Made by a program: the position numbers and the translations under genes. A DNA stretch of 64,000 nt from Fructobacillus durionis (GTDB lineage: Bacteria > Bacillota > Bacilli > Lactobacillales > Lactobacillaceae): positions 248,001 through 312,000 of the forward strand of contig NZ_FOLI01000001.1 in NCBI RefSeq assembly GCF_900112405.1, given 5' to 3'. Shown one piece after another: positions 1 through 64,000 of this stretch (within the stretch, counting starts at the first letter, position 1; every line of letters begins with the position of its first letter). The notes below the pieces were generated by a model. The model had not been told where the DNA came from. It saw only the letters and a program-made list of their open reading frames with translations, and did no database searches.

Positions 1-624
1 AAGCAAGCTGCTGAAGAAGTTGGCTTGGCTGAAGATAAGATTATCATGGCTAAGCGCGGTGATATCATTTCTTATGACGGCCAAACTTTTGAAAAGACTG
101 ATGCAGTACAAGTTGCTGAAACGATGATCGATGGTGATTCATTGAAGGACATCGGAAACGTTGTGCTTCGTGACCGCCGGATTCTTTCTGAAGACGGTGT
201 TTTTGTAACGGTTGTAACGATTGACCGTAAGAAGCGCAAAGTTGTATCAAAGCCAAAAATGACGTCACGTGGTTTCGTTTACGTAAAGGCTAACCGTGAC
301 TTAATGAAGGAAGCCGGTAAGTTGACCATCGAGTCAATTGAAGACTACTTGAAAAACGCCAAGGCCTTTGACTGGAACGAGTTGAAGAACGGTGTCCGTG
401 AAAAGTTGTCACGCTTCTTGTTCAACGAAACTCGTCGTCGCCCAATGGTGATGCCAGTGGTAATGGAAGTTAACCAAAACCGCCGTCCACACCATAAGGG
501 AGAACCTGAAAAAAAGGGTAATAAGAACCATAATAAAAAGGGCCAAAAGCAACAGGGCAAAAATAAGAAGCCAAAGGGTCAAAATAAAAAGCAGGAGCCC
601 GCAAAGAAGCAATCTGCTGAATAA
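1..624 (+). CDS. rnj: Ribonuclease J, C-terminal part (5' end outside the window)
   Basis: The open frame runs in from base 1 with no start, so only the last 207 residues are present. They match the end of RNase J, the 5'-3' exo/endoribonuclease of Gram-positive mRNA decay and rRNA maturation: a GNVVLRDRRILSEDG stretch followed by a small C-terminal alpha/beta domain with the SRGFVYV motif. The metallo-beta-lactamase and beta-CASP catalytic domains would lie upstream. The last 50 or so residues form a very basic Lys/Asn/Gln-rich tail, probably disordered and RNA-binding. An intrinsic terminator follows directly. Whether this is the J1 or J2 paralogue cannot be told from this part. Confidence 0.88.
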   Translation, partial: KQAAEEVGLAEDKIIMAKRGDIISYDGQTFEKTDAVQVAETMIDGDSLKDIGNVVLRDRRILSEDGVFVTVVTIDRKKRKVVSKPKMTSRGFVYVKANRDLMKEAGKLTIESIEDYLKNAKAFDWNELKNGVREKLSRFLFNETRRRPMVMPVVMEVNQNRRPHHKGEPEKKGNKNHNKKGQKQQGKNKKPKGQNKKQEPAKKQSAE

Positions 625-630
625 GTTTGA

Positions 631-660
631 AAAAAGGGAACCGTCATGGTTCTTTTTTTG
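631..660 (+). terminator. Intrinsic terminator after rnj
   Basis: GAACC and GGTTC arms flank a 5-nt loop and are followed by seven T; flanking A and T runs extend the stem. Confidence 0.75.
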
Positions 661-719
661 TTATAGTTAGTTAGAATATATCAAAACTAATTGGAACATC
701 GATGTATTAAGAGGAAATA

Positions 720-1634
720 ATGACAGATATTAATCAGCTAAAAGAGGAGGGGGTACAAGCCCTCGCCGATGAAGAATATCAGAAGGCGACTGAGTTATTG
801 AGTCAGGTTTACGAGAATGACCGGACTTATGAAAATAACCAGCTCTTTGCTAAGGCACTCTTAAACAACAATCAAGTTAATTCAGCCCTAACGATTGCTC
901 AGGAATACGTTGGTGAGTACCTGGGACAGAAGGCGGACTACCAGTTTTATTTTGATGTCTGCCTCGCCGCAGGATACTTTATCATGGCCCGTCGGATGGC
1001 CATGGAGTCCATCTTTAGTGATGATCGAGAAGAACGGCTTCGCCAAATTGACAAGGCCGAGGAGAAAGCACGGGAAGAACGGTCAGAAACGATTCAGAAG
1101 ATTCATCGCCGTTTTAAGCACATTGCCGGCTATGATGTCTTGGAACAGCAACAGATTTATCAAGATGCTCAGCTCTTACCGGTTGAAGATTTTGTCGATG
1201 CGGCAAAGGATTTGCTCTTGGACCCAGACATTATGCCAATTATTCGCGTTTCGGTTTTAACTGATATTCAGTGTTTAGAACTACACCGAAAAGTCAGATA
1301 CCTATATATTGATGGCCAGGAGTACACGACCATCCTTTGTGAGCAACCCAAACCACTCCGTGATGAAATTTATTTCGAAGCACGGGATTATTTAGGTGAA
1401 ACGGTTGGACAGGATGATCCAATTACCAATCAAATGTTGCAAGAACAACTCCGTTTGGAAATGAATGTGCTATTCCCTCAACTTGAGCGAGTGACAGACC
1501 CAATTGCCTGGATACAAGCCGACATTGCCATGATAAAGGGAAACCGAATGGATGAGCAACAGCATGAAAGTGTTGAACAGGCAGCCATTCATGATTATGC
1601 GCACCGCTTACTTTCTGAGATGGGTGCGTTATAA
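720..1634 (+). CDS. Tetratricopeptide-repeat protein
   Basis: This 304-residue soluble protein has no signal peptide. The first 100 residues look like two to three TPR helix pairs (for example KATELLSQVYENDRTYENNQ and the following LFAKALLNNN). A charged coiled segment rich in Glu/Arg/Lys follows (about 105-130), then an alpha-helical C-terminal region. TPR proteins are scaffolds for protein contacts; no enzyme motif is visible. The ATG is preceded by AGAGGAAA. Lactic acid bacteria commonly carry a TPR protein between the RNase J gene and tuf, which fits this position. The specific partner or role is unknown. Confidence 0.7.
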   Translation: MTDINQLKEEGVQALADEEYQKATELLSQVYENDRTYENNQLFAKALLNNNQVNSALTIAQEYVGEYLGQKADYQFYFDVCLAAGYFIMARRMAMESIFSDDREERLRQIDKAEEKAREERSETIQKIHRRFKHIAGYDVLEQQQIYQDAQLLPVEDFVDAAKDLLLDPDIMPIIRVSVLTDIQCLELHRKVRYLYIDGQEYTTILCEQPKPLRDEIYFEARDYLGETVGQDDPITNQMLQEQLRLEMNVLFPQLERVTDPIAWIQADIAMIKGNRMDEQQHESVEQAAIHDYAHRLLSEMGAL

Positions 1635-1706
1635 TAGGGGTGGCTAATCAGAGAATTCAGAGTGCAATACGCTTGTTTTTGGTAGAACTTTTTCATTTGA
1701 AAAGTG

Positions 1707-1735
1707 TTTACAAAAATTTAAGAAGTTAGTATAAT
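1707..1735 (+). promoter_or_regulatory. tuf promoter
   Basis: TTTACA at 1707-1712 and TATAAT at 1730-1735 are separated by 17 bp, a near-consensus sigma-A promoter. It leaves a leader of about 115 nt before tuf. Confidence 0.8.
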
Positions 1736-1758
1736 TGAATTCGGCTCATCAGCCAGAA

Positions 1759-1800
1759 AAACGTTTGGAACGGTTGTTTTTATCGTCCAAGCGTTGTAAA
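1759..1800 (+). other. Hairpin in the tuf 5' leader
   Basis: An imperfect inverted repeat (AACGTTTGGAACG pairing with CGTCCAAGCGTT around a U-rich loop) lies between the tuf promoter and its ribosome binding site. There is no T-run directly after it, so it is not a standard terminator. It could stabilise the mRNA or regulate tuf; no known leader family was recognised. Confidence 0.45.
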
Positions 1801-1859
1801 ATATAAACATACGATTTTCTTGGGTCTATCCTGAGAAATAAAATTTGGAGGAAACTACA

Positions 1860-3047
1860 TTGGCTAAGGAAACATACGTTCGTAACAAGCCCCACGTTAA
1901 CATTGGTACTATCGGTCACGTCGATCACGGAAAGACTACTTTGACTGCCGCTATCTCAAAGGTATTGGCTGAAAAGGAAGGTAAGACTGCTACAGACTTC
2001 GCCGAAATCGATAACGCCCCTGAAGAAAAGGAACGTGGAATCACAATCAACACGTCCCACATCGAATACGAAACGGACGCACGTCACTACGCCCACATCG
2101 ATGCCCCAGGTCACGCGGATTACGTTAAGAACATGATCACTGGTGCCGCACAAATGGATGGTGCCATCTTGGTTGTTGCCGCAACTGATGGTCCTATGCC
2201 ACAGACTCGTGAGCACATCTTGCTTGCCCGCCAGGTTGGTGTTGAACACTTGGTTGTCTTCTTGAACAAGACTGACCTTGTTGACGATGAAGAATTGGTT
2301 GACTTGGTTGAAATGGAAGTTCGTGAATTGTTGTCAGAATATGACTTCCCAGGCGATGACATTCCTGTAATCAAGGGATCAGCTTTGAAGGCACTTGAAG
2401 GCGACAAGGAACAAGAACAAGTTATCTTGGACTTGATGAAGGCCGTTGACGAATACATCCCAACTCCTGCACGTGAAGATGACAAGCCATTCTTGATGCC
2501 TGTCGAAGACGTATTTACGATCACTGGTCGTGGTACTGTTGCTTCTGGTCGTGTTGACCGTGGTGTTTTGACTACTGGTACTGAAGTTGAAATCGTTGGT
2601 TTGAAGGACGAAATTTCAAAGACTACTGTTACTGGAATCGAAATGTTCCGTAAGACTTTGGAAGAAGCTCAAGCTGGTGACAACATTGGTGCATTGCTCC
2701 GTGGTGTTGACCGTGACCAAATCGAACGTGGACAAGTTTTGGCAGCCCCTGGCTCAATCAAGACTCACAAGAAGTTCAAGGCTGAAGTTTATGTCTTGAC
2801 TAAGGAAGAAGGAGGCCGTCACACGCCATTCTTCACTAACTACCGTCCACAGTTCTACTTCCACACAACTGATGTTACTGGTGTTGTGGAATTGCCTGCT
2901 GGCGTAGAAATGGTTATGCCTGGTGACCAAGTAACGTTCGACGTTGAATTGATCGCTCCAGTTGCCATTGAAAAGGGATTGAAGTTTACTGTTCGTGAAG
3001 GTGGCCACACTGTTGGTGCCGGAACTGTTACTGAAATCGAAGGCTAA
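1860..3047 (+). CDS. tuf: Translation elongation factor Tu
   Basis: EF-Tu carries aminoacyl-tRNA to the ribosome as a GTP complex. The 395-residue product has all GTPase motifs: G1 GHVDHGKT, G2 RGITI, G3 DAPGH, G4 NKTD, G5 SAL. The usual domains 2 and 3 follow, ending in the conserved [13 protein letters not shown]. The start is TTG at 1860, giving [19 protein letters not shown]. It lies 8 nt after the GGAGG at 1847-1851; an upstream in-frame TTG at 1845 overlaps that ribosome binding site and is not credible. Codon use is strongly biased, as expected for a highly expressed gene. It is monocistronic, with a strong promoter and its own terminator. Confidence 0.98.
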
Positions 3048-3060
3048 TTCATTAGTTTTC

Positions 3061-3087
3061 AAAAAGTCTGCTTACGCAGGCTTTTTT
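3061..3087 (+). terminator. Intrinsic terminator after tuf
   Basis: AGTCTGC (3065-3071) and GCAGGCT (3076-3082) form a 7-bp stem with a TTAC loop followed by a T-run. Confidence 0.85.
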
Positions 3088-3244
3088 CTTTTGCACTTTT
3101 TTGTCCGTTTTTACAGTTTGATTACATATGTCACAGTTTTGCTCTGAATGTTTTGAAAATGACATGGATATAGTACAATAGTGAACGGTTTTGTAATACA
3201 AGTGTGAAGTATTTAAATGCTTCTGGATTTAGGAGAGAGTGTTC

Positions 3245-5251
3245 ATGTTGAAACGGTTGATGACTATAATGGCAGTTTTCTTGCTAACGGGAGTATCAAC
3301 AGTTCAAACTTTTGCTGACGAGGTACAACCGGAGTCGAATAAATACGTGAAGTCAATCGATTTGACGGACGTTACCAATAGCGCTGCTAAGCAATATAGC
3401 GTTGATGATATGATGCGGGTCACTTGGACTTTTGATATTCCAACTGGTGAAAAGATTCAGGCGGGGGAGAAAACGAAGTTTTTCGTTCCATTAAATTTCT
3501 CCATTGATAAAACAACTGGTATTCCTGGTGCTGACCGAAATGGGGCGAAGGACTCTACCGATCCTGATACGGGGAAGGTGCTTGGAAAAACAACAGTGGA
3601 AGATCACTATGTTGTGATTACTTGGAATGAAAACGGGGCCGCCTTAATCAATACTCAAGGGGTAAGAGGGACAACGGATGCCCTTGTCGGCTGGAACTTA
3701 CCTGATAAAAAGCATGAAACGAAGAATGTGCCAATTAATTGGGGGACTGATGGATCAGTTACTGTCCCAACAGCACCAACTGTCGTCCCTTCAGATCCAA
3801 CGCCTGCTCCAGTAACACCTGATTCAAAGAATAACTTTACAATGAATAAATCTGGGGATTTCACTAAGTCGAATGACCCGGGTTACATGTATTGGATGGT
3901 CCGGCTGAATGGTGTGCAAAAGACACTCACAAACGCTGTTTTGACTGACACAATGGGTGCCGGACAGACTCTAGCAACAAATAAAATTTTCAAGGTCTAT
4001 ACCTATGATATTGACAAAGATGGTGAATGGGTAAACCAGCAAGAGGTGTACCCTCAGCCAAAGATGGTACCGGTTTATAGTCAAGACGGGAAGGATATCA
4101 CCGGATTTACAATCGACCTGGGAACGATTGATAAACCGACCACTGTTTTTTACTACACAAAGTATGATTATCAAAATACCGCTGACGGAACGGCCTTCAC
4201 AAATAGTGCTAGCTTGAAAGCGACGGAGACGACTGATTCCGCGGTTGACGTACCAACTGCTCATAAGTATTTTGACTATAAGACCATTATTAATCCGCAT
4301 GGACGGCCAAATGAAAGTGATTTGAAGCGTGTCATTACCCATACCACTCACTACCGGGACCGTCAGGGAAACAAGCTGCATGATGATACTGTCCAAACGA
4401 TTACCTATACTCGTGATGGCAATCTAGACGAAAACGGTCACTTCCAAGCGACAAGCGATTGGACAGCGACGCCGTCATCGACTTTTGCAGCGGTTTCAGA
4501 TACTAAGATTAAGGGTTATAAGGTTGTCGACGATTCAGAGAATAAAGCGCTTGCGACAAAGGCAGACAGCTCTTCTTCTGAAAGTACGATTTACTATGAT
4601 CGTGATGTGACACCGGTCACGCCCGATAACCCACATGGGCATGGCAGTGATGTGGAGAAGACAATTACTCATATCACTCACTATCTTGACCGGGCCGGCC
4701 ATAAGGTTCACGATGACACGGTACAAGTAATCGTTTATAAGCGTGCTGGTGAACTGGATGCGGACGGTCACTTTACAGCAACGAGTGATTGGAAGGCGGA
4801 ACCTTCGGATACCTTTGCTGCTGTTGAATTGCCAACGATTGATGGCTATAAAGTCGTGAACGATTCTGAAAATAAAGCCCTTTTAACAACGGTTGATAGT
4901 TCGGATTCAGAAAGCACCATTGTCTACGATAAGATGGCAGCGCCAGTTCCGGATGTAAATCCTAGTCCGAATGTACCAGACACACCTACGCCGGATGTGG
5001 AACCGACCCCAAGTGTGCCTAACCAGCCAATACCCTCTGTTAATCCTGCTCGACATCACCCAGGACCTTTTTCTCTGCCCGCTACTAGTGAAAAGGGCGT
5101 GGTGGAAGAGTCCAGTGTTGTCGAGAGTCAGCCTCTGCCTGAAACAGGGAAGATTGAAAAAAATCAGCAAAATGGTTGGTCAATTGTGTTGATTTCGATT
5201 CTTGGAATGACCTCGTTGTTCTGGCGGAAGAGTCGTCAAAAGAAAAATTAG
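3245..5251 (+). CDS. LPETG wall-anchored adhesin with two mucin-binding-type repeats
   Basis: The secreted surface protein has 668 residues. A signal peptide (residues 1-25, ending TFA-DEV) precedes two Ig-like adhesin modules resembling collagen/fibrinogen-binding MSCRAMM domains (about 30-165 and 200-340). Two tandem repeats of about 105 residues follow (both with ITH-TH-Y-DR-G-K and HDDTVQ); they resemble MucBP/Muc_B2 modules. A Pro-rich wall spacer leads to LPETG at residue 631, a hydrophobic helix and the basic tail RKSRQKKN: a standard sortase substrate. A second sortase-like LPATS lies 20 residues earlier, at 611. The start is ATG 3245, 7 nt after AGGAGAG; the in-frame GTG at 3239 is too close to that site. 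The N-terminal region is paralogous to the next gene. The ligand is unknown. Confidence 0.85.
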   Translation: MLKRLMTIMAVFLLTGVSTVQTFADEVQPESNKYVKSIDLTDVTNSAAKQYSVDDMMRVTWTFDIPTGEKIQAGEKTKFFVPLNFSIDKTTGIPGADRNGAKDSTDPDTGKVLGKTTVEDHYVVITWNENGAALINTQGVRGTTDALVGWNLPDKKHETKNVPINWGTDGSVTVPTAPTVVPSDPTPAPVTPDSKNNFTMNKSGDFTKSNDPGYMYWMVRLNGVQKTLTNAVLTDTMGAGQTLATNKIFKVYTYDIDKDGEWVNQQEVYPQPKMVPVYSQDGKDITGFTIDLGTIDKPTTVFYYTKYDYQNTADGTAFTNSASLKATETTDSAVDVPTAHKYFDYKTIINPHGRPNESDLKRVITHTTHYRDRQGNKLHDDTVQTITYTRDGNLDENGHFQATSDWTATPSSTFAAVSDTKIKGYKVVDDSENKALATKADSSSSESTIYYDRDVTPVTPDNPHGHGSDVEKTITHITHYLDRAGHKVHDDTVQVIVYKRAGELDADGHFTATSDWKAEPSDTFAAVELPTIDGYKVVNDSENKALLTTVDSSDSESTIVYDKMAAPVPDVNPSPNVPDTPTPDVEPTPSVPNQPIPSVNPARHHPGPFSLPATSEKGVVEESSVVESQPLPETGKIEKNQQNGWSIVLISILGMTSLFWRKSRQKKN

Positions 5252-5272
5252 TGTTTTGCATATTTTTTGAAT

Positions 5273-5311
5273 AAAAAGGCAGCATTACCATTGGTAACAC
5301 TGCCTTTTTTT
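5273..5311 (+). terminator. Intrinsic terminator between the two adhesin genes
   Basis: AAAAAGGCAG, inner arms TTACC and GGTAA, then CTGCC and seven T. Confidence 0.85.
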
Positions 5312-5466
5312 ATTTGTTTTGAATTATTCTAAAATTACGAAATGATGACGTTCTCGTGACTTTTTTGTTGATTTCTATTTACAGCAAATATCTATAGTAT
5401 ACTTACGCTAGTCTTCCACCAAGAGACATAAAAATTAGAACATTATGCCTTTTAGAGAGAGAGTAT

Positions 5467-6777
5467 ATGGGAATTAAACATTTTTTGATTACTGCAGCAG
5501 CCTTTCTGCTTGCAGCCGTTGTTGGGTTAAGCGTCTTGCGTAGTGAGGCGGATGCCTTCAACAAATATATAACAGGGGTTGAGTTAACTGATTTAGATAA
5601 TAAGAAAGCTAAGTCATATGGCCCTTATGATAACATGCAGATTAAGTGGGATTTTTCGGTGCCAAAGGGGACTGAACTTAAAGCGGGCGATAGCATGGAT
5701 GTTATCGTACCGAAAGTATTCAACTTAGAGGGTGTACCAGACTTTGATATCAAAGATAACGATAAGAACGTTATTGCACACTGTACAACAGCTGCCAACC
5801 GACTGGTTCTTGTTGTGACCTGGACGGATGAGGCTGTTAAAACATTGGGTGAAAAGAACCTGGATGGGTATTTTTACGTTAATTCCAAGTGGAAGGTCGA
5901 CATTGTTAATTGGAAGCAAGAAATTCCAATCGATTGGGATGTTCCTGGGATGCTTCCAAGCCATGCTGATATTACGCCAGCGCCCCCTTCGCCCAACCCA
6001 GCGGATAATAAGCTCCGAAAGGACGGCGGTTTCGCTGGTGAAGGACCCGGCCTCATTTACTGGGTGGTACGAGCGAATTGGGCACAAAATGAAATCAAGA
6101 ATGCTAAGGTGACCGACCATGTCGGACCGGGCCAGACGCTGGACCGCAGCCGACCAATTCGAGTGATTAAGTGTAAGGTGGTTGGAAAGGATGTCGAGGA
6201 GGTTTGCGACATTCAGCCAAAGAGCATCAAGTACAAGTCGGACACCGAGTTTGTGGTGGATGTCGGGGATATCGATTTTCCAGTCAACGTCTTCTACTAT
6301 ACGAAGTTTGATACTAGCTTGCCGAAGGGAACGACTTTTTCGAATTCGGCCGAGTTGAGTGGGGATGACTATGAGACCCAGAAGGTGACAGCTTATACGA
6401 GTTCTTACTCGGGATCGGGCTCTTCTGATGGACCCGGGGGCACACCGGTGAACCCAACGCCAGGACCTAGTCCTAAGCCGGATCCAAAGCCAACACCTTC
6501 ACCTAGTCCTAGTCCGGCACCAGCGCCTAGCCCGAAGGTGCAACCGGTACCAAGCCCCAAAGTGCGACCAAAGTCAACGCCTGCTCATCAGCAGGCGCCG
6601 GCGCCAGTAGTGAAGAAAGAAGAGCAAGCCGTTGGCAGTCAGGCGGAGCAATCCGACGGGGGACTACCTGAAACAGCTGCAAACTGGAAGCTGCAAAAGC
6701 CAGTATTGGCACTTGGATTCCTGGCGATTGTCTCTTCCGCTTTAGCCACTTGGTTTACGAAGTCGAAGAAAAATTAA
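5467..6777 (+). CDS. LPETA wall-anchored adhesin, paralogue of the upstream gene
   Basis: This 436-residue secreted protein has a signal peptide (1-29, ending SEADA). Two adhesin modules follow (about 32-170 and 190-320). They share with the upstream protein the N-terminal pattern KYI-G-ELTD-N-K-AK-Y, the phrase YW(M/V)VR, the GPGQTL block and an NVFYYTKFD strand. Mucin-binding-type repeats are absent. A Pro/Ser/Lys spacer of about 75 residues replaces them, then LPETA at 400, a hydrophobic helix and a KSKKN tail. The fifth sorting position is Ala rather than Gly. The ATG at 5467 follows a purine-rich AGAGAGAGAG. Separate terminators show that the two adhesins are transcribed independently. 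The ligand is unknown. Confidence 0.83.
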   Translation: MGIKHFLITAAAFLLAAVVGLSVLRSEADAFNKYITGVELTDLDNKKAKSYGPYDNMQIKWDFSVPKGTELKAGDSMDVIVPKVFNLEGVPDFDIKDNDKNVIAHCTTAANRLVLVVTWTDEAVKTLGEKNLDGYFYVNSKWKVDIVNWKQEIPIDWDVPGMLPSHADITPAPPSPNPADNKLRKDGGFAGEGPGLIYWVVRANWAQNEIKNAKVTDHVGPGQTLDRSRPIRVIKCKVVGKDVEEVCDIQPKSIKYKSDTEFVVDVGDIDFPVNVFYYTKFDTSLPKGTTFSNSAELSGDDYETQKVTAYTSSYSGSGSSDGPGGTPVNPTPGPSPKPDPKPTPSPSPSPAPAPSPKVQPVPSPKVRPKSTPAHQQAPAPVVKKEEQAVGSQAEQSDGGLPETAANWKLQKPVLALGFLAIVSSALATWFTKSKKN

Positions 6778-6794
6778 CGATGATTTTTAGTAAA

Positions 6795-6830
6795 AGAAAA
6801 GCAGCCTTATTCATCAGGCTGCTTTTTTAA
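6795..6830. terminator. Bidirectional terminator between convergent genes
   Basis: AAGCAGCCT (6799-6807) pairs with AGGCTGC (6816-6822), followed by six T and preceded by an A-run, so it can serve both the adhesin and the minus-strand gene. Confidence 0.8.
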
Positions 6831-6833
6831 TGC

Positions 6834-6971
6834 TTATTTTTCGTCCTTTGGTTGTTGACCCAAGGCTTTTTCACGGTCTTCCTTTTCCTTATCCGTAATT
6901 GGATCTGGGAAAGAAATCAAATCTTCGAGCGGGTTGTTCAAACGCTCTTCTTTGTTAACGATGCGTGCCAT
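6834..6971 (-). CDS. Conserved-type small acidic protein, 45 residues
   Basis: The protein is short, charged and has no membrane segment or signal peptide (starts MARIVNKEERLNNPLEDL). The start is chosen at 6971 because AAGGAG lies 8 nt upstream on the minus strand. The frame stays open for another 51 codons upstream, but that stretch is A/T-rich, has no ribosome binding site and overlaps the neighbouring gene. A methyltransferase-like gene lies upstream on the same strand, so they may be co-transcribed. No family or function was recognised. Confidence 0.6.
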   Translation of the reverse strand: MARIVNKEERLNNPLEDLISFPDPITDKEKEDREKALGQQPKDEK

Positions 6972-7041
6972 TCGGTGCTCCTTTAGTTTTGCTAGTTCTA
7001 TTATACAAAAATTTACTTTAAGCCTAGATAAAAGTCTGAGG

Positions 7042-7575
7042 TTAATCTTTAGATTTTTCTTTCTCGAAGAGGAGGGTTGAACCGTCTTTGGCTGAGAAAG
7101 TGGCCGTTGAGAAGGTACCTTCAAAGTCCGCTTCGATTGCCTTTTGAAGTGCTGCTAAATGATCGCTTGGCTGAACCAGAACAATCAATTGTCCATCGTC
7201 TTTTAGAAATGACCAGGCCGTTTCACTTTCGGCGTTGATGGTGTGCTGGTTTACCTTTTCGGCCTTTGTATAGTCAAGGATGATGAGGTCAACCTTTGTT
7301 AAACGGCCTAGTTCTTTTTGAAGACCATCAGTAGATAGGACGCCGTTTTCGACCGTCACACGGTCTTGCAGCCCGGCCATAAAGAGGGAAGCGGCGGTTT
7401 TGTTGGCTTCTTCGCGATCTTCGTGAAAGGAGAGAACCATGCCGTCTTTACCAACGTGTGAGGCGAGAAAACGGGTCTTTTGTCCGTTACCGGCCCGACC
7501 GTCAACAACAAGCATCCCTGTTTGAACCTGGGTTTCCAAGTAGTTTTGTAAAAAGCTTTCGTTTGAAAAAGACAT
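7042..7575 (-). CDS. Divergent YtqB-like SAM-dependent methyltransferase
   Basis: The 177-residue soluble protein has a class I methyltransferase layout. It starts with VVDGRAGNGQKTRFLA (residues 23-38), equivalent to the SAM-binding motif I (D-x-GNGxDT) of YtqB/rRNA methylase proteins. A second strand with an acidic residue (LSFHED) and a VDLIILDY strand follow. The usual YtqB catalytic segment after motif IV (NLGYLPG) is replaced by LDYTKAEKVNQHT, so activity is uncertain. The ribosome binding site is GGAGGTG. The 45-residue gene follows on the same strand. The fold assignment is fairly secure; substrate and even activity are not. Confidence 0.6.
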   Translation of the reverse strand: MSFSNESFLQNYLETQVQTGMLVVDGRAGNGQKTRFLASHVGKDGMVLSFHEDREEANKTAASLFMAGLQDRVTVENGVLSTDGLQKELGRLTKVDLIILDYTKAEKVNQHTINAESETAWSFLKDDGQLIVLVQPSDHLAALQKAIEADFEGTFSTATFSAKDGSTLLFEKEKSKD

Positions 7576-7597
7576 GTTTCACCTCCAGTGAATTCTA

Positions 7598-7627
7598 CTG
7601 ATAGTATAGCGAATCTTATGGTATAAT
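7598..7627 (+). promoter_or_regulatory. Probable leuS promoter
   Basis: TATAAT at 7622-7627 lies just upstream of the T-box leader; the best -35 candidate is CTGATA at 7598-7603 (18-bp spacing), which is weak. Confidence 0.55.
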
Positions 7628-7639
7628 AATAGTACTTTT

Positions 7640-7862
7640 CAACACTAGTAGTAACAGCGGAGCATCAGAAAGTAAGCGGGGCTGCGAGCTTACCAACCAA
7701 CGTTATGAACTCGGTTGAAAGCGTGATTGGTGAACAACAGTAGTCAGTCCGTTATACCGCGTTAAGGTACTGAGGCAGAGGGTGACTTTTGCAAAATGTA
7801 GGTGGGACCGCGGTTTCAACCGCCCTACGTTGGCTTTTTTGAGCTGACGTGGGGCTTTTTTA
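7640..7862 (+). promoter_or_regulatory. Leucine T-box leader of leuS
   Basis: A T-box riboswitch senses uncharged tRNA and switches between terminator and antiterminator. The conserved T-box core AGGTGGGACCGCGG lies at 7800-7813. Upstream is the long stem I, where the specifier-loop context GAACTCGG presents CTC (7710-7712), a leucine codon consistent with leuS downstream. The terminator stem GCCCTACGTTGGC (7822-7834) with GCTGACGTGGGGC (7843-7855) ends in six T. The AGCG and AGTCAG-like stem I elements are also present. Leucine limitation should therefore raise leuS transcription. Confidence 0.93.
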
Positions 7863-7884
7863 TTTAAATAAAAGGGGAATATAG

Positions 7885-10317
7885 ATGGGATACGATCACA
7901 AAAATATTGAAAAGAAGTGGCAGAACTACTGGCAGGACAACAAGACTTTTAAGGCCATTGACGGTTCTGATAAGAAGAAGTATTACGTGTTGGACATGTT
8001 CCCATATCCATCAGGACAGGGACTACACGTTGGACACCCTGAAGGTTATACTGCAACGGATATCGTGTCACGTTTCAAGCGTGCCCAAGGGTTCAACGTT
8101 TTGCACCCAATGGGATGGGATGCCTTTGGTTTGCCAGCCGAACAGTATGCTTTGAAGACTGGTAACAACCCAGCTACTTTCACTGATAAGAACATTCATA
8201 CCTTTAAGAACCAAATCCAATCACTTGGTTTCTCATACGACTGGGACCGCGAAATTAAGACAACGGATCCTAATTACTACAAGTGGACACAGTGGATCTT
8301 CGAGCAGCTCTACAAGAAGGGCTTGGCTTACGAAGACGAAATGATGGTTAACTGGGCCCCTGACTTTCCAGGTGGTGGTTTAGTTGTTGCCAACGAAGAA
8401 GTGATTGATGGTAAGACGGAACGTGGGGGTTATCCTGTTTACCGTAAGCCAATGAAGCAGTGGGTCTTGAAGATTACGGCCTACGCTGACCGCTTGATTG
8501 ACGACTTGGACGACCTTGACTGGCCAGAAGCCATCAAGGAACAGCAACGTAACTGGATTGGCCGTTCAATTGGAGCCACAATCCGTTTCAACGTGGAAGA
8601 CCACGCTGACGACCAAATTGAAGTCTTCTCAACGCGTGCCGACACGCTTTTTGGTGCCTCATACATTGTTTTGGCACCAGAACACGACTTGGTTGATGAA
8701 ATTACTACGGACGACCAAAAGGCTGCCGTTGCCGAATACCAGAAGCAGATTTCTTTGAAGTCTGATTTGGAACGTACGGACTTAAACAAGGACAAGTCCG
8801 GTGTCTTCACTGGTGCCTACGCTATTAACCCAGTGAACGGCGAAAAGTTGCCAATCTGGATTGCCGACTACGTTTTGGCATCTTACGGAACTGGTGCCGT
8901 GATGGGTGTGCCTGCTCACGACCAACGTGACTGGGACTTTGCGACAAAGTTTGGAATGGACATCACACCTGTTATTGAAGGTGGTGACATTACCAAGGAA
9001 GCTTACGCCGGTGAAGGTGTCCACATTAACTCTGGCTTCTTGGATGGCATGGACAAGCAGGAAGCCATCGATAAGATGATTGCTTGGTTGGAAGAGCACG
9101 ATGCCGGTGCTAAGAAAGTCAATTACCGCCTCCGCGACTGGATTTTCTCACGGCAGCGTTACTGGGGTGAACCAATCCCTGTTATCCACTGGGAAGATGG
9201 TACGCAATCATTGGTTCCAGAAGATGAATTGCCACTCCGTCTGCCACAATTGACAGAAGACGAAATGAAGCCTTCTGGTACTGGGGAATCACCATTGGCC
9301 AACGCCAAGGACTGGTTGGAAGTTACCCGTGAAGATGGTGTTAAGGGTCGTCGTGAAACAAACACGATGCCACAGTGGGCCGGCTCATCATGGTACTTCC
9401 TCCGTTACATTGATCCAAAGAACGCGGACCAAATGGCAGCACAGGAAAAGTTGGACTACTGGCAAAACGTTGATTTGTACGTCGGTGGTGCTGAACACGC
9501 GGTTTTGCACTTACTCTACGCCCGTTTCTGGAACAAGGTTTTGTATGACCTTGGCTTGGTACCAAACAAGGAACCATTCCACAAGTTGGTGAACCAAGGA
9601 ATGATTCTTGGTGAAAACCACGAAAAGATGTCGAAGTCAAAGGGAAACGTTGTGAACCCTGATGACATCGTTAACCAGTACGGTGCCGACACACTTCGTA
9701 TCTACGAAATGTTCATGGGCCCATTGACTCAGAACAAGCCTTGGTCTGAAGAAGGGGTGACTGGTTCACGCCGTTGGCTTGACCGTGTCTGGCGTTTGCT
9801 TGTTCAAGATGATGGTTCATTGACGGATAAGTTGACGGACCAACCTTCAGACGAATTGAAGAAGGTTTACAATGAAACAGTGAAGAAGGTAACGGAAGAT
9901 TTGGAACAACTCCACTTCAACACGGCCATCTCACAACTCATGGTCTTCGTTAACGAAGCCTATAAGCAGGACAAGTTGCCTGAAGCCTACATGGAAGGTT
10001 TCGTTCAATTGTTGGCACCATTTGCGCCACACTTGGCCGAAGAACTCTGGGCAAAGTTGACGGGTGCTTCTGAATCAATCGCCTACGTAGCTTGGCCAAG
10101 CTACGATGAAAAAGCCTTGGTTGACGATAGCAAGGAAATCATTTTCCAAGTGAACGGTAAGGTTCGTTCAAAGCAGGTCATGCCAGTTGATGCTTCTAAG
10201 GAAGACATGGAAGCAGCAGCACAGGCCGATGCTAAGGTACAAAAGTACCTTGATGGTCTTGAAATTAAAAAGATTATTGCCATTCCTGGCAAGTTCGTCA
10301 ACATTGTTGCTAAGTAA
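7885..10317 (+). CDS. leuS: Leucyl-tRNA synthetase
   Basis: This class I synthetase charges tRNA-Leu. The 810-residue length is normal for bacterial LeuRS. The HIGH-type motif is in [16 protein letters not shown] (near residue 45) and the KMSKS motif is KMSKSKG (about 580). The editing domain lies between, including the threonine-rich segment ending in a [12 protein letters not shown] block (about 335-348). The C-terminal VNGKVRSK segment is typical of the family. ATG 7885 follows AAAAGGGGA. The gene is controlled by the T-box leader immediately upstream and stands alone in its transcript unless read-through reaches the flippase gene 78 nt downstream. Confidence 0.98.
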
Positions 10318-10394
10318 GCGAGTTGACATAACCGTTTTGGGTTGCCTTTGGGTAGCCCATTTCGGGTACATAAATAAAGGGGAGTTATCATAAC

Positions 10395-12662
10395 ATGACC
10401 CAGAAAGATTCAAACCAAACTCATGGTCGTGTCAACCAGACAGAAGTTGACGGTGAGTATTTAACAGCTGAGGAGCTCTTGGCAAAGTTGGAAATCAACT
10501 TGCAGCCAAAGAAAAAGAGTAAGTTAGCTGGCATGTTCACGCGCAAGAAGGAGAAGGAAGAGGACGAAGAAATTCGGCAACTTGTTTCTCGGGGACAGTA
10601 CCTGCGTGATGACTTTGACCTCGATGAAAAGAAAACCCACCAGTGGTTTCAAAAGTTTGAACAGGCAGAAAGCAATGTTCAGCAGGATGAAAAGAAGCCA
10701 TTGGCCGCCCAGAATGTGAAGAAGGGTGGGGATGCTCAAGACTCTGAACCTGTTTCAGCACTAACCGCCAAAGCCGAAGGTCAAAAGGAGACGGCAGAGG
10801 ACCTAGCTTCTCTAACGGCTGACTCCGTTGAGGAACTAGCTGAAAAGCCATCCGAATTAGATACTGTGGCGCAAACTGAGGCGGAGGGGCAATCTGCTGA
10901 AGCAAGTGGGAATGCGGGAGCGGACGTTGCGACTACTGGTAACAGTAACCACAATGTTGAATCTTCAGATGCGACAGAAGCGATGTCAGCTGAGGAAAAG
11001 GCTGCCCACCAAAAGAAAAAAGATGATCAAGCCCTCGTACGCGGATCATTCTGGTTGTCATTAGGAAACATTATTTCTCGTTTGCTCGGTGCTGCCTTTA
11101 TCTTGCCATGGTTAGCGATGTTAGGGGCGGCAGCCAACCAGGCAAACGCGCTGTTCTCACAGGGTTATAACATCTATGGTATTTTGCTTTCAGTGGCAAC
11201 CTTTGGATTTCCTTCAGCGATTTCCAAGGTTATGGCTCAACTGATTGCCAAAGAGGATGAAGATGGCCTTTGGTCGTTGACCAAGCAGTCACTGCAGATT
11301 GGAACACTCTTAGGATTGTTCTTTGCCGTACTGTTGTACGTCAGCGCACCTTTGCTATCGAATGGAAACGCCAACGTTATTCCAGTTTTGCATTCACTGG
11401 CGCCTGCGGTCTTTGTTTTCCCAGCCATGTCAATGGTTCGTGGAATCTTCCAGGGTCACCAACTAATGCACATTTCGGCCTTGTCTGAAATTGTTGAACA
11501 AATTGGTCGAATTATCTACCTGTTGATTGCGACCTGGATTGTGCTTGGACATGATAGCAGTAACTGGACGGGTGCTGTTGTTCAAGCAACTTTCGCCGCC
11601 TTTATTGGTGCGCTCTTTGCCATCGCTGTGCTGGCTTACGGCTGGGTTCGCTATAAGGACCTGCTTCACCCACGAGAACCAGTTGATGGCAGTTTGGTTT
11701 ATCAGCCAAAGCAAAAGTCGAAGGCTAAGGCCAACCTTTTGTCCTTCTTAAAGCCTGATAAGGCGCAGTCAATGGTTTTGAATATTCTGAAGGAATCTTG
11801 GCCCTTTGTTATCATTGGGGCTTCCACGAACCTCTTTCTCTTCGTAGATCAGTACACCTTCTTCCCATTGATGAAGCTTTTCTTCCACAGCAGTTCGGAT
11901 AGCCTGCAGGTGCAATTCGCACTCTTCTCGGCCAACCCAAACAAGCTGGTGATGATTGTGATTTCCTTTGCCACTTCGATTGCGGCAACGGCTTTGCCAA
12001 TTTTGGCTGCAAAAAAGGCGGCTAAGGATGGCCTTGGCTTAAAGCAACAGTTAGTGGCGACGCTACAATTGACCGCCTTGGTCTTGTTGCCATCGGCTTT
12101 GGGAATGTATGCAATTTCAGATGTCCTTTATAAGTTCTTCTATCCAATCGATAGTACGGCACAGGAGGGGATTTACTTACTTCAGTTCTCATCTTTGTTG
12201 ACCATTATTATGGCGCTCTTTATGCTCTTGGCCTTTGTGCTACAAGCCTTGTCACATGGCTCGATTGTGATGAAGTCCTTTGGATACGGTTTGTTGATTA
12301 AGATTGTGACCCAGATTCCTTTGATTTATCTTTTCCAGGGAATGGGTGCCTTAATTGCAACTGGCCTTGGATTAGGATGGTCTCTCTACCAGATGATTGC
12401 ATTCTTGATGAAGCACTATGATTTGACATGGAGTGATATGAAGTCCACCTTGTTGAAGGGGTATCTGGCGTCAATGGTGATGGCAGTGGTTGCCTTCTTA
12501 GCGACAGAGTTCTCAACCAAAGTCTTACTCTCAGCGAATAGCAAGCTGGGTGCCGGATTAGCAACTTTCATAGGGGTTGCTGCCGGGGGAGTGGTTCTCC
12601 TTTACTTGTATAAGAAGTTTGGATTACTGCGTCAAGTTTTGAACCGCGGACGAGTGAATTAA
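10395..12662 (+). CDS. murJ: MurJ/YtgP-type lipid II flippase with long disordered N-terminal extension
   Basis: The C-terminal 540 residues form a MOP/MATE-fold transporter with about 14 membrane helices, starting LVRGSFWLSLGNIISRLLGA. The ANALFSQGYNIYGI motif is typical of the Bacillus YtgP/SpoVB group that flips lipid-linked peptidoglycan precursors outward. The first 215 residues are unusual: hydrophilic, Glu/Ala/Lys/Gln-rich and low complexity, predicted to be cytoplasmic and disordered. GGGGAG lies about 10 nt before ATG 10395. leuS lies just upstream; the gene ends in its own terminator. The family is confident; MurJ function specifically (rather than export of another polysaccharide) is inferred. 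Confidence 0.82.
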   Translation: MTQKDSNQTHGRVNQTEVDGEYLTAEELLAKLEINLQPKKKSKLAGMFTRKKEKEEDEEIRQLVSRGQYLRDDFDLDEKKTHQWFQKFEQAESNVQQDEKKPLAAQNVKKGGDAQDSEPVSALTAKAEGQKETAEDLASLTADSVEELAEKPSELDTVAQTEAEGQSAEASGNAGADVATTGNSNHNVESSDATEAMSAEEKAAHQKKKDDQALVRGSFWLSLGNIISRLLGAAFILPWLAMLGAAANQANALFSQGYNIYGILLSVATFGFPSAISKVMAQLIAKEDEDGLWSLTKQSLQIGTLLGLFFAVLLYVSAPLLSNGNANVIPVLHSLAPAVFVFPAMSMVRGIFQGHQLMHISALSEIVEQIGRIIYLLIATWIVLGHDSSNWTGAVVQATFAAFIGALFAIAVLAYGWVRYKDLLHPREPVDGSLVYQPKQKSKAKANLLSFLKPDKAQSMVLNILKESWPFVIIGASTNLFLFVDQYTFFPLMKLFFHSSSDSLQVQFALFSANPNKLVMIVISFATSIAATALPILAAKKAAKDGLGLKQQLVATLQLTALVLLPSALGMYAISDVLYKFFYPIDSTAQEGIYLLQFSSLLTIIMALFMLLAFVLQALSHGSIVMKSFGYGLLIKIVTQIPLIYLFQGMGALIATGLGLGWSLYQMIAFLMKHYDLTWSDMKSTLLKGYLASMVMAVVAFLATEFSTKVLLSANSKLGAGLATFIGVAAGGVVLLYLYKKFGLLRQVLNRGRVN

Positions 12663-12669
12663 TTCGATA

Positions 12670-12708
12670 AAAAAGCAGACTCGGATTCCTTTCCGGGTCT
12701 GCTTTTAT
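12670..12708 (+). terminator. Intrinsic terminator after the flippase gene
   Basis: AGCAGACTCGGA (12674-12685) pairs with TCCGGGTCTGCT (12692-12703), then T-rich sequence. Confidence 0.85.
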
Positions 12709-12803
12709 ATTTGTTTAAATAAAGGTCGAAGTCCTTTAAAGGGCTTGGCTATCTATGTTACCATGGTACAAGTAAATAAAACGCCTAATAGGGGGAATAG
12801 CAG

Positions 12804-13802
12804 ATGTCAAAGCAAATCAAAAAGTGGCGTAAGATTGCCTTAACCACTTTCTTTTTCTTTCTATCCGTTGCTTTGCAGGTAGCCGGATTGAATTACTTTT
12901 TGATTCCAAATAGTATTTTTTCTGTTGGGTTAAATGGTATTTCCCAGTTGCTTTCCTTGTCGATGTGGCAGTTCTTCCACTTACACATTGATACAGGACT
13001 ATTCTTCCTGCTCTTCAACGTGCCAATTGGAATGGTTGGTTTCAAGATGATTGGTGGAAAGTTTACCATTCTTTCCTTTATCAACGCCGTCGTTGTTTCA
13101 CTCTTCTTGATCTTCCTACCAACTTATTCCTTTACCACTCAGCCACTCTTGGCATCACTCTTTGGTGGTTTGCTAGTTGGTGCTTCCGTTGGGCTGGCTA
13201 TGCGTTACGGGTTCTCAACGGGTGGTTTCGATATCATCGCCATGATTATCCAGAAGCGTACCGGTAAGTCCATCGGTGCCTTCATGAACGTGGCCAACGG
13301 TATCATTGTCTTGATTGCTGGTTTCTTTATCGGTTGGCAAAACGCGATGTACACCTTGATTGGTATCTATGCAACTGGACAGGTTGTGGATACGCTTTAC
13401 ACTGGTTACCAGAAAGTAACGGCTTTGATTGTCACATCAAAGGGCGAAGAAGTCATCGACGTTTTGCACCGTGACCTCATCCGTGGTATCACTGTCTTGC
13501 CTTCATCTGGTGCCTACACTAAGCGTGAATCAACAACCTTGATGATGGTTCTTTCCCGTTTCGAACTTTTCGAAATGCAAGAAGCCGTCCACTCGGTTGA
13601 CCCAAAGGCCTTCATCAACTTGCTGTCAACGGTTTCTGTTTCAGGTGAATTCTGGGATGCTGACCGTCAGCTTCAAATGAAAAAGTCGATGGGTCCTAAG
13701 GCCGTGACAATTGATGCACAAATTGAAGCGGAACAGCAGTTGGAAGAACAGCTGGCTCAGCTTGAATTAAAAGAAGATAACGAAGCAAACCGTGTTAAAT
13801 AA
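12804..13802 (+). CDS. YitT-family membrane protein (DUF161/DUF2179)
   Basis: The 332-residue integral membrane protein has five to six helices in the first 205 residues, including FFFFLSVALQVAGLNYFLIPN and the GFSTGGFDIIAMI segment typical of YitT proteins. A cytoplasmic DUF2179 domain follows (about 215-295; GEEVIDVLHRDLIRGITVL). A charged, Glu-rich tail ends the protein. Members of this family are widespread in Firmicutes, and their transport or signalling role is not established. The start ATG 12804 follows AGGGGGAATAGC. It is monocistronic between two terminators. Confidence 0.85.
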   Translation: MSKQIKKWRKIALTTFFFFLSVALQVAGLNYFLIPNSIFSVGLNGISQLLSLSMWQFFHLHIDTGLFFLLFNVPIGMVGFKMIGGKFTILSFINAVVVSLFLIFLPTYSFTTQPLLASLFGGLLVGASVGLAMRYGFSTGGFDIIAMIIQKRTGKSIGAFMNVANGIIVLIAGFFIGWQNAMYTLIGIYATGQVVDTLYTGYQKVTALIVTSKGEEVIDVLHRDLIRGITVLPSSGAYTKRESTTLMMVLSRFELFEMQEAVHSVDPKAFINLLSTVSVSGEFWDADRQLQMKKSMGPKAVTIDAQIEAEQQLEEQLAQLELKEDNEANRVK

Positions 13803-13810
13803 GTACAAAT

Positions 13811-13850
13811 AAAAAAAGAAGGATGCTACTAGTAGCATCCTTCTTTTTTT
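13811..13850. terminator. Bidirectional terminator, perfect inverted repeat
   Basis: A perfect 13-bp inverted repeat (GAAGGATGCTACT and its complement) is flanked by seven A and seven T, serving the YitT gene and the convergent acetyltransferase gene. Confidence 0.9.
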
Positions 13851-13857
13851 ATTCAGT

Positions 13858-14355
13858 TTATCGTTTGCGTTCGAAGAGCATCATATTCTGCTTGCGACCG
13901 GCCGGGCTAAAGCCGTTTTTTTCAGCCACTCGCTGACTCGCTTTGTTTTCTTGGTTAATCTCTAAGAAGGTGGATCGGAAGTCCAGATTTTTAAAAGCGT
14001 AGACCAACATTTGATCAACGGCTAGGGAAGTAATTCCCTGGTTATGAAATTCGGAAGCCAGCCAGTAACCGAGGGCAGCTGTTCGCTCCTCTTCGTTGAC
14101 CTCGTGGAAGTCAATCATTCCGGAGGGGAGACCATTAACCATGATAATGAAGACGAGGGGATGACCTTCAAATTCGCGGTCTTTCTCCCGGTATAAGAAG
14201 TCCTTTTCATCCTTTAAGGTTAATTCTTTAGCCCATGGTAAAAAGTTTTCCAGGTCGGAACGACTTTCGACAATCTTTTGGTAAATGCCTGCAGCGTACT
14301 TTGCTTGAGCAGGAAGTAGCTGGACTCTACCGGTGGTTGTTTCAAAAGCTTTCAT
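13858..14355 (-). CDS. GNAT N-acetyltransferase, RimJ/RimL type
   Basis: The 165-residue protein has the GNAT order seen in ribosomal-protein alanine acetyltransferases. An N-terminal strand-helix region is followed by beta-strands around GMIDFHEVN and AALGYWLASEFHNQGI (about 92-107), the acetyl-CoA pyrophosphate-binding region. The last is the EINQENKASQRVAEKNGF motif (about 135-152), diagnostic of this subgroup. It has no signal peptide. It is divergent from guaB and convergent with the YitT gene. The acetylated substrate (ribosomal protein or small molecule) cannot be deduced. Confidence 0.8.
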   Translation of the reverse strand: MKAFETTTGRVQLLPAQAKYAAGIYQKIVESRSDLENFLPWAKELTLKDEKDFLYREKDREFEGHPLVFIIMVNGLPSGMIDFHEVNEEERTAALGYWLASEFHNQGITSLAVDQMLVYAFKNLDFRSTFLEINQENKASQRVAEKNGFSPAGRKQNMMLFERKR

Positions 14356-14463
14356 GGGGTTATACCTCTTGTTAATTGCTGAACGTCTTCTTACCTAAAT
14401 ATTAAAATAAAATGAGAGAAAAGGCAAGGGCTTGAAAACCTGATCTAGTCGACTGGATTCAAC

Positions 14464-14492
14464 TTGCGGATAGGGTTTGCATTTTGTATAAT
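14464..14492 (+). promoter_or_regulatory. guaB promoter
   Basis: TTGCGG at 14464-14469 and TATAAT at 14487-14492, spacing 17 bp, directly upstream of the purine riboswitch. Confidence 0.75.
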
Positions 14493-14510
14493 AAAGCATA
14501 ACAATTCAAG

Positions 14511-14585
14511 AAAATTTACAGATATATCGCTGGAAAATGGCCAGCAGTCTCTACCGCGCCCCCAAAGTCGTGACTATCCGTGAAT
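14511..14585 (+). promoter_or_regulatory. Guanine-type purine riboswitch
   Basis: The order of elements matches the purine riboswitch. P1 5' arm TTTACAGATA pairs with TATCCGTGAA. P2/L2 is GCTGG-AAAATGG-CCAGC. J2/3 is AGTCTCTACC. P3 loop has CCCCAAAG. J3/1 is GACTAT, with C at the position that reads guanine (adenine sensors have U there). P3 is short and partly wobble-paired. With the following terminator it should shut off guaBA when guanine/hypoxanthine is plentiful. Confidence 0.88.
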
Positions 14586-14599
14586 GTTTCGCTTTTTAA

Positions 14600-14647
14600 G
14601 GGGGCATTCTGCGGATCTGGACACGAGACTGCAGAGTGCCTTTTTCT
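14600..14647 (+). terminator. Riboswitch-controlled terminator before guaB
   Basis: GGCATTCTGC and GCAGAGTGCC form a 10-bp stem (one G-U) around an 18-nt loop and end in TTTTT. It lies immediately downstream of the guanine aptamer. Confidence 0.82.
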
Positions 14648-14674
14648 ATCGATATAGATGATTGAAGGAGAATC

Positions 14675-16705
14675 ATGGCAGCTTTTGATATGAAGAATAA
14701 GTTTGTCCCAATGGGATTGACTTTTGATGACATGGCAATGTCTTACGATGATAGCCAGTCAATTAAGCCCGCTGACGTTTCACTCCAAACAGAGTTGACG
14801 CCTAGCTTGAAGTTGAACATTCCTCTCTTGTCAGCCGCAATGGATACGGTGACAGAGGCGAAGTTCGCCACTAAGTTGGCTGAATTCGGTGGCCTTGGTG
14901 TTATTCACAAGAATATGACCATTGCAGCCCAAGCCGAAGAAGTTGCGAAGGTGAAGAACGCCCCCGTTGATTTGATGAAGACGCCAAACGCTGCCGTTGA
15001 TGCACAGGGACGCCTATTGGTTGCCGGTGCCGTTGGTGTAACTAACGATACTGTTGATCGCGCGAAGGCCATGGTTGATGCTGGCGTTGATGCCATCATT
15101 CTTGATTCTGCTCACGGTCACTCTGAAGGAGTTCTCCGTAAGGTTTCAGAAGTGCGCGCTGCCTTTCCAAAGTTGAACATTATCGCTGGAAACATCGCGA
15201 CTGAATCTGGTGCTGCAGCTCTTTACGATGCTGGTGCCGACGTTGCCAAAGTCGGAATCGGCCCTGGTTCAATCTGTACAACTCGTGTGGTTGCCGGTAT
15301 CGGTGTACCACAGTTGTCAGCTGTTCGTGACGCTGCTAAGGAAGCAAAGCGCCGCGGTAAGGCCATCATCGCCGATGGTGGTGCTAAGACAGCCAATGAT
15401 ATTTTGAAGGCCATCACCATGGGTGGAAACGCCGTTATGCTTGGCTCCATGTTCTCCGGAACAATGGAAACACCCGGTGAAGTCTTTGAAGAAAACGGTA
15501 AGAAGTTCAAGTTCTACCGTGGAATGGGCTCAATTGCTGCCATGGAAAACGGTTCAAAGGACCGTTACTTCCAAGGAGAAGTCAACGAAGCCAAGAAAAT
15601 GGTGCCAGAAGGTATCGAAGCCCGCGTTGCTTACAAGGGTGAACTAAACGACATCTTGCAGCCAATCTTGACTCACTTAACAGATGGCTTTGCCAAGATG
15701 GGTGCGCACACGGTTCTTGAAGCCATTGCCCACGCTTCTTCAATTAAGAAGACGACAACGACTTTTGATTACCAATCAGCGCTTGTTGCGGATGCAGCTG
15801 ATTTGGCACAGCACGGATTGGGCTATGACGAAACATTGCTCGTACCAGCCGCTTCAAACGTTTTGCCTCACAAGGTTGTCCTTGATAGCAAGATTGGCTG
15901 GACCGATTTGACCAACCCATTGATGGCTGCTGATTTGACGGATAAGCGTTCGGTTGCTGTTGCCGTTGACATGGCGAAGTCTGGTGGCTTGGGTGTTATT
16001 CCATTTACGGAAGACACTGACGGCCAAGTGGAATTGGTCAAGGAAGCCCTTGCTGTTGATGACGAAGCAGCAATCGCAGCGGAAGTTTGGTTGACAGAGG
16101 ACTACTTCGACCGGATTAACGCTTTGTTGGATGCCGGTGTGAAGGCCATCGTGCTTTACCTGCCAAAGGCTGTTGATCAAGAAACCATCGATACGATTCA
16201 AACGATTAAGGCCACCATCGATGCTGTTACTTTGATTGTTGGAACGGTTGAAAAGCCAGAAACTGCTAAGCAAATTGCTGAAGCAGGGGCCGACGGTATC
16301 ATCGCCGGACGTTCCGTTGATTCAGCATGGCCTGATAATGCACACTACCCATTCTTGACGACGGTTATGACTTTGGCCGAAGCATTGGACGGTAGCCAAA
16401 CAGCTGTTATCGCACAGGGGGGGATCCACTATTCTGGGGATGTCGTAAAGGCAATCGCTGCTGGTGCTGACGTTGTTATGGTATCGGATTACTTAGCAAA
16501 GGAAGACGTACCAGCTGACGCTATCTTCCAAATCGATGGTGGTTTGCGTGCCGGTATGGGTTACACAGGTTCACACGACGTTGCCCAATTGAAGGCCGAC
16601 GCTCAATTCGTTCAAATCACCGATAACGGTTTGAAAGAATCACATCCACACGATGTTGAAATTACGAAAAAAGCTCCTAACTACGTTGAACAGGAAAGAG
16701 ATTAA
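14675..16705 (+). CDS. guaB: CBS-less IMP dehydrogenase fused to a second, degenerate IMPDH-like module
   Basis: IMP dehydrogenase makes XMP, the first step to GMP. The normal protein has about 490 residues with two CBS domains inserted in the barrel; this one has 676. Module 1 (about 1-365) has LTFDDMAMSYDDS, then GGLGVIHKNM running straight to the barrel without CBS domains. It keeps the catalytic loop GPGSICTTR (Cys201) and the flap PEGIEARVAYKG. Module 2 (about 370-676) restarts the fold (YDETLLVPAASNVLP, GGLGVIPF) and supplies the standard IMPDH C-terminus (GMGYTGSHD, ESHPHDVEITKKAPNY). Its equivalent loop reads GIIAGRSVDSAW without Cys. ATG follows GAAGGAG. The gene is under the guanine riboswitch and 3 nt from guaA. 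A GuaC identity for module 1 is less likely because it keeps the IMPDH flap. Confidence 0.9.
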   Translation: MAAFDMKNKFVPMGLTFDDMAMSYDDSQSIKPADVSLQTELTPSLKLNIPLLSAAMDTVTEAKFATKLAEFGGLGVIHKNMTIAAQAEEVAKVKNAPVDLMKTPNAAVDAQGRLLVAGAVGVTNDTVDRAKAMVDAGVDAIILDSAHGHSEGVLRKVSEVRAAFPKLNIIAGNIATESGAAALYDAGADVAKVGIGPGSICTTRVVAGIGVPQLSAVRDAAKEAKRRGKAIIADGGAKTANDILKAITMGGNAVMLGSMFSGTMETPGEVFEENGKKFKFYRGMGSIAAMENGSKDRYFQGEVNEAKKMVPEGIEARVAYKGELNDILQPILTHLTDGFAKMGAHTVLEAIAHASSIKKTTTTFDYQSALVADAADLAQHGLGYDETLLVPAASNVLPHKVVLDSKIGWTDLTNPLMAADLTDKRSVAVAVDMAKSGGLGVIPFTEDTDGQVELVKEALAVDDEAAIAAEVWLTEDYFDRINALLDAGVKAIVLYLPKAVDQETIDTIQTIKATIDAVTLIVGTVEKPETAKQIAEAGADGIIAGRSVDSAWPDNAHYPFLTTVMTLAEALDGSQTAVIAQGGIHYSGDVVKAIAAGADVVMVSDYLAKEDVPADAIFQIDGGLRAGMGYTGSHDVAQLKADAQFVQITDNGLKESHPHDVEITKKAPNYVEQERD

Positions 16706-16708
16706 AAG

Positions 16709-18250
16709 ATGGCCATTTCAAATGACAAAATCTTAGTACTGGACTATGGGTCACAGTACAACCAATTGATTACTCGCCGTGTCCGCGAATTGGGTGTCTA
16801 TTCAGAACTGAAGTCAAACAAGATGACGGTTGACGAGATTAAGGAATACAACCCAAAGGCAATTATCCTGTCGGGTGGTCCTAAGTCCGTTTATGATGAC
16901 GACGCTTACTCAATTGATCCAGAAATCTTTGAATTGGGTATTCCAATTCTTGGTGTCTGCTACGGTATGCAATTGATTGCTTGGCACTTGGGCGGAAAAG
17001 TCGAAGCTAACCCAGGTAACGGTGAATTCGGTCAAACTGAAATCACCTTGGAAGCACCTTCAAAGTTGTTTGCCAACACACCTGAAAAGCAAATCGTCTT
17101 GATGTCACACTCTGATAACGTGACACAGTTGCCAGAAGGCTTCACAGTGGCTGCATCAACTGCAAAGACGCCAATTGCTGCCATCGCCAACGATGACGCT
17201 GGTATCTACGGTGTGCAGTTCCACTCTGAAACAACGCTTTCAGAACACGGTAAGGAAATTATCAGGAACTTTGTTTTGAACATTGCCAAGGCTGACCCAT
17301 CATGGTCAATGGCCGGCTTTATTGATGAACAAATCGAAAAGATTCGTGCCGAAGTAGGGGACAAGAAGGTTCTTCTCGGTCTCTCTGGTGGTGTTGATTC
17401 ATCTGTTGTTGGTGTGCTTTTGCAAAAGGCCATCGGTGACCAGTTGACTTGTATCTTCGTTGATCACGGTTTGCTTCGTAAGAACGAAGCGGACCAGGTA
17501 ATGGAAATGCTTGGTGGTAAGTTCGGCTTGCACATCATTAAGGTCGACGCGCAAGATCGTTTCTTGTCTAAGTTGGATGGTATTTCTGACCCAGAACAGA
17601 AGCGTAAGATTATTGGTAATGAATTCATCGAAGTCTTCAACGATGAAGCAACGAAGTTGAAGGGTATCGATTACTTGGCTCAGGGTACTTTGTACACCGA
17701 TGTCATTGAATCAGGTACCGATACTGCTCAGACAATCAAGTCTCACCACAACGTTGGTGGATTGCCTGAAGACATGCAATTCAAGTTGATTGAACCTTTG
17801 AACACTTTGTTCAAGGATGAAGTCCGTGAATTGGGTGAGCAGTTGAATATGGACCACGCCTTGGTATGGCGTCAGCCATTCCCAGGACCTGGTCTTGGAA
17901 TCCGTGTGATGGGTGCCATCACCGAAGACCGTCTTGAAATCGTCCGTGAATCCGACTGGATTCTCCGTGACGAAATCGCCAAGGCTGGCTTGGAAGACTC
18001 TGTTTGGCAGTACTTTACGGTTTTGACAAACAATAAGTCCGTTGGTGTCATGGGTGACTTCCGTACTTACGAGTACACGATTGCCATCCGTGCCATTACG
18101 TCAATCGATGGAATGACGGCCGACTTTGCCCGCTTGCCATGGGACCTTTTGCAAAAGGTTTCATCACGTATCGTCAACGAAGTGGATCACATTAACCGCG
18201 TCGTCTACGACATTACGGCTAAGCCACCTGCAACTGTTGAGTGGGAATAA
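16709..18250 (+). CDS. guaA: GMP synthase (glutamine-hydrolysing)
   Basis: GuaA aminates XMP to GMP. The 513-residue length is normal. The N-terminal class I glutaminase (1-195) has its nucleophile in GVCYGMQ and the His-x-Glu pair in GVQFHSE. The ATP pyrophosphatase domain has the P-loop LSGGVDSS (about 228). The C-terminal dimerisation domain ends in the conserved [12 protein letters not shown]. The gene starts 3 nt after guaB in the same riboswitch-controlled operon and ends at a terminator. Unlike the carA-like protein later in the window, its glutaminase triad is intact. Confidence 0.98.
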
Positions 18251-18259
18251 TTATTTAAT

Positions 18260-18295
18260 CAAAAAAGCACAACTCTTAGGAGCTGTGCTTTTTTG
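18260..18295 (+). terminator. Intrinsic terminator after guaA
   Basis: AAAAAAGCACAACTC pairs with GGAGCTGTGCTTTTTT (one bulge). Confidence 0.85.
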
Positions 18296-18350
18296 TTTTA
18301 GTAGGCCTATAATGTTTTTTAAAGTACAGAATAGTAAAGGGTGATACATC

Positions 18351-18449
18351 ATGAAGTTATCTGATATTTTACGTGGTCGAATATTTATTACAGTTTTAGG
18401 TTCTGTTATTCTTTTGCTCATCGTTATCTACCTTCTTACACAGAATTAG
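18351..18449 (+). CDS. Tiny single-span membrane protein, 32 residues
   Basis: The frame ATG 18351 to TAG encodes MKLSDILRGRIFITVLGSVI and continues to 32 residues ending YLLTQN. A basic N-terminus is followed by one hydrophobic helix (about 11-29). AAAGGGTGAT lies 5-8 nt before the ATG, and TATAAT at 18308-18313 could be its -10. It sits alone between the guaA terminator and the next small gene. Neither a toxin-antitoxin partner nor a known miniprotein family was recognised. Confidence 0.5.
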   Translation: MKLSDILRGRIFITVLGSVILLLIVIYLLTQN

Positions 18450-18581
18450 GAGTGACTGTAAGCTTGATTAAAGCGAATAAGTTCATTGTTAAAAGCCTTT
18501 ACTTGAGAAATTTTTTTCAAAAAAAGTTCTTGTAAATCGGTTAATATGGGACTATTCTTAAGTTAAAGGGAGGATAACTCC

Positions 18582-18833
18582 ATGCAAGTCATTAAAGAAC
18601 ATTTATCTCGTAAACGTGCATATTATATTACCGGTTTGTTTATTGCTGTTGTCGTGGTTGTCGTGGTTGCTTTTGTTCTTGGTCAACAAAGTTCGCACAC
18701 CCAATCAGAGGTGGTGGTTAACAAGCCATCTATTTCGCAACAGTCATCTGCAACGAAAGATTCAGAAATAAAGTCTGAGAGTGCTAAGGTTGCGCAGGCC
18801 AATGGTGATCAAAATAACCAAGGTAAGGGATAA
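18582..18833 (+). CDS. Small membrane-anchored protein, 83 residues
   Basis: The protein has a short basic cytoplasmic head (HLSRKRAYY), one long valine-rich membrane helix (about 15-34) and a Ser/Gln/Lys-rich hydrophilic tail of about 48 residues, presumably outside the cell. There is no cleavage site or lipobox. GGGAGGA precedes ATG 18582 and a clear terminator follows, so it is an independently expressed gene. Function unknown. Confidence 0.65.
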   Translation: MQVIKEHLSRKRAYYITGLFIAVVVVVVVAFVLGQQSSHTQSEVVVNKPSISQQSSATKDSEIKSESAKVAQANGDQNNQGKG

Positions 18834-18841
18834 TTAATAAT

Positions 18842-18872
18842 AAGAGCTGAGATGTTTCTCAGCTCTTTTTTT
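18842..18872 (+). terminator. Intrinsic terminator after the 83-residue gene
   Basis: AAGAGCTGAG and CTCAGCTCTT with a 6-nt loop, then a T-run. Confidence 0.88.
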
Positions 18873-18873
18873 A

Positions 18874-19282
18874 TGCAAAAACGAAGCTGTCAGATTGACA
18901 ACTTCGCCTTGGAAAGGAGGTAATGCTTACAATTTAAGCAAATCATAAGCGAAAAAATTAAAGAAAGGAGAACTTGATTAGCTAAATCAACTGAATCAAG
19001 TTATTCGAGATAGTTTTCTATCTCAAGGCTATTTTAACAAAGTCTTGTCAAGGTATTGATGAAGTCTACGAATAATTAAAATTGTTTTTTGAGCATTTTT
19101 AATGCGATTTTGTAACAAAGATGTTACTTTTGCAATGATTGGTGTTATAATTCGTTTATATTCCTTTAATATTTATTATCAATTTTAAAATATACATTTT
19201 TAGCCAGAAAAACTATTGTCGACTGTTATCGCATATCAATTGATTGATTTTATTTACATTAACTAAGTAGAAAGAATGAAAC
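18874..19282 (+). other. Structured intergenic region without a gene
   Basis: This stretch of about 410 bases has no credible reading frame. It holds an inverted repeat at 18882-18906 (CGAAGcTGTCA-gat-TGACAaCTTCG), a ribosome-binding-like AAGGAGG at 18914-18920, and a second AAAGGAG at 18965-18971. The latter is followed by CTTGATT...AATCAAG arms (18974-19001). Both ribosome-binding-like sites lead only to 3-4-codon frames. A TATAAT at 19146-19151 and an inverted repeat GTAAC-AAAGAT-GTTAC near 19111-19127 may belong to the promoter of the GH32-like gene. Confidence 0.4.
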
Positions 19283-22200
19283 ATGCCAATCAATACAAAT
19301 CAATTACTCAATGGAAAAATTTGGATATCCGCATCGGTCACAGCAGCACTGCTGGTTGGACTGGGTGGTTCACAGCTTGCGCAGGCTGACACTGGCAGTA
19401 ATAATGTTAATGCCACTTTTTTGCGTTTAACGCAGCCAAGGGGACTGTCAGCTAGCCTGTCACCCAATGCGAAGTTTGCCAAAGAAAACCCGGCTGTTAC
19501 GGGTAACATCTGGCAGCAAAATTTCCACTATACAACGCCTCAGGGAAAAATTAACGATATCGAGTCAATTACGCCACACTATGATTCAAATGGCAATATC
19601 GATTACTATGAGGGATACACACTTTGGGCGCCAACGAACAACGGTTTGGAATGGTACCATTTTAAGACAACGGACTTTAAGACCTTTACGGCCTATGACG
19701 AATCGGACCCAGTTGGTCTCAACAACGTCGCCATTCCAAATGGTTCAATTACAATCGATGGACAGGCAAACTCCCAGTTAGATCCTACTCAAAACACGAG
19801 TGTACCATGGGCAATTCCGGTCGGTGGCTCAACGATTAAAAATAATACAAAAGCTAACAACGGTCAGTGGTTTACAACGGATTCGAAGGGCCGGTCGATT
19901 TCGAAAAACGCTACCTTAGCATTAGTTTCGGATATGAATACCGAAAACAATGAGCAGCGCTTGTGGTGGGCCTATTCGAACAATGGCGAACAGTTTAAGC
20001 CAATTTTCGATACGCCAGCGGTCGTTCCCGGAAATGCCGGCGTCGATGCCAATGCTGATTTTCGTGATCCAGATATTAGCACCTCTGCTAATGGTACGCA
20101 GTTACAGATTAACGTTGCCGGTGGATTGAAGGGCAAACTGTATAACTTAACATCTTACGATGGTCAAACTTGGTGGCACCGTGCAACGGCGGATTCGGAT
20201 ATGGATATCGCAGCAATTGACCCTGACTGGTCATATTCTATTATTGAAACACCACAAGTTATTACGGTGGACGGTCAAGCCTTGATTACCTTTGGTATTC
20301 AAGGGCTGAAAAGCAATGATAAATTTGACCGTGTGGGCTATGCAACTGGAACCATTGATTCCAATGGTATTTTCCACTTAGATCAGAATCCCAAGCATGG
20401 CTACCTTGATGAGGGAACGGATGACTATGCCGGTGACTTTGTTAACACGGCCGATGGCTGGCGCTATGTCGGTTGGCAGGGGAATTGGAATTATAATGAA
20501 AATTGGGTTAATCACGTAGGTTCCTTTACTTTGAGTAAGAAGGTAACCTATGATGCAAAGAATGGTTTGCAAACTTCTTTGATTAATCCTGGACTTGATC
20601 AGCTTGTTGAAAAGCAAAAGTCTGTAACGAAGCAGTCGGAGATCACGCCGAACTCCTTGTTGAAGGTTCAGTTAGATAAGGGACAGGACAAGGGTTCCTT
20701 TAAGTTGGACCGAGTAGCAACTGGTAATCTTGCGCCCGCTACTTCAACCATTACCGTAAATTGGCAAAAGACTGATGGAAAGATTCTTTTCACAGTGGTC
20801 CGAAAGAGTACGCAGCAAGGTAACTTTATTAATAACCTTCAGATAGACCAGACCAAGACTTTTACGGTAAATGCGGATTCAATCTCATCATTTAACCTGT
20901 ATCTTGATAATGTCTCGGTCGAAATGGAATTCCCTGAAATTGGTAAGACCTTAACAATTGCTTCCTTTGCTGGCGATAACTCGCGCTGGGTTTCACAGTA
21001 TGATTGGAACTTTGAGATCACCGATGGTGGACAGGCAGACATCAAGACATACAAGAAGGATGCTGCTCCATACACCCGTGAGGTGACCCATACCGAAAAG
21101 ATTGTCTATAAGGGTTCTGATGGTAAGGAACTTGGTACAAAGACGGCAACGATTGTGGAAACAATTCACGCCCATTTGGATAATACAACGGGCGATGAAG
21201 TCGTTGATTCTCGTGACTATAGTAATCAATCGGGTAAGTTTGATGCAGTCGACAATCCTAACTTTGACGGTTATGTTTTGAACCCTAAGGAAAGTAAGGC
21301 GGTTGCTGCTTATCAGGCAGGTACCGACGAAGATGCTGATAACGTCCGAACAATTACGGTTAATTATGACAAGACTCGTCAGCCAAACGATGGGGAAAAG
21401 TTCGATACCGACAAGTCAGTGACACGAACGTTGAACTGGGTTGATGATGACGAGAACCAAAAGATTGTTCAGTCAGAAGAGCAAAAGATTAGCTACCACC
21501 GTGATGTTCGTTACATTGACGAGGTAACGGGGGACGCTCAATATGGCGACTGGAAAGAAAGCAGTAACAGTTTCAAGGCTGAAACAATGGATGCTTTGGC
21601 TAATTACAAGATTGCAAACGATGGCCAACCAATCGACGTTGATGCGACAACTGTGAAGGATGAAACCTTGCACATGGTGCACAAGCACGACAATGGCGTT
21701 GATAAGAAGACGGTCAGCCGACCAATTAAGTATGTGGATGAAAATGGTGCTCAAATTAAGGTGCCAGATAGCACAGCTGACCATCAAGACGCCGAAGTCA
21801 CACAGAGCTATGACCAGGACTTGGTGACCAAGCAGAAGACGGCAACGAGTGCTTGGTCAACGCCAAGTTATGCTGCTTTTACACACCCTGATGTGCCAAA
21901 CTATGACTACGTGAAGACGTCGGAAGATGATACGAATGGTTTGACTTTTGTATATAAAGCCAAGAGTTCGACAGTGACGGAGAGTAAGACGGTGGACCGC
22001 CCAGTCCGCTACGTTGATGAAGCCGGGAAGGTCATCAAGGATGCGACCAAGCAGTCGGTTACTTTGACACGAACGGGTGTGAAGAATGATGCAACCGGTG
22101 AGGTCGTCTGGCAGGACTGGCCTGAGGCCAAGTTCGATAATCAATCGGCACCAACGATTGATAAGTATGCTTATGATAAGACTTCAGAAAATGATAACAA

Positions 22201-22753
22201 GGGGTTAACCTTTGTTTATCAGGCTGCCACGAAGTCGGTTACTGATAAGAAGACGATTAAGCGGACAATCCACTTTATTGACGTTAACGGTAAGCCCTTG
22301 AAGGACGATGAGGTTCAAAGTCAGGGAGTGAGTCGTGCTGGTAGTCAGAATGAAGTAACTGGGGATGTGACCTGGGGTGACTGGTCGTTGACGACTTTTG
22401 ATGCTGAAAAGGTACCAGAAATTGCTGGTTACTCAACAGAAGATAAGATTTATTCGGTTACGACAAGTACAGACCAGGATGTGACCGTCACCTATAAGAA
22501 GGACGGCACGCCAACGCCAAGTTCTGATACACCATCAACACCAACAAAGCCAACGCCTGCAGCGCCAGCTGCGGATAAGGGCGCTACTGCTGGTAATGCT
22601 TCTGCTGCTACAAATGCCCATCATACTTCTGGATTAGCCGCTGTTCTACCAGCGACATCAAAGCAAGTCAAAAAGGGCGGTGCGGTTATTGTAACCGTTG
22701 CGGTTGTTTCTGCTCTAGCAGCCTTCTTCTTAAAGAAGAACCGTGAGGATTAA
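19283..22753 (+). CDS. GH32-like (beta-fructosidase fold) wall-anchored protein with about five mucin-binding-type repeats
   Basis: The 1156-residue secreted protein has a signal peptide (1-35, ending AQA). Residues 75-590 resemble GH32 fructan/sucrose hydrolases: a five-blade propeller, then a beta-sandwich ending SSFNLYLDNVSVEMEF. Aligned catalytic positions survive in altered motifs: nucleophile motif WINDPNG reads GKINDIES (Asp92), FRDP is intact (Asp262), and EC is ET (Glu322). Around 598-1075 are five repeats of 80-110 residues (for example DKKTVSRPIKYVDENG, ESKTVDRPVRYVDEAG) like MucBP/Muc_B2 modules. LPATS at 1122, a helix and KKNRED follow. Function is probably fructan hydrolysis or binding at the cell wall; the altered motifs leave activity open. 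Confidence 0.75.
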   Translation: MPINTNQLLNGKIWISASVTAALLVGLGGSQLAQADTGSNNVNATFLRLTQPRGLSASLSPNAKFAKENPAVTGNIWQQNFHYTTPQGKINDIESITPHYDSNGNIDYYEGYTLWAPTNNGLEWYHFKTTDFKTFTAYDESDPVGLNNVAIPNGSITIDGQANSQLDPTQNTSVPWAIPVGGSTIKNNTKANNGQWFTTDSKGRSISKNATLALVSDMNTENNEQRLWWAYSNNGEQFKPIFDTPAVVPGNAGVDANADFRDPDISTSANGTQLQINVAGGLKGKLYNLTSYDGQTWWHRATADSDMDIAAIDPDWSYSIIETPQVITVDGQALITFGIQGLKSNDKFDRVGYATGTIDSNGIFHLDQNPKHGYLDEGTDDYAGDFVNTADGWRYVGWQGNWNYNENWVNHVGSFTLSKKVTYDAKNGLQTSLINPGLDQLVEKQKSVTKQSEITPNSLLKVQLDKGQDKGSFKLDRVATGNLAPATSTITVNWQKTDGKILFTVVRKSTQQGNFINNLQIDQTKTFTVNADSISSFNLYLDNVSVEMEFPEIGKTLTIASFAGDNSRWVSQYDWNFEITDGGQADIKTYKKDAAPYTREVTHTEKIVYKGSDGKELGTKTATIVETIHAHLDNTTGDEVVDSRDYSNQSGKFDAVDNPNFDGYVLNPKESKAVAAYQAGTDEDADNVRTITVNYDKTRQPNDGEKFDTDKSVTRTLNWVDDDENQKIVQSEEQKISYHRDVRYIDEVTGDAQYGDWKESSNSFKAETMDALANYKIANDGQPIDVDATTVKDETLHMVHKHDNGVDKKTVSRPIKYVDENGAQIKVPDSTADHQDAEVTQSYDQDLVTKQKTATSAWSTPSYAAFTHPDVPNYDYVKTSEDDTNGLTFVYKAKSSTVTESKTVDRPVRYVDEAGKVIKDATKQSVTLTRTGVKNDATGEVVWQDWPEAKFDNQSAPTIDKYAYDKTSENDNKGLTFVYQAATKSVTDKKTIKRTIHFIDVNGKPLKDDEVQSQGVSRAGSQNEVTGDVTWGDWSLTTFDAEKVPEIAGYSTEDKIYSVTTSTDQDVTVTYKKDGTPTPSSDTPSTPTKPTPAAPAADKGATAGNASAATNAHHTSGLAAVLPATSKQVKKGGAVIVTVAVVSALAAFFLKKNRED

Positions 22754-22769
22754 TCAGCTGTTATCACAT

Positions 22770-22809
22770 AAAAAGTCTCCTAACCATTGATTGGTTAGGA
22801 GACTTTTTT
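22770..22809. terminator. Bidirectional terminator between convergent wall-protein genes
   Basis: AAAAGTCTCCTAACC and GGTTAGGAGACTTTTT form a 15-bp stem around ATTGATT. Confidence 0.9.
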
Positions 22810-22810
22810 A

Positions 22811-24076
22811 TTATTTTGAAGAGCGGGTAAAGAAGGTAACTGTCAACACTGCTGAAGTGGCCAGTGCTAGCATAATCAAAGAATAGTTCGTTGATTCTGT
22901 GCTAGCTGCCGTGCTTGGGAGGACAGTGTTTTTGTTGCGCTTACTTGCTTTGTTATCAGTTGATGTACTATCTGTCCTTGCTGTCTCTGATGACTGCTTT
23001 GAGTCATTTGAAGAAGAATTGGACGATGTAGCCACACTGTTTGAATCTGTGTTGTTGGATTGGTTGGATGCGTTGTTCGATGAATCGGATCCCTTGTCCG
23101 AGTTGGAAGAATCTGAAGAAGCTGCTGATTTTTGATAGGTAACCGTGATGGTGCTATCGCTTGTAGCTGCATTGACGACCTCTTTTTCGATCGTGGTTAA
23201 ATCAGGATCACTGTAAGTGTTATTTTCATAGGTTACTGAAGTCGGTACGGCATAGGATGCCCAGTCGCTACCAGTGCCAACATTGGCTTCCCAGTCGGAG
23301 TAGACGACCTGCTTGCTATATTCGTCGTAGTAAAGGGCGCTACGGTTGAAAGTGACTTTTTGGGTTGTCTGACCGATAACCTGGCCGGTGCTATTGACTA
23401 GATTAATCTGACGGGTGGTGACTTTTTGAGTCACGGCATTATCGCTTGTGTTCACAGCACGTGTCTTGTGCTTGTAATAAACGGTCACGACGGGATCGCT
23501 GCTGTTATCGGAGCTGATAGTAGAGGGGGTAATGGGGAGGGCGTCGACAGTGCTTGCTCCGGTGAGTTCGAGTCCCTCGCTAGTCAAATCGGGAGAATCT
23601 TGCTTGTTAAATTGGATGCTGTCTCCGACTGGATTACCGTCTTTACTTGCGGAATAAGTTCCCCAGTTCAGCATCTGATTGGTTGTGTAGTCGTAGGTAC
23701 CCCAGCGAACCAGCGAAACGGACTGCTGAACTGTTTTGGCAACTTCGGTATTGCTACCGGCATCGACGTAGCGGATGGTACGCGTGTAGGTCCTGTAAAA
23801 GTCGAACTGCTTAACATTCGAAGGAAGGTTAATGCCATTCGTTCCGTAGCTGTAGAAAGCGTTGCCGATGTAATAGCCATTTGGGGTAATGGTGCAGATG
23901 GTGTGTGTATTGCTACTTTGGGTTGCGCTACTGCTAGTATTTGTTTCAGCAGCGTTTGCCTGGATGTCACTTGTGTTGGTAAAAAAGATGCCGGCAGCTA
24001 ACGTAGCGGAAATGAATGAACCATTGATTATTTTTTTTGTGAGGGTGGAGTGCTTTTGATTAACTTGTTTGGTCAT
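22811..24076 (-). CDS. LPSTA wall-anchored protein with two mucin-binding-type repeats
   Basis: The 421-residue secreted protein has a signal peptide (to about 43, ending IQANA). Two repeats of about 100 residues follow: RTYTRTIRYVDAGSNTEVAKT and QKVTTRQINLVNSTGQVIGQT open equivalent modules. Both contain W-x-Y or Y-DW features of Muc_B2-like domains. A Ser/Asn/Asp-rich wall spacer of about 75 residues leads to LPSTA at 386, a hydrophobic helix and FTRSSK. The start is ATG 24076, 9 nt after AAGGAG; a further in-frame ATG at 24109 lies upstream of that site. It is convergent with the GH32-like gene. Ligand unknown. Confidence 0.8.
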   Translation of the reverse strand: MTKQVNQKHSTLTKKIINGSFISATLAAGIFFTNTSDIQANAAETNTSSSATQSSNTHTICTITPNGYYIGNAFYSYGTNGINLPSNVKQFDFYRTYTRTIRYVDAGSNTEVAKTVQQSVSLVRWGTYDYTTNQMLNWGTYSASKDGNPVGDSIQFNKQDSPDLTSEGLELTGASTVDALPITPSTISSDNSSDPVVTVYYKHKTRAVNTSDNAVTQKVTTRQINLVNSTGQVIGQTTQKVTFNRSALYYDEYSKQVVYSDWEANVGTGSDWASYAVPTSVTYENNTYSDPDLTTIEKEVVNAATSDSTITVTYQKSAASSDSSNSDKGSDSSNNASNQSNNTDSNSVATSSNSSSNDSKQSSETARTDSTSTDNKASKRNKNTVLPSTAASTESTNYSLIMLALATSAVLTVTFFTRSSK

Positions 24077-24109
24077 GAACAAAGTCTCCTTTTTATTTAG
24101 TAGGTTCAT

Positions 24110-24360
24110 GATAGACTATTTGTAATGAAAATGAAACATGATGTTCATTTAACCTTTACCTGCTTTAATAGTGGGATGTTAGCAAAGTATAAATTATGCA
24201 GATTAATTTAAAGTAAGAAAAGAATGCTTGGAAATTATTTTGTGAATTTATGTAAAAGGGGATGCCGATAACGTCATTGTCATCATTTTATTTAATTTTC
24301 TTAAATCATATAAAAAAGAGCGGACATCAAGTAATTGATGTTCGCTCTTTCATTTTTTTC
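24110..24360. other. Gene-free AT-rich region ending in an orphan terminator-like hairpin
   Basis: There is no supported gene between the wall-protein start and the dnaG promoter. A 16-bp hairpin at 24315-24350 (AAAGAGCGGACATCAA pairing with TTGATGTTCGCTCTTT) is flanked by A and T runs, so it can terminate in both directions. Yet no coding sequence precedes it on either strand within 200 bases. It may end a small RNA or insulate dnaG. Confidence 0.5.
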
Positions 24361-24431
24361 GTACTGGACAAAAAGGGTGTGAATGCTGCCAAATTTTTTA
24401 GAATATCAGCTGAATAATTCCTTGCGATACT

Positions 24432-24461
24432 TTGACAGTTGGCGGACTTTTCCCGTATAAT
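24432..24461 (+). promoter_or_regulatory. dnaG-rpoD promoter
   Basis: Consensus TTGACA at 24432-24437 and consensus TATAAT at 24456-24461, spacing 18 bp. Confidence 0.85.
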
Positions 24462-24523
24462 AGTAGCTAGATGTTTGACAGATTTTATGGCCATTTTGCG
24501 CCCTAAAATAGAAAGGAGGGGCC

Positions 24524-26449
24524 ATGGCAGAACGAATTCCGCAACAAGTCATTGATGAAGTTCGTTCGCAGACCAATTTGGTTGATTTGGTCTCTCAGTA
24601 CACGCAGTTAGTGAAGCGTGGTCGAGAATGGAATGGCTCCTGTCCCTTTCACGAGGACCGGCGACCATCCTTCTTCGTTGACGATAAGAAGCAAGTTTTC
24701 CACTGCTTCTCCTGTGGTCGCTCTGGAACGGTCTTTTCGTTCCTAATGGAAAAGGAAGGCTACACTTATCCACAGGCCGTCTTGAAACTGGCGGAGGACG
24801 AGGGGATTTCTGGTATTGAAAAGTATCAGGGTCAGCCGTCTGCCCGGCAGGAAAAATTCCAAAAGATTTATGAACTTTATAATGCTGCTCAGAAGTTGTA
24901 TACGCACATTCTGTTAAATACAACAGCCGGTGAACAGGCTTTGTCCTATTTGAAGGATGACCGACAGTTGGACGAAGAAACCATTAAGAAGTATGGTTTG
25001 GGTTTTGTGCCCTCCAATAACGTCTTACTTTCATACGCCCGTGAGCATAACATTGATGAAAAAGTCATGGCGGAGGCCGAACTTTTCATCGATCGGGATG
25101 GTGAACTTGTTCGTGACCGCTTTAATAACCGAGTGGTATGGCCGATTAAAAGTGATCGTGGACAGGTGCTTGGATTCTCAGGCCGTTCACTGGATCCCGA
25201 TAATCCGGCCAAGTATATGAATTCACCGGAATCGCCTTTCTTTAATAAGGGAAAGCTTCTCTATAACTTGGATTTGGCGAAGGGTAACATTCGTTCCGGC
25301 CAGCCTGCGATGATTTTTGAAGGATTCATGGATGTGATTTCAGCAGCCATGGCCGGTGCGGGTGGGGCCGTTGCGACAATGGGAACGGCCTTGACCGAAG
25401 ACCACGTTAAGACTTTGGCTAAGCTAACCGACAAGATTACCCTGGTATACGACGGGGATGCGCCGGGTCAGAAGGCGGCTAAGCGGTCGATTCCTCTGAT
25501 TCGTTCCGTAGCGCCACAAGTGGAAATTGGCGTTATCTCGTTAGCTGATAATCGGGACCCCGATGAGGTCCGCCGTGAATTGGGACTACCTGCCTTGAAA
25601 CAGGCGCTGGAACAGTCTACACAGACGCCGACTGAGTATCTGATTAACGCGGCGAAGCAGGATAAGAACCTGCAAAACCAAGCACAGTACCTGGACTTCT
25701 TGAAAGAGGTTTGGCCGATTTTAACTTCGGCCACTGCGGTGGAGCAAGATTACTTCTTGAAGAAGATTGCCGAAGATTACGGCTCTTCTTTGGAAGCCTT
25801 GCAGTCGGAGTTTTCCGATTACAAGAACCAGCATCCAAACGGTCCACAGGCGGGTGCGAATTCAAAAGGTCAGCAGCCACCCGCGTCAGGTTATTCTGCT
25901 GACAATGGTTGGGATGATTCTTATATTCCAGACATTGATCCCTTGGCTGGCCGGAACGACTTTACTAGCCGTACGGTCGAACCAAACTGGCAGGATGCGC
26001 CGAAACCGAAAATCTCACGGGTTGAAAAGGCGGAGCAGGGTCTCTTGATGGCGATGATCAAATCACCGGCCATTCGGGACTACGTTCAGCAGCAGCCGAA
26101 CTTTTCTTTCGTTCATCCCGAGTACCAACTGCTGCTTTTGCTCTACGAAGCATTCAGCCAGGAGCAGGGTGCCAGTGATTTTGATTTAGCGGCCTTTATG
26201 GACTATGTTCAAAAGCCCGAGTTAAACCAAAAAATGATGGCGATTGACCGTGAGTTTGGTACACTAGAGGCTCAGATGGATGCAGCAAAAGATTACCTGC
26301 AGGTAATCATTAACGTTGCCCCATACGAGAGTCAGGTTGCCACACTTCAGCAAAAAATTGCTCAGGCGAAGAATCAGCACGATGATGCCGCGTTGATTTC
26401 ACTAATGACAGAACTCATCAATCTGAAAAAAGAACACTTTCAGCAATAG
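24524..26449 (+). CDS. dnaG: DNA primase
   Basis: DnaG makes RNA primers for replication. The 641 residues begin with a CHC2 zinc finger ([18 protein letters not shown] leading to HCFSCG, about 41-66). The RNA polymerase core has the EGFMDV segment, the TOPRIM metal site is [12 protein letters not shown] (about 308-319), and the helicase-binding C-terminal domain starts near 500. A Gln/Asn/Pro-rich linker (about 430-490) joins the core to that domain. AAAGGAGG precedes ATG 24524. It is followed 8 nt later by rpoD: the classic macromolecular synthesis operon order without rpsU. Confidence 0.97.
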
Positions 26450-26457
26450 GAGAAAAA

Positions 26458-27750
26458 ATGGCAAAGATTACAAGCTCAAGTAAAATTGCAGATATTAAAG
26501 CTTACTTAGATGAAAACCACATTGCTTATCATGGCCGTGCACGTAAGGCCGAATTGTTAGCTTTGGCTGAAGGTAAGACGCCGGAAGAAGCGGCTGAAAT
26601 TGCTGCCAAGGAACCAGCAAAGAAGCCAGCAAAGAAGTCTGGACCTATCAAGTCAAAGGCCTATGACAAGGCTGTTCGTGAACTCTTGAAGGAATACAAG
26701 CCAGCTAAGCAAATCGTTTATGCTGATTTGTCAAAGAAAATTGCTGAACCATTCCGTTTGGACACTGAAAACATCGAACGTTTGATGGAAAAGGTGGAAG
26801 ATGCCGGTATCGCCATCGTTGATGAAAAGGGTGAACCAGCACCTGAAGTTTTGAAGGCCAAGCAAAACAAGCCTTCAGAAGAGGAACGTGAAGCGGCGGA
26901 TGCAGCTACTGGTATCAAGATTAACGATCCCGTTCGTATGTACTTGAAGGAAATCGGTAAGGTTCCTTTGTTGAAGGGTGACGAAGAAATCGAGATTTCA
27001 AAACGTATTGAAGCCGGTGATGAAGAAGCTAAGCAGGAATTGGCGGAAGCCAACCTCCGTTTGGTAGTTTCAATCGCTAAGCGTTACGTTGGCCGTGGGA
27101 TGCAGTTCTTGGATTTGATTCAAGAAGGAAACATGGGCTTGATGAAGGCCGTTGATAAGTTTGATTACACGAAGGGATTTAAGTTCTCAACTTATGCAAC
27201 CTGGTGGATTCGTCAGGCGATTACACGTGCCATTGCCGACCAGGCTCGTACCATTCGAGTACCTGTTCACATGGTTGAAACAATCAACAAGTTGATCCGT
27301 ATCCAACGTCAGTTGCTTCAGGACCTTGGTCGTGAACCATTGCCTGAAGAAATTGGGGCTGAAATGGATTTGACCGGTGACAAGATTCGTGAAATCTTGA
27401 AGATTGCTCAAGAACCTGTTTCATTGGAAACGCCAATCGGTGAAGAGGATGACTCACACCTTGGTGACTTCATCGAAGATAACGAAGCCATTTCACCTGC
27501 TGATTCAGCGGCTTACGAAATGCTTCGTGACCAATTGGAATCAGTTCTAGACACCTTGACGGACCGTGAAGAAAACGTTTTGCGTTTGCGCTTCGGTTTG
27601 GAAGATGGTCGTACTCGTACTTTGGAAGAAGTGGGACGTGTCTTCGGTGTTACCCGTGAACGTATTCGTCAGATTGAAGCCAAGGCCTTGCGCAAGCTCC
27701 GCCACCCAAGTCGTTCAAAGCACTTGAAGGACTTCATGGACGAAAACTAA
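26458..27750 (+). CDS. rpoD: Primary sigma factor, RpoD/SigA
   Basis: The housekeeping sigma factor directs RNA polymerase to TTGACA/TATAAT promoters like those in this window. The 430 residues contain a Lys/Ala/Glu-rich head and region 1.1-like helices. Region 1.2 is [16 protein letters not shown]. Region 2 contains [16 protein letters not shown] and the -10-recognising [14 protein letters not shown]. Region 3 follows, then region 4 with the -35-binding helix-turn-helix [23 protein letters not shown] 26458 follows AGGAG. It is co-transcribed with dnaG and ends at a terminator. Confidence 0.98.
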
Positions 27751-27763
27751 ATCAGTATTTTTT

Positions 27764-27792
27764 AATAATCCGACTCCGGTCGGATTTTATTA
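27764..27792 (+). terminator. Intrinsic terminator after rpoD
   Basis: AATCCGAC-TCCG-GTCGGATT, then TTATT-rich sequence. Confidence 0.75.
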
Positions 27793-27836
27793 TGGTTCGT
27801 GTCAGGTGAAAGTCTGATTGAGGCCAAAAACCTTTT

Positions 27837-27875
27837 CGCGGTTCGTCTACCATCCCGCGTAAACAAAACTAGGAG
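27837..27875 (+). promoter_or_regulatory. PreQ1-I riboswitch of queT
   Basis: A 5-bp stem CGCGG (27837-27841)/CCGCG encloses the loop TTCGTCTACCATC. An A-rich tail (TAAACAAAACTAGGAG) follows, as in class I preQ1 aptamers. The tail pairs back into the loop as a pseudoknot, and here the tail is itself the ribosome binding site (AGGAG, 27871-27875). Ligand binding should therefore hide it and lower QueT translation. Gene context (queT) agrees. Confidence 0.85.
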
Positions 27876-27880
27876 TATTT

Positions 27881-28435
27881 ATGAATAACATGGATAAGCG
27901 TACCGTATCACGGACGCAGAACTTGACGTTAACAGCCGTTGTGGCTGCCCTTTACGCCGCCATCACGATGATGGTGGCCCCAATCGGATTTGGACCTGTC
28001 CAGCTGCGATTGTCCGAAGGGTTGAACCACTTGGCCGCCTGGAACAAGCGCTATGTTGTCGCTTTGTCACTGGGTGTCTTAATTGCCAACTTGGTCTCAC
28101 CAATGGGCTGGATTGACTGGGTCTTTGGAACCTTGGACACGGTCATCATGACTGGGTTGACTTACTACTTGACCCGCAAGATTGCCTCACCATTGTTGAA
28201 GATTGTGATTTCAACGGTTTCTGTTTTGACTGTTGGTATGGCCATCTTGGCGGCAGAATTCACCTTTGCCTTTGCCATCAATGCGGCAGGTTCTTTTGCC
28301 CCTGACCATGCTGGGTCAATCTGGGCCAACTGGTTGTCATATTACATTTCACTTGTGCCAGGAGAATTTGTTTCTCTTGTCGTTGGTGGTATTGTTATCT
28401 TCGCTTTGTCAAAGTTTGTTGACTTGTCAAAGTAA
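27881..28435 (+). CDS. queT: QueT-family queuosine precursor transporter
   Basis: This 184-residue integral membrane protein has about five helices. It contains the family-typical segments LYAAITMMVAPIGFGPVQLRL and LSEGLNHLAAW near the N-terminus and YYISLVPGEF in the last third. QueT proteins are thought to import queuosine precursors (preQ1/preQ0), probably as ECF S-components; that role comes from riboswitch association across Firmicutes. ATG 27881 lies 5 nt after the AGGAG inside the preQ1-I element. A terminator follows. No queuosine biosynthesis gene is adjacent, consistent with salvage. Confidence 0.9.
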   Translation: MNNMDKRTVSRTQNLTLTAVVAALYAAITMMVAPIGFGPVQLRLSEGLNHLAAWNKRYVVALSLGVLIANLVSPMGWIDWVFGTLDTVIMTGLTYYLTRKIASPLLKIVISTVSVLTVGMAILAAEFTFAFAINAAGSFAPDHAGSIWANWLSYYISLVPGEFVSLVVGGIVIFALSKFVDLSK

Positions 28436-28451
28436 TCAAATAATTTTCATC

Positions 28452-28487
28452 AAAAAGTCCCGCTGGCTAGTTGCCAGCGGGACTTTT
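28452..28487 (+). terminator. Intrinsic terminator after queT
   Basis: AAAAGTCCCGCTGGC and GCCAGCGGGACTTTT form a 15-bp GC-rich stem. Confidence 0.9.
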
Positions 28488-28578
28488 CTAATTGGATTGG
28501 TTGATATCGTACTGATTGATGCTAATGTGAATGACAGGCATCATCTCCTTTGTTGTACATTCCTTCGGAGCCATTATT

Positions 28579-28638
28579 CTTATGAGAGAATTTCTGTATG
28601 AGAGTGTGCTTCTTTATGAGTACTTATCTTTATGAGAG
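28579..28638. repeat. Four direct TATGAG repeats at 16-18-bp spacing
   Basis: TATGAG occurs at 28581, 28597, 28615 and 28631. Three copies extend to TATGAGAG and most are preceded by T or TT. They lie between the queT terminator and the ilvE stop codon. The function is unknown. Confidence 0.6.
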
Positions 28639-28644
28639 ATTTGT

Positions 28645-29679
28645 TTAGTCGAGTGGGACATCGACTACCCAGCCAGTAGGACCGGTTTGATCGCCGTATT
28701 GAATACCAATCAAGCGGTCGTACAAGGCCTTGGTCTTAGGACCAACTTCTGTTTCAGAGTAGAAGACGTGCTTCTTAGCTTGGTGGGTAATGGAGCCAAC
28801 CGGTGAAATAACAGCGGCTGTTCCCATGGCACCAGCTTCAGCAAATTCGTCTAATTCATCAATGCTGATTGGTGTTTCAACGGGGTTCATGCCCATTTCC
28901 TTGGCCAAGTCAATCAAGGAGAACTTCGTGATTGAAGGCAAGATTGAAGGGGACTTAGGCGTCTTGAACTGACCGTCTTTTGTGATTCCGAAGAAGTTGG
29001 CTGAGCCTAACTCTTCAATGTATTGGTGTTGACGTGGGTCCAAGTAGACAACGTCTGAGAAACCGGCGCGGTGTGCTTCTTCTCCAGGAAGGAGGGAAGC
29101 CGCGTAGTTTCCACCGACCTTGGCTTGACCAGTACCACCGTGGGCAGCACGGTCGAATTCTGAAGTCACAAAGGCGGTTGGCTTCATGCCACCAGGGTAG
29201 TAGGCACCAACTGGTGTTGCATAGATGCGGAAGATGAAGTCCTTACCGGGCTTCACGCCAACCATTGGTGTGGTCGCAATCAACATGGGACGCAAGTAGA
29301 GCGAACCTCCTGATTCGTATGGTGGGACAAAGTCCTGGTTGGCTTTTACGACTGCCTTTGCGGCTTCGATAAAGTCGGGTACTGGGTAACCGGCCATCAA
29401 GAGTCGTTCGGCTGATTCGCGCATTCGCTTGGCATTTCGATCAGGTCGGAACAAGTTAATGCCACCGTCCTTTCGACGGTAAGCCTTCAAACCTTCGAAG
29501 ACTTCCTGACCATAGTGCAAGACAACGGCCGCTTCCGATAGCGTAATATTGGAATCAGTAATTAGTTTCCCTGGCTCCCAAGCACCATTATGGTATTCAG
29601 CTTGATAGCGGTAGGGAAGGTCTTTGTACGAAAAGTCAAGATTATCAAAATCTAACTCTTCGGCTGTGAGTTTAGTCAT
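28645..29679 (-). CDS. ilvE: Branched-chain amino acid aminotransferase
   Basis: IlvE interconverts Val/Leu/Ile and their 2-oxo acids using PLP. The 344-residue class IV aminotransferase contains VLHYGQEVFEGLKAYR (substrate site). The cofactor lysine is in GTGQAKVGGNYAAS (about 200). The ELGSANFFGITKDG strand and GTAAVISPVG near the C-terminus complete the fold. GGAAGGAAAG precedes the start. It is a single minus-strand gene, divergent from recU. The reaction direction in this organism (synthesis or catabolism) cannot be judged here because no other ilv genes are nearby. Confidence 0.95.
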   Translation of the reverse strand: MTKLTAEELDFDNLDFSYKDLPYRYQAEYHNGAWEPGKLITDSNITLSEAAVVLHYGQEVFEGLKAYRRKDGGINLFRPDRNAKRMRESAERLLMAGYPVPDFIEAAKAVVKANQDFVPPYESGGSLYLRPMLIATTPMVGVKPGKDFIFRIYATPVGAYYPGGMKPTAFVTSEFDRAAHGGTGQAKVGGNYAASLLPGEEAHRAGFSDVVYLDPRQHQYIEELGSANFFGITKDGQFKTPKSPSILPSITKFSLIDLAKEMGMNPVETPISIDELDEFAEAGAMGTAAVISPVGSITHQAKKHVFYSETEVGPKTKALYDRLIGIQYGDQTGPTGWVVDVPLD

Positions 29680-29714
29680 GGGGCAACTTTCCTTCCTAAT
29701 TTATTATTATAGGC

Positions 29715-29745
29715 ACTATATTAAAGTATTATTAGAAAATGTCAA
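29715..29745 (-). promoter_or_regulatory. Probable ilvE promoter
   Basis: On the minus strand TTGACA (29745-29740) is followed 19 bp later by TATAGT (29720-29715). The -35 is consensus; the spacing is long. Confidence 0.5.
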
Positions 29746-29774
29746 CACTTTTCTCATAAAACTGTCTCTTATTT

Positions 29775-29802
29775 TTGGCAGGATTCGCTCCTGTGCTAAA
29801 AT
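29775..29802 (+). promoter_or_regulatory. recU promoter
   Basis: TTGGCA at 29775-29780 and TAAAAT at 29797-29802, spacing 16 bp, with an upstream TGC (extended -10). Confidence 0.7.
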
Positions 29803-29833
29803 ATAGGAAGAAAAAAATCTTTTGGAGGACGAG

Positions 29834-30520
29834 ATGGTGAACTATCCAAAGGGTGTTTCGCACGGTCGATCATCCGTATCCAATCAATTAAGGGCTGGTA
29901 AGAAAACTCAGCGCGGTCTGGTTTTTGGTAAGCGTGGGATGGGGCTGGAAGACGAAATTAACGCAGCTAATGACTACTACTTGGCTGACCATTTAGCCGT
30001 TATTTATAAAAAGCCAACGCCCGTTACCATCGTGAAAGTGGATTACCCAGCCCGTTCAGCTGCTAAAATCACGGAAGCTTACTTCCAAAAGCCTTCTACT
30101 ACGGATTATAACGGTGTCTATCAGGGCCGTTACCTAGACTTTGACGCCAAGGAAACGAAAAACAAAACTTCCTTTCCTATGAAAAACATCCACGAGCACC
30201 AGGTCAACCACCTGGCTAACATCGTTTCCCAGGGTGGCGTCGGTTTTCTTCTTATTAAATTCACAACCCTGGACGAAACCTACCTGTATCCGGCACCAGA
30301 ATTGGTGGCTGCCTGGCAGCGTTTGGAGGGGCACAAGTCCATTTCCTATGACGATCTGGTCGCTGATTCCTACTTAGTGAAGCCTAGTCTGACACCTTCC
30401 TTGGACTACCTGAAAGCGGTGGATGATTATCTGGCGGACCTACTATCTGGTAAACGTTCGGACCGTCCCCGCTCGCAAAAAAATGGTGGAGATGATGGTG
30501 GGCAGGAGCTACCATCATGA
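29834..30520 (+). CDS. recU: Holliday junction resolvase RecU
   Basis: RecU cleaves four-way junctions in recombination and chromosome segregation. The 228-residue protein shows the family pattern: RGMGLEDEINAANDYY (about 35-50), YFQKPSTTDYNGVYQGRYLDFDAKETKNK with the D-x-E-x-K nuclease residues, and HEHQVNHL followed by GGVGFLLIKF. The start is ATG 29834, 5 nt after TGGAGGA; an upstream in-frame TTG overlaps that site. Its stop overlaps ypsA by 4 bp (ATGA), indicating translational coupling. In other Firmicutes recU commonly sits beside a penicillin-binding protein gene; none is present here. Confidence 0.95.
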   Translation: MVNYPKGVSHGRSSVSNQLRAGKKTQRGLVFGKRGMGLEDEINAANDYYLADHLAVIYKKPTPVTIVKVDYPARSAAKITEAYFQKPSTTDYNGVYQGRYLDFDAKETKNKTSFPMKNIHEHQVNHLANIVSQGGVGFLLIKFTTLDETYLYPAPELVAAWQRLEGHKSISYDDLVADSYLVKPSLTPSLDYLKAVDDYLADLLSGKRSDRPRSQKNGGDDGGQELPS

Positions 30521-31086
30521 GCCGGATTTGGGTCACGGGCTACCGTTCCTATGAATTAGGCGTCTTTAAGGACAACGACCCCAAAGTAAAAGTCATCAAG
30601 TACGCCTTAAAGCAGCGCTTGATTGAGCAAATTGAGCAGGGAATGGACTGGTTGATTACCGGGGGACAGCCGGGCATTGAGTTATGGGCTGCGGATTTAG
30701 TAGAAGATTTGAAAGCTGATTATCCAGAATTAAAACTAGCGGTTTTTGTTCCCTTTGAAGGTTTTGGTAAAAATTGGAAAGAGGGTAATCAGGCTATGCT
30801 GGCAAAGGCAAAGAGTCAGGCGGACTTTTACGCTGCTACCTATAAGGGCGACTACCAGGGGCCCTTCCAGCTGCAGGGCTACCAGGATTTTATCTTGAAT
30901 CATTCGGATGGCGCACTGTTGGTATACGACAAGGATTTTGAAGGTAAGTCTGCTTATGATGATAAGGCGATTGAAACTTTTCAGAGCAAAGCACCTTACC
31001 CGCTGAGCCGTATGGATATGGAAGATTTGCAGGAATATGCCAATGATTATCAGGAGATGATGAACGAGGCCCGTTGGAATAGTTAA
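30517..31086 (+). CDS. ypsA: YpsA-family protein (DUF1273, SLOG fold)
   Basis: The 189-residue cytosolic protein begins MSRIWVTGYRSYELGVF, the characteristic first strand-loop of YpsA/DUF1273. It also has the GGQPGIELWAADL nucleotide-binding-type loop (about 48-60) and a C-terminal YDKDFEGKSAYDDKAI segment. SLOG-fold proteins are proposed to bind nucleotide-like ligands. In Bacillus and Staphylococcus YpsA influences cell division next to gpsB; the same recU-ypsA-gpsB order is seen here. Translation is coupled to recU by an ATGA overlap. Confidence 0.9.
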   Translation: MSRIWVTGYRSYELGVFKDNDPKVKVIKYALKQRLIEQIEQGMDWLITGGQPGIELWAADLVEDLKADYPELKLAVFVPFEGFGKNWKEGNQAMLAKAKSQADFYAATYKGDYQGPFQLQGYQDFILNHSDGALLVYDKDFEGKSAYDDKAIETFQSKAPYPLSRMDMEDLQEYANDYQEMMNEARWNS

Positions 31087-31157
31087 AATTTGTCAATTTT
31101 TAGGACTCATTTAATCTTAGTTGGGAATAATAAAGTCATCCAAAGTGGGGCGAAGTA

Positions 31158-31186
31158 TTGCCCTAGTGCTTTTATACTGGTATGAT
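31158..31186 (+). promoter_or_regulatory. gpsB promoter
   Basis: TTGCCC at 31158-31163 and TATGAT at 31181-31186, spacing 17 bp. Confidence 0.65.
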
Positions 31187-31225
31187 AAATGTAATTCGAA
31201 GAATGAATTCAAAGGAGTGAATCTT

Positions 31226-31603
31226 TTGGCACAAGTTAAATATACACAAAAAGATATCTACGATCGCGTCTTTAAGCAAAAGCGTATGGGCGTGGGTTAC
31301 GATCCTGAAGATGTTGATGATTTCCTTGATGGTATCATCTCTGATTACGGGGTTTTCACAAAGCGCATTAAGGAATTGCAAGACCAAGTTGGTCAGTTGC
31401 AAAACGCTTTGCAGGCAGCACAAAACGAATTGGCAAATGAAGCAACTGCTCCACGTGCCGAAGCGCCTGTGCAAACGGCTGAAACAGTCGTTGAAGAAGC
31501 ACCAGCTGCTGAACCAAAGGAAGAAGTGCCAACGAACCTTGATTTGATCAAGCGTGTGGCTAACTTGGAACGTGCCGTGTTCGGTACAGATCACCAAGCT
31601 TAA
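31226..31603 (+). CDS. gpsB: Cell-division protein GpsB (DivIVA-like)
   Basis: GpsB links penicillin-binding proteins to the division and elongation machineries. The 125-residue product has the DivIVA-like N-terminal domain (YTQKDIYDRVFKQKRMGVGY, then DPEDVDDFLDGIISDY). A coiled coil follows (about 50-80), then an Ala/Glu/Pro linker, and a short C-terminal helix ends it (LDLIKRVANLERAVFG) for trimerisation. Start is TTG 31226, 8 nt after AAAGGAG. The frame is open further upstream, but that part contains the promoter and has no ribosome binding site. rnpB follows within 50 nt, as in Bacillus. Confidence 0.95.
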   Translation: MAQVKYTQKDIYDRVFKQKRMGVGYDPEDVDDFLDGIISDYGVFTKRIKELQDQVGQLQNALQAAQNELANEATAPRAEAPVQTAETVVEEAPAAEPKEEVPTNLDLIKRVANLERAVFGTDHQA

Positions 31604-31647
31604 TTTGGTAAAATCTGATAAAATATGTTGAAGGCCTTTTGGCTTTT

Positions 31648-32024
31648 GGCAGGTATTGAGTAATTGCGCATCGGTTATCCGGTGTGAGGAAGGTCCATGC
31701 TCGCACACTCTGCGATGAGTGTAGTGTTTGTGCTGGGATAAGAAATAAACCCAGGCGTACTTTGTACGACGGCGACTGAAAAGACTAAGGCTTTGCTATG
31801 TCTGAATAGGTCTGAAGGTGCCATAGAAACGTATTTCTAGATGAAAGTTTAGAATTTGAGACGAGGTAAACCCCACAAGCGGGCAACCCAAACTTTGGTA
31901 GGGGCGGCTGAACTAGTGAATTGAAATGATGTTCGGTATGGCTTTAATGCTTAGATAGATGATTACTGAAGGTTAGTGGTCCCCACTGCTAACTGGAACA
32001 AAACATGGCCTACAGATACCTGTC
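31648..32024 (+). ncRNA. rnpB: RNase P RNA, bacterial type B
   Basis: The catalytic RNA of tRNA 5' processing. Diagnostic conserved blocks appear in order: GAGGAAGGTCCATGCTCGCAC, the GTAGTGTTTGTGC segment, GAGACGAGGTAAACCCCACAAGCGGG (first 20 bases conserved), CCCAAACTTTGGTAGGGG, and the 3' ACAAAACATGGCCTACAGA. The ends are set by pairing of GGCAGGTAT (31648) with ATACCTGTC (to 32024) as helix P1, so they are good to a few bases. A -10-like TAAAAT lies at 31619-31624. Downstream is a terminator. Confidence 0.97.
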
Positions 32025-32028
32025 GGGG

Positions 32029-32052
32029 AGCTCGCGTAAGCGGGCTTTTTTT
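32029..32052 (+). terminator. Intrinsic terminator after rnpB
   Basis: AGCTCGC-GTAA-GCGGGCT then a T-run. Confidence 0.85.
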
Positions 32053-32100
32053 ATTGCCTTTTTTACACTAACTTGAGGTGATTCCATGAATGACCGCCGT

Positions 32101-32130
32101 TTGAAATTACCGGGCTGTCTGTTCTACAAT
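32101..32130 (+). promoter_or_regulatory. Promoter of the aldo/keto reductase gene
   Basis: TTGAAA at 32101-32106 and TACAAT at 32125-32130, spacing 18 bp. Confidence 0.6.
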
Positions 32131-32158
32131 GGTGATGAAGAAATAAAGGAGGCAATTC

Positions 32159-33085
32159 ATGGCAGAAACAATTTTGCAGAAGACAACTAAGCTATCGAAT
32201 GGTGTCGAAATGCCAGTCTTTGGTCTTGGTGTTTGGAAGTCATCGAACCAGCAGGCTGCTGATTCAGTTCGAGCAGCGGTTAAGCATGGTTATCGTTTGA
32301 TTGATACGGCTAAGCAGTATGGAAACGAAGCCGGAGTTGGTTATGGTATCCAACAAGCTTTGGTGGAGAACCACTTAAACCGTAAGGACCTCTTTATTAC
32401 AACAAAGATTTTTAACGGTGATCAGGGCTATGTTTCAACACTGGAAAACTTTAAAGAGCAGTTGAAGCGTTTGCGTTTGACCTACGTGGATTTGTTGCTG
32501 ATTCACTGGCCTGTTGATGGTAAGTACCTGGACACTTGGAAGGCGCTTGAAAAGCTTTACCATGATGGTAAGGTTCGTGCCATCGGTGTTTCAAATTTCG
32601 ATGAGGCCAACTTGGCAGACATCGAAAGGTTGGATGGCTTGATGCCACAGGTTAACCAAATGGAATTCAATCCCTTGATCCAAGAAAAGCACTTATTAAC
32701 TAAGATGAACGGTTTAGGTGTTGCAATGGAAGCCTGGTCACCACTTGGTGGTGGGGAGGCCTTGTCTGACCCAACCGTTCAGGCCATTGCGGATAAACAT
32801 GGCAAGACAGCTGCTCAAGTCATCTTGCGTTTTGACTATCAAATGGGTGTGATTACCATTCCAAAGTCAAGCCACGAGGAGCGCATCGTTGCGAACTCAC
32901 AAATTGATGATTTTGAATTATCAGACGAAGAAATGAAGCAAATCCAAGCCATGGACAAAGAGAAGCGTTCCATTTGGCACGGTGACTTTGCCTGGCATAA
33001 GGGCTCAGAGGAGACTGGAACCAAGGATTCTGTTTCTTACTGGGACGATAACGATGAGTATCTAAACAAAGAAGTGACCTACTAA
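32159..33085 (+). CDS. Aldo/keto reductase
   Basis: This NAD(P)H-dependent carbonyl reductase has 308 residues. The AKR catalytic tetrad is visible: Asp in LIDTAKQYGNE, Tyr in the same motif, Lys in FITTKIF, His in LLLIHWPV. A cofactor-binding segment VITIPKSSHEERI lies near 240. It resembles the 2,5-diketo-gluconate reductase/YtbE group, with a C-terminal extension of about 25 residues rich in Trp/Asp. The start is ATG 32159 after AAAGGAGG. It is a single gene between promoter and bidirectional terminator. The physiological substrate is unknown. Confidence 0.9.
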   Translation: MAETILQKTTKLSNGVEMPVFGLGVWKSSNQQAADSVRAAVKHGYRLIDTAKQYGNEAGVGYGIQQALVENHLNRKDLFITTKIFNGDQGYVSTLENFKEQLKRLRLTYVDLLLIHWPVDGKYLDTWKALEKLYHDGKVRAIGVSNFDEANLADIERLDGLMPQVNQMEFNPLIQEKHLLTKMNGLGVAMEAWSPLGGGEALSDPTVQAIADKHGKTAAQVILRFDYQMGVITIPKSSHEERIVANSQIDDFELSDEEMKQIQAMDKEKRSIWHGDFAWHKGSEETGTKDSVSYWDDNDEYLNKEVTY

Positions 33086-33092
33086 GATAAAT

Positions 33093-33126
33093 AAAAAGAC
33101 GACTCGCTTTGAGTCGCCTTTTTTTA
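33093..33126. terminator. Bidirectional terminator between the reductase and fni
   Basis: AAAAAGacGACTC-GCTTT-GAGTCgcCTTTTTTT; the two convergent genes end on either side. Confidence 0.85.
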
Positions 33127-33129
33127 TGC

Positions 33130-34170
33130 TTAAAATTGTTGCATTGTGTTTTTGAGATTTGCGGAATAAAGCCGCTTGGCTGCTCGTAATTCAGCTGGCG
33201 TTTTGGCTCCTAGCAAAGTCATGTAGAGGGGGAGCTGTTGCTGCCAGAGTTCGATTTCTGCCTGCAGACCAGCCTGTCCGTCACGCATGAGCGTGTCGAG
33301 AAAGTGACCTGCGGAAGAAACAGCGTTGGCCCCAAGCATGAGTGCGGTTGTGACATCCTTGGCCGATTGAATGCCGCCTGTGGCAATAATCGGACTTTTC
33401 ACTCCGACTTTTTCAGCTGCGAGAAGTGATTCAACAGTGGAAAGACCAAAGGAGGATAAGTCCAATGGGTTTTCATGCTTTCGATCACGGGCCTGTTCGA
33501 TTTGGGCAAAGGAGGTGCCGTTCCCACCGCCAATGTTAATCGCGGCTGGATGGAGAGCGTCCAATTGCTTTAGCAAATCAGTCCCCATACCAAAGCCAAC
33601 TTCTTTGATGATGACAGGAACGGGGGACTTGGCGATGATAGTGGCCAAGTTGTCTAACCAGTAGAAAGAACGGTCACCCTCGGCCATGGCCAGTTCTTGG
33701 CCAACGTTGATGTGCAATTCAATGGCATTGGCATCAATCATGTCGACGGCTGCCCGCACGTTTTCAATTGGGTGGTCGGCGCCAAGGTTGGCAATTAGGA
33801 ATCCGTCGGGGTTCTTTTCACGAACAATTTTGAAGGAATCGGCCTGTGCCAGGTCCTTCAAGGCAACGGACTGGGAACCAACGGCCATGGCAATGTTGGT
33901 TTTAGCAGCGGTGCTAGCTAGGTCCGCATTGACTCGCTTCGTTGATTCCGAGCCACCTGTCATGGCTTCAATGTAGAAGGGCCAGTCAAAGTGATGGTCG
34001 AAAACTTGGACGGCTGCTTGGACTTCTTCTAGTGAGATGTCTCGGAGTGTTCCGGGAATCCAGCGGATATCATCAAAAGTCGCGCCCACTTGGGGGTTTT
34101 CACCCTCACGCCAGAATTTAGTGGCAAGCGAGAGGTGTTCGTTTTTTCGATTGGACTGGGGTGTGTTCAT
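33130..34170 (-). CDS. fni: Type 2 isopentenyl-diphosphate isomerase
   Basis: Fni converts IPP to DMAPP with FMN and NADPH, the last step of this operon's pathway. The 346-residue TIM-barrel protein shows HLSLATKFWRE (N-terminus), the PFYIEAMTGGS and LIANLGADHP segments, the flavin-binding GGGNGTSFAQIE (about 213-224), and ATGGIQSAKDV followed by ALMLGANAVSSAG. It is the last gene of the mva operon, starting 15 nt after mvaK2 and ending at the shared terminator. Confidence 0.96.
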   Translation of the reverse strand: MNTPQSNRKNEHLSLATKFWREGENPQVGATFDDIRWIPGTLRDISLEEVQAAVQVFDHHFDWPFYIEAMTGGSESTKRVNADLASTAAKTNIAMAVGSQSVALKDLAQADSFKIVREKNPDGFLIANLGADHPIENVRAAVDMIDANAIELHINVGQELAMAEGDRSFYWLDNLATIIAKSPVPVIIKEVGFGMGTDLLKQLDALHPAAINIGGGNGTSFAQIEQARDRKHENPLDLSSFGLSTVESLLAAEKVGVKSPIIATGGIQSAKDVTTALMLGANAVSSAGHFLDTLMRDGQAGLQAEIELWQQQLPLYMTLLGAKTPAELRAAKRLYSANLKNTMQQF

Positions 34171-34185
34171 CAGTCTTTCCTCATC

Positions 34186-35232
34186 TTAATTTTGGTCAAT
34201 GACGCTTAGGCCGGCCGTACGGGCGGCCGTTTTTACAGGGAGCAAACTGTGCTCATCGTTTCCAACGACAAAGCCGTTATCACCGAAACCGGCTCCTGAA
34301 ATCTTTCCAGCTAAATCCAGACGCTTAATAATCGCTAGGAAGGTTGCAAGCTTTTCGGTCTGGTAGTCATCAGGAAGAGCCTCAACAAGGGCCTCCTGAT
34401 TGTCCTTTAAGGCTTTTTTAAAGCCATCGTAGTCTTCGGCCTGAATGGCTGACTTAGCGGCTTCCACGGCCTTTTTAGAGGCTGAAAGTAATTCGGACAA
34501 GTCCGTCGTCTTTGCCAGGGCCTTACGGGTTGAAGCAGGCTGGCGACTGGCAACAATTTGAAAAGTCCAACCGGCTGGCCAATTTAGTGGTGTCACCGCC
34601 ATTTCAGACCAGTCGAGGGTTTTGTAGTCTGAAATTTGCCAAATCTTCTTTTCGGCTAACCAGACCGGTGCCTGGTAGCAGATCGATTGATCATAGGCAG
34701 CTGTGGCAATGTCGCCAAGTGAACCGGACCCCTGTACAAGGTAGTGGGCGAAGGCGGCTTCTTTAAAGACGCTTGATGGATTATTGTCCTCTAACAAGCT
34801 GGCGTGAAGGGCCTTGATAATGGCCACCGTTACAGCGGCTGAGGAGCCTAATCCCAACTTTCCCTCTTTTGATTTCATGGTTGAACGAATTAAAAGGGTG
34901 ACGGTTGGTAAAGGTTTTTCACCATCAAGGAAGAGTTCTTGGTGTGCCTGATGAAAGACGGCCAAAGCAGCCCGGATAAAAGTCCAGGAGCCGGTGGCTA
35001 GGTCGGCCGTTGTAATGGCCTGCACTTTCTTCCAATTGGTTTGGTAAGGGGCTTCGTATTGATCAGATTGTAAAATAATCTGATTCGTCGATTCTGGTGA
35101 ATCAGTATGTATATCAACCGTCATGCCACGGTCAACAGCTGCGATGATTGCGGGCTGTCCTGGTGTGGTAACGGCGTATTCTCCGGCTAAAAAGAGTTTA
35201 CCGGGGACGGTGATGTGTAAAGAATTATTCAT
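34186..35232 (-). CDS. mvaK2: Phosphomevalonate kinase
   Basis: This GHMP-family kinase phosphorylates mevalonate-5-phosphate. The 348 residues begin with the substrate strand VPGKLFLAGEYAVTTPGQPAI (first 20 cited as typical). The ATP-binding GHMP motif 2 is GKLGLGSSAAVTV (about 130-142) and the C-terminal motif 3 is ISGAGFGDNGFVVGN. Its start overlaps the mvaD stop by 8 bp, so the two are translationally coupled. The operon order mvaK1-mvaD-mvaK2-fni is standard in lactic acid bacteria. Confidence 0.95.
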   Translation of the reverse strand: MNNSLHITVPGKLFLAGEYAVTTPGQPAIIAAVDRGMTVDIHTDSPESTNQIILQSDQYEAPYQTNWKKVQAITTADLATGSWTFIRAALAVFHQAHQELFLDGEKPLPTVTLLIRSTMKSKEGKLGLGSSAAVTVAIIKALHASLLEDNNPSSVFKEAAFAHYLVQGSGSLGDIATAAYDQSICYQAPVWLAEKKIWQISDYKTLDWSEMAVTPLNWPAGWTFQIVASRQPASTRKALAKTTDLSELLSASKKAVEAAKSAIQAEDYDGFKKALKDNQEALVEALPDDYQTEKLATFLAIIKRLDLAGKISGAGFGDNGFVVGNDEHSLLPVKTAARTAGLSVIDQN

Positions 35233-36184
35233 AGGAAATGCCTGGTCCTGGAGTTGCGATGTCGAATTGAATCTTGCGGAAACGTTCTGCTAAGTATTCC
35301 TTGATTGCTTCAGCCTGTTCACGATTGGTAATGATTTTGACGTTTGGACCAGCGTCCATTGTAGCGTAGGCGATGTAGCCTTTGGCACGGAGTGCCTTCA
35401 CTTCATTCAATACCTTCATGGTGTTTTGGTTGAAGTAGGTGAAGCGTTGCTTCGTTGCGGTCAGGTTTAAATCGTGCATGGCCAGCGCGTTTTTTTCGGC
35501 GATTTGGCCGACACGGTCAAGGTCGGCATTGGCCAGCGCGACTTTCATATCTTCCAATTGCTTAGCTGACTCATCGACCCAGGCCTGGTAGTTAGGGGAT
35601 GTTTGAGCCCGTTGCATACCATCCGAGGAAGAAACCTTCTTCACCATACCTGAAATGCGGCAGACAACCAGTGCGATTGGTAGGTCTGGTACATCGAGGT
35701 GGTGGGCGTATGAGCTCTTGTCATCGTGTCCCTTATCCCAAATGGCAAAGTCTGGGAAGAAGGAGCGGGTGGCAGAACCAGAACCACGACGGGCTAGGCG
35801 GGAGAGCTCTTCCAATGAAAGGTCCCAGCCGTTGTGCTTGGCAACAGCAGCCGTTAAAGCGGCAAAGGATGAGGCTGAGGAGGCCAAACCAGCTGAGAGT
35901 GGCACTTTATTTTCTGAAATCACACGAAGGGGTGGGAAGTTGCCCATTTCTTCGCGTAAGATGTTTAGAAATTGGTGAACGCGCTTGCCGTCTTGAGGCA
36001 GTTCATTAATCAATAGTGAGTCTTCATCAGCCTCTTCCACCCGAGTCTTGGTGTAGTATTCATCGAGTGTGAGGGAGAGCGATGAGGTTGTGGGTAAATT
36101 CAAAACTGGATCAGCTTTTCCCCAGTATTTAATCAAGGCGATGTTTGTGTGGGCAATTGCCGTTTGACCTTTTGTTTCCGACAT
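35225..36184 (-). CDS. mvaD: Diphosphomevalonate decarboxylase
   Basis: MvaD decarboxylates mevalonate diphosphate to IPP. The 319-residue GHMP enzyme shows AHTNIALIKYWGKAD near the N-terminus and TTSSLSLTLDEYYTKT. The phosphate loop SAGLASSASSFAALT lies at about 100-114 and the catalytic Asp is in MDAGPNVKI near the C-terminus. The start is ATG 36184, preceded by AAGGAG; the frame is open 22 codons further upstream into the mvaK1 gap without a ribosome binding site. Confidence 0.96.
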   Translation of the reverse strand: MSETKGQTAIAHTNIALIKYWGKADPVLNLPTTSSLSLTLDEYYTKTRVEEADEDSLLINELPQDGKRVHQFLNILREEMGNFPPLRVISENKVPLSAGLASSASSFAALTAAVAKHNGWDLSLEELSRLARRGSGSATRSFFPDFAIWDKGHDDKSSYAHHLDVPDLPIALVVCRISGMVKKVSSSDGMQRAQTSPNYQAWVDESAKQLEDMKVALANADLDRVGQIAEKNALAMHDLNLTATKQRFTYFNQNTMKVLNEVKALRAKGYIAYATMDAGPNVKIITNREQAEAIKEYLAERFRKIQFDIATPGPGISYE

Positions 36185-36231
36185 GGAAAACTCCTTTTGC
36201 TTTATAAAAGTAGTGGAAAAGTGCTGAATCT

Positions 36232-37161
36232 TTAGAGCGGTTGAATCCAAGTTTCTTGTGCGCCGGCCTTTTGAAGGGCTTCAGCAATTTGCACGGCCTC
36301 TTCATCGTTGCTTGCTAATGCTAACATTGCTCCGCCGATACCGGAACCAGTTAGTTTAGCACCGAGTGCACCGGCATCAATGGCAGCATTCACGAGCTTA
36401 TCCAATTTTGGATGGGAGACCTGTAAGGCCTGGAGGTCCTGGTGGGCTGAGGTAAAGAGCTGACCCAGTGTCACTGGGTCGTTTTCAGCAAGGGCTTCCT
36501 TCACGGCATAAGCTAACTTACCTAAATGTTCGATAGCAGACCAAGAAGCATCGTAATTAATCTTAAGTTGCTCACGGACGATGTTAACAGCACGTACCGT
36601 TTGTCCGCGCACGCCAGTGTCTGCTAGCACCAAAGTGGCGTCCAAGTCAGTTTCAAAAGTCGAGCAGACTTTGTCTTGGAACCAAACGGGTTCTTCGGCT
36701 GAAACAGTGGCGGCATCGATGCCAGAAGGAGAGCCGTGTGAGATGTTTTCAGCCAGTGAAGTATAGTGGGCCAACTGGTCATCACTGAGTGGCAGGTCCT
36801 GCCAGTCGAAGAAGGCACGGGTAATGGCGGTTGCTAAGGCAGCCGAGGCACCAAAGCCACGTTCCTGTGGAATGATGGATTCGATTTCAAGTAGAAAACC
36901 GTTTTCACTGAGGTTCCTGTCTGCCAAGAGAGCAACAATGAGCTGACGGATACCTTCTAGATCAGCGCCTAGCTCGGAGAGCTCGATTGCTTGACCGGCT
37001 AAAATTAACGTTTGGCCCTTTTCAAGGCTTTGAAAGGTAGCGGAAACTTCTAGATTTAAAAGGGGGATGGCCACAGCTGGCTGATTGTAGACAACTGCGT
37101 GATCCCCGATAAGGATGGCCTTGGCGTGTGAACGCCCGGTTCCGATATTATGATTTTTCAT
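36232..37161 (-). CDS. mvaK1: Mevalonate kinase
   Basis: The first gene of the operon phosphorylates mevalonate. The 309 residues contain GRSHAKAILIGDHAVVYNQP at the N-terminus and the GHMP ATP loop PQERGFGASAALATA (about 97-111). The glycine-rich motif 3 is LTGSGIGGAMLALAS (about 270-284). GGAGT lies 8-9 nt before ATG 37161. Together with mvaD, mvaK2 and fni it supplies isoprenoids for the undecaprenyl carrier and quinones. HMG-CoA synthase and reductase genes are not in the window. Confidence 0.95.
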   Translation of the reverse strand: MKNHNIGTGRSHAKAILIGDHAVVYNQPAVAIPLLNLEVSATFQSLEKGQTLILAGQAIELSELGADLEGIRQLIVALLADRNLSENGFLLEIESIIPQERGFGASAALATAITRAFFDWQDLPLSDDQLAHYTSLAENISHGSPSGIDAATVSAEEPVWFQDKVCSTFETDLDATLVLADTGVRGQTVRAVNIVREQLKINYDASWSAIEHLGKLAYAVKEALAENDPVTLGQLFTSAHQDLQALQVSHPKLDKLVNAAIDAGALGAKLTGSGIGGAMLALASNDEEAVQIAEALQKAGAQETWIQPL

Positions 37162-37186
37162 ATTAAAGACTCCAATTAATAAACAT

Positions 37187-37216
37187 ATTGTACCGCACAG
37201 GTCTAAGTAGTGTAAA
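37187..37216 (-). promoter_or_regulatory. mva operon promoter
   Basis: On the minus strand TTTACA (37216-37211) and TACAAT (37192-37187) are 18 bp apart, 25 bp upstream of mvaK1. Confidence 0.7.
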
Positions 37217-37317
37217 ATGGCATCGAACGGTCCTTTTTATCTAAATTAGAAGATTTCGATTTAATTTCGTAATATCTAGTGGATATTAAGGCCTAACGAG
37301 TATTGAAAGGAGTCCTG

Positions 37318-39747
37318 ATGAAAGAATCAGCCGCCTTTGTTATCGTTGATTTGGAGACAACTTCACCATCCGTTGAAAACGGTGGGCGCATTATCCAAAT
37401 CGGGATGACTTTTGTTAAAAATAAAAAAATCGTTGAGCACTTTGACTCCTTTGTTAATCCAGCCCAACCAATCGATAAAAAGATTCAGCAGCTGACTCAT
37501 ATCTCACCTGCAGATGTGCGGGATGCTCCCTTTTTTGAGGAATTGGCACCATCCTTACAGGCACTTTTGCAGGGACAGGTTTTTGTTGCGCATAACGTGA
37601 ACTTTGATTTGCCTTACTTGAACGCCGAGTTTGCACGAGTTGGCTTGCCAGAGCTAGACTTGCAGGCGATCGATACGGTTCAGTTAGCCCAGATTCTTTT
37701 CCCAACGGCACCGGGCTACCGTCTATCGGATTTGACCCATTATTTGGATTTGCCACTAACGCAGGCTCACCGAGCAAACGCCGATGCCGAGGCCACGGCC
37801 TACTTGATGTTAGCCATTTGGCAGAAGGCCCAGGCCTTACCTGAGAAGACGAAGCGGACCCTTCTATCGGTTGACTGGAACCTGCTACGTCAAAGTCAGG
37901 ACTTCTTGAAGATGGCCTCGAAGTCTAAGGGGACTTTTGAAACGCCAGTGCTGAACCAGCGGGTCCAGCAGATGATTGAGAAGCGCAAAGAGAGTCAGCG
38001 CCGTTTCCGTATTCTTGAACATAAGAAACCGGTTGAAAAGGTAGCGACTTACCCAGTGTCGATTTCTGACAAAGTCGCTGCGCTGGGACGTGACTTGGAG
38101 ATTGATAAGCAGCGTAACGAAGTCATGAACCGGGTGAAGGCCTTCGTTGACAGCTCCAAACACGAAGTGGCCATCTGGCAAACAAGTCCGCAATTGAAGA
38201 AAACCGTTTCTTATTTGCTGCCACTCTTCTACACGAAGCGTCGTAAAACAAACTGGTTACTAACGGACGATTTGTCTTTGATTGTTCACCAAAAGGAACT
38301 GTTGAAAAAGTTGGCGGAACGACTGCCGGAGCAAGACCTCCGCTTTGTTTCTCTCTATCAGCCATCGGGTTATCTGGATGATAGTAAATTTCGTTCAGCC
38401 ATTAAGCGGGCCCGTGAAAAGGGCGGTAATTTCTGGCAGGCTCAGATTTTGGTCTGGTTGTCAGAAACCCCAACGGCCGCTTTTGCTGAATTGCCACGTG
38501 GAATTCGTTCCCACCCTGATTTATCAGAGGTAGCGGCCGACGAACAGTCGGAAGTCTTCCAAAACGCTTTTGCAGAAGCAAAGGGGGCCGACGTTGTTTT
38601 GGCAACCTACGACACTTTCTTCTCTTGGGGCCGGGAGTTAACGGCTGTCCAAGGACAGAAGGAAAAGCCGGCTGTTATCTTGGAAAAACCAGTTGGCATT
38701 CAACAGGCCATTCAAGACAGTATTGGCTTGACCCTGCCACTCGGCTTTTACCAAGACCAGGTGGCCCGTTTGGCTGACCAAGCCGCCCAGTTACCCGCAA
38801 AGGGACGGGGTGTTTGGCAGGTCAACTTGCATAACTGGTCGGTGGCCTGTCAAAAGATTGATCAGAACTTAACCGAGAAGGATGCACTGAAGGCGGCCAA
38901 AGCCATTTTGGACCGTTTGATTGCCATTAGTGAACTCGCTGCTAAAACGAAGTTACATACCAAGTTATTAGTGACCTCGTTGACCGAGCAACGGTCCAAG
39001 TTAACTTGGTTGGCTGCTCATCAGGAGATCATTGATCAGACATACTGGACGATTGATGATGAGCGTGGTCAGCAGAACCTGACTTTCGCGGTGAAAGAAG
39101 AGGTCTTTTACCAGAAGTACTTCTTGAAGCAGGTCAGCAAGTTACTCGCCATCTCGTCCTTCTACCCAGAAAGCCTCCGAACTTTCTTGGAGTCGGTTCC
39201 ACGGGGAATCGCTCAGCCAGAAATTGGCGAGAAGGTCAAGAAGGCCGAACGGAATTTGAAGTTGAAGACGGTCTTGTCGGCTGAACGAAACGAGGATAAG
39301 CAGATTCAAGCGGCCTTTGAGGCTGGGCGGAAGCACCTACTTTTCGTTGCCGAGGACTTCAATTCTGTTAAGCACTGGTACTACAAGTTGTCTAATAAAT
39401 ACGGGGATGACTATATGGTTTATGGTCAGGACTTGTCGGCTCCCTTGAAAAAGGCTGCCTGGCAGGCCTCTGGCGAAGACCGGTCCATCCTGGTTGCAAC
39501 GCCGGATTACCTAAAGGACCTCTTCGAGCAGAGCCTTCCTTTGCCTGAAGTTGCGGTTTTGCCACGTGCCAACCGCTGGTTGGAAATGGATGACTTACGC
39601 CTCCTAGTTGTGGCCTTGCAGAAGGATCCAAATTCACTCTTGCTCGCTTCGCTGAGTCAAAAGCAGGTGCAGGCGGTGAAGGATGATTTGCAAATCTTAA
39701 ATCCAGGTCGGCGACTCGTCAAAGTCGGTCTGTTGAAAGTGAAATAA
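37318..39747 (+). CDS. dinG: DinG-like protein: DnaQ exonuclease fused to a helicase domain lacking ATPase motifs
   Basis: The 809-residue protein starts with a DEDD 3'-5' exonuclease (1-170): DLETT (ExoI), HNVNFDLPYLN (ExoII) and HRANADAEAT (ExoIII) are intact. The rest aligns by position with DinG/XPD helicases. But where Walker A should read GTGTGKT before a YLLP helix it reads SPQLKKT (290-296). The DEAH box is replaced by EKPV (456-459), and the C-terminal motifs V/VI are unrecognisable. ATPase and helicase activity are therefore unlikely; a nuclease role is known for a Staphylococcus DinG of this architecture. The start is ATG 37318 after AAAGGAG. ypmB-aspB-asnS-dnaD follow, as in Bacillus. 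Confidence 0.85.
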   Translation: MKESAAFVIVDLETTSPSVENGGRIIQIGMTFVKNKKIVEHFDSFVNPAQPIDKKIQQLTHISPADVRDAPFFEELAPSLQALLQGQVFVAHNVNFDLPYLNAEFARVGLPELDLQAIDTVQLAQILFPTAPGYRLSDLTHYLDLPLTQAHRANADAEATAYLMLAIWQKAQALPEKTKRTLLSVDWNLLRQSQDFLKMASKSKGTFETPVLNQRVQQMIEKRKESQRRFRILEHKKPVEKVATYPVSISDKVAALGRDLEIDKQRNEVMNRVKAFVDSSKHEVAIWQTSPQLKKTVSYLLPLFYTKRRKTNWLLTDDLSLIVHQKELLKKLAERLPEQDLRFVSLYQPSGYLDDSKFRSAIKRAREKGGNFWQAQILVWLSETPTAAFAELPRGIRSHPDLSEVAADEQSEVFQNAFAEAKGADVVLATYDTFFSWGRELTAVQGQKEKPAVILEKPVGIQQAIQDSIGLTLPLGFYQDQVARLADQAAQLPAKGRGVWQVNLHNWSVACQKIDQNLTEKDALKAAKAILDRLIAISELAAKTKLHTKLLVTSLTEQRSKLTWLAAHQEIIDQTYWTIDDERGQQNLTFAVKEEVFYQKYFLKQVSKLLAISSFYPESLRTFLESVPRGIAQPEIGEKVKKAERNLKLKTVLSAERNEDKQIQAAFEAGRKHLLFVAEDFNSVKHWYYKLSNKYGDDYMVYGQDLSAPLKKAAWQASGEDRSILVATPDYLKDLFEQSLPLPEVAVLPRANRWLEMDDLRLLVVALQKDPNSLLLASLSQKQVQAVKDDLQILNPGRRLVKVGLLKVK

Positions 39748-39754
39748 TTGATTG

Positions 39755-39784
39755 AAAAAAGACAGTGAGAACTGTCTTTTTTCT
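39755..39784 (+). terminator. Intrinsic terminator after dinG
   Basis: AAAAAAGACAGT-GAGA-ACTGTCTTTTTTC. Confidence 0.88.
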
Positions 39785-39897
39785 TTTGTCCTTGACCTGT
39801 TTGGACGATTTTTATTAAAAGAGAAAGGGGAAGGCGACTTTTGCAGAAAGAGTTGTGATTTAACGTGAAAATCGTCCTGTATGGGGATGATTTTTGC

Positions 39898-39903
39898 TAT
39901 AAT
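39898..39903 (+). promoter_or_regulatory. Probable -10 of the ypmB-aspB operon
   Basis: TATAAT preceded by TGC (extended -10); no good -35 is visible. Confidence 0.5.
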
Positions 39904-39936
39904 ATTTAACAGTAGAGCAAATTTTGTGAGGTTACC

Positions 39937-40461
39937 ATGGAAAGACATGACAACTTAATGGTCAATATGGCCCGACCAAGGAAGTTTTCCTGGTCGAAGT
40001 TTATCGCCATCTTAGTGACGATTGCGGTGTTGATCTTCGCAGCCTTTGCATTTTATGCTTACCTGGCCTTACGCCCAATGGCGAAGGCTGAGAGTAATGT
40101 TCAGACGGTTGTTGCACAAAAAACCAGTTTGACGGATTTACATGACATGACAGTTGATTACCGTGATGGCGCAACTTACGCCGTTCTTGGATCTGAAAAG
40201 GGCAAGAGTAAGGTGGCAATTATTCACGGTAAGAAGGGCAAAGTCCAAGTCTTTGATTACGGTAACGGTATTTCGAAGGCTGAGTTAAAGCAGAAGCTGA
40301 CGACTGATTACCATCCTAAGAAGGTTTATTCCGCTAACCTGTCCGAGTACCAAGGTGCCTTAGTTTGGGAGATTTCTTACCAAGCTAAAAACGGTAGCTT
40401 GAATTACCTGACGATGGATTACAAGAACGGTTCAATCTACCGTGCAGTAAACGGAATTTAA
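39937..40461 (+). CDS. ypmB: YpmB-like membrane-anchored protein (DUF5590)
   Basis: The 174-residue protein has one N-terminal membrane helix (about 22-45; FIAILVTIAVLIFAAFAFYAYL) and an extracytoplasmic domain of about 125 residues. The domain has repeated strand-turn units (YAVLGSEKGKSKVAIIHG, WEISYQAKNGSLNYLTMDY) that resemble PepSY/DUF5590 modules. GAGGT lies just before ATG 39937; ATG 39958 is a possible alternative. The position between dinG and aspB matches Bacillus ypmB, which is the main support for the name. Function is unknown. Confidence 0.7.
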   Translation: MERHDNLMVNMARPRKFSWSKFIAILVTIAVLIFAAFAFYAYLALRPMAKAESNVQTVVAQKTSLTDLHDMTVDYRDGATYAVLGSEKGKSKVAIIHGKKGKVQVFDYGNGISKAELKQKLTTDYHPKKVYSANLSEYQGALVWEISYQAKNGSLNYLTMDYKNGSIYRAVNGI

Positions 40462-40472
40462 GGGAGTACTTG

Positions 40473-41657
40473 ATGCTAGAAGAAAGTGAATTTTCAACCC
40501 TGGCCCAGTCCGTTCATCCATCCGCTACCTTAGCCGTTTCCAAAAAGGCCAAGGCCATGACGGCGGCTGGTGAAGACGTGATTAACTTGGGAATAGGAGA
40601 GCCGGACTTCAAAACACCGGAGCCCATTGCACAGGCGGCTATCGCGGCAATTGAAACGGGAAAGACTTCGTTTTACACGCCGGTATCCGGGACCCTTTCG
40701 CTGCGGCAGGGAATTGTTGACCTCGCCAAGAAGTTAACGGGACAGGAGTTATCGGTGAACCAGGTCGTTGTGACGACTGGTGCTAAGATGGCACTGTACG
40801 CCATGGTTCAGGCTTTGGTTAACCCTGGCGACTTTGTTGTTTCTGCTAAGCCTTACTGGGTTTCATACGCCGAACAGGTCAATATGGCCGGGGCTGACTT
40901 CATCGCGGTTGGTGATGAGAAGCAAGGCAAGTTGCGGGTGGCTGATTTGGATGCCTTGGACCGCAAGCCAAAGCTTATCATGGTTAACAACCCAACGAAC
41001 CCTTCTGGTATTCTATACAGTAAAGAGGAAATTCTGGGCTTGTTGAACTGGGCTGAAGAGCAGGACGTCTTCATCATGATTGATGAAATTTACGGCCGTC
41101 TGGTTTACAACGGTGCGACTTTTACGTCTGCCATGAAGTTGAAGACTCTGTCGGGTTCCAAAGTCATCGTCGTGGACGGGGTTTCCAAGTCCTACTCCAT
41201 GACCGGCTGGCGAATCGGCTGGGCTTTGGCTGACGAGAGCGTGATTGCCAACATGAGTAAATTGCTCGGGCACATGACCTCTGGGCCAACGGCAGCGGCT
41301 CAGGCTGCGGCTGAAGCGGCTGTCACGGAGAGCCAAGAAGTGGTCGAGGGGATGCGCAAGACTTTTGAAGAACGGTTGAACGCGACCTACGCTTTGATTG
41401 AGAAGATTGATGGTTTGAACCTAGCGGCTAAGCCGGAAGGGGCTTTCTACTTCTTCATCAAGGTTGATCAGGATGTCTTGGACCGGATGAATCTTTCATC
41501 TACGCTGGAATTTGCCGACAAGCTCTTGGAAGCCGAAAAAGTCGCGCTACCAGCTGGCGAAGGTTTCGGGATGCCGGGCTACTTGCGTTTATCCTACGCA
41601 CAGGACCAGGCAACCTTGAACGAAGCCTTGAAGCGAATTGAACGCTTCATCAAATAA
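40473..41657 (+). CDS. aspB: Class I aspartate aminotransferase
   Basis: The PLP enzyme transaminates aspartate/oxaloacetate, or possibly another amino acid. The 394 residues carry the class I fold: NLGIGEPDFKTP, YTPVSGTLSLRQGI, NNPTNPSGILYSKEE, and the cofactor lysine in VSKSYSMTGWRIGW (about 232-245). The start is ATG 40473, 6 nt after AGGGAG; the TTG immediately before it is an alternative. It lies 11 nt after ypmB and probably shares its transcript. The aspB-asnS pairing (aspartate supply and asparaginyl-tRNA) is conserved in Firmicutes. Exact substrate is inferred from synteny. Confidence 0.92.
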   Translation: MLEESEFSTLAQSVHPSATLAVSKKAKAMTAAGEDVINLGIGEPDFKTPEPIAQAAIAAIETGKTSFYTPVSGTLSLRQGIVDLAKKLTGQELSVNQVVVTTGAKMALYAMVQALVNPGDFVVSAKPYWVSYAEQVNMAGADFIAVGDEKQGKLRVADLDALDRKPKLIMVNNPTNPSGILYSKEEILGLLNWAEEQDVFIMIDEIYGRLVYNGATFTSAMKLKTLSGSKVIVVDGVSKSYSMTGWRIGWALADESVIANMSKLLGHMTSGPTAAAQAAAEAAVTESQEVVEGMRKTFEERLNATYALIEKIDGLNLAAKPEGAFYFFIKVDQDVLDRMNLSSTLEFADKLLEAEKVALPAGEGFGMPGYLRLSYAQDQATLNEALKRIERFIK

Positions 41658-41698
41658 TCGATAATCTGGCCGTGAGGCCGTACATAATAGAAGGAGGA

Positions 41699-41710
41699 GG
41701 GGCTTGCCCC
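41699..41710 (+). promoter_or_regulatory. CTTG-tetraloop hairpin between ribosome binding site and asnS start
   Basis: GGGGCTTGCCCC forms a 4-bp GC stem with a CUUG tetraloop, placed between AAGGAGG and ATG 41719. Confidence 0.5.
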
Positions 41711-41718
41711 ACATTAGT

Positions 41719-43029
41719 ATGACAGAGCAAACGATTCCGATGATTCAAATTAAGGACGCATCAAAGTACGTTGGTCAACGTGTAAAGATTGGCGCATGGT
41801 TGCGTCACAAGCGTGGTTCAGGGAAGATGGCTTTCTTGCAGTTGCGTGACGGTTCTGGATTCTTCCAGGGTGTTGTTGCCAAGGCCGATGTGCCCGAAGA
41901 CGTCTTTGAAACGGCTAAGGAATTGAAGCAGGAAACATCAATGTACGTTTATGGTGTGATCCATGAAGACGCACGTTCTGACTTTGGTTACGAAATTAAG
42001 ATTGATCAAATCGAAGTAATTGGTGAATCACACGATTACCCAATCACGCCAAAGGAACATGGAACGGAATTCTTGTTTGACGAACGTCACTTGTACCTCC
42101 GTCACATCAAGCCATACGCTACTTTGAAGATTCGTAACACCATTATTGCGGCAACCTACGAATTCTTTAACAAAGAAGGCTTCATCAAGTTGGATGCGCC
42201 TCTCTTGACTGGTTCAGCTCCTGAAGGGACCACTGAATTATTTGAAACGGATTACTTTGGGCAAGATGCTTACTTGTCACAAACTGGTCAGCTTTACGCC
42301 GAAGCAGGGGCCATGGCCTTCTCACGTGTCTTCACATTTGGACCAGCCTTCCGTGCTGAAAAGTCAAAGACTCGTCGTCACTTGAACGAATTCTGGATGA
42401 TTGAACCAGAAATGGCCTTCTTCCACCAAGAACAGTCTTTGGAATTGCAGGAACGTTACGTCGCCTTCTTGATTGAAAAGGTCTTGGAAGAAAACGACCA
42501 AGAATTGGACATGTTGAAGCGTGACAAGGAATTGTTGAAGTCATACACGCAATTGCCATTCCCACGTATCTCATACGATGATGCCATCAAGTTGTTGCAA
42601 GACAACGACTTTGACGTTGAATGGGGTGTTGATTTCGGTTCACCTGAAGAAACCTTCTTGGCGAACCACTTCTCAAAGCCTGTCTTCGTTGTGAACTTCC
42701 CTAAGGCAATCAAGGCCTTCTACATGAAGCGCCATCCAGAACGTGAGGACGTCGTGATTTCAGCCGATTTGTTGGCCCCAGAAGGCTACGGTGAAATCAT
42801 CGGTGGTTCAGAACGTGATACGGACTATGACTACTTGAAGGAACGCATCATCAACGACGGCTTGGGTGTTGAAGAGTACCAGTGGTACTTGGATTTGCGT
42901 AAGTATGGATCAGTTCCTCACTCAGGATTCGGTCTCGGTTTGGAACGTATGGTGACTTTCGTAACGGGTGAAGAACACATTCGTGAAGCTATCCCATTCC
43001 CACGTACAATGAACCGTCTACGCCCTTAA
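41719..43029 (+). CDS. asnS: Asparaginyl-tRNA synthetase
   Basis: This class IIb synthetase has an OB-fold anticodon domain (about 10-115; [21 protein letters not shown]). The catalytic core has motif 2 [15 protein letters not shown] and motif 3 [12 protein letters not shown]. The [16 protein letters not shown] insertion is typical of AsnRS. The start is uncertain. AAGGAGG at 41691-41697 is 6 nt from TTG 41704 and far from ATG 41719. But the bases between form GGGG-CTTG-CCCC, a hairpin that would bring the site close to the ATG and would trap the TTG in its loop, so ATG 41719 (436 residues) is preferred. Confidence 0.95.
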
Positions 43030-43038
43030 TTAACAGAG

Positions 43039-43071
43039 TAAAAGCGTCCAAGTTTGTCTTGGGCGCTTTTC
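43039..43071 (+). terminator. Intrinsic terminator after asnS
   Basis: AAAAGCGTCCAAG-TTTGT-CTTGGGCGCTTTT. Confidence 0.85.
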
Positions 43072-43090
43072 TACGAAAATGAGGTTTGAT

Positions 43091-43804
43091 ATGGAAGAGA
43101 GTGTTAAAGCCTTAATTAACGCAGGTCAGACGACTGTTTATAACTATCTATTGAGTCATTACCGAGATATCGGCATGGATAATGATGACTTGGTGATCTA
43201 CCTGCAAATTTCCCGCTTGCAGAAACAGGGTGACCAGGCCAGCTTATCTGCCTTGGCAGCAACCATGAAAGTCACGGAGCAGACTTTGACTGAACGGATT
43301 AAGCGTTTTGTTCAGTTGGATTTGATGACCGTTCAGAATCTCGGAAACCGCCAGGAGTACTTTGACTTTACCCCCTTGTTTGACAAGCTGTTAGCGGGTC
43401 AACGGGTGAACCAGGATAATCCGGTGGTTTCTGCTGGTGAGCAGAGCCGCCGTCAGGTGGTGCGGGTTTTGCAGGGTGAATTCGGCCGTCAGTTGTCGCC
43501 AATGGAATTGCAGACGATTAACCAGTGGTTTGATGTTGAACACTTTGATCCAAACATGATGATTCTGGCCATTCAAGAGGCGATTGCCAATAATGCGCGT
43601 TCCTTGCGCTATATTGAAACGATCTTGATTAACTGGAAGAAAGCGAACCTGACTTCACCACAGGCCGTGCAACTAGCAAAGGAGCGCCGGCGGGGCGTTA
43701 CCTATGATGCCAGTAAGTCAGCGGGGCAAGGGCGGCAGTCAACTGGTCAGCAGGCAGCAAAAAAGCAGCCAACGGTGCCAATCTTTAAGTTGGATGACTT
43801 GTAA
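43091..43804 (+). CDS. dnaD: Primosomal/replication-initiation protein DnaD
   Basis: DnaD acts in primosome loading at the origin and at stalled forks. The 237-residue protein has an N-terminal winged-helix domain (about 15-100; VTEQTLTERIKRFVQLDL). A DDBH2 domain follows (about 120-200) with LSPMELQTINQWFD, ALQEA-type helices (AIQEAIANNARSLRYIETIL) and the NW-KA motif INWKKANL. A Gln/Ser/Lys-rich tail ends it. ATG 43091 is favoured because GAGGT lies 5-8 nt upstream; ATG 43079 lacks a site. The order aspB-asnS-dnaD matches Bacillus. Confidence 0.88.
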   Translation: MEESVKALINAGQTTVYNYLLSHYRDIGMDNDDLVIYLQISRLQKQGDQASLSALAATMKVTEQTLTERIKRFVQLDLMTVQNLGNRQEYFDFTPLFDKLLAGQRVNQDNPVVSAGEQSRRQVVRVLQGEFGRQLSPMELQTINQWFDVEHFDPNMMILAIQEAIANNARSLRYIETILINWKKANLTSPQAVQLAKERRRGVTYDASKSAGQGRQSTGQQAAKKQPTVPIFKLDDL

Positions 43805-43835
43805 GATTGAAACGGGCTGCTTGCTAGAAATGGAA

Positions 43836-44135
43836 TTACTTGATGACGATTTTACCGTCATGGTCCTGGTGAAAACCAAGAACCGGGCGGGGTCGACCGT
43901 CGATGAGACAGTAGAAACTGGCTTTATCACCAACTTGTGACAGCCTGGTTTGAACCTGTTCTAGTGAAAGTGGCCGACCGCTAGCGCTGAGTACCAGTGC
44001 AACACGACTATCATCGCCAAGAAAACGGAGGGCGGTAATCGCTTGGATATTATCGCGACTGTCGTCGACTTGTCCGTAGAGTGGTGTCTTGCGATCAATG
44101 TAAGTTGTTAGTGAGAAAAAGTCAAAAACATTCAT
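43836..44135 (-). CDS. Hypothetical protein, 99 residues
   Basis: A small soluble protein starting MNVFDFFSLTTYIDRKTPLY and ending HQDHDGKIVIK, with no signal peptide, membrane helix or recognised motif. Its strand pattern (ALRFLGDDSRVALVLSASG, ASFYCLIDGRPR) suggests a compact alpha/beta domain. ATG 44135 is preferred over ATG 44180, which would overlap the divergent methyltransferase gene, but neither has a clear ribosome binding site. The gene is convergent with dnaD and no terminator separates them. No family recognised. Confidence 0.5.
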   Translation of the reverse strand: MNVFDFFSLTTYIDRKTPLYGQVDDSRDNIQAITALRFLGDDSRVALVLSASGRPLSLEQVQTRLSQVGDKASFYCLIDGRPRPVLGFHQDHDGKIVIK

Positions 44136-44161
44136 AGTAAGTTTTATTATAAAGGAAAACA

Positions 44162-45298
44162 ATGGAAAAGAAATATACAATCATGGTAACAGTGGCGGCT
44201 GGTTTGGAATCAGTCGTTGGCCAAGAATTAAAGAATATGGGCTACGACGTTCGCGTTGATAACTACCGTGTCTTCTTTGAAGGAACACAGGCCGACATCA
44301 TGCGTGCCAACCTATGGTTGCGAACGGCTGACCGTGTTAAGATCGTTATCGGTTCTTTTGAGGCCAAGACTTTTGAGGAACTTTTCCAGGGAATCAAGGC
44401 GCTGCCAGTGGAAGACTATTTGAACTATGATTCAGAGTTCCCAGTGGCTGGACGTTCACACAAGTCCATTTTGCACTCTGTACCAGACGTGCAGTCAATT
44501 ACGAAGAAGGCCATTGTACAAAAGTTGCAAGAAGCCTACCATGTTCGAACACGATTGCCTGAAAACGGCTTTTTTGCCCAATTAGAAGTTATGATTTCAA
44601 AGGACCAGGTCATGCTGACTTTGGATACGACCGGACCATCTTTGTTCAAGCGTGGTTACCGTGTTGAAAAGGGTGCGGCGCCTTTGAAGGAAAACTTTGC
44701 AGCAGCTTTGATCTTGTTAACAAACTGGCGTAAGGATTTACCTTTTGTGGACCCAACCTGTGGTTCAGGAACGATTGCCATTGAAGCGGCCCTGATTGGT
44801 CGTAACTTGGCGCCTGGTTTGACCAGGACTTTTGACATCGAAAAGATGGATTGGTTCGACCATGAATTGTCGGATACGATTCGTGATGAAGCCGAAGATA
44901 AGGCCGATTACGACTCTGTCTTGGACATTCATGGTTACGATATTGACCCACGCATGGTCAAGATTGCGCAAGAAAACGCCAAGCACGCCGGATTGTCCCA
45001 GGACATCACCTTTGAAACCTTGGACTTGGCCGACTGGCACCCAGCTACTGAACAGGGTGTTCTGGTTGCTAACCCTCCATACGGTGAACGTTTGGGTGAA
45101 TTGGATGCAGCCGAAGCTTTGTACAAGACGATGGGCCAGCTATACAAGCCTTTGACGCACTGGTCAAAGTACATTTTGACATCGGATTTATCATTTGAAA
45201 AAGTCTATGGCCAAAAGGCAACGAAGAAGCGTAAGCTCTATAACGGTCAGTTGCGAGTGGACTATTTTCAGTACTGGGCAAAGCCAATCAAAAAATAA
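44162..45298 (+). CDS. THUMP-domain RNA methyltransferase, RlmL/YpsC family
   Basis: The 378-residue protein methylates guanine N2 in RNA, most likely 23S rRNA. An N-terminal ferredoxin-like/THUMP region (1-160; SVPDVQSITKKAIVQKL) is followed by a Rossmann methyltransferase. The SAM motif is FVDPTCGSGTIAIEAALIGR (about 199-218), and the catalytic NPPYGERLG lies at about 302-310. In Bacillus ypsC follows gpsB-rnpB directly; here the two are 12 kb apart. ATG 44162 follows AAAGGAAAAC. A terminator follows. Confidence 0.93.
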   Translation: MEKKYTIMVTVAAGLESVVGQELKNMGYDVRVDNYRVFFEGTQADIMRANLWLRTADRVKIVIGSFEAKTFEELFQGIKALPVEDYLNYDSEFPVAGRSHKSILHSVPDVQSITKKAIVQKLQEAYHVRTRLPENGFFAQLEVMISKDQVMLTLDTTGPSLFKRGYRVEKGAAPLKENFAAALILLTNWRKDLPFVDPTCGSGTIAIEAALIGRNLAPGLTRTFDIEKMDWFDHELSDTIRDEAEDKADYDSVLDIHGYDIDPRMVKIAQENAKHAGLSQDITFETLDLADWHPATEQGVLVANPPYGERLGELDAAEALYKTMGQLYKPLTHWSKYILTSDLSFEKVYGQKATKKRKLYNGQLRVDYFQYWAKPIKK

Positions 45299-45348
45299 TT
45301 TTAAAATAAATTGGTATAGTAAATTTTTTACGGATTTTCTTTACTTTT

Positions 45349-45377
45349 TAAAAAGACTGCTTTGGCAGTCTTTTTTA
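45349..45377 (+). terminator. Intrinsic terminator after the methyltransferase gene
   Basis: AAAAGACTGC-TTTG-GCAGTCTTTTTT. Confidence 0.88.
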
Positions 45378-45591
45378 TTTTTCATTTAGAAAGGGAATTT
45401 TATTTTCATGTTTTATTTATTTTAAAATCTCTAATTAATTGGATATTTTGAATTAAATGAAGATATTATACATTTTAGACCAATATAATCTTTTAATTAT
45501 TTAAATTAATTTTCACTAATTTTATTTTTTAAATATTCTCCGATATACTTTCTGTAAGACGTCGAAAAGAAAAGTAAAAGGATGAACGTAA

Positions 45592-48500
45592 ATGATTAAG
45601 AAAAATAATTTATTGACAATCGCGCAATCCAAGCGAACTTGGTTGATTGCGTCCACCGTTTTTGTTTCAACTGGTATTGCTGAAATTGATGCAAGACATC
45701 GTGCGACGGCAACTGCTGATGATTTGAACATTAGCCAGCCAGTGAAGAGTCAAAACGAACAATTTTCACCTACGACCGCTGCTGATGAAAAGAATCAAAT
45801 AGACGACAATGCTTCTTCTGTTGTTTCGGAGCCGAAGAATCAGAAGCCTTCTGATGAAAGAGCGAGTACAGCAGCAAAAGGTACTGATTCTTCAGCGGTA
45901 AGAGCAGATGAACATTCTAATCAGGATGATCAGGTAGTGCCTCTTAAAGGTGATGAACAAAATAACCAAAAGCCTGCTAAGGTTCTGCCATTGGACGGCG
46001 AGGCTAATCAGCAATCAAACGATGATGTTGCAAAGGCTTTGACCGATGCCCATCAGGCAGAACAAACACCATTGCCACAGTCAGATATTCCCTTAACTGA
46101 TGAAGATAAGGCACACTTAGCCGATGTCGCACGTCAAATTCTAGATACTGTGAAGAATGATTTGGCTAAGAAGCCTTATTCAACTAACCCAAATAATGAT
46201 CCTCTGAAACCACTGTATGAAATGACAAAGACGAGTTCTTATGAAGAATTGGTAAATGTTTTGGGTGGATTTTTACCGAACTTGGCCTATCCGGGTGAGG
46301 GACAGTTGGATTACAACCAAGAGTACGTGAAGAAGCCTGGTGAAATGAAGTTCGACGTGCCATCATACTCATTCTTTGGTTATGGTGGTAAGGAAAACGA
46401 TTACTCGAACGTTTCCTATATGCGCTTGATTACTGATGAAACCTTGGTACGAGAGGTTGCCGACCGGATTCTTTCAATCATGGGAACTCCTTACAAGGGA
46501 ACGAAGATAAACTATACACCTGAAAATAATTCATTGAATTTCTCCGGTGGTTTCCCATTTTACGCAGTAATTCAATCAACAAACGGTTCCTTGCTGAACC
46601 CAACTTACTACCTAGGTCAGTTGAGCCGAACACTTGAAGCCATTACGAATTTACTAACTTTTGGTGCCATTGATACAAGCGTTAACCAGAACTATGATAG
46701 CGGGCAGTACGGTATTTACTTGCGTTTAGAAGTACCCGAAGGGGCGGACCCAAACACCGTTATTCAAGCAATGAATTTGGAAAAGTCAAAGTTTGGTGCT
46801 CAGATGGACTTTAATGTGAACCTGAGTGTTGATGAAATTTTGAACCGGATTCCTGGAATTCGTGACATTATTTCTTCTTCAGCGGGTATTCCAATTTCTG
46901 GTTACGCGGGTTCCGTAATTGATTTGCTAATGGGGTCCGTTTTGGACAAGATTAACGAAGAGTACGGTACAAACTTGAAGGCGAAGGGAGTGGATAGTCC
47001 TTTCTACCCAATCACTCTTTATCCAAAGGACATTAAGACGAACTTGAAGGAAGACCCTCGTGGTATGTATTTGTTAGTTCGAGGGGATAACTTGGATAAG
47101 TTTGATTCTCTCTTCCTGCAAGCAAAAATTATGCTGACAAAGTTCTTCATGAACGCCCTTTCCTGGGGAGGAAACATCGTTGGTGGCGCTTACGGTTATT
47201 TGAACTTTGATTTGAACCGTTACCAAGGAAACATGTCTTCTGAAGAAATGGCAACTGCTTACGGAAAAGACTCTGCTAATTCAAAGGCCATGGCCGGTTA
47301 TGCAGACGATAGTCCGAATAAGGTGTTGACCAGGGGACAGCTGCCACCTGATCCAAATGGTCGTTTGTCATTGTCAATGAACGCTTTGGACGCGAATAGC
47401 ATGTTGTCTGAGAAGAAGGAAAAGTATACCAATGGAAACCTTGGAAAAGACATTGTTATTGACCGAAACAAGATTCATGATAATCCACAACTAACAGGAG
47501 GCATCGATACTTGGCGTGCTTATATTTCGCTCTTTGATAATCAGGGTGAATACAATACCAAGGACGTTGATTCTTCAAAGGCTGAATGGATGGAAATTGA
47601 TGGCGTTAAGCAGGTTCTTCCTGGTTCTGACATCGACCATCGAACGGTTGATTTGAAGCCTGGTGAAGACTTCTACTCAGAACGTGACCGTTTTGACCGT
47701 GTGATTGATTACTTTACAGGGGATGTTCTCCTAGATGATAAAGGCTTCCATCCGACTGACGCCGTGAAGTCCTTGAAGTTGGTCAAGTCTGTTGATCCGG
47801 AAGGAAAGAAGACGAGTGCCGATGACTTTGCTATCTATGACCGACCATTCACTGTTTACTACAACGGTGAAATGACACTGGCTGATGGCCGTCGAATCGC
47901 GCTGCGACCAACTAAGATGACGGTTATTCAGCACGCTGTGGTAACCCGTTCTGCTGAAGACGGAGTTGATTTGAATCGTAAGCGGACAATTGCCTATAAC
48001 CACATTAAGGAGCAGTCAGATTTCATTAAGTTAACGGTGCAAGATTTAACGCCAAAGGTAGCCGATGAAAAGCTTGTTGATTTTATTCATCGCATGGATG
48101 ATGTTTTGGTATCCGCTAATCAGGCTTTAGAAAAGGCAGCTAGTGAAGAAGACGTATTCGTCGCTCAGGATGCAGCTGTTAAGAATATGCAGGAAATCCA
48201 AAAGTCAGTGATTACCCGTCAGGACTTGGACACTGCCATGCGTCGGGCAGCCCGTCAGCAGGGTGATCAGCAGATTAACGAAACAGCCTATAGTTATCGT
48301 TTGATGATTACGGACGCTAAAGATCTGACTGACAAGCAAAAAGAAGAGTACATCAAGTCGATTCAAGAGATTCAAGATGATACTTTGAAGAATTTAGCAG
48401 GTATTTACTTACACGCTGAAGAAGAGAGCGCTAAGCAGAGCTTGCAAGATTACTTAAACCAAATTGGTCAAGAAACCAATCAGGGATTGAACAAGATTCG

Positions 48501-51500
48501 TAACCTCTACCTTTCTCAAGAAGAGAAGGATAAGGCAATGACAGAATTGAAGGATGCGGCTGATGACCGCTTGGCTGAATTTAGGAAGGTTGACTTTGTT
48601 GATCCTGAAAGTTTGGCTGAACAGAGTGCCAAGGTTCATGCTCTCTTGAGTGATTACAGTCATTCAATTGACGAAAGTAAGAGCTATGACCAATTGCTTG
48701 CCGTGAAAGAAGAAGGAATCGCGGCCATTAAGAACGTTGCTTTGCCAGTACGTAATAATGATTACGATGAAGCGACGGCTGCTGATAAGGCTGCTGCAAA
48801 GCAGGCTTTGGCGAACGCTCTGCAATTGAAGAAGGAAAAGTTTGCTGCCATTGAGCATGTTGACAAGGATTCTTTGAACCGGCAAGATGCCCGCCTGGAT
48901 GCGGTTGTTGACGTAGCCAACCAGTCGATTGATTCTTCCAAGACAAAGGGTGAAGTGAAGTCAGCTTTGAGATATGGATTGTCTACTTTAGACACAGTGG
49001 CTGAACCAGAATTAGAGTTAGCTTACCAGCCAGTTTCTGATATTGATCGTCAAAACGCTCGTGATGCCATTGATTCTTCGGCAAAGAACCGTTTGAATGC
49101 CATGAAGAAGATTGAGCACGTTGACGCTAAATCACTTAAGGAACAGGGTAATCTGTTGGAGATGATTGTGAACGATGCGATGGCAGAAATTAATGCTGCA
49201 CAAAATAAGCAAGCACTTCGTGATGCGTTAACTGATGGGCTTTCTAAGATTGAAAGTCTCGCTGACCCTAAGAAGGAAGCTGCCTATCAAAAGCCAACGG
49301 TTGCTGATCGTGAAGAAGCTAAGAATGCCATGAAGCAGGCGGGTGAAGAAAAGAAACGCTTCTTTGAAGATATTGATGGCGTTGATCCTGATAGTCTAAA
49401 GGAAACAGAACAAAGTGTTGACCGGATTGTCAACGAGGCTGATACAGCCATTGACCAAGCCGATACTTTGGCAGATGTTGATAAGGCCTATCGTGACGGA
49501 TTGAAGGCACTGGATAACTTACCAATGCCAAAGGTTATCTTTGAAAATGAAAAGGCAACGGATGAAGACCGTCAGCACGCTGCTGAAAAGCTTCATCAAG
49601 TAGCGACGAATAAACAAGAGAGCTTTAACCAAATTGAACACGTTGACCAGAATTCTTTGAAGCAACAGAGTCAATTGATTGAGAAAAACCTTTCCAGCGG
49701 ATTAGAAAGCTTCAAGTCAGCAGTGACAAAGGGCGACCTCGCCAAGGCTTTGCAAGAGGCGATGGCCGCAATTGAAAACATTGCTGCACCAAGCCTTGAA
49801 GATGATTATCAGCCGGCTACGAGTGATGATAAGTTGTCCGCTCAAAAGCAACTGGAAGAAGCATCAGCTAAGCGTAAGAGGGCGATGGCGGCCATTGAAA
49901 ACGTTGACCCAACTTCATTAGCTAACCAGCAAAAGATTGTCGGTCAAGTTCTCATGGACTATTTAGGGCAGATTACCTCTGCTCAGCTTCGTAAGGATGT
50001 TGCAGCTGTTTTGGATAACGGATTAAAGACAATCCAAGCGGTTGCGGACCCTGTTGTGGGAGAAGATTACCAGCCAGCTAGTGCAGAAAAGAAGGATGCA
50101 GCCAAGCGTCAGCTTGAGCAAGCTAAGCAAGAGAAGGAACGAATCTTCAATTCAATCGAGCATGTTGATCCAACGAGCTTGAAGAACCAAACCCATCAAT
50201 TAGAAGTAATCGCTGAAAGTGGCTACCATGCCATTGATGAAGCGAAGACAAATGGGGATGTGAACCGTGAATTGAACGAGCACCTTCTTTCGATTAGTCA
50301 GGTGCTTGATCCAATGGTTTTGCCAGAGTATCAGCCGGCCAATGAGATGGTTAAGAACCTAGCTAAGCAAACGTTGACGACCGCCAAGGAAGGGCGTGAA
50401 AGCGCCTTTAAGGCAATTGGCCATGTTGACCAATCCGATTTAGGACGCCGTGTTTCAGAACTGGAAGAGACGTTAAAGAATGCTTTGTCTGGCCTTGATC
50501 AAGCTAAAATGAACGGACAAGTAAAGCAAGTGCTGTCTGATGGGTTGCAAGCGATTAGTGCCGTCTTGGAGCCAGGACTTGAAACGGACTATCAACCGGT
50601 AACAGACCAAGACCGTAATGAAGCGGTGGTCCTTGTTGAAAGAGCTTCAGACCATAAGCAGAAGGACTTTGAACAAATTGCCCATGTTGACCAAAAGAGC
50701 TTACAGCAACAAAAAGAAGCCGTTATTAACCAGCTTTCATGGGCTAAGTCAGCCATTCAACAGGCAAGCGTACAAGCCGAATTAAGGAATGCCGTTCAAG
50801 AAGGACTTGCTCGAATCGCAGCGGTTGCTGAACCAGTTTTGGAAAAGGCTTATCAACCTGCTAAGCCAGAGTCGAAGGACCAGGCGAAGAAGCAGTTGGA
50901 TGAAGCGGCCGATAAGAAAAAGAAGGGCTTCTCCGATATTGACGGTGTTAATCCTGACTCTGAAAAGAAACAAGATAAAGCAGTTGATGACGCTGTAAAT
51001 AAGGGGAAGAAGGCGATTAATCAAGCTGAGAAGGAAGGAGAGGTTGATGATGCCTTCCGTAAGGCTCTCAGTGATATTGACCATATTGATAACCCTGAAG
51101 TTCAAGAAGAGCGTAAGACAGCGAATGCTGAAGACCGTCAAAAGGCTAAGAAGACACTGTCAGATCGAGCTGATGAAATTAAGAAGGCCTTTGCGGGTAT
51201 TGAGCACGTTGATCAATTAAGCTTGAATGAACAGCAGAGCCTAGTTGAACGTGAAAGAGCGGTCGGCGAAACAACAATTGATTCTGCTAAGACTAAGGGT
51301 GACGTGCAGTCTGTTTTGCACCAGGCTTTAGATAAGATGAATCAAATTAGTCAACCAAGTTTGGAGGCCGCTTTCCAGCCGGCTAGTTTGGATGACAAGA
51401 AGCGTGCAACTGCTCTTCTTTATCAAGCGGCTGACCAGCGTGTTAAGCGATTTGAAGAAATCGACCATGTTGACCCCGTTAGTTTGAAGAAGCAAAGCGA

Positions 51501-54042
51501 AGAAGTTCGTACGATTGAAAGTAAGGCAGCCGATGATATTCAAGCATCTTCAACCCGTGGAAGTGTTGATCAAACATTATCATTGGCAATTCAGTCAATT
51601 AATTCTGTGAAGGAGCCGGCTTTATTAGCAGGATTTGAACCTATTACCCCTGATGATAAAAGAGCGGCAACTAGTCAAGTTGTTGTTGCCGGTCGAACAA
51701 AGAAGGAGGAGTTTACACTGATTCCTTACGTTGACCAGGGTTCATTAAAGCAACAAATGGACCGCGTCGATGCCATTGTGGATAAGGCCACGGCTGATAT
51801 TAATAACGCAACAACTCGAAATGAGTTGGACGGTCTCATTAGCAAGGCCGTGATGGATATTTCTCAGGTTCCGGCCCCAAAGGCAAAGCCATCTGATCAG
51901 CCACCTAGTCAGGAAATGAAGGACATTTACAAGGAAATGCTTCAACGCTATGCTGATGAAAAGAAGCAGAAGTTTGAGGCGATTGAACACGTTAGCCAAG
52001 TTAGTCTTAAGGAAGAACTTGAAATTATGCAGGACATTTTGACTAAGGGACAGAATGCCATTCAAAATGCCGATACAAATTGGTTTGTTATTTTCCAGTA
52101 CCGTCAATACATCGGTTTGATTGATACGGTGCCAACTCCCGAATTGGAGTATGATTACCAGCCACCAACAAGCTTGGATATTAAGGCGGCTACAAACCGT
52201 TTGACTTGGGATGGGGATAACCGAAAGTATATCTTTAATCATATGGCACGAGTGAACCCTGATAGTTTGGCCCAACGAAAGGCCGAAGTTGACCAACTGG
52301 TTAAGGAACGAATCCCATTGTTTAGTCAAGCAAAGACCCATTTGGAATTAAACGCTATCGTTACGAAGGCCGTTCAAGACCTGTATGACATTCCATTCCC
52401 AGATGTTTTGCCAAAGGACGATCATCCAAGTAAGGAAGAAATCGCAATGGCTATTTCATCTCTAGAAAAGGCAGCAGAAAGTAAGCGTGCTGACTTTGAA
52501 TCGATTGCTCACGTAGATGCTCAGTCATTAGACCGTCAAATTAAGGTTCTGACAGATACGTTGAGAAAGCAGAAGTCGATTATTCAAGATAGTCCAACAC
52601 AGTCTGACCTTCAAAAGAACTTGGTTGATGCTTTGTCTGCTATTCAAGCGGTGGCCCGTCCAGATGTTGAGGATGGTTACCAGCCATTAACGGATGCTGA
52701 AAAGCAACAGGCCGTTTCCGAACTTGAAAAGCTGGTCAATGAACGGACTGATGAATTTGAACATCTACTTGGTGTTGATCCAGATTCACTGGCCAAGCAA
52801 AAGCAACGTTTGCAGGATGTACTTAGCCGTGTGAAATCAACCATTATGGCATTGGCCCAACGACAAGAATTGGACCCTGCAATGAAGGTTGCACGTGCTG
52901 AAATTCAGGCGGTTGAAAAGCCAGAATTAAGTCGCGATTATCAGACTCCAAGTCAGCAGGATCGTGATCAGGCTGTCGAACAGTTGAAGCGTGTGGCTGA
53001 AACAAAGAAGTCCGATTTTGACCAGATTATTGGTACTCAAAGTGATTCATTAACTGCTCAAAAGCTTGAAGTGGACCAGACGGTTCTTCTATACCAAGAC
53101 AAGATTGCTGGGGCACAAACCATTGCTGGTTTGAACCAAGTACTTTTGGCGGGTGAAGAGGCTATCAATCACGTGGAATCACCAAAGTTGGACCGGGATC
53201 ATCGTCCGGTAACAGCAAAGGACCTTGCGGAAGCTAAGGAAGCTGTAAGACAAGCTGGTGATGACAAGAAACAATCATTCGATAAGATTAGTCACGTTGA
53301 CCCAGAGAGTTTGAATCGTCAGAAGCAAAAGGTTGATAAAATCATCAACGATAATCAGTCCGCTTTGGATGGCTCAAAGACGCTGGGTGAGTTAACACGA
53401 GTTAAGAATGTCATTATCTTTGTTATCCAAGCTGTTGACGACCCTGACCGTTTGCCAGTAGTCAATGACGACAAGGAAAAGGCAAAGGCTGAGGTAGAGC
53501 AAGCAGCTAAGGAAAAGAAGGCTGCCATTGATGCGGTTCCAAACGCTAACGCAGGCGAACGAGACGAAATTGAAAAAGATCTCGCAGCCATTGTTGATGA
53601 GGCCGATGCAAAGATCGATGTGGCTGATACACACGACAAGATTGACGCTGCAGTAGCGGAAGCCTTGGATAAGATTGCCCAACTACCATTACCAAAGTCT
53701 GGTGATAATCCATCAGGAGGCGGTGATAACGACAACGGCGGTGGTGATAATCCAGATAACCGTGGAGGTAATGATGACGATAACGGTGGGAACCACTCCG
53801 GTGGTTCAGACGCCGATGCCGACGCTGCAAGAAGAGCAGCCGAGGATGCTGAACGTGCTAAGCGCGAAGCCGAATTGGCCGCTCTTGAAGCAATGAAGAA
53901 GCGCGGTGGCGCTGATTCATCTGCTGCTTCACCTGCAACTGCTAAGCAGGATAAGGTGAGTGGTAACCGTGTCATCGTTGCACTTTCAGCTATGGCAGCA
54001 GCGACAATCGGATTTATCACAACAGGTCGTAAGCATAAATAG
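45592..54042 (+). CDS. Giant surface adhesin, 2816 residues, with 19 tandem 87-residue helical repeats
   Basis: A basic head and hydrophobic segment (about 15-33) form an atypical signal sequence, followed by an Asn/Gln/Asp-rich linker (to about 170). A non-repetitive globular region of about 800 residues follows (starting near DKAHLADVARQILDTVKNDL), possibly the binding head. From residue 1001 to about 2653 come 19 units of exactly 87 residues. Their consensus is (E/D)HVD-SL-Q, then (A/T)-I-A-(T)-V, AL-GL-I-VA-P-LE-YQPA, and a helix ending K-FE-I. This resembles the DUF1542/Ebh-type helical bundles of staphylococcal giant adhesins. A Gly/Asp/Asn spacer (about 2704-2745), a charged helix, SPATA (2780), a hydrophobic helix and GRKHK end the protein. 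The ribosome binding site is AAAGGATG. Ligand unknown. Confidence 0.85.
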   Translation: MIKKNNLLTIAQSKRTWLIASTVFVSTGIAEIDARHRATATADDLNISQPVKSQNEQFSPTTAADEKNQIDDNASSVVSEPKNQKPSDERASTAAKGTDSSAVRADEHSNQDDQVVPLKGDEQNNQKPAKVLPLDGEANQQSNDDVAKALTDAHQAEQTPLPQSDIPLTDEDKAHLADVARQILDTVKNDLAKKPYSTNPNNDPLKPLYEMTKTSSYEELVNVLGGFLPNLAYPGEGQLDYNQEYVKKPGEMKFDVPSYSFFGYGGKENDYSNVSYMRLITDETLVREVADRILSIMGTPYKGTKINYTPENNSLNFSGGFPFYAVIQSTNGSLLNPTYYLGQLSRTLEAITNLLTFGAIDTSVNQNYDSGQYGIYLRLEVPEGADPNTVIQAMNLEKSKFGAQMDFNVNLSVDEILNRIPGIRDIISSSAGIPISGYAGSVIDLLMGSVLDKINEEYGTNLKAKGVDSPFYPITLYPKDIKTNLKEDPRGMYLLVRGDNLDKFDSLFLQAKIMLTKFFMNALSWGGNIVGGAYGYLNFDLNRYQGNMSSEEMATAYGKDSANSKAMAGYADDSPNKVLTRGQLPPDPNGRLSLSMNALDANSMLSEKKEKYTNGNLGKDIVIDRNKIHDNPQLTGGIDTWRAYISLFDNQGEYNTKDVDSSKAEWMEIDGVKQVLPGSDIDHRTVDLKPGEDFYSERDRFDRVIDYFTGDVLLDDKGFHPTDAVKSLKLVKSVDPEGKKTSADDFAIYDRPFTVYYNGEMTLADGRRIALRPTKMTVIQHAVVTRSAEDGVDLNRKRTIAYNHIKEQSDFIKLTVQDLTPKVADEKLVDFIHRMDDVLVSANQALEKAASEEDVFVAQDAAVKNMQEIQKSVITRQDLDTAMRRAARQQGDQQINETAYSYRLMITDAKDLTDKQKEEYIKSIQEIQDDTLKNLAGIYLHAEEESAKQSLQDYLNQIGQETNQGLNKIRNLYLSQEEKDKAMTELKDAADDRLAEFRKVDFVDPESLAEQSAKVHALLSDYSHSIDESKSYDQLLAVKEEGIAAIKNVALPVRNNDYDEATAADKAAAKQALANALQLKKEKFAAIEHVDKDSLNRQDARLDAVVDVANQSIDSSKTKGEVKSALRYGLSTLDTVAEPELELAYQPVSDIDRQNARDAIDSSAKNRLNAMKKIEHVDAKSLKEQGNLLEMIVNDAMAEINAAQNKQALRDALTDGLSKIESLADPKKEAAYQKPTVADREEAKNAMKQAGEEKKRFFEDIDGVDPDSLKETEQSVDRIVNEADTAIDQADTLADVDKAYRDGLKALDNLPMPKVIFENEKATDEDRQHAAEKLHQVATNKQESFNQIEHVDQNSLKQQSQLIEKNLSSGLESFKSAVTKGDLAKALQEAMAAIENIAAPSLEDDYQPATSDDKLSAQKQLEEASAKRKRAMAAIENVDPTSLANQQKIVGQVLMDYLGQITSAQLRKDVAAVLDNGLKTIQAVADPVVGEDYQPASAEKKDAAKRQLEQAKQEKERIFNSIEHVDPTSLKNQTHQLEVIAESGYHAIDEAKTNGDVNRELNEHLLSISQVLDPMVLPEYQPANEMVKNLAKQTLTTAKEGRESAFKAIGHVDQSDLGRRVSELEETLKNALSGLDQAKMNGQVKQVLSDGLQAISAVLEPGLETDYQPVTDQDRNEAVVLVERASDHKQKDFEQIAHVDQKSLQQQKEAVINQLSWAKSAIQQASVQAELRNAVQEGLARIAAVAEPVLEKAYQPAKPESKDQAKKQLDEAADKKKKGFSDIDGVNPDSEKKQDKAVDDAVNKGKKAINQAEKEGEVDDAFRKALSDIDHIDNPEVQEERKTANAEDRQKAKKTLSDRADEIKKAFAGIEHVDQLSLNEQQSLVERERAVGETTIDSAKTKGDVQSVLHQALDKMNQISQPSLEAAFQPASLDDKKRATALLYQAADQRVKRFEEIDHVDPVSLKKQSEEVRTIESKAADDIQASSTRGSVDQTLSLAIQSINSVKEPALLAGFEPITPDDKRAATSQVVVAGRTKKEEFTLIPYVDQGSLKQQMDRVDAIVDKATADINNATTRNELDGLISKAVMDISQVPAPKAKPSDQPPSQEMKDIYKEMLQRYADEKKQKFEAIEHVSQVSLKEELEIMQDILTKGQNAIQNADTNWFVIFQYRQYIGLIDTVPTPELEYDYQPPTSLDIKAATNRLTWDGDNRKYIFNHMARVNPDSLAQRKAEVDQLVKERIPLFSQAKTHLELNAIVTKAVQDLYDIPFPDVLPKDDHPSKEEIAMAISSLEKAAESKRADFESIAHVDAQSLDRQIKVLTDTLRKQKSIIQDSPTQSDLQKNLVDALSAIQAVARPDVEDGYQPLTDAEKQQAVSELEKLVNERTDEFEHLLGVDPDSLAKQKQRLQDVLSRVKSTIMALAQRQELDPAMKVARAEIQAVEKPELSRDYQTPSQQDRDQAVEQLKRVAETKKSDFDQIIGTQSDSLTAQKLEVDQTVLLYQDKIAGAQTIAGLNQVLLAGEEAINHVESPKLDRDHRPVTAKDLAEAKEAVRQAGDDKKQSFDKISHVDPESLNRQKQKVDKIINDNQSALDGSKTLGELTRVKNVIIFVIQAVDDPDRLPVVNDDKEKAKAEVEQAAKEKKAAIDAVPNANAGERDEIEKDLAAIVDEADAKIDVADTHDKIDAAVAEALDKIAQLPLPKSGDNPSGGGDNDNGGGDNPDNRGGNDDDNGGNHSGGSDADADAARRAAEDAERAKREAELAALEAMKKRGGADSSAASPATAKQDKVSGNRVIVALSAMAAATIGFITTGRKHK
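48592..53551 (+). repeat. 19 coding tandem repeats with exact 261-bp period
   Basis: The conserved (E/D)HVD-SL codons begin at 48592, 48853, 49114, 49375, 49636, 49897, 50158, 50419, 50680, 50941, 51202, 51463, 51724, 51985, 52246, 52507, 52768, 53029 and 53290. Every step is 261 bp. The unit sequences differ widely at DNA level. A shorter, degenerate 20th unit follows after 53500. Confidence 0.9.
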
Positions 54043-54068
54043 TTGAAAATAGTTAAATAATGCCAGGA

Positions 54069-54097
54069 AGTCTAGTTCAATTTGAACTAGGCTTTTT
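54069..54097 (+). terminator. Intrinsic terminator after the giant adhesin gene
   Basis: AGTCTAGTTCA-att-TGAACTAGGCT followed by TTTT. Confidence 0.82.
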
Positions 54098-54122
54098 GTC
54101 ATTGAAATCTTTGTGCTATAAT
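54096..54122 (+). promoter_or_regulatory. Promoter of the GNAT gene
   Basis: TATAAT at 54117-54122 with upstream TGC (extended -10) and a TTGTCA at 54096-54101 (15-bp spacing). Confidence 0.6.
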
Positions 54123-54151
54123 ATTCTTCTGATGATTGAGAGAAAGGAGCC

Positions 54152-54176
54152 GCACGTTTGATTCATTGAACGTGCA
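54152..54176 (+). promoter_or_regulatory. Hairpin between ribosome binding site and start of the GNAT gene
   Basis: GCACGTT and AACGTGC form a 7-bp stem around TGATTCATTG. AAAGGAG lies immediately before it and ATG 54187 11 nt after it. Confidence 0.5.
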
Positions 54177-54186
54177 AACAAAGAAT

Positions 54187-54732
54187 ATGCCAGCAGTATA
54201 CATGCGGCGGGCCAAGGCTCGCGACATTGACGCCATTGTCGAGATTTTACAAACGGCCAAAGCTTATTTGAAGGAACAAGGATTGGATCAGTGGCAGGGA
54301 GAATACCCTAACGCTGATACCATTCAGACCGATATGGATAAGCACCAAGCCTTTGTGTTGATGGTTGATAACCAAGTTGCAGGATATGCAGCTGCCTTCG
54401 AAGGTGAAGACCCACTTTACACTGCCTTGGAAGACGGTTCATGGTTGAAGGAGGGACATGACTATGCCTCACTTCACCGTGTTGCCATGTCAGATAAGTT
54501 CCGTGGACAACGTTTAACACCACGTTTCATCACTGCCTTGATTTCATACTTCTATGCACAAGGTGCACGTGATTTCCGAATCGATACGCACCCTGGCAAC
54601 TTGCCAATGCAAAAGGTTATTAAGAACAATGGCTTTGAGCAACGTGGAACGGTTCACATGCAAGAAGCACCTCACGTTTCAACAGCACGTTGGGCTTACC
54701 AATTGTTGATTGAAGACGAAACTGAAGCTTAA
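54187..54732 (+). CDS. GNAT N-acetyltransferase
   Basis: This 181-residue acetyltransferase starts MPAVYMRRAKARDIDAIVEI. The GNAT strands include VLMVDNQVAGYAAAFEG, and the acetyl-CoA region contains LHRVAMSDKFRGQRLTPRF (about 98-116). The C-terminal FRIDTHPGNLPMQKVIKNNG (about 135-154) is characteristic of the superfamily. An open frame extends 17 codons upstream, but ATG 54187 is the best start. The ribosome binding site AAAGGAG is separated from it by a hairpin, which would shorten the effective distance. Monocistronic; substrate unknown. Confidence 0.82.
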   Translation: MPAVYMRRAKARDIDAIVEILQTAKAYLKEQGLDQWQGEYPNADTIQTDMDKHQAFVLMVDNQVAGYAAAFEGEDPLYTALEDGSWLKEGHDYASLHRVAMSDKFRGQRLTPRFITALISYFYAQGARDFRIDTHPGNLPMQKVIKNNGFEQRGTVHMQEAPHVSTARWAYQLLIEDETEA

Positions 54733-54740
54733 GTTTAATC

Positions 54741-54777
54741 AAAAAGTCCTTTAGGAAGATTCCTAAAGGACTTTTTT
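54741..54777 (+). terminator. Intrinsic terminator after the GNAT gene
   Basis: AAAAAGTCCTTTAGGAA and TTCCTAAAGGACTTTTTT, near-perfect 15-bp stem. Confidence 0.9.
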
Positions 54778-54824
54778 GTGCTTACTTTATTAGTCTAAAG
54801 ATGAGTTATTGAGAATATTAGATT

Positions 54825-55214
54825 TTAGTCTTGATTTAACACCTGCCAGGCAAGCTGGTGGGGGCCCTTGTTCTTGTTATCTGGAATCCAGATAAAGAAA
54901 ACCATGTCAAGGTTGGGGAGCAGTCCAAGAATTTCATCGACCTCTTTTTGGTAGTGTTTGGCGTACTGCTTTTGAAGGGAAGTGACTAGAATTTCGGAAT
55001 CAGACTGAATTTGGATGATTTCATTGTCATTTAATTCCGCTTGCACCTGTTTGAGTCCCCAAATGAGGGCCTGAAACTCAGCCTCGTGGTTACTTTCGCA
55101 GTGTTTTAATGAACTTTTGAGTGGAATTTGCTCTTTATTTTTAACAAAAACAATGCCGGCAGCGCTTTCTTTTGTTGATTGTCGAAAAGCAGCGTCTGTT
55201 TGGATTTGAATCAT
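54825..55214 (-). CDS. RNase HI-like protein with altered fourth catalytic position
   Basis: The 129 residues fit the short RNase H/RVT_3 family related to Bacillus YpdQ/YpeP. The first carboxylate is in QTDAA (Asp7), the second in NHEAEFQAL (Glu46), the third in QSDSEILV (Asp72). The usual C-terminal NKxADxLA motif reads NKGPHQLA, so the fourth Asp is His119. RNase HI cleaves RNA in RNA-DNA hybrids; whether this variant does is unclear. GAGGAGG precedes the start. It is divergent from the ebsA-like gene. Confidence 0.8.
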   Translation of the reverse strand: MIQIQTDAAFRQSTKESAAGIVFVKNKEQIPLKSSLKHCESNHEAEFQALIWGLKQVQAELNDNEIIQIQSDSEILVTSLQKQYAKHYQKEVDEILGLLPNLDMVFFIWIPDNKNKGPHQLAWQVLNQD

Positions 55215-55308
55215 GCGATTTCCTCCTCATATTTACCAGTCTTACAATAACAGAAGCGGTTATAAAATGGTAAAATAGATACAGTATCTTTCACTTTAAG
55301 GAGTTATC

Positions 55309-55701
55309 ATGACGAAAATTAAAGCATATTATCAGCCGGCCTCTGATTGGGCCGCAATTTGCTGGTTAATTTGGGGCTGCTTTCTTGCTGTTAGTCCTAT
55401 TTGGGCGTCAGAACTCTTTTATAAAGTCAATGGTCTATGGCTGGCTTATACCGTTTTCATTGTTTTGGTTGGGATTTACCGCTTTGGAATGCGCCGGCTT
55501 GTTTTTGATAAGAAATACATACAGATTCTACAGTTGCGTTTCTGGAAAATGAAGATTATCGAACTTGGTGAAGAAGGTCAATCAGTAAAGGTTGATGGCC
55601 GAACATTAACGATTCAAGACGAAGACGGCAAAGAAAAACGTTACCGTTTGACACGACGGGCATGCCGGAAAATAAAGGATGAACTGAATGAGCAACAGTA
55701 A
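55309..55701 (+). CDS. EbsA-like two-helix membrane protein
   Basis: This 130-residue protein begins KAYYQPASDWA. Two membrane helices follow (about 15-33 and 40-58), then a basic cytoplasmic domain of about 65 residues (RRLVFDKKYIQILQLRFWKM). The layout and the YYQP start resemble the EbsA family of enterococci and lactobacilli, often found next to a short RNase H gene as here; the biochemical role is not known. AAGGAG precedes ATG 55309. Its last 14 bases overlap the start of rluD, implying coupled translation. Confidence 0.6.
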   Translation: MTKIKAYYQPASDWAAICWLIWGCFLAVSPIWASELFYKVNGLWLAYTVFIVLVGIYRFGMRRLVFDKKYIQILQLRFWKMKIIELGEEGQSVKVDGRTLTIQDEDGKEKRYRLTRRACRKIKDELNEQQ

Positions 55702-56599
55702 GCAAATCACAATTAAAGAGGGTGGCAAGCGTTTGGATGCCGCTTTAGTCAACGCTGGCCTCGAACATTCGCGCTCGACTTTGGCAGCTTGGATTAAAGA
55801 AGGGGCTATCCTAGTTAACGGAAAGCAAGTGAAGTCCTCTTACAAAGCAAAGGCTGGCGACGAAGTCTTCATTACGGTTCCCGAAACAAAGGAAACGGCT
55901 ATCGAAGCAGAGAACATTCCGCTTGATATTGTCTATGAAGACGATGATTTAATTGTCGTTAATAAGCCACAGGGAATGGTTGTTCACCCAGCTGCAGGAC
56001 ACGCTACTGGAACCTTGGTGAATGCCTTGCTTTACCATGCACCACTCTCAACGATTAACGGGGAGTTCCGGCCAGGAATTGTCCACCGTATTGACCGAGA
56101 TACGTCGGGCTTGCTAATGGTGGCCAAGAATGACAAGGCCCACCAAGCATTGGCAGCAGAATTGAAGGCCCACAAGACCGAGCGTTATTACTATGCTTTG
56201 GTTCGTGGCGAATTCAAGGAAGACAAGGGAACGGTGGATGCACCAATTGGTCGCCATCCAAAGGACCGTAAGAAGCAAGCGGTCATCCCTGGCGGACGCG
56301 ATGCCGTGACTCACTTTGAAGTCTTGGAACGCTTCAACGGTTATACGCTTTTGAAGCTAGCCCTGGAAACTGGACGGACACATCAAATCCGTGTGCACAT
56401 GCAATACATTGGACACCCGGTTGTTGGCGATCCAACCTATGGCCACCAGCAGGTGATGGCGGATATAAAGCTAAAAGGTCAGTTATTGCACGCCAAAACC
56501 TTGGTCTTAACACAGCCAAACACGGGCGAAAAGATGACTTTTGACTCAGAGTTACCTGAGTCTTTCAAACGAGTATTAAAAGCTTTAAAAGAAGAATGA
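55688..56599 (+). CDS. rluD: RluD-type 23S rRNA pseudouridine synthase
   Basis: RluA/RluD enzymes isomerise uridines in 23S rRNA. The 303 residues have an N-terminal S4 RNA-binding domain (about 10-70; STLAAWIKEGAILVNGKQVK). The catalytic domain carries HRIDRDTSGLLMVAK (about 136-150), with the essential Asp in RD. The ETGRTHQIRVHMQYIGHPV block (about 230-248) is typical. In many Firmicutes this gene precedes pyrR, as here. Which uridines are modified cannot be deduced. Confidence 0.94.
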   Translation: MSNSKQITIKEGGKRLDAALVNAGLEHSRSTLAAWIKEGAILVNGKQVKSSYKAKAGDEVFITVPETKETAIEAENIPLDIVYEDDDLIVVNKPQGMVVHPAAGHATGTLVNALLYHAPLSTINGEFRPGIVHRIDRDTSGLLMVAKNDKAHQALAAELKAHKTERYYYALVRGEFKEDKGTVDAPIGRHPKDRKKQAVIPGGRDAVTHFEVLERFNGYTLLKLALETGRTHQIRVHMQYIGHPVVGDPTYGHQQVMADIKLKGQLLHAKTLVLTQPNTGEKMTFDSELPESFKRVLKALKEE

Positions 56600-56633
56600 T
56601 TAAGTAAGTATACATATAAAAAAGGAGTGAAAG

Positions 56634-57161
56634 ATGGTTAACAAAATTGTTTTAGACCAAGCTTCCATGCAACGAGCACTAACGCGAATTACCTATGAAA
56701 TTTTGGAGCACAACAAGGGTGGCCAAAACTTGATTTTGGTTGGTGTGAAAACCCGTGGTGAGTATTTGGCACACCGCATTGCTGACCGTTTGGAACAACT
56801 GGAAGGCGTTCAGATTCCGGTGATGGCCATTGATATTTCAGACTACCGTGATGATCGGTTGAGCAACCACACGAAGTTAGGTTTGGATGAAGATGACCGC
56901 GTCAACATTATCGATAAGAACATTGTTCTTGTCGACGACGTACTCTTTACCGGTCGTACAACACGTGCGGCCTTGGACGCTTTGATTCAAATTGGTCGTC
57001 CAAAGACGATTTCATTGGCAGTTCTGATTGACCGTGGTCACCGCGAATTGCCAATTCGTGCGGACTTTGTTGGAAAGAACATTCCAACTGCTCAAAACGA
57101 AAAGATTCAAGTGCGAGTGAAGGAAATTGATGACGTGGACGAGGTTGAAATCGTTCACTAA
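56634..57161 (+). CDS. pyrR: PyrR: pyrimidine regulator/uracil phosphoribosyltransferase
   Basis: PyrR senses UMP, binds pyr mRNA leaders and has uracil phosphoribosyltransferase activity. The 175-residue protein has the PRPP-binding motif [15 protein letters not shown] (about 101-115), the N-terminal [16 protein letters not shown] helix and a C-terminal [20 protein letters not shown] block. AAAGGAG precedes ATG 56634. No PyrR-binding leader with terminator is seen before it or before the carA-like gene 35 nt downstream. It is the only clearly functional pyrimidine gene here. Confidence 0.96.
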
Positions 57162-57196
57162 TTCACCGAACTTGCTGTGATAAAACAGGGGACACA

Positions 57197-58276
57197 ATGG
57201 AACGACATCTCATTCTAGAAGACGGGACAGTTTTTTCAGGCCAGGGATTCGGTGCGCCAGCAACGACCTTTGGTGAAATTATTTTTGATACGGCAACCTC
57301 TGGTTACCAGGAAACAATCACCAACCCAATTTACGATGGGCAGATGATTGTTTTTGCCATGCCCGTTGTTGGTGCCGATGGAATTCACGCGGAAGCCTAT
57401 GAATCCATTAACCCTAAGATTCGCGGGATGATTGTCCACGACTTGGCTGAGGTTTCCACTAACCGTCAGCGTCGAATGAATTTGGACCGTTTCTTGAAAC
57501 AGCATAATATTCCTGGTCTTTACCAGGTGGACACCCGTAAATTGATTCGTCATTTACGAGAGACTGGTTCACAAAAGGCAACCATCGTGGATGTTGTCGA
57601 TGACCACGCTCGTGATCAGCTACAGGCGACGGTTTTGACGAACAAGCAGGTGCAGAATACGGCGACAACGAAGGCCTATTCCAATCCAGGCCGCGGCTTT
57701 CACATTGTTGTGATTGATTTTGGTTTGAAAAACGGGATTCTACGAGTTCTTGGCGACTACGATGCCAACGTAACGGTGCTGCCTTATACGACTTCGGTTG
57801 ACGAGGTGTTGACTCTGGATCCAGACGGTATCATCTTGTCGACGGGACCAGGAAACCCCGAGGACCTACCGGAGTCAGTTTTGACTTTGATTCGCGTTTT
57901 GCAGTCGAAGGTGCCAATGCTTGGTATCGGTTTGGGGCACGAGCTCTTTGCACTGGCAAACAACTCGGAGTTGACGACTTTGCCAGCTGAATACCACGGG
58001 ATGAACCATCCTATTCAGGAAATTATTTCGCAAGAAATGATTTATGCCCGACAGGGACGTGGATACGTGGTCGACCCTGACGCCTTGGACACAAAGAAGC
58101 TTTTCGTAACCCACCGGGATATGGTGGATAACTCGATTCAAGGTTTGCGCCACCGTGACTTTCCGGCCTTTTCGGTACAGTTTTTCCCCGACGGGGCACC
58201 TGGACCACTGGAAGCAAAGCGTGTTTTTGCGGACTTCTTCGAAACGGTAGTAGATTATGTACAAAAGAACAACTGA
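57197..58276 (+). CDS. CarA-like carbamoyl-phosphate synthase small subunit without glutaminase triad
   Basis: The 359-residue length and domain order match CarA, which strips ammonia from glutamine for carbamoyl phosphate. The N-terminal domain is well kept (EDGTVFSGQGFGAP, TATSGYQETITNP, VDTRKLIRHLRETG). The glutaminase domain keeps the fold (VIDFGLKNGIL, STGPGNPEDL). But the nucleophile elbow GICLGHQ reads GIGLGHE (Gly245 for Cys), and the His-x-Glu dyad in SVQYHPE reads SVQFFPD (Phe330, Asp332). It should be unable to hydrolyse glutamine. It follows pyrR by 35 nt and overlaps the carB-like gene by 20 bp. Confidence 0.9.
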   Translation: MERHLILEDGTVFSGQGFGAPATTFGEIIFDTATSGYQETITNPIYDGQMIVFAMPVVGADGIHAEAYESINPKIRGMIVHDLAEVSTNRQRRMNLDRFLKQHNIPGLYQVDTRKLIRHLRETGSQKATIVDVVDDHARDQLQATVLTNKQVQNTATTKAYSNPGRGFHIVVIDFGLKNGILRVLGDYDANVTVLPYTTSVDEVLTLDPDGIILSTGPGNPEDLPESVLTLIRVLQSKVPMLGIGLGHELFALANNSELTTLPAEYHGMNHPIQEIISQEMIYARQGRGYVVDPDALDTKKLFVTHRDMVDNSIQGLRHRDFPAFSVQFFPDGAPGPLEAKRVFADFFETVVDYVQKNN

Positions 58277-60773
58277 TGAAAATTTAAAGCGCATCCTGTT
58301 CTTGGGTGCTGGTGAAACTGACTTTGGTATGCAGGGTGAGAACGATGCGGCCATTTACCAGGTTTTGCCCATTTTAAAGTCGCAGGGATACCGTCTCTTT
58401 TTGGTGGATGATAATCCTTATTCGATGGCTTTGGAATCCTCTGAGGCGGAGACCATTGTTTCGACGCTGACGGTTCAAAACATTAAGTCCATTATTAAGG
58501 AAAAGCAGATTGATGCGGTCTTTCCTGGATTTGCTGGAATTCGTGGTATACGTCTTTGGCAGCAAATTATCTCGGAATGGCGTGAAACGGATGGCGCCCG
58601 GCCAGTTGGTTTGGGAATGCCCGATTCAACCGTTGAATTGTTAAACGATTCAGCGGCGCTTTTTGAGCGTTTGGAGTCTGCTGGGCTGTCCATGCCACGG
58701 GCAACGATTGTCCGCAACCAGACGGAAGCTAATGAATTATTGCGTGATTTGGAGTTGCCATTGTTGGTGCGTGCACACAACCCAGCAGCCGGGACGACAC
58801 GTAAAATCGTACGGCGTTTGGATGACTTTGAAGATACCATTGACCAGGTGATGAGCCAGTCTTTGACTGGGGAAGTGGTGATTTCCAAGGCCATTAACGG
58901 GTTGAAGGAAATTTCCATTCTCGTTCTTCGTGATACTAATGGAAACTGTATGCAGGTGGGAGCGACCGAGGATATGGATCCGGTCGGAATTCACACGGCG
59001 GATTCACTTTCCGTGGCACCGGTACTAACCATTTCGGATCAGGTCCTTCAAGAAATGCGCTCACAGGCCTTCTTAGTGGCTAACATTTTGAATATTCAAG
59101 GACCGGTTCATGTTCAATTGGCTTTGAACGAAAAAACCAACCAGCTTTATATTATTAAAGTCTCACCATACTTGGATAATTTGACTAATCGCATGGCTCT
59201 GATGACTGGTTATCCGGTTATGCTTGTGGCTGCTCAATTAGCGGCTGGCCGTGCTATTCAAGACGTTGAATTACCTGATTCTTACCATGCCAAAACGGCC
59301 ATGATGGAACCCGTAATGGACCACATTGTCGTTAAGCTGCCCGTTTTCTCCTTTGGCGATTTGAAGGCTGCTGGGGTCGAAGTGAACAGGCAGCTGAATT
59401 CAATTCAAAAGTCGGTTGGGTCAGCCCTTGGTTTTGGCCGAACCTTTACCGAGGCCATGGAAAAGGCGATTCGTGCGGCCCACTTTAACAACCGCTCCTT
59501 CTCACCAAAGTATATGAAGAACGTATCGGATGATGAGTTGATTCAGCAGTTGATTCACCCCCACGATAACCGTGTACTTCTACTTGTCGAAGCGCTTCGA
59601 CGGGGCTATGAAGTGGATGAATTAGCCGAATTGACTAAGATCGATGAATTCTACTTCTATCAATTGAAGCAGTTGTTGAAGATTGAGAGTCAAATCGTTG
59701 ATGGCGAAGCCAGCCAGGAAATGCTTTCCGTTGCCAAGCAGTCTGGCCTTTCAGATGGTTTGTTAGCACGATTTTGGCAGACGGACTTCCAGTCTATCCG
59801 TGCCTTGGCGAAGCAGTCCGGTGTCGTGCCAACCTATAAGGCTCTGGAACCATCAGCCGGTGAGTTCCCAGAAAACGCCCACCAGTTCTTTGCGACTTTT
59901 GAAGAGGAAAATGAGTCCGAGCCTGTTTCAGATAAGTCGATTTTGCTTGTTGGAGCAGGGGCCTTTCGAATGGGGGATGGCGCTGCCGCTGGTTATGTGA
60001 CTTCGGTTGTTTTGTCCGAGTTGCGGAAGTTAGGCTATAAGACAGTCATCATGAACAACAATGCGGCCGACGCTTCTTTGTTGCCACACTTGTCTGATAA
60101 GCAGTATTTGGAACCCTTGGAAGTTTCTGATGTGATGGCCGTTGTTGACCAGGAGCATCCGGAAGCTATCGTGGTAACTGGTAACCGACGGAAGTTGATT
60201 GAGGCCTTGGTAGCCCTAGGGCAAAAAGTCATTGTGCTACCAAAGGAAAAGCATCAGCCAGCTGGTCCTGAAAAGGACGAATCCGAGTTTGCCTTGAACA
60301 TTTTCTATGATGGCGAACAGGCCTATCCGCTAGTGCTGACTCAGCACCAGGAAGGTGAAGTTCGTTTGATTGATCAGGACGTTTTCGATGCTGATTTATC
60401 CGGTATCAAATTGCCTTACTCTGGTGTTTATCAATTAATTTGGCGGGAGAAACGTACTGATTGGCCTGCGGAAGTATCATTACCTAATTTTGCTGTGGAC
60501 ACTTGGCTACGGCCAATGCCATTTGGTGAAATTGCCTTTCTTTCGAAGATTCTGCAATTGTCTTTGATTCGTTTGGTTGTCCGTTCTTGGAAGGGCGGCT
60601 TGGACGGGAGCGATTTGGAAGCTCTGGTTGCTCACATGCCAGCTTTGCGTGGATCGGACTTTGCCATGGTATCTGACCGAACGGACTTTGACCTGCACTT
60701 GAAGCCGGATTCGCCAATCGATTCGACCCGTTTTGAAATGGGTGCAAAGATGATTCGCTTACAGGAGAATTAA
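58257..60773 (+). CDS. Truncated, degenerate CarB-like protein (pseudo-carbamoyl-phosphate synthase large subunit)
   Basis: Normal CarB has about 1060 residues in two ATP-grasp halves; this has 838. Residues 1-400 follow the first half (DMDPVGIHTADSLSVAPVLTISD, then VQLALNE). The ATP-grasp glycine loop (TLGGTGGG) reads NPAAGTTR, and the metal-ligand motif IEVNPR reads IKVSPY (Lys301, Ser303). The oligomerisation domain (about 405-545) is recognisable (LVEALRRGYEVDELAELTKI). The second half keeps its pre-ATP-grasp part (ILLVGAGAFRMGDG, IMNNNAAD); its ATP-grasp is shortened and unrecognisable. The frame is fully open. It is coupled to the carA-like gene and 1 nt from the next gene. Catalysis seems impossible by the known mechanism. 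Confidence 0.85.
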   Translation: MYKRTTDENLKRILFLGAGETDFGMQGENDAAIYQVLPILKSQGYRLFLVDDNPYSMALESSEAETIVSTLTVQNIKSIIKEKQIDAVFPGFAGIRGIRLWQQIISEWRETDGARPVGLGMPDSTVELLNDSAALFERLESAGLSMPRATIVRNQTEANELLRDLELPLLVRAHNPAAGTTRKIVRRLDDFEDTIDQVMSQSLTGEVVISKAINGLKEISILVLRDTNGNCMQVGATEDMDPVGIHTADSLSVAPVLTISDQVLQEMRSQAFLVANILNIQGPVHVQLALNEKTNQLYIIKVSPYLDNLTNRMALMTGYPVMLVAAQLAAGRAIQDVELPDSYHAKTAMMEPVMDHIVVKLPVFSFGDLKAAGVEVNRQLNSIQKSVGSALGFGRTFTEAMEKAIRAAHFNNRSFSPKYMKNVSDDELIQQLIHPHDNRVLLLVEALRRGYEVDELAELTKIDEFYFYQLKQLLKIESQIVDGEASQEMLSVAKQSGLSDGLLARFWQTDFQSIRALAKQSGVVPTYKALEPSAGEFPENAHQFFATFEEENESEPVSDKSILLVGAGAFRMGDGAAAGYVTSVVLSELRKLGYKTVIMNNNAADASLLPHLSDKQYLEPLEVSDVMAVVDQEHPEAIVVTGNRRKLIEALVALGQKVIVLPKEKHQPAGPEKDESEFALNIFYDGEQAYPLVLTQHQEGEVRLIDQDVFDADLSGIKLPYSGVYQLIWREKRTDWPAEVSLPNFAVDTWLRPMPFGEIAFLSKILQLSLIRLVVRSWKGGLDGSDLEALVAHMPALRGSDFAMVSDRTDFDLHLKPDSPIDSTRFEMGAKMIRLQEN

Positions 60774-60774
60774 G

Positions 60775-61041
60775 ATGGCAAAGGGAAAGTACGACACGGT
60801 GATTTTATACGGCCAGCCATTAACGGAAGATGCCTCTGGTAAGCTTTACGTTGCTGAGGGGGAGAAAGAACACCCTTGGCGGATTGGAAAGCATACCAAG
60901 GGGAAGTTAATTGGGCCTGGTCAGGTTTTCTTGACCGAGCAGAATCAAAAGGTTCGTTTGGCTAAAACAGCACCACTATCCTTCAAGGACCGCCATGACT
61001 ATCAGCCAATGGGCCGTTTCACCAAGGATGTTTTAGACTAA
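60775..61041 (+). CDS. Small basic protein at the end of the pyrR-carA-carB-like operon
   Basis: The 88-residue soluble protein (starts MAKGKYDTVILYGQPLTEDA) contains an SGKLYVAEGEKEHPWRIGKH segment and a K/H-rich middle. It has no signal peptide, membrane helix or recognised motif. Its ATG begins 1 nt after the carB-like stop, so it is surely co-transcribed and probably translationally coupled; a terminator follows. The close coupling to two pseudoenzymes suggests a shared function, but that is inference. Confidence 0.65.
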   Translation: MAKGKYDTVILYGQPLTEDASGKLYVAEGEKEHPWRIGKHTKGKLIGPGQVFLTEQNQKVRLAKTAPLSFKDRHDYQPMGRFTKDVLD

Positions 61042-61069
61042 GGTCTAGAAAAAAAGATAATATTCATTC

Positions 61070-61101
61070 AAAAGTCCTAGAAATCTTCTAGGACTTTTTT
61101 A
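61070..61101 (+). terminator. Intrinsic terminator ending the pyrR operon
   Basis: AAAGTCCTAGAA and TTCTAGGACTTTTTT, 12-bp stem. Confidence 0.88.
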
Positions 61102-61111
61102 GTACAGTCTT

Positions 61112-61139
61112 TTGAAAAGTGCTCGGGCTCTTGTATAAT
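61112..61139 (+). promoter_or_regulatory. yhaO-yhaN promoter
   Basis: TTGAAA at 61112-61117 and TATAAT at 61134-61139, spacing 16 bp. Confidence 0.75.
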
Positions 61140-61174
61140 AATGATACGAACACCTGTTTGGAAGGAGCGGAGCT

Positions 61175-62344
61175 ATGCTGTCATTTATTCACGCGGGGGA
61201 TGTCCACTTGGGCAATCCTTTTACTGGTTTATCAAAGAATTTACCTAAAGCTTTTCAAGATGCAGTGGCAGATGCTGGCTACGTGGCCTTTGACCGTTTG
61301 ATTCAAGAAGCGATTCAGCAGCAAGTGGACTTCGTGCTCTTTCCGGGGGACCTCATGCATGGTGCTGGCCAGACGGCCCGTCTACAGGCCACACTGGTGA
61401 AGGGCTTTCTAGCGCTGAAAGAGGCGGGAATCCAGGTCGTACTTTCCTTTGGGAACCATGATTATCAGGCCTATGAAGGGGTTAAGAACGCTTGGCCTGA
61501 TAATGTATACGTTTTTGGCCAGGAAGTTCAAGAAAAGATTTTGATGACTCGCACAGGTGAGCGGGTGGCCTTTGTTGGCTTTTCCTATCGTGACCGTTCA
61601 GAGCGACGGGACCGCCTAGTGGACTTTCCAGTTCGAAACGAATCGATTGATTATGAAGTGGGCCTATACCATGGGGCCGTTGGCCAGGTTGGGGATGATT
61701 ACGCCGCCTTTTCAATTGAGGAAATGTTGCAGAAGAATTATGACTACTGGGCTCTCGGACACATCCATATTCGAGAAGTGCTGCATGAACACCCAGTCAT
61801 TGCTTATTCAGGTAATTTACAGGGACTGAATCGCAAGGAAACAGGGCCAAAGGGGGCACTCTTAGTGCGGGATAGTGGACAAGGTTTGGAGCCCACTTTC
61901 CTAAGCTTAGCACCGGTTCGCTTTGAAACCCTTGAAATGACGGATTGCCGGTCTTTTCTTGATTTCATTGGGCAGTTAAAGCAAGTGGAGTTTGATTCTA
62001 CGACGTTGCTATCTATCGAATTAAATGGTGATATTCCAGCCGAAATGCAAGCTGATCAAGCGGACGGCCGCTTACTCGATAAGGTGCAGTTAGCACTACC
62101 AGAGAGCGGAAAAGTTTGGCCAATTCATATTGCTTTGTCCCATAAACAGAAGTTAGTGAAACCAGCCTTTGCACAAATGGATTTTGATCAGGCTATTCGA
62201 CAAACCATCGAGGGGCAACCTTTGACGGCCAATTTGTCCGATGAAGTGCCTCTTCCAATTCGTGATTATTTTACTAGTAAAGAAGGGCAGCAGGCCGTTC
62301 AGGAAGCGTTGGAAGAACTATTTTCTGAAGGAGGGGAATCATGA
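61175..62344 (+). CDS. yhaO: YhaO-family metallophosphoesterase (SbcD/Mre11-like DNA repair nuclease)
   Basis: The 389 residues carry Mre11-type phosphodiesterase motifs in order: HAGDVHLGNPF (residues 6-16), FPGDLMHGA (about 58-66), FGNHDYQ (about 91-97), LYHGAVG and ALGHIHIRE. A C-terminal capping domain follows. YhaO pairs with the SMC-like ATPase YhaN, as SbcD pairs with SbcC, in double-strand break processing; that role is inferred from the family. GGAAGGAG precedes ATG 61175. Its stop overlaps the yhaN start (ATGA). Confidence 0.9.
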   Translation: MLSFIHAGDVHLGNPFTGLSKNLPKAFQDAVADAGYVAFDRLIQEAIQQQVDFVLFPGDLMHGAGQTARLQATLVKGFLALKEAGIQVVLSFGNHDYQAYEGVKNAWPDNVYVFGQEVQEKILMTRTGERVAFVGFSYRDRSERRDRLVDFPVRNESIDYEVGLYHGAVGQVGDDYAAFSIEEMLQKNYDYWALGHIHIREVLHEHPVIAYSGNLQGLNRKETGPKGALLVRDSGQGLEPTFLSLAPVRFETLEMTDCRSFLDFIGQLKQVEFDSTTLLSIELNGDIPAEMQADQADGRLLDKVQLALPESGKVWPIHIALSHKQKLVKPAFAQMDFDQAIRQTIEGQPLTANLSDEVPLPIRDYFTSKEGQQAVQEALEELFSEGGES

Positions 62345-64000
62345 GAATTGAATCAATTCATATTTCTGGCTTTGGAAAATGGTCGGACGTGACCTTTGAT
62401 TTTAATGACCAATGGCAGGTGGTTTTCGGTCCAAATGAAGCTGGGAAAACGACTGTTAAAGCCTTTATTTTAGGTGTTCTCTTTGGTTTTCCTAAGGGAC
62501 GAAAGGCTGGGAACCAGTTGTACGTTCCCCGTTCTGGTGCACAGTATGGTGGTTCTCTGGTACTATCTACTAAAAAGGGACGCTATCGGGTCGAACGACT
62601 GGGACGCACTAAGTCGACTTTGACTGTGACCGCCCTTGATACTGGACTTGAAATGCCTAATCCTGAAAAGTGGTTGGCAGATTTAATTGCGCCCCTAGAA
62701 GAAAGTGACTTTCGACAAGTTTATTCTTTTGACGAGTCAGAATTGGGTGCGGTAGCGGAATTGACCGCTGACGACTTTGACCAGGTTTTGCTCTCCTATA
62801 CCCGCCCTCAGGCCCAGCGTTTTTTGAAATGGGCCGGTGATAGAGAGGAAGAGGGGCAGGCACTGTTTGCTCAAGGAAAGAACGGGAAGCGGCCACTGAA
62901 TTTGGCTAACCGTGAGTACCAGAAGCTGTTGGCGGAAAGGCCGGCGGAGCAGGAGAAATACAGCCGCTACCAAGAGTTACTGGCCAATCAAGAGGCTTTG
63001 GATGAAGAGCTGAATCGCTCCCGAACAAAAGAGCAGTCTCTGTTGAAAAAGTTGAGTGATCAGGAAAGTTTAACAAAGGCCTGGCCCTTGTTTGAACAAG
63101 CTGTGAAGCTTAAAGCAGATGCTGGTTCAAAGAAAGTCAATCAGCAGGTTCAACTGGAAACGGTTCAAGAGGTCCAACGGTTAGAGCAGACTGGTAACTG
63201 GCTGTTTGAACAGCAGCAGGCTAATCAGAAAGAAATCGACAAACTGCGAGCTCTTTTGGCGCAGCCCCAGGAAAAGGATCAGGGGCAGGTGATGGTTAAC
63301 GATTCCCTTAATCAGCTGCTGAATATCCAAATAAAGAAGCAGGGGTTAGTTCAACAGCTGACGAATTTTGCTGCTCAGTTTGACCATGGATTGCCCAAGG
63401 CACTCTCAAAACGCGAACAGTCTGAACTGGCGTCTTCATCAGTGATGACAACCACTTTGGGCGGGATAGCCCTCGTGTTAGCAATCGTCATTGTGGCAGT
63501 TGTTTCTGCACCGCTTGGTTTGGGGATTGGAATTGTTGCTGCCATTCTGTTAGCGAAGGCCTACCGAGACTTTCAGGCACGGCAGTTAATTGCCGAACGC
63601 TATCAACCCTTTAATATGGCGGAGGCAATTGAGAAACAGGAAGCTGTTGCCCTTGCTTGGCAACAGCAAGCCCAGCTTCAGTCCTTAGACCAAGAGGCGG
63701 AGTTAGCTAAAAAGCAACTAGCCGATAACCTAGTTCACTATCAGATAGTTGATGGCGAAAAGCTGGCTACTTGGTCAACTGAGCAGTTAGTTGACTGGAC
63801 TCGAAAGTGGTTGCAGAGTCAGGAGAGTACTGATACCGAAAGTACTAGTCGACGTTTGAACGAACTGCTAACGACTGGTCAGACACTGGCAAAGAAGATT
63901 GATGATCAAAAGCAAGCTTTAAGCCAGATACTATCAGAGTATGGGGTAAGAGAATTAAAAGACTTCTATCAATTGGTGAATGAGGAGAAGGCGGATGAAG
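62341..64000 (+). CDS. yhaN: YhaN-family SMC-like ATPase, 5' part (continues beyond the window)
   Basis: The frame is open from ATG 62341 to the window end (553 residues). It starts MRIESIHISGFGKWSDVTF and has the Walker A loop FGPNEAGKTT (about 31-40) followed by the YhaN-typical FGFPKGRKAGN. A long Gln/Glu/Lys-rich coiled coil follows (from about 190). A hydrophobic segment interrupts it (about 375-402; LGGIALVLAIVIVAVVSAPL), as known in YhaN proteins, which suggests membrane association. Walker B and signature motifs would lie past the end. ATGA overlap couples it to yhaO. Confidence 0.9.
   Translation, partial: MRIESIHISGFGKWSDVTFDFNDQWQVVFGPNEAGKTTVKAFILGVLFGFPKGRKAGNQLYVPRSGAQYGGSLVLSTKKGRYRVERLGRTKSTLTVTALDTGLEMPNPEKWLADLIAPLEESDFRQVYSFDESELGAVAELTADDFDQVLLSYTRPQAQRFLKWAGDREEEGQALFAQGKNGKRPLNLANREYQKLLAERPAEQEKYSRYQELLANQEALDEELNRSRTKEQSLLKKLSDQESLTKAWPLFEQAVKLKADAGSKKVNQQVQLETVQEVQRLEQTGNWLFEQQQANQKEIDKLRALLAQPQEKDQGQVMVNDSLNQLLNIQIKKQGLVQQLTNFAAQFDHGLPKALSKREQSELASSSVMTTTLGGIALVLAIVIVAVVSAPLGLGIGIVAAILLAKAYRDFQARQLIAERYQPFNMAEAIEKQEAVALAWQQQAQLQSLDQEAELAKKQLADNLVHYQIVDGEKLATWSTEQLVDWTRKWLQSQESTDTESTSRRLNELLTTGQTLAKKIDDQKQALSQILSEYGVRELKDFYQLVNEEKADE

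Follow-up and report, generated by a model that had tools for sequence, protein, structure and literature searches.

A near-certain pseudoenzyme pair descended from carbamoyl-phosphate synthase, encoded behind pyrR in Fructobacillus durionis and other Lactobacillales

The window analysed here is a stretch of 64,000 nucleotides from Fructobacillus durionis (assembly GCF_900112405.1, contig NZ_FOLI01000001.1, positions 248,001 to 312,000, forward strand), in which a pseudouridine synthase gene (rluD) and pyrR are followed by two genes for paralogues of the small and large subunits of carbamoyl-phosphate synthase (CPSase), designated carA' and carB' (Table 1). The two paralogues overlap by 20 nt, and the large-subunit gene does have the CarA-like partner claimed for it by the original prediction, which was also right that carB', opening with an ATG, keeps an intact frame of 838 codons. 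A gene for a DUF7671 protein comes next and is possibly the fifth of the rluD-pyrR-carA'-carB' run; tblastn also places DUF7671 behind carB' in genera g1, g6, g7, g16 and g39. The pyrR gene beside the pair is the sole PyrR match in the window's genome (G000), and its product keeps the PRPP loop and the RGHRELPIR stretch. Genuine carAB of the same genome (31% identity) sits in a separate pyr operon; its CarB has 1060 amino acids (locus L004), 222 more than CarB', in agreement with the shortening by about 220 residues that had been predicted.

Table 1. Features of the rluD-pyrR-carA'-carB' run, in window coordinates.
Feature	Position	Strand	Basis
rluD (pseudouridine synthase), constant upstream neighbour	55688..56599	+	ORF; named from sequence and gene order
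pyrR	56634..57161	+	NCBIfam NF003548, 247 bits against a cut-off of 218
carA', CarA paralogue, glutaminase-site Cys and His lost	57197..58276	+	NCBIfam small-subunit models
Codon of CarA' Gly245 (catalytic Cys, C248, in genuine CarA)	57929..57931	+	Alignment
carB', 838-aa truncated CarB paralogue	58257..60773	+	ORF, models, alignment
Codon of CarB' Arg182 (ATP-loop Gly in genuine CarB)	58800..58802	+	Arg in 151/154 truncated CarB'
Codon of CarB' Lys301 (metal-ligand Glu in genuine CarB)	59157..59159	+	Lys 133, Arg 21 of 154 truncated CarB'
DUF7671 gene (PF24710)	60775..61041	+	Pfam, 91.5 bits; starts one base past the carB' stop

Alignment to the genuine subunits locates the damage. The glutaminase site of CarA' reads GIGLGHE (FSVQFFPDGAPGP), with Gly for the catalytic Cys and Phe for the His, and Gly occupies the Cys position in all 80 named loci; despite these losses, CarA' passes both NCBIfam small-subunit models (402 bits against a cut-off of 221, and 345 against 307). 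CarB' falls short of both large-subunit models, with 420 bits where the cut-off is 1027 and 419 where it is 599. Within its first ATP-grasp domain GGSGGG has become AGTTRK and IEVNPRVSRSS has become IKVSPYLDNLT, with Lys for Glu, Ser for Asn and Tyr for Arg, as expected from the predicted loss of the glycine loop and of the Glu and Asn metal ligands (IKVSPY). The second ATP-grasp domain, which in the CPSase large subunit phosphorylates carbamate, was said to be reduced beyond recognition; reduced it is, its N-terminal half being absent together with the ATP loop and its EVNPRASRT motif altered, but it can still be recognised, since residues from about 678 onward align with its C-terminal half and the structure predicted for CarB' can be superposed on that of E. 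coli CarB (1c30_A) with a query-length TM-score of 0.85. The predicted CarA' fold likewise matches E. coli CPSase (TM-score 0.79 by query length). Besides the first ATP-grasp, the domains recognised in CarB' are the oligomerisation domain (PF02787, residues 431-507), whose retention had been foreseen, and the second pre-ATP-grasp (559-641); the C-terminal allosteric (MGS) domain is absent. Judged by these residues and domains, CarB' of the window would be unable to make carbamoyl phosphate, and it is near certain that CarA' and CarB' are a pseudoenzyme pair.

Of the 40 Lactobacillaceae genera sampled (each represented by one genome or a few), 33 have pairs with the Cys-to-Gly change, mostly arranged as rluD-pyrR-carA'-carB', and such pairs are present in three further families of Lactobacillales; full-length but degenerate copies are also found inside pyr operons. 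A clade of such pairs does exist in the trees, the truncated forms making up one old clade. The Cys-to-Gly change has arisen more than once: a single origin of all pseudo CarAs is rejected by an AU test (p=0.0066) whose group was set by residue state after a first tree, from a short search, had been seen, and in which long branches are present, and the pseudo CarAs of family f4 group with genuine f4 CarAs at a support of only 93/79. The switch of the metal-ligand Glu to Lys or Arg belongs to the truncated clade, which weighs against the regulatory reading proposed below, and other pseudo pairs differ; those at L195, L095, L257 and L263 retain both metal ligands, Glu and Asn, in the first ATP-grasp, and the full-length degenerate CarB' at L239 exceeds both large-subunit cut-offs. 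Seven partial or duplicate genuine CarB loci were left out of the alignment counts, and L220 is a CarA fragment only. By CarA' identity genus g38 would be placed as Lactiplantibacillus, and genus g43 of f4 looks Streptococcus-like in gene order and size. The pair is not one narrow system, and recurs across Lactobacillales. No description of such a pair was found in the literature searched, from which most subscription papers were absent, nor did the literature on L. plantarum loci around lp_1782 yield anything on the neighbouring genes.

Selection has held the pair tightly. For the genome pair G000 and G010, CarA' has a dN/dS of 0.002 and CarB' one of 0.016, whereas the genuine subunits give 0.048 (CarA) and 0.026 (CarB) (dS was saturated, giving no ratio, in 1 of 14 CarA' pairs, 3 of 14 CarB' pairs and 1 of 6 genuine CarA pairs). 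Against L134 the CarA' ratio is 0.0015, and of the eight genes compared there the four under the strongest constraint are carA', pyrR, the DUF7671 gene and carB', many pairs beyond L134 being saturated in dS and without a ratio. The frames are open in all 13 genomes of the genus. Among the 154 truncated CarB' (a set that counts some genomes twice), Lys or Arg has replaced the metal-ligand Glu in every case and Arg an ATP-loop Gly in 151; on this pattern, the first ATP-grasp site of the truncated clade appears remodelled rather than random. E215 and H243 are retained in nearly all of the 154, as is a basic residue at position R169, and the new residues are fixed. Because catalytic residues and whole domains have been lost from a pair that is conserved clade-wide and under purifying selection, we regard it as a paired pseudoenzyme, in support of the paired pseudo-CPSase originally proposed. 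Parts needed for catalysis are gone, the proteins hardly change, and such pairs are found in many lactic acid bacteria; the pair therefore probably has a non-enzymatic job.

Gene order suggests where that job might lie. Across the 80 named loci, rluD is on the same strand in 79 and pyrR lies within 150 nt upstream of the pair in 78; in g2, g5, g17 and g37, where pyrR is absent from the locus, the pair directly follows rluD, and PyrR is encoded elsewhere in the searched genomes of g2, g5 and g37. Both g38 genomes searched encode two PyrRs, one within the pyr operon and the other next to the pair. Families f2 and f3 carry their pseudo pairs inside pyr operons, and pyrR again precedes the pair in four of their five long stretches (the L245 contig stops short of that point); in f4 it does so in four of four. 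The locus is the ancestral pyr-operon slot behind rluD-pyrR, and the adjacency to pyrR is partly inherited from the old operon, which, with the four genera that lack it, counts against a regulatory reading. So does the result that a PyrR RNA site gave no Rfam match between positions 54000 and 62000 of the window at E values up to 1, and that the pyr-operon leader has only a weak PyrR-element match (32 bits against a gathering score of 54), absent from the whole-genome search results. A plasmid copy of pyrR gave no match by megablast. In favour of it, where the pair occurs in a genome that lacks an ATCase over cut-off, PyrR elements precede pyrimidine-type permeases.

We tentatively propose that CarA'-CarB', a catalytically dead descendant of CarA-CarB made together with PyrR, could well bind a ligand and serve as a regulatory partner in pyrimidine homeostasis, although we hold this at somewhat less than an even chance, and the regulatory function is one that we infer. 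In the window's pair the glutaminase site and the synthetase sites are both broken, and the two genes pass on as a unit that purifying selection strongly maintains. The first ATP-grasp site, remodelled by Lys or Arg in place of the metal ligand and Arg in place of an ATP-loop Gly, may bind an anionic ligand, perhaps a nucleotide or phosphorylated metabolite held without Mg2+ and without turnover, whose state would be passed to PyrR or to PyrR-controlled genes (the pyr operon in trans, a uracil permease). Two other routes to sensing were considered and set aside. The MGS domain of E. coli CarB binds UMP, and sensing of UMP by this route is unlikely because CarB' lacks the domain; sensing of glutamine by CarA' is unsupported because, in the truncated clade, Gln252 has become Glu and Asn290 is lost, both being glutamine-binding positions in E. 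coli.

Alternatively, the dead pair might serve as a structural scaffold that keeps pyrimidine enzymes (ATCase, dihydroorotase, genuine CPSase) together or channels between them, and the same pathway offers a precedent: in Pseudomonas putida the ATCase complex includes an inactive dihydroorotase, PyrC' (PMC6022934). PyrC' is likewise a dead pyrimidine-pathway enzyme retained for a non-catalytic role, and the f2 and f3 pairs within pyr operons, as well as the retained oligomerisation domain and CarA-type fold, would suit such a role. PyrC', however, is a different enzyme and serves ATCase assembly, whereas many genomes with the pair lack an ATCase over cut-off, among them 12 read at residue level, and G006 and G008 additionally lack a genuine CarB; we consider a scaffold unlikely. 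Quite unlikely, too, is a new enzymatic activity, with the sites reshaped to catalyse something else, perhaps with a nucleotide or carboxylate as substrate: the retained E215, H243 and basic residue at R169 would fit, as would the fixed new residues, but once the metal-ligand Glu, the ATP loop, half of the second ATP-grasp and the CarA nucleophile are lost, we can name no ATP-grasp or amidotransferase chemistry that would remain. That the pseudo subunits associate with genuine CarA or CarB and modulate its activity would accord with the genuine carAB of the window's genome and of 11 of the 13 genomes of the genus; yet G006 and G008 hold the pair and no other CarB (all candidates scored), as do about 35 truncated-form genomes without another CarB-like match (counted from a table that scores up to three candidates for each genome; for G187 a recheck took in all five), and because CarB' is alone in G006 and G008 we think a regulator acting only through genuine CarAB very improbable. 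Carbamate kinase was looked at as another source of carbamoyl phosphate; arcC is over cut-off in 21 of 23 genomes searched, with none in G006 or G008. Finally, although catalytic residues and domains are lost, it is scarcely credible that chance has preserved the pair as a decaying remnant of a redundant second CPSase, given the open frames, low dN/dS, fixed new residues and one old clade of truncated forms; for Lactobacillaceae the selection results refute it, and spread and low dN/dS exclude a relic of one strain, named beforehand as the outcome that would count against the prediction, while single members of other families may have undergone a recent loss.

Set beside known systems, the pair has partial parallels. 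E. coli CarA-CarB (1a9x, 1c30) shares homologous subunits, the overlapping carA-carB order and the predicted folds, but has the CarA Cys and His, the ATP loop and metal ligands of the first ATP-grasp, a whole second ATP-grasp and the MGS domain. Vertebrate CPS1, which is glutaminase-dead with both synthetase sites intact and makes carbamoyl phosphate from ammonia, also has a CarA-like domain without the catalytic Cys, whereas CarB' of the window is predicted to be incapable of synthesis. STRAD-alpha is a pseudokinase that binds nucleotide independently of metal, with a basic residue replacing a metal-binding one, and acts as a regulatory partner; this resembles the residue change in the pair and the ligand binding and role proposed for it, although the fold differs. 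Closest to the locus is the PyrR1/PyrR2 control of Lactiplantibacillus plantarum, for the pair adjoins a PyrR and g38 has two; the accessible parts of the literature found, however, give no role to a CarAB-like pair. PyrR2 is cited as the inorganic-carbon regulator (PMC3582564). We speculate, while thinking it unlikely, that PyrR2-type control might have its missing sensor of inorganic carbon (or of carbamoyl phosphate or nucleotide) in CarA'B'. Descended from an enzyme that bound bicarbonate and ATP, the dead CPSase would report CO2 status to the adjacent PyrR, and such sensors would have arisen more than once in lactic acid bacteria through inactivation of CPSases at the pyrR locus, always by the same Cys-to-Gly change.

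The presence of a dead two-subunit CPSase in so large a share of the sampled genera (33 of 40), with repeated origins in the order, suggests that CarAB has a job beyond catalysis there. How a PyrR paralogue could respond to inorganic carbon is a long-standing puzzle of CO2-dependent growth in lactic acid bacteria, and the pair provides an answer that can be tested. Automatic annotation, meanwhile, credits these organisms with a CPSase: because CarA' passes both small-subunit cut-offs and CarB' at L239 both large-subunit ones, metabolic models may hold a reaction that is absent.

In the window's CarA paralogue (CarA'), the catalytic Cys is replaced by Gly and the His by Phe in our alignment, whilst the CarB paralogue (CarB') lacks the glycine loop of ATP-grasp 1, its metal-ligand Glu and Asn and the next Arg, as well as the C-terminal allosteric (MGS) domain and the N-terminal half of ATP-grasp 2. 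Judged by alignment, the active sites of both proteins are thus broken. The original prediction had anticipated the missing loop and ligands and a shortfall of ~220 residues, both of which are borne out (838 aa vs 1060 aa for the genuine CarB of the same genome, at 31% identity); it had also called the second ATP-grasp reduced beyond recognition, which goes too far: its N-terminal half is missing, but the C-terminal half still aligns. Predicted models indicate that carbamoyl-phosphate synthase (CPSase)-type folds are kept: that of CarB' (mean pLDDT 86, pTM 0.88) reaches a TM-score of 0.85 by query length to E. coli CarB, and that of CarA' (pLDDT 79, pTM 0.61) reaches 0.79 to E. coli CarA.

Features of the window discussed here
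Feature	Window positions	Description
Large open frame	45592-54042	2816 aa; many ~70-80-residue repeats, signal-like start; from its sequence, looks like a large surface protein
carA'	57197-58276	CarA paralogue
carB'	58257-60773	CarB paralogue
DUF7671 gene	60775-61041	behind carB' in five genera; constraint about that of pyrR

The genes ebsA, rluD, pyrR (encoding the pyrimidine regulator PyrR), carA', carB' and the DUF7671 gene form a tight run, with 34 nt between rluD and pyrR, 35 nt between pyrR and carA', a 20-nt overlap of carA' with carB', and a single base before the DUF7671 gene. CarA' is 100% identical to its counterpart in Fructobacillus sp. CRL 2054. The genuine carB belongs to a normal pyr operon (pyrB-pyrC-carA-carB-pyrD-pyrF-pyrE; names assigned by sequence, that of pyrB also confirmed by its model) at another place on the window's contig.

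The named loci represent the best 80 of 242 relatives (Leuconostoc 14, Weissella 14, Lactiplantibacillus 12, Fructobacillus 10, Secundilactobacillus 10, Furfurilactobacillus 5, Periweissella 4, Convivina 2, Lactobacillus, as labelled, 2, Paucilactobacillus 2, Pediococcus 1, unassigned 4); among these 80, the CarA' Cys position is Gly in every case, and the His position is Phe in 79, the remaining one having a gap. The family sample comprised 301 genomes; residue-level reading of one to a few of them in each genus gave a pair with Gly at the Cys position in 33 of the 40 genera. CarB' measures 818-859 aa in 21 genera, 791-800 in three (g3, g8, g35), 659-660 in g9, 643 in g22 and 1054-1067 in seven (g10, g14, g17, g21, g27, g37, g40), and wear is uneven: at L195 (g21) ATP-grasp 1 is apparently intact and the second alone lost, and at L095 (g22) the metal-ligand Glu and Asn are still present. 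With all candidates scored, CarB' is the only CarB of genomes G006 and G008. Genuine carAB stands alone in the genomes read from g11, g12, g25, g29, g30 and g31, and in g11, g12, g25, g30 and g31 it occupies, with pyrB and pyrC, the slot behind rluD-pyrR; the pseudo pairs, which have lost catalytic residues, therefore look like positional descendants of a native pyr-operon carAB. A possible intermediate, going by its residues, is L200 (G044, g33), where CarA keeps the Cys and has lost the His and other residues, and a full-length CarB lacks the metal-ligand Glu. In G048 (g37), one pyr operon with genuine carAB (L202) has a pyrR gene at each end, and the pseudo pair (L096) stands alone behind rluD.

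Residue counts over 154 truncated CarB' sequences (some genomes entered twice) show the metal-ligand Glu changed to Lys in 133 and Arg in 21, an ATP-loop Gly to Arg in 151 and Arg302 mostly to Tyr (141), with Asn300 retained in just 16; E215 (151/154), H243 (149/154) and a basic residue at 169 (154/154) are kept. Comparison of 40 truncated with 25 genuine sequences shows ten CarB and six CarA positions that switch from one fixed residue to another, and these newly fixed residues argue that the truncated pair is remodelled, beyond mere loss.

Pseudo pairs also occur in other families. In f2 (g49; G309, G343, G371, G425) and f3 (g83; G450, G468, G474, G534, G554), CarB' is 995-1060 aa and CarA has Gly at the Cys and Asn or Gln at the His position; pairs sit amid pyr genes in the five loci whose wider surroundings were read, with pyrR at four (the L245 contig ends short of that place) and, in G371, no pyrB among the pyr genes around the pair. 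The two CarBs aligned, L239 and L245, have ATP-grasp residues lost or changed. In ten genomes searched in f4 (g43; L257-L269), the CarB-like frame runs to 583-591 codons (577-579 aa as protein), there is no other CarB match, and 10/10 CarAs have Gly for Cys; the pair lies behind pyrR in 4/4 surroundings read, pyrB intervening in three. At L257 and L263 of this genus the second half and the nucleophile are lost, the first site being less clearly dead because the ATP-grasp 1 Glu and Asn are kept (L257 keeps the CarA His too). Other genomes of g43 carry genuine carAB, which is also found in f2 (L244), f3 (L237, L238) and f4 (L241, L273). Separately, G502 and G533 (f5, g67; L255, L256) each have two copies of CarB-like frames of 483-507 codons, 66% identical to the N-terminal half of genuine CarB, and G533 has separate frames of 326-332 codons; here CarB is possibly split into two genes.

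The phylogeny suggested with the original prediction does recover a clade of such pairs, the truncated form being monophyletic (SH-aLRT 100; CarA tree 100/100). The pseudo CarAs of f3 (100/99) and f4 (93/79, not strong) each cluster with genuine CarAs of their own family, those of f2 cluster with genuine f2 and f7 CarAs (98/96), and a single clade of all pseudo CarAs was rejected (AU p=0.0066); together these indicate more than one origin for the Cys-to-Gly change. The CarA nucleophile sits in a strained turn, so Gly may be favoured there.

As to pyrimidine control, 78 of the best 80 of 242 relatives have pyrR within 150 nt upstream of the pair, and at L190 and L195 the gene between pyrR and carA' encodes a uracil/xanthine-family permease. 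The window's genome (G000) has a single PyrR, adjoining the pair; its pyr-operon leader matches the PyrR site weakly (32 bits, E 0.029; unlisted in the whole-genome search), as does the stretch directly before pyrB in its congener G001 (31.8 bits, E 0.009). In both genomes searched of g38, placed in Lactiplantibacillus by CarA' identity, the PyrR of the pyr operon is joined by a second one that adjoins the pair. For L. plantarum, PMC7911632 gives PyrR2 as lp_1782 and PyrR1 as lp_2704, and PMC3582564 cites PyrR2 as the inorganic-carbon regulator; we infer that PyrR2 is the PyrR adjoining carA'B'.

Taking together the broken sites, pair retention, selection and locus, we suggest, at a little short of an even chance, that carA'B' encodes a non-catalytic regulatory complex, in which the remodelled ATP-grasp-1 site of CarB' would bind an anionic ligand and the complex would act on PyrR or through it. 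Counting against this are the lack of pyrR at the pair locus in g2, g5, g17 and g37, and the confinement of the Lys/Arg switch, among pseudo pairs, to the truncated clade. The pair might instead be a 'scaffold', a structural, non-catalytic support of the kind for which PMC6022934 offers a precedent in an inactive dihydroorotase; however, aspartate transcarbamoylase (ATCase, the pyrB product) over cut-off is absent from 18 of 50 genomes searched, and the pair is present in all 12 of these read at residue level, which is awkward for a scaffold. In seven ATCase-less genomes the gene after one PyrR element was inspected, and encodes a xanthine/uracil-family permease (G061, G220, G038, G118), a cytosine/uracil-type permease (G095), a nucleoside deoxyribosyltransferase (G205) or an MFS transporter of ambiguous substrate (G045), the elements of G061, G095 and G205 falling below Rfam's gathering score.

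By Nei-Gojobori over 14 congeneric pairs, dN/dS is 0.002-0.035 for CarA' (13 with usable dS) and 0.012-0.055 for CarB' (11), vs 0.032-0.062 for genuine CarA (5/6 pairs) and 0.026-0.078 for genuine CarB (six pairs), the CarB' range overlapping its genuine counterpart and CarA' lying mostly below. In the comparison of G000 with G010 the values are 0.002 for CarA' vs 0.048 for genuine CarA, and 0.016 for CarB' vs 0.026 for genuine CarB. Against L134, constraint among eight neighbouring genes is tightest for carA' (0.0015), pyrR (0.005), the DUF7671 gene (0.007) and carB' (0.016), with rluD, ebsA, rnhA and yhaO at 0.028-0.089. These low values rule out the decaying relic of one strain that the original prediction had set against itself, CarB' being present in 13/13 genomes of the genus, G000 included.

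Our literature searches, whose coverage left out most subscription journals, found no description of a pseudo-CPSase pair, in line with the claim that such a system was undescribed; pseudoenzymes in general are known, whilst a two-subunit pseudo-CPSase recurring at the pyrR locus is new. CarA' and the L239 CarB' exceed curated NCBIfam cut-offs for CPSase subunits despite their lost catalytic residues, and both are therefore likely to be misnamed in public annotation.
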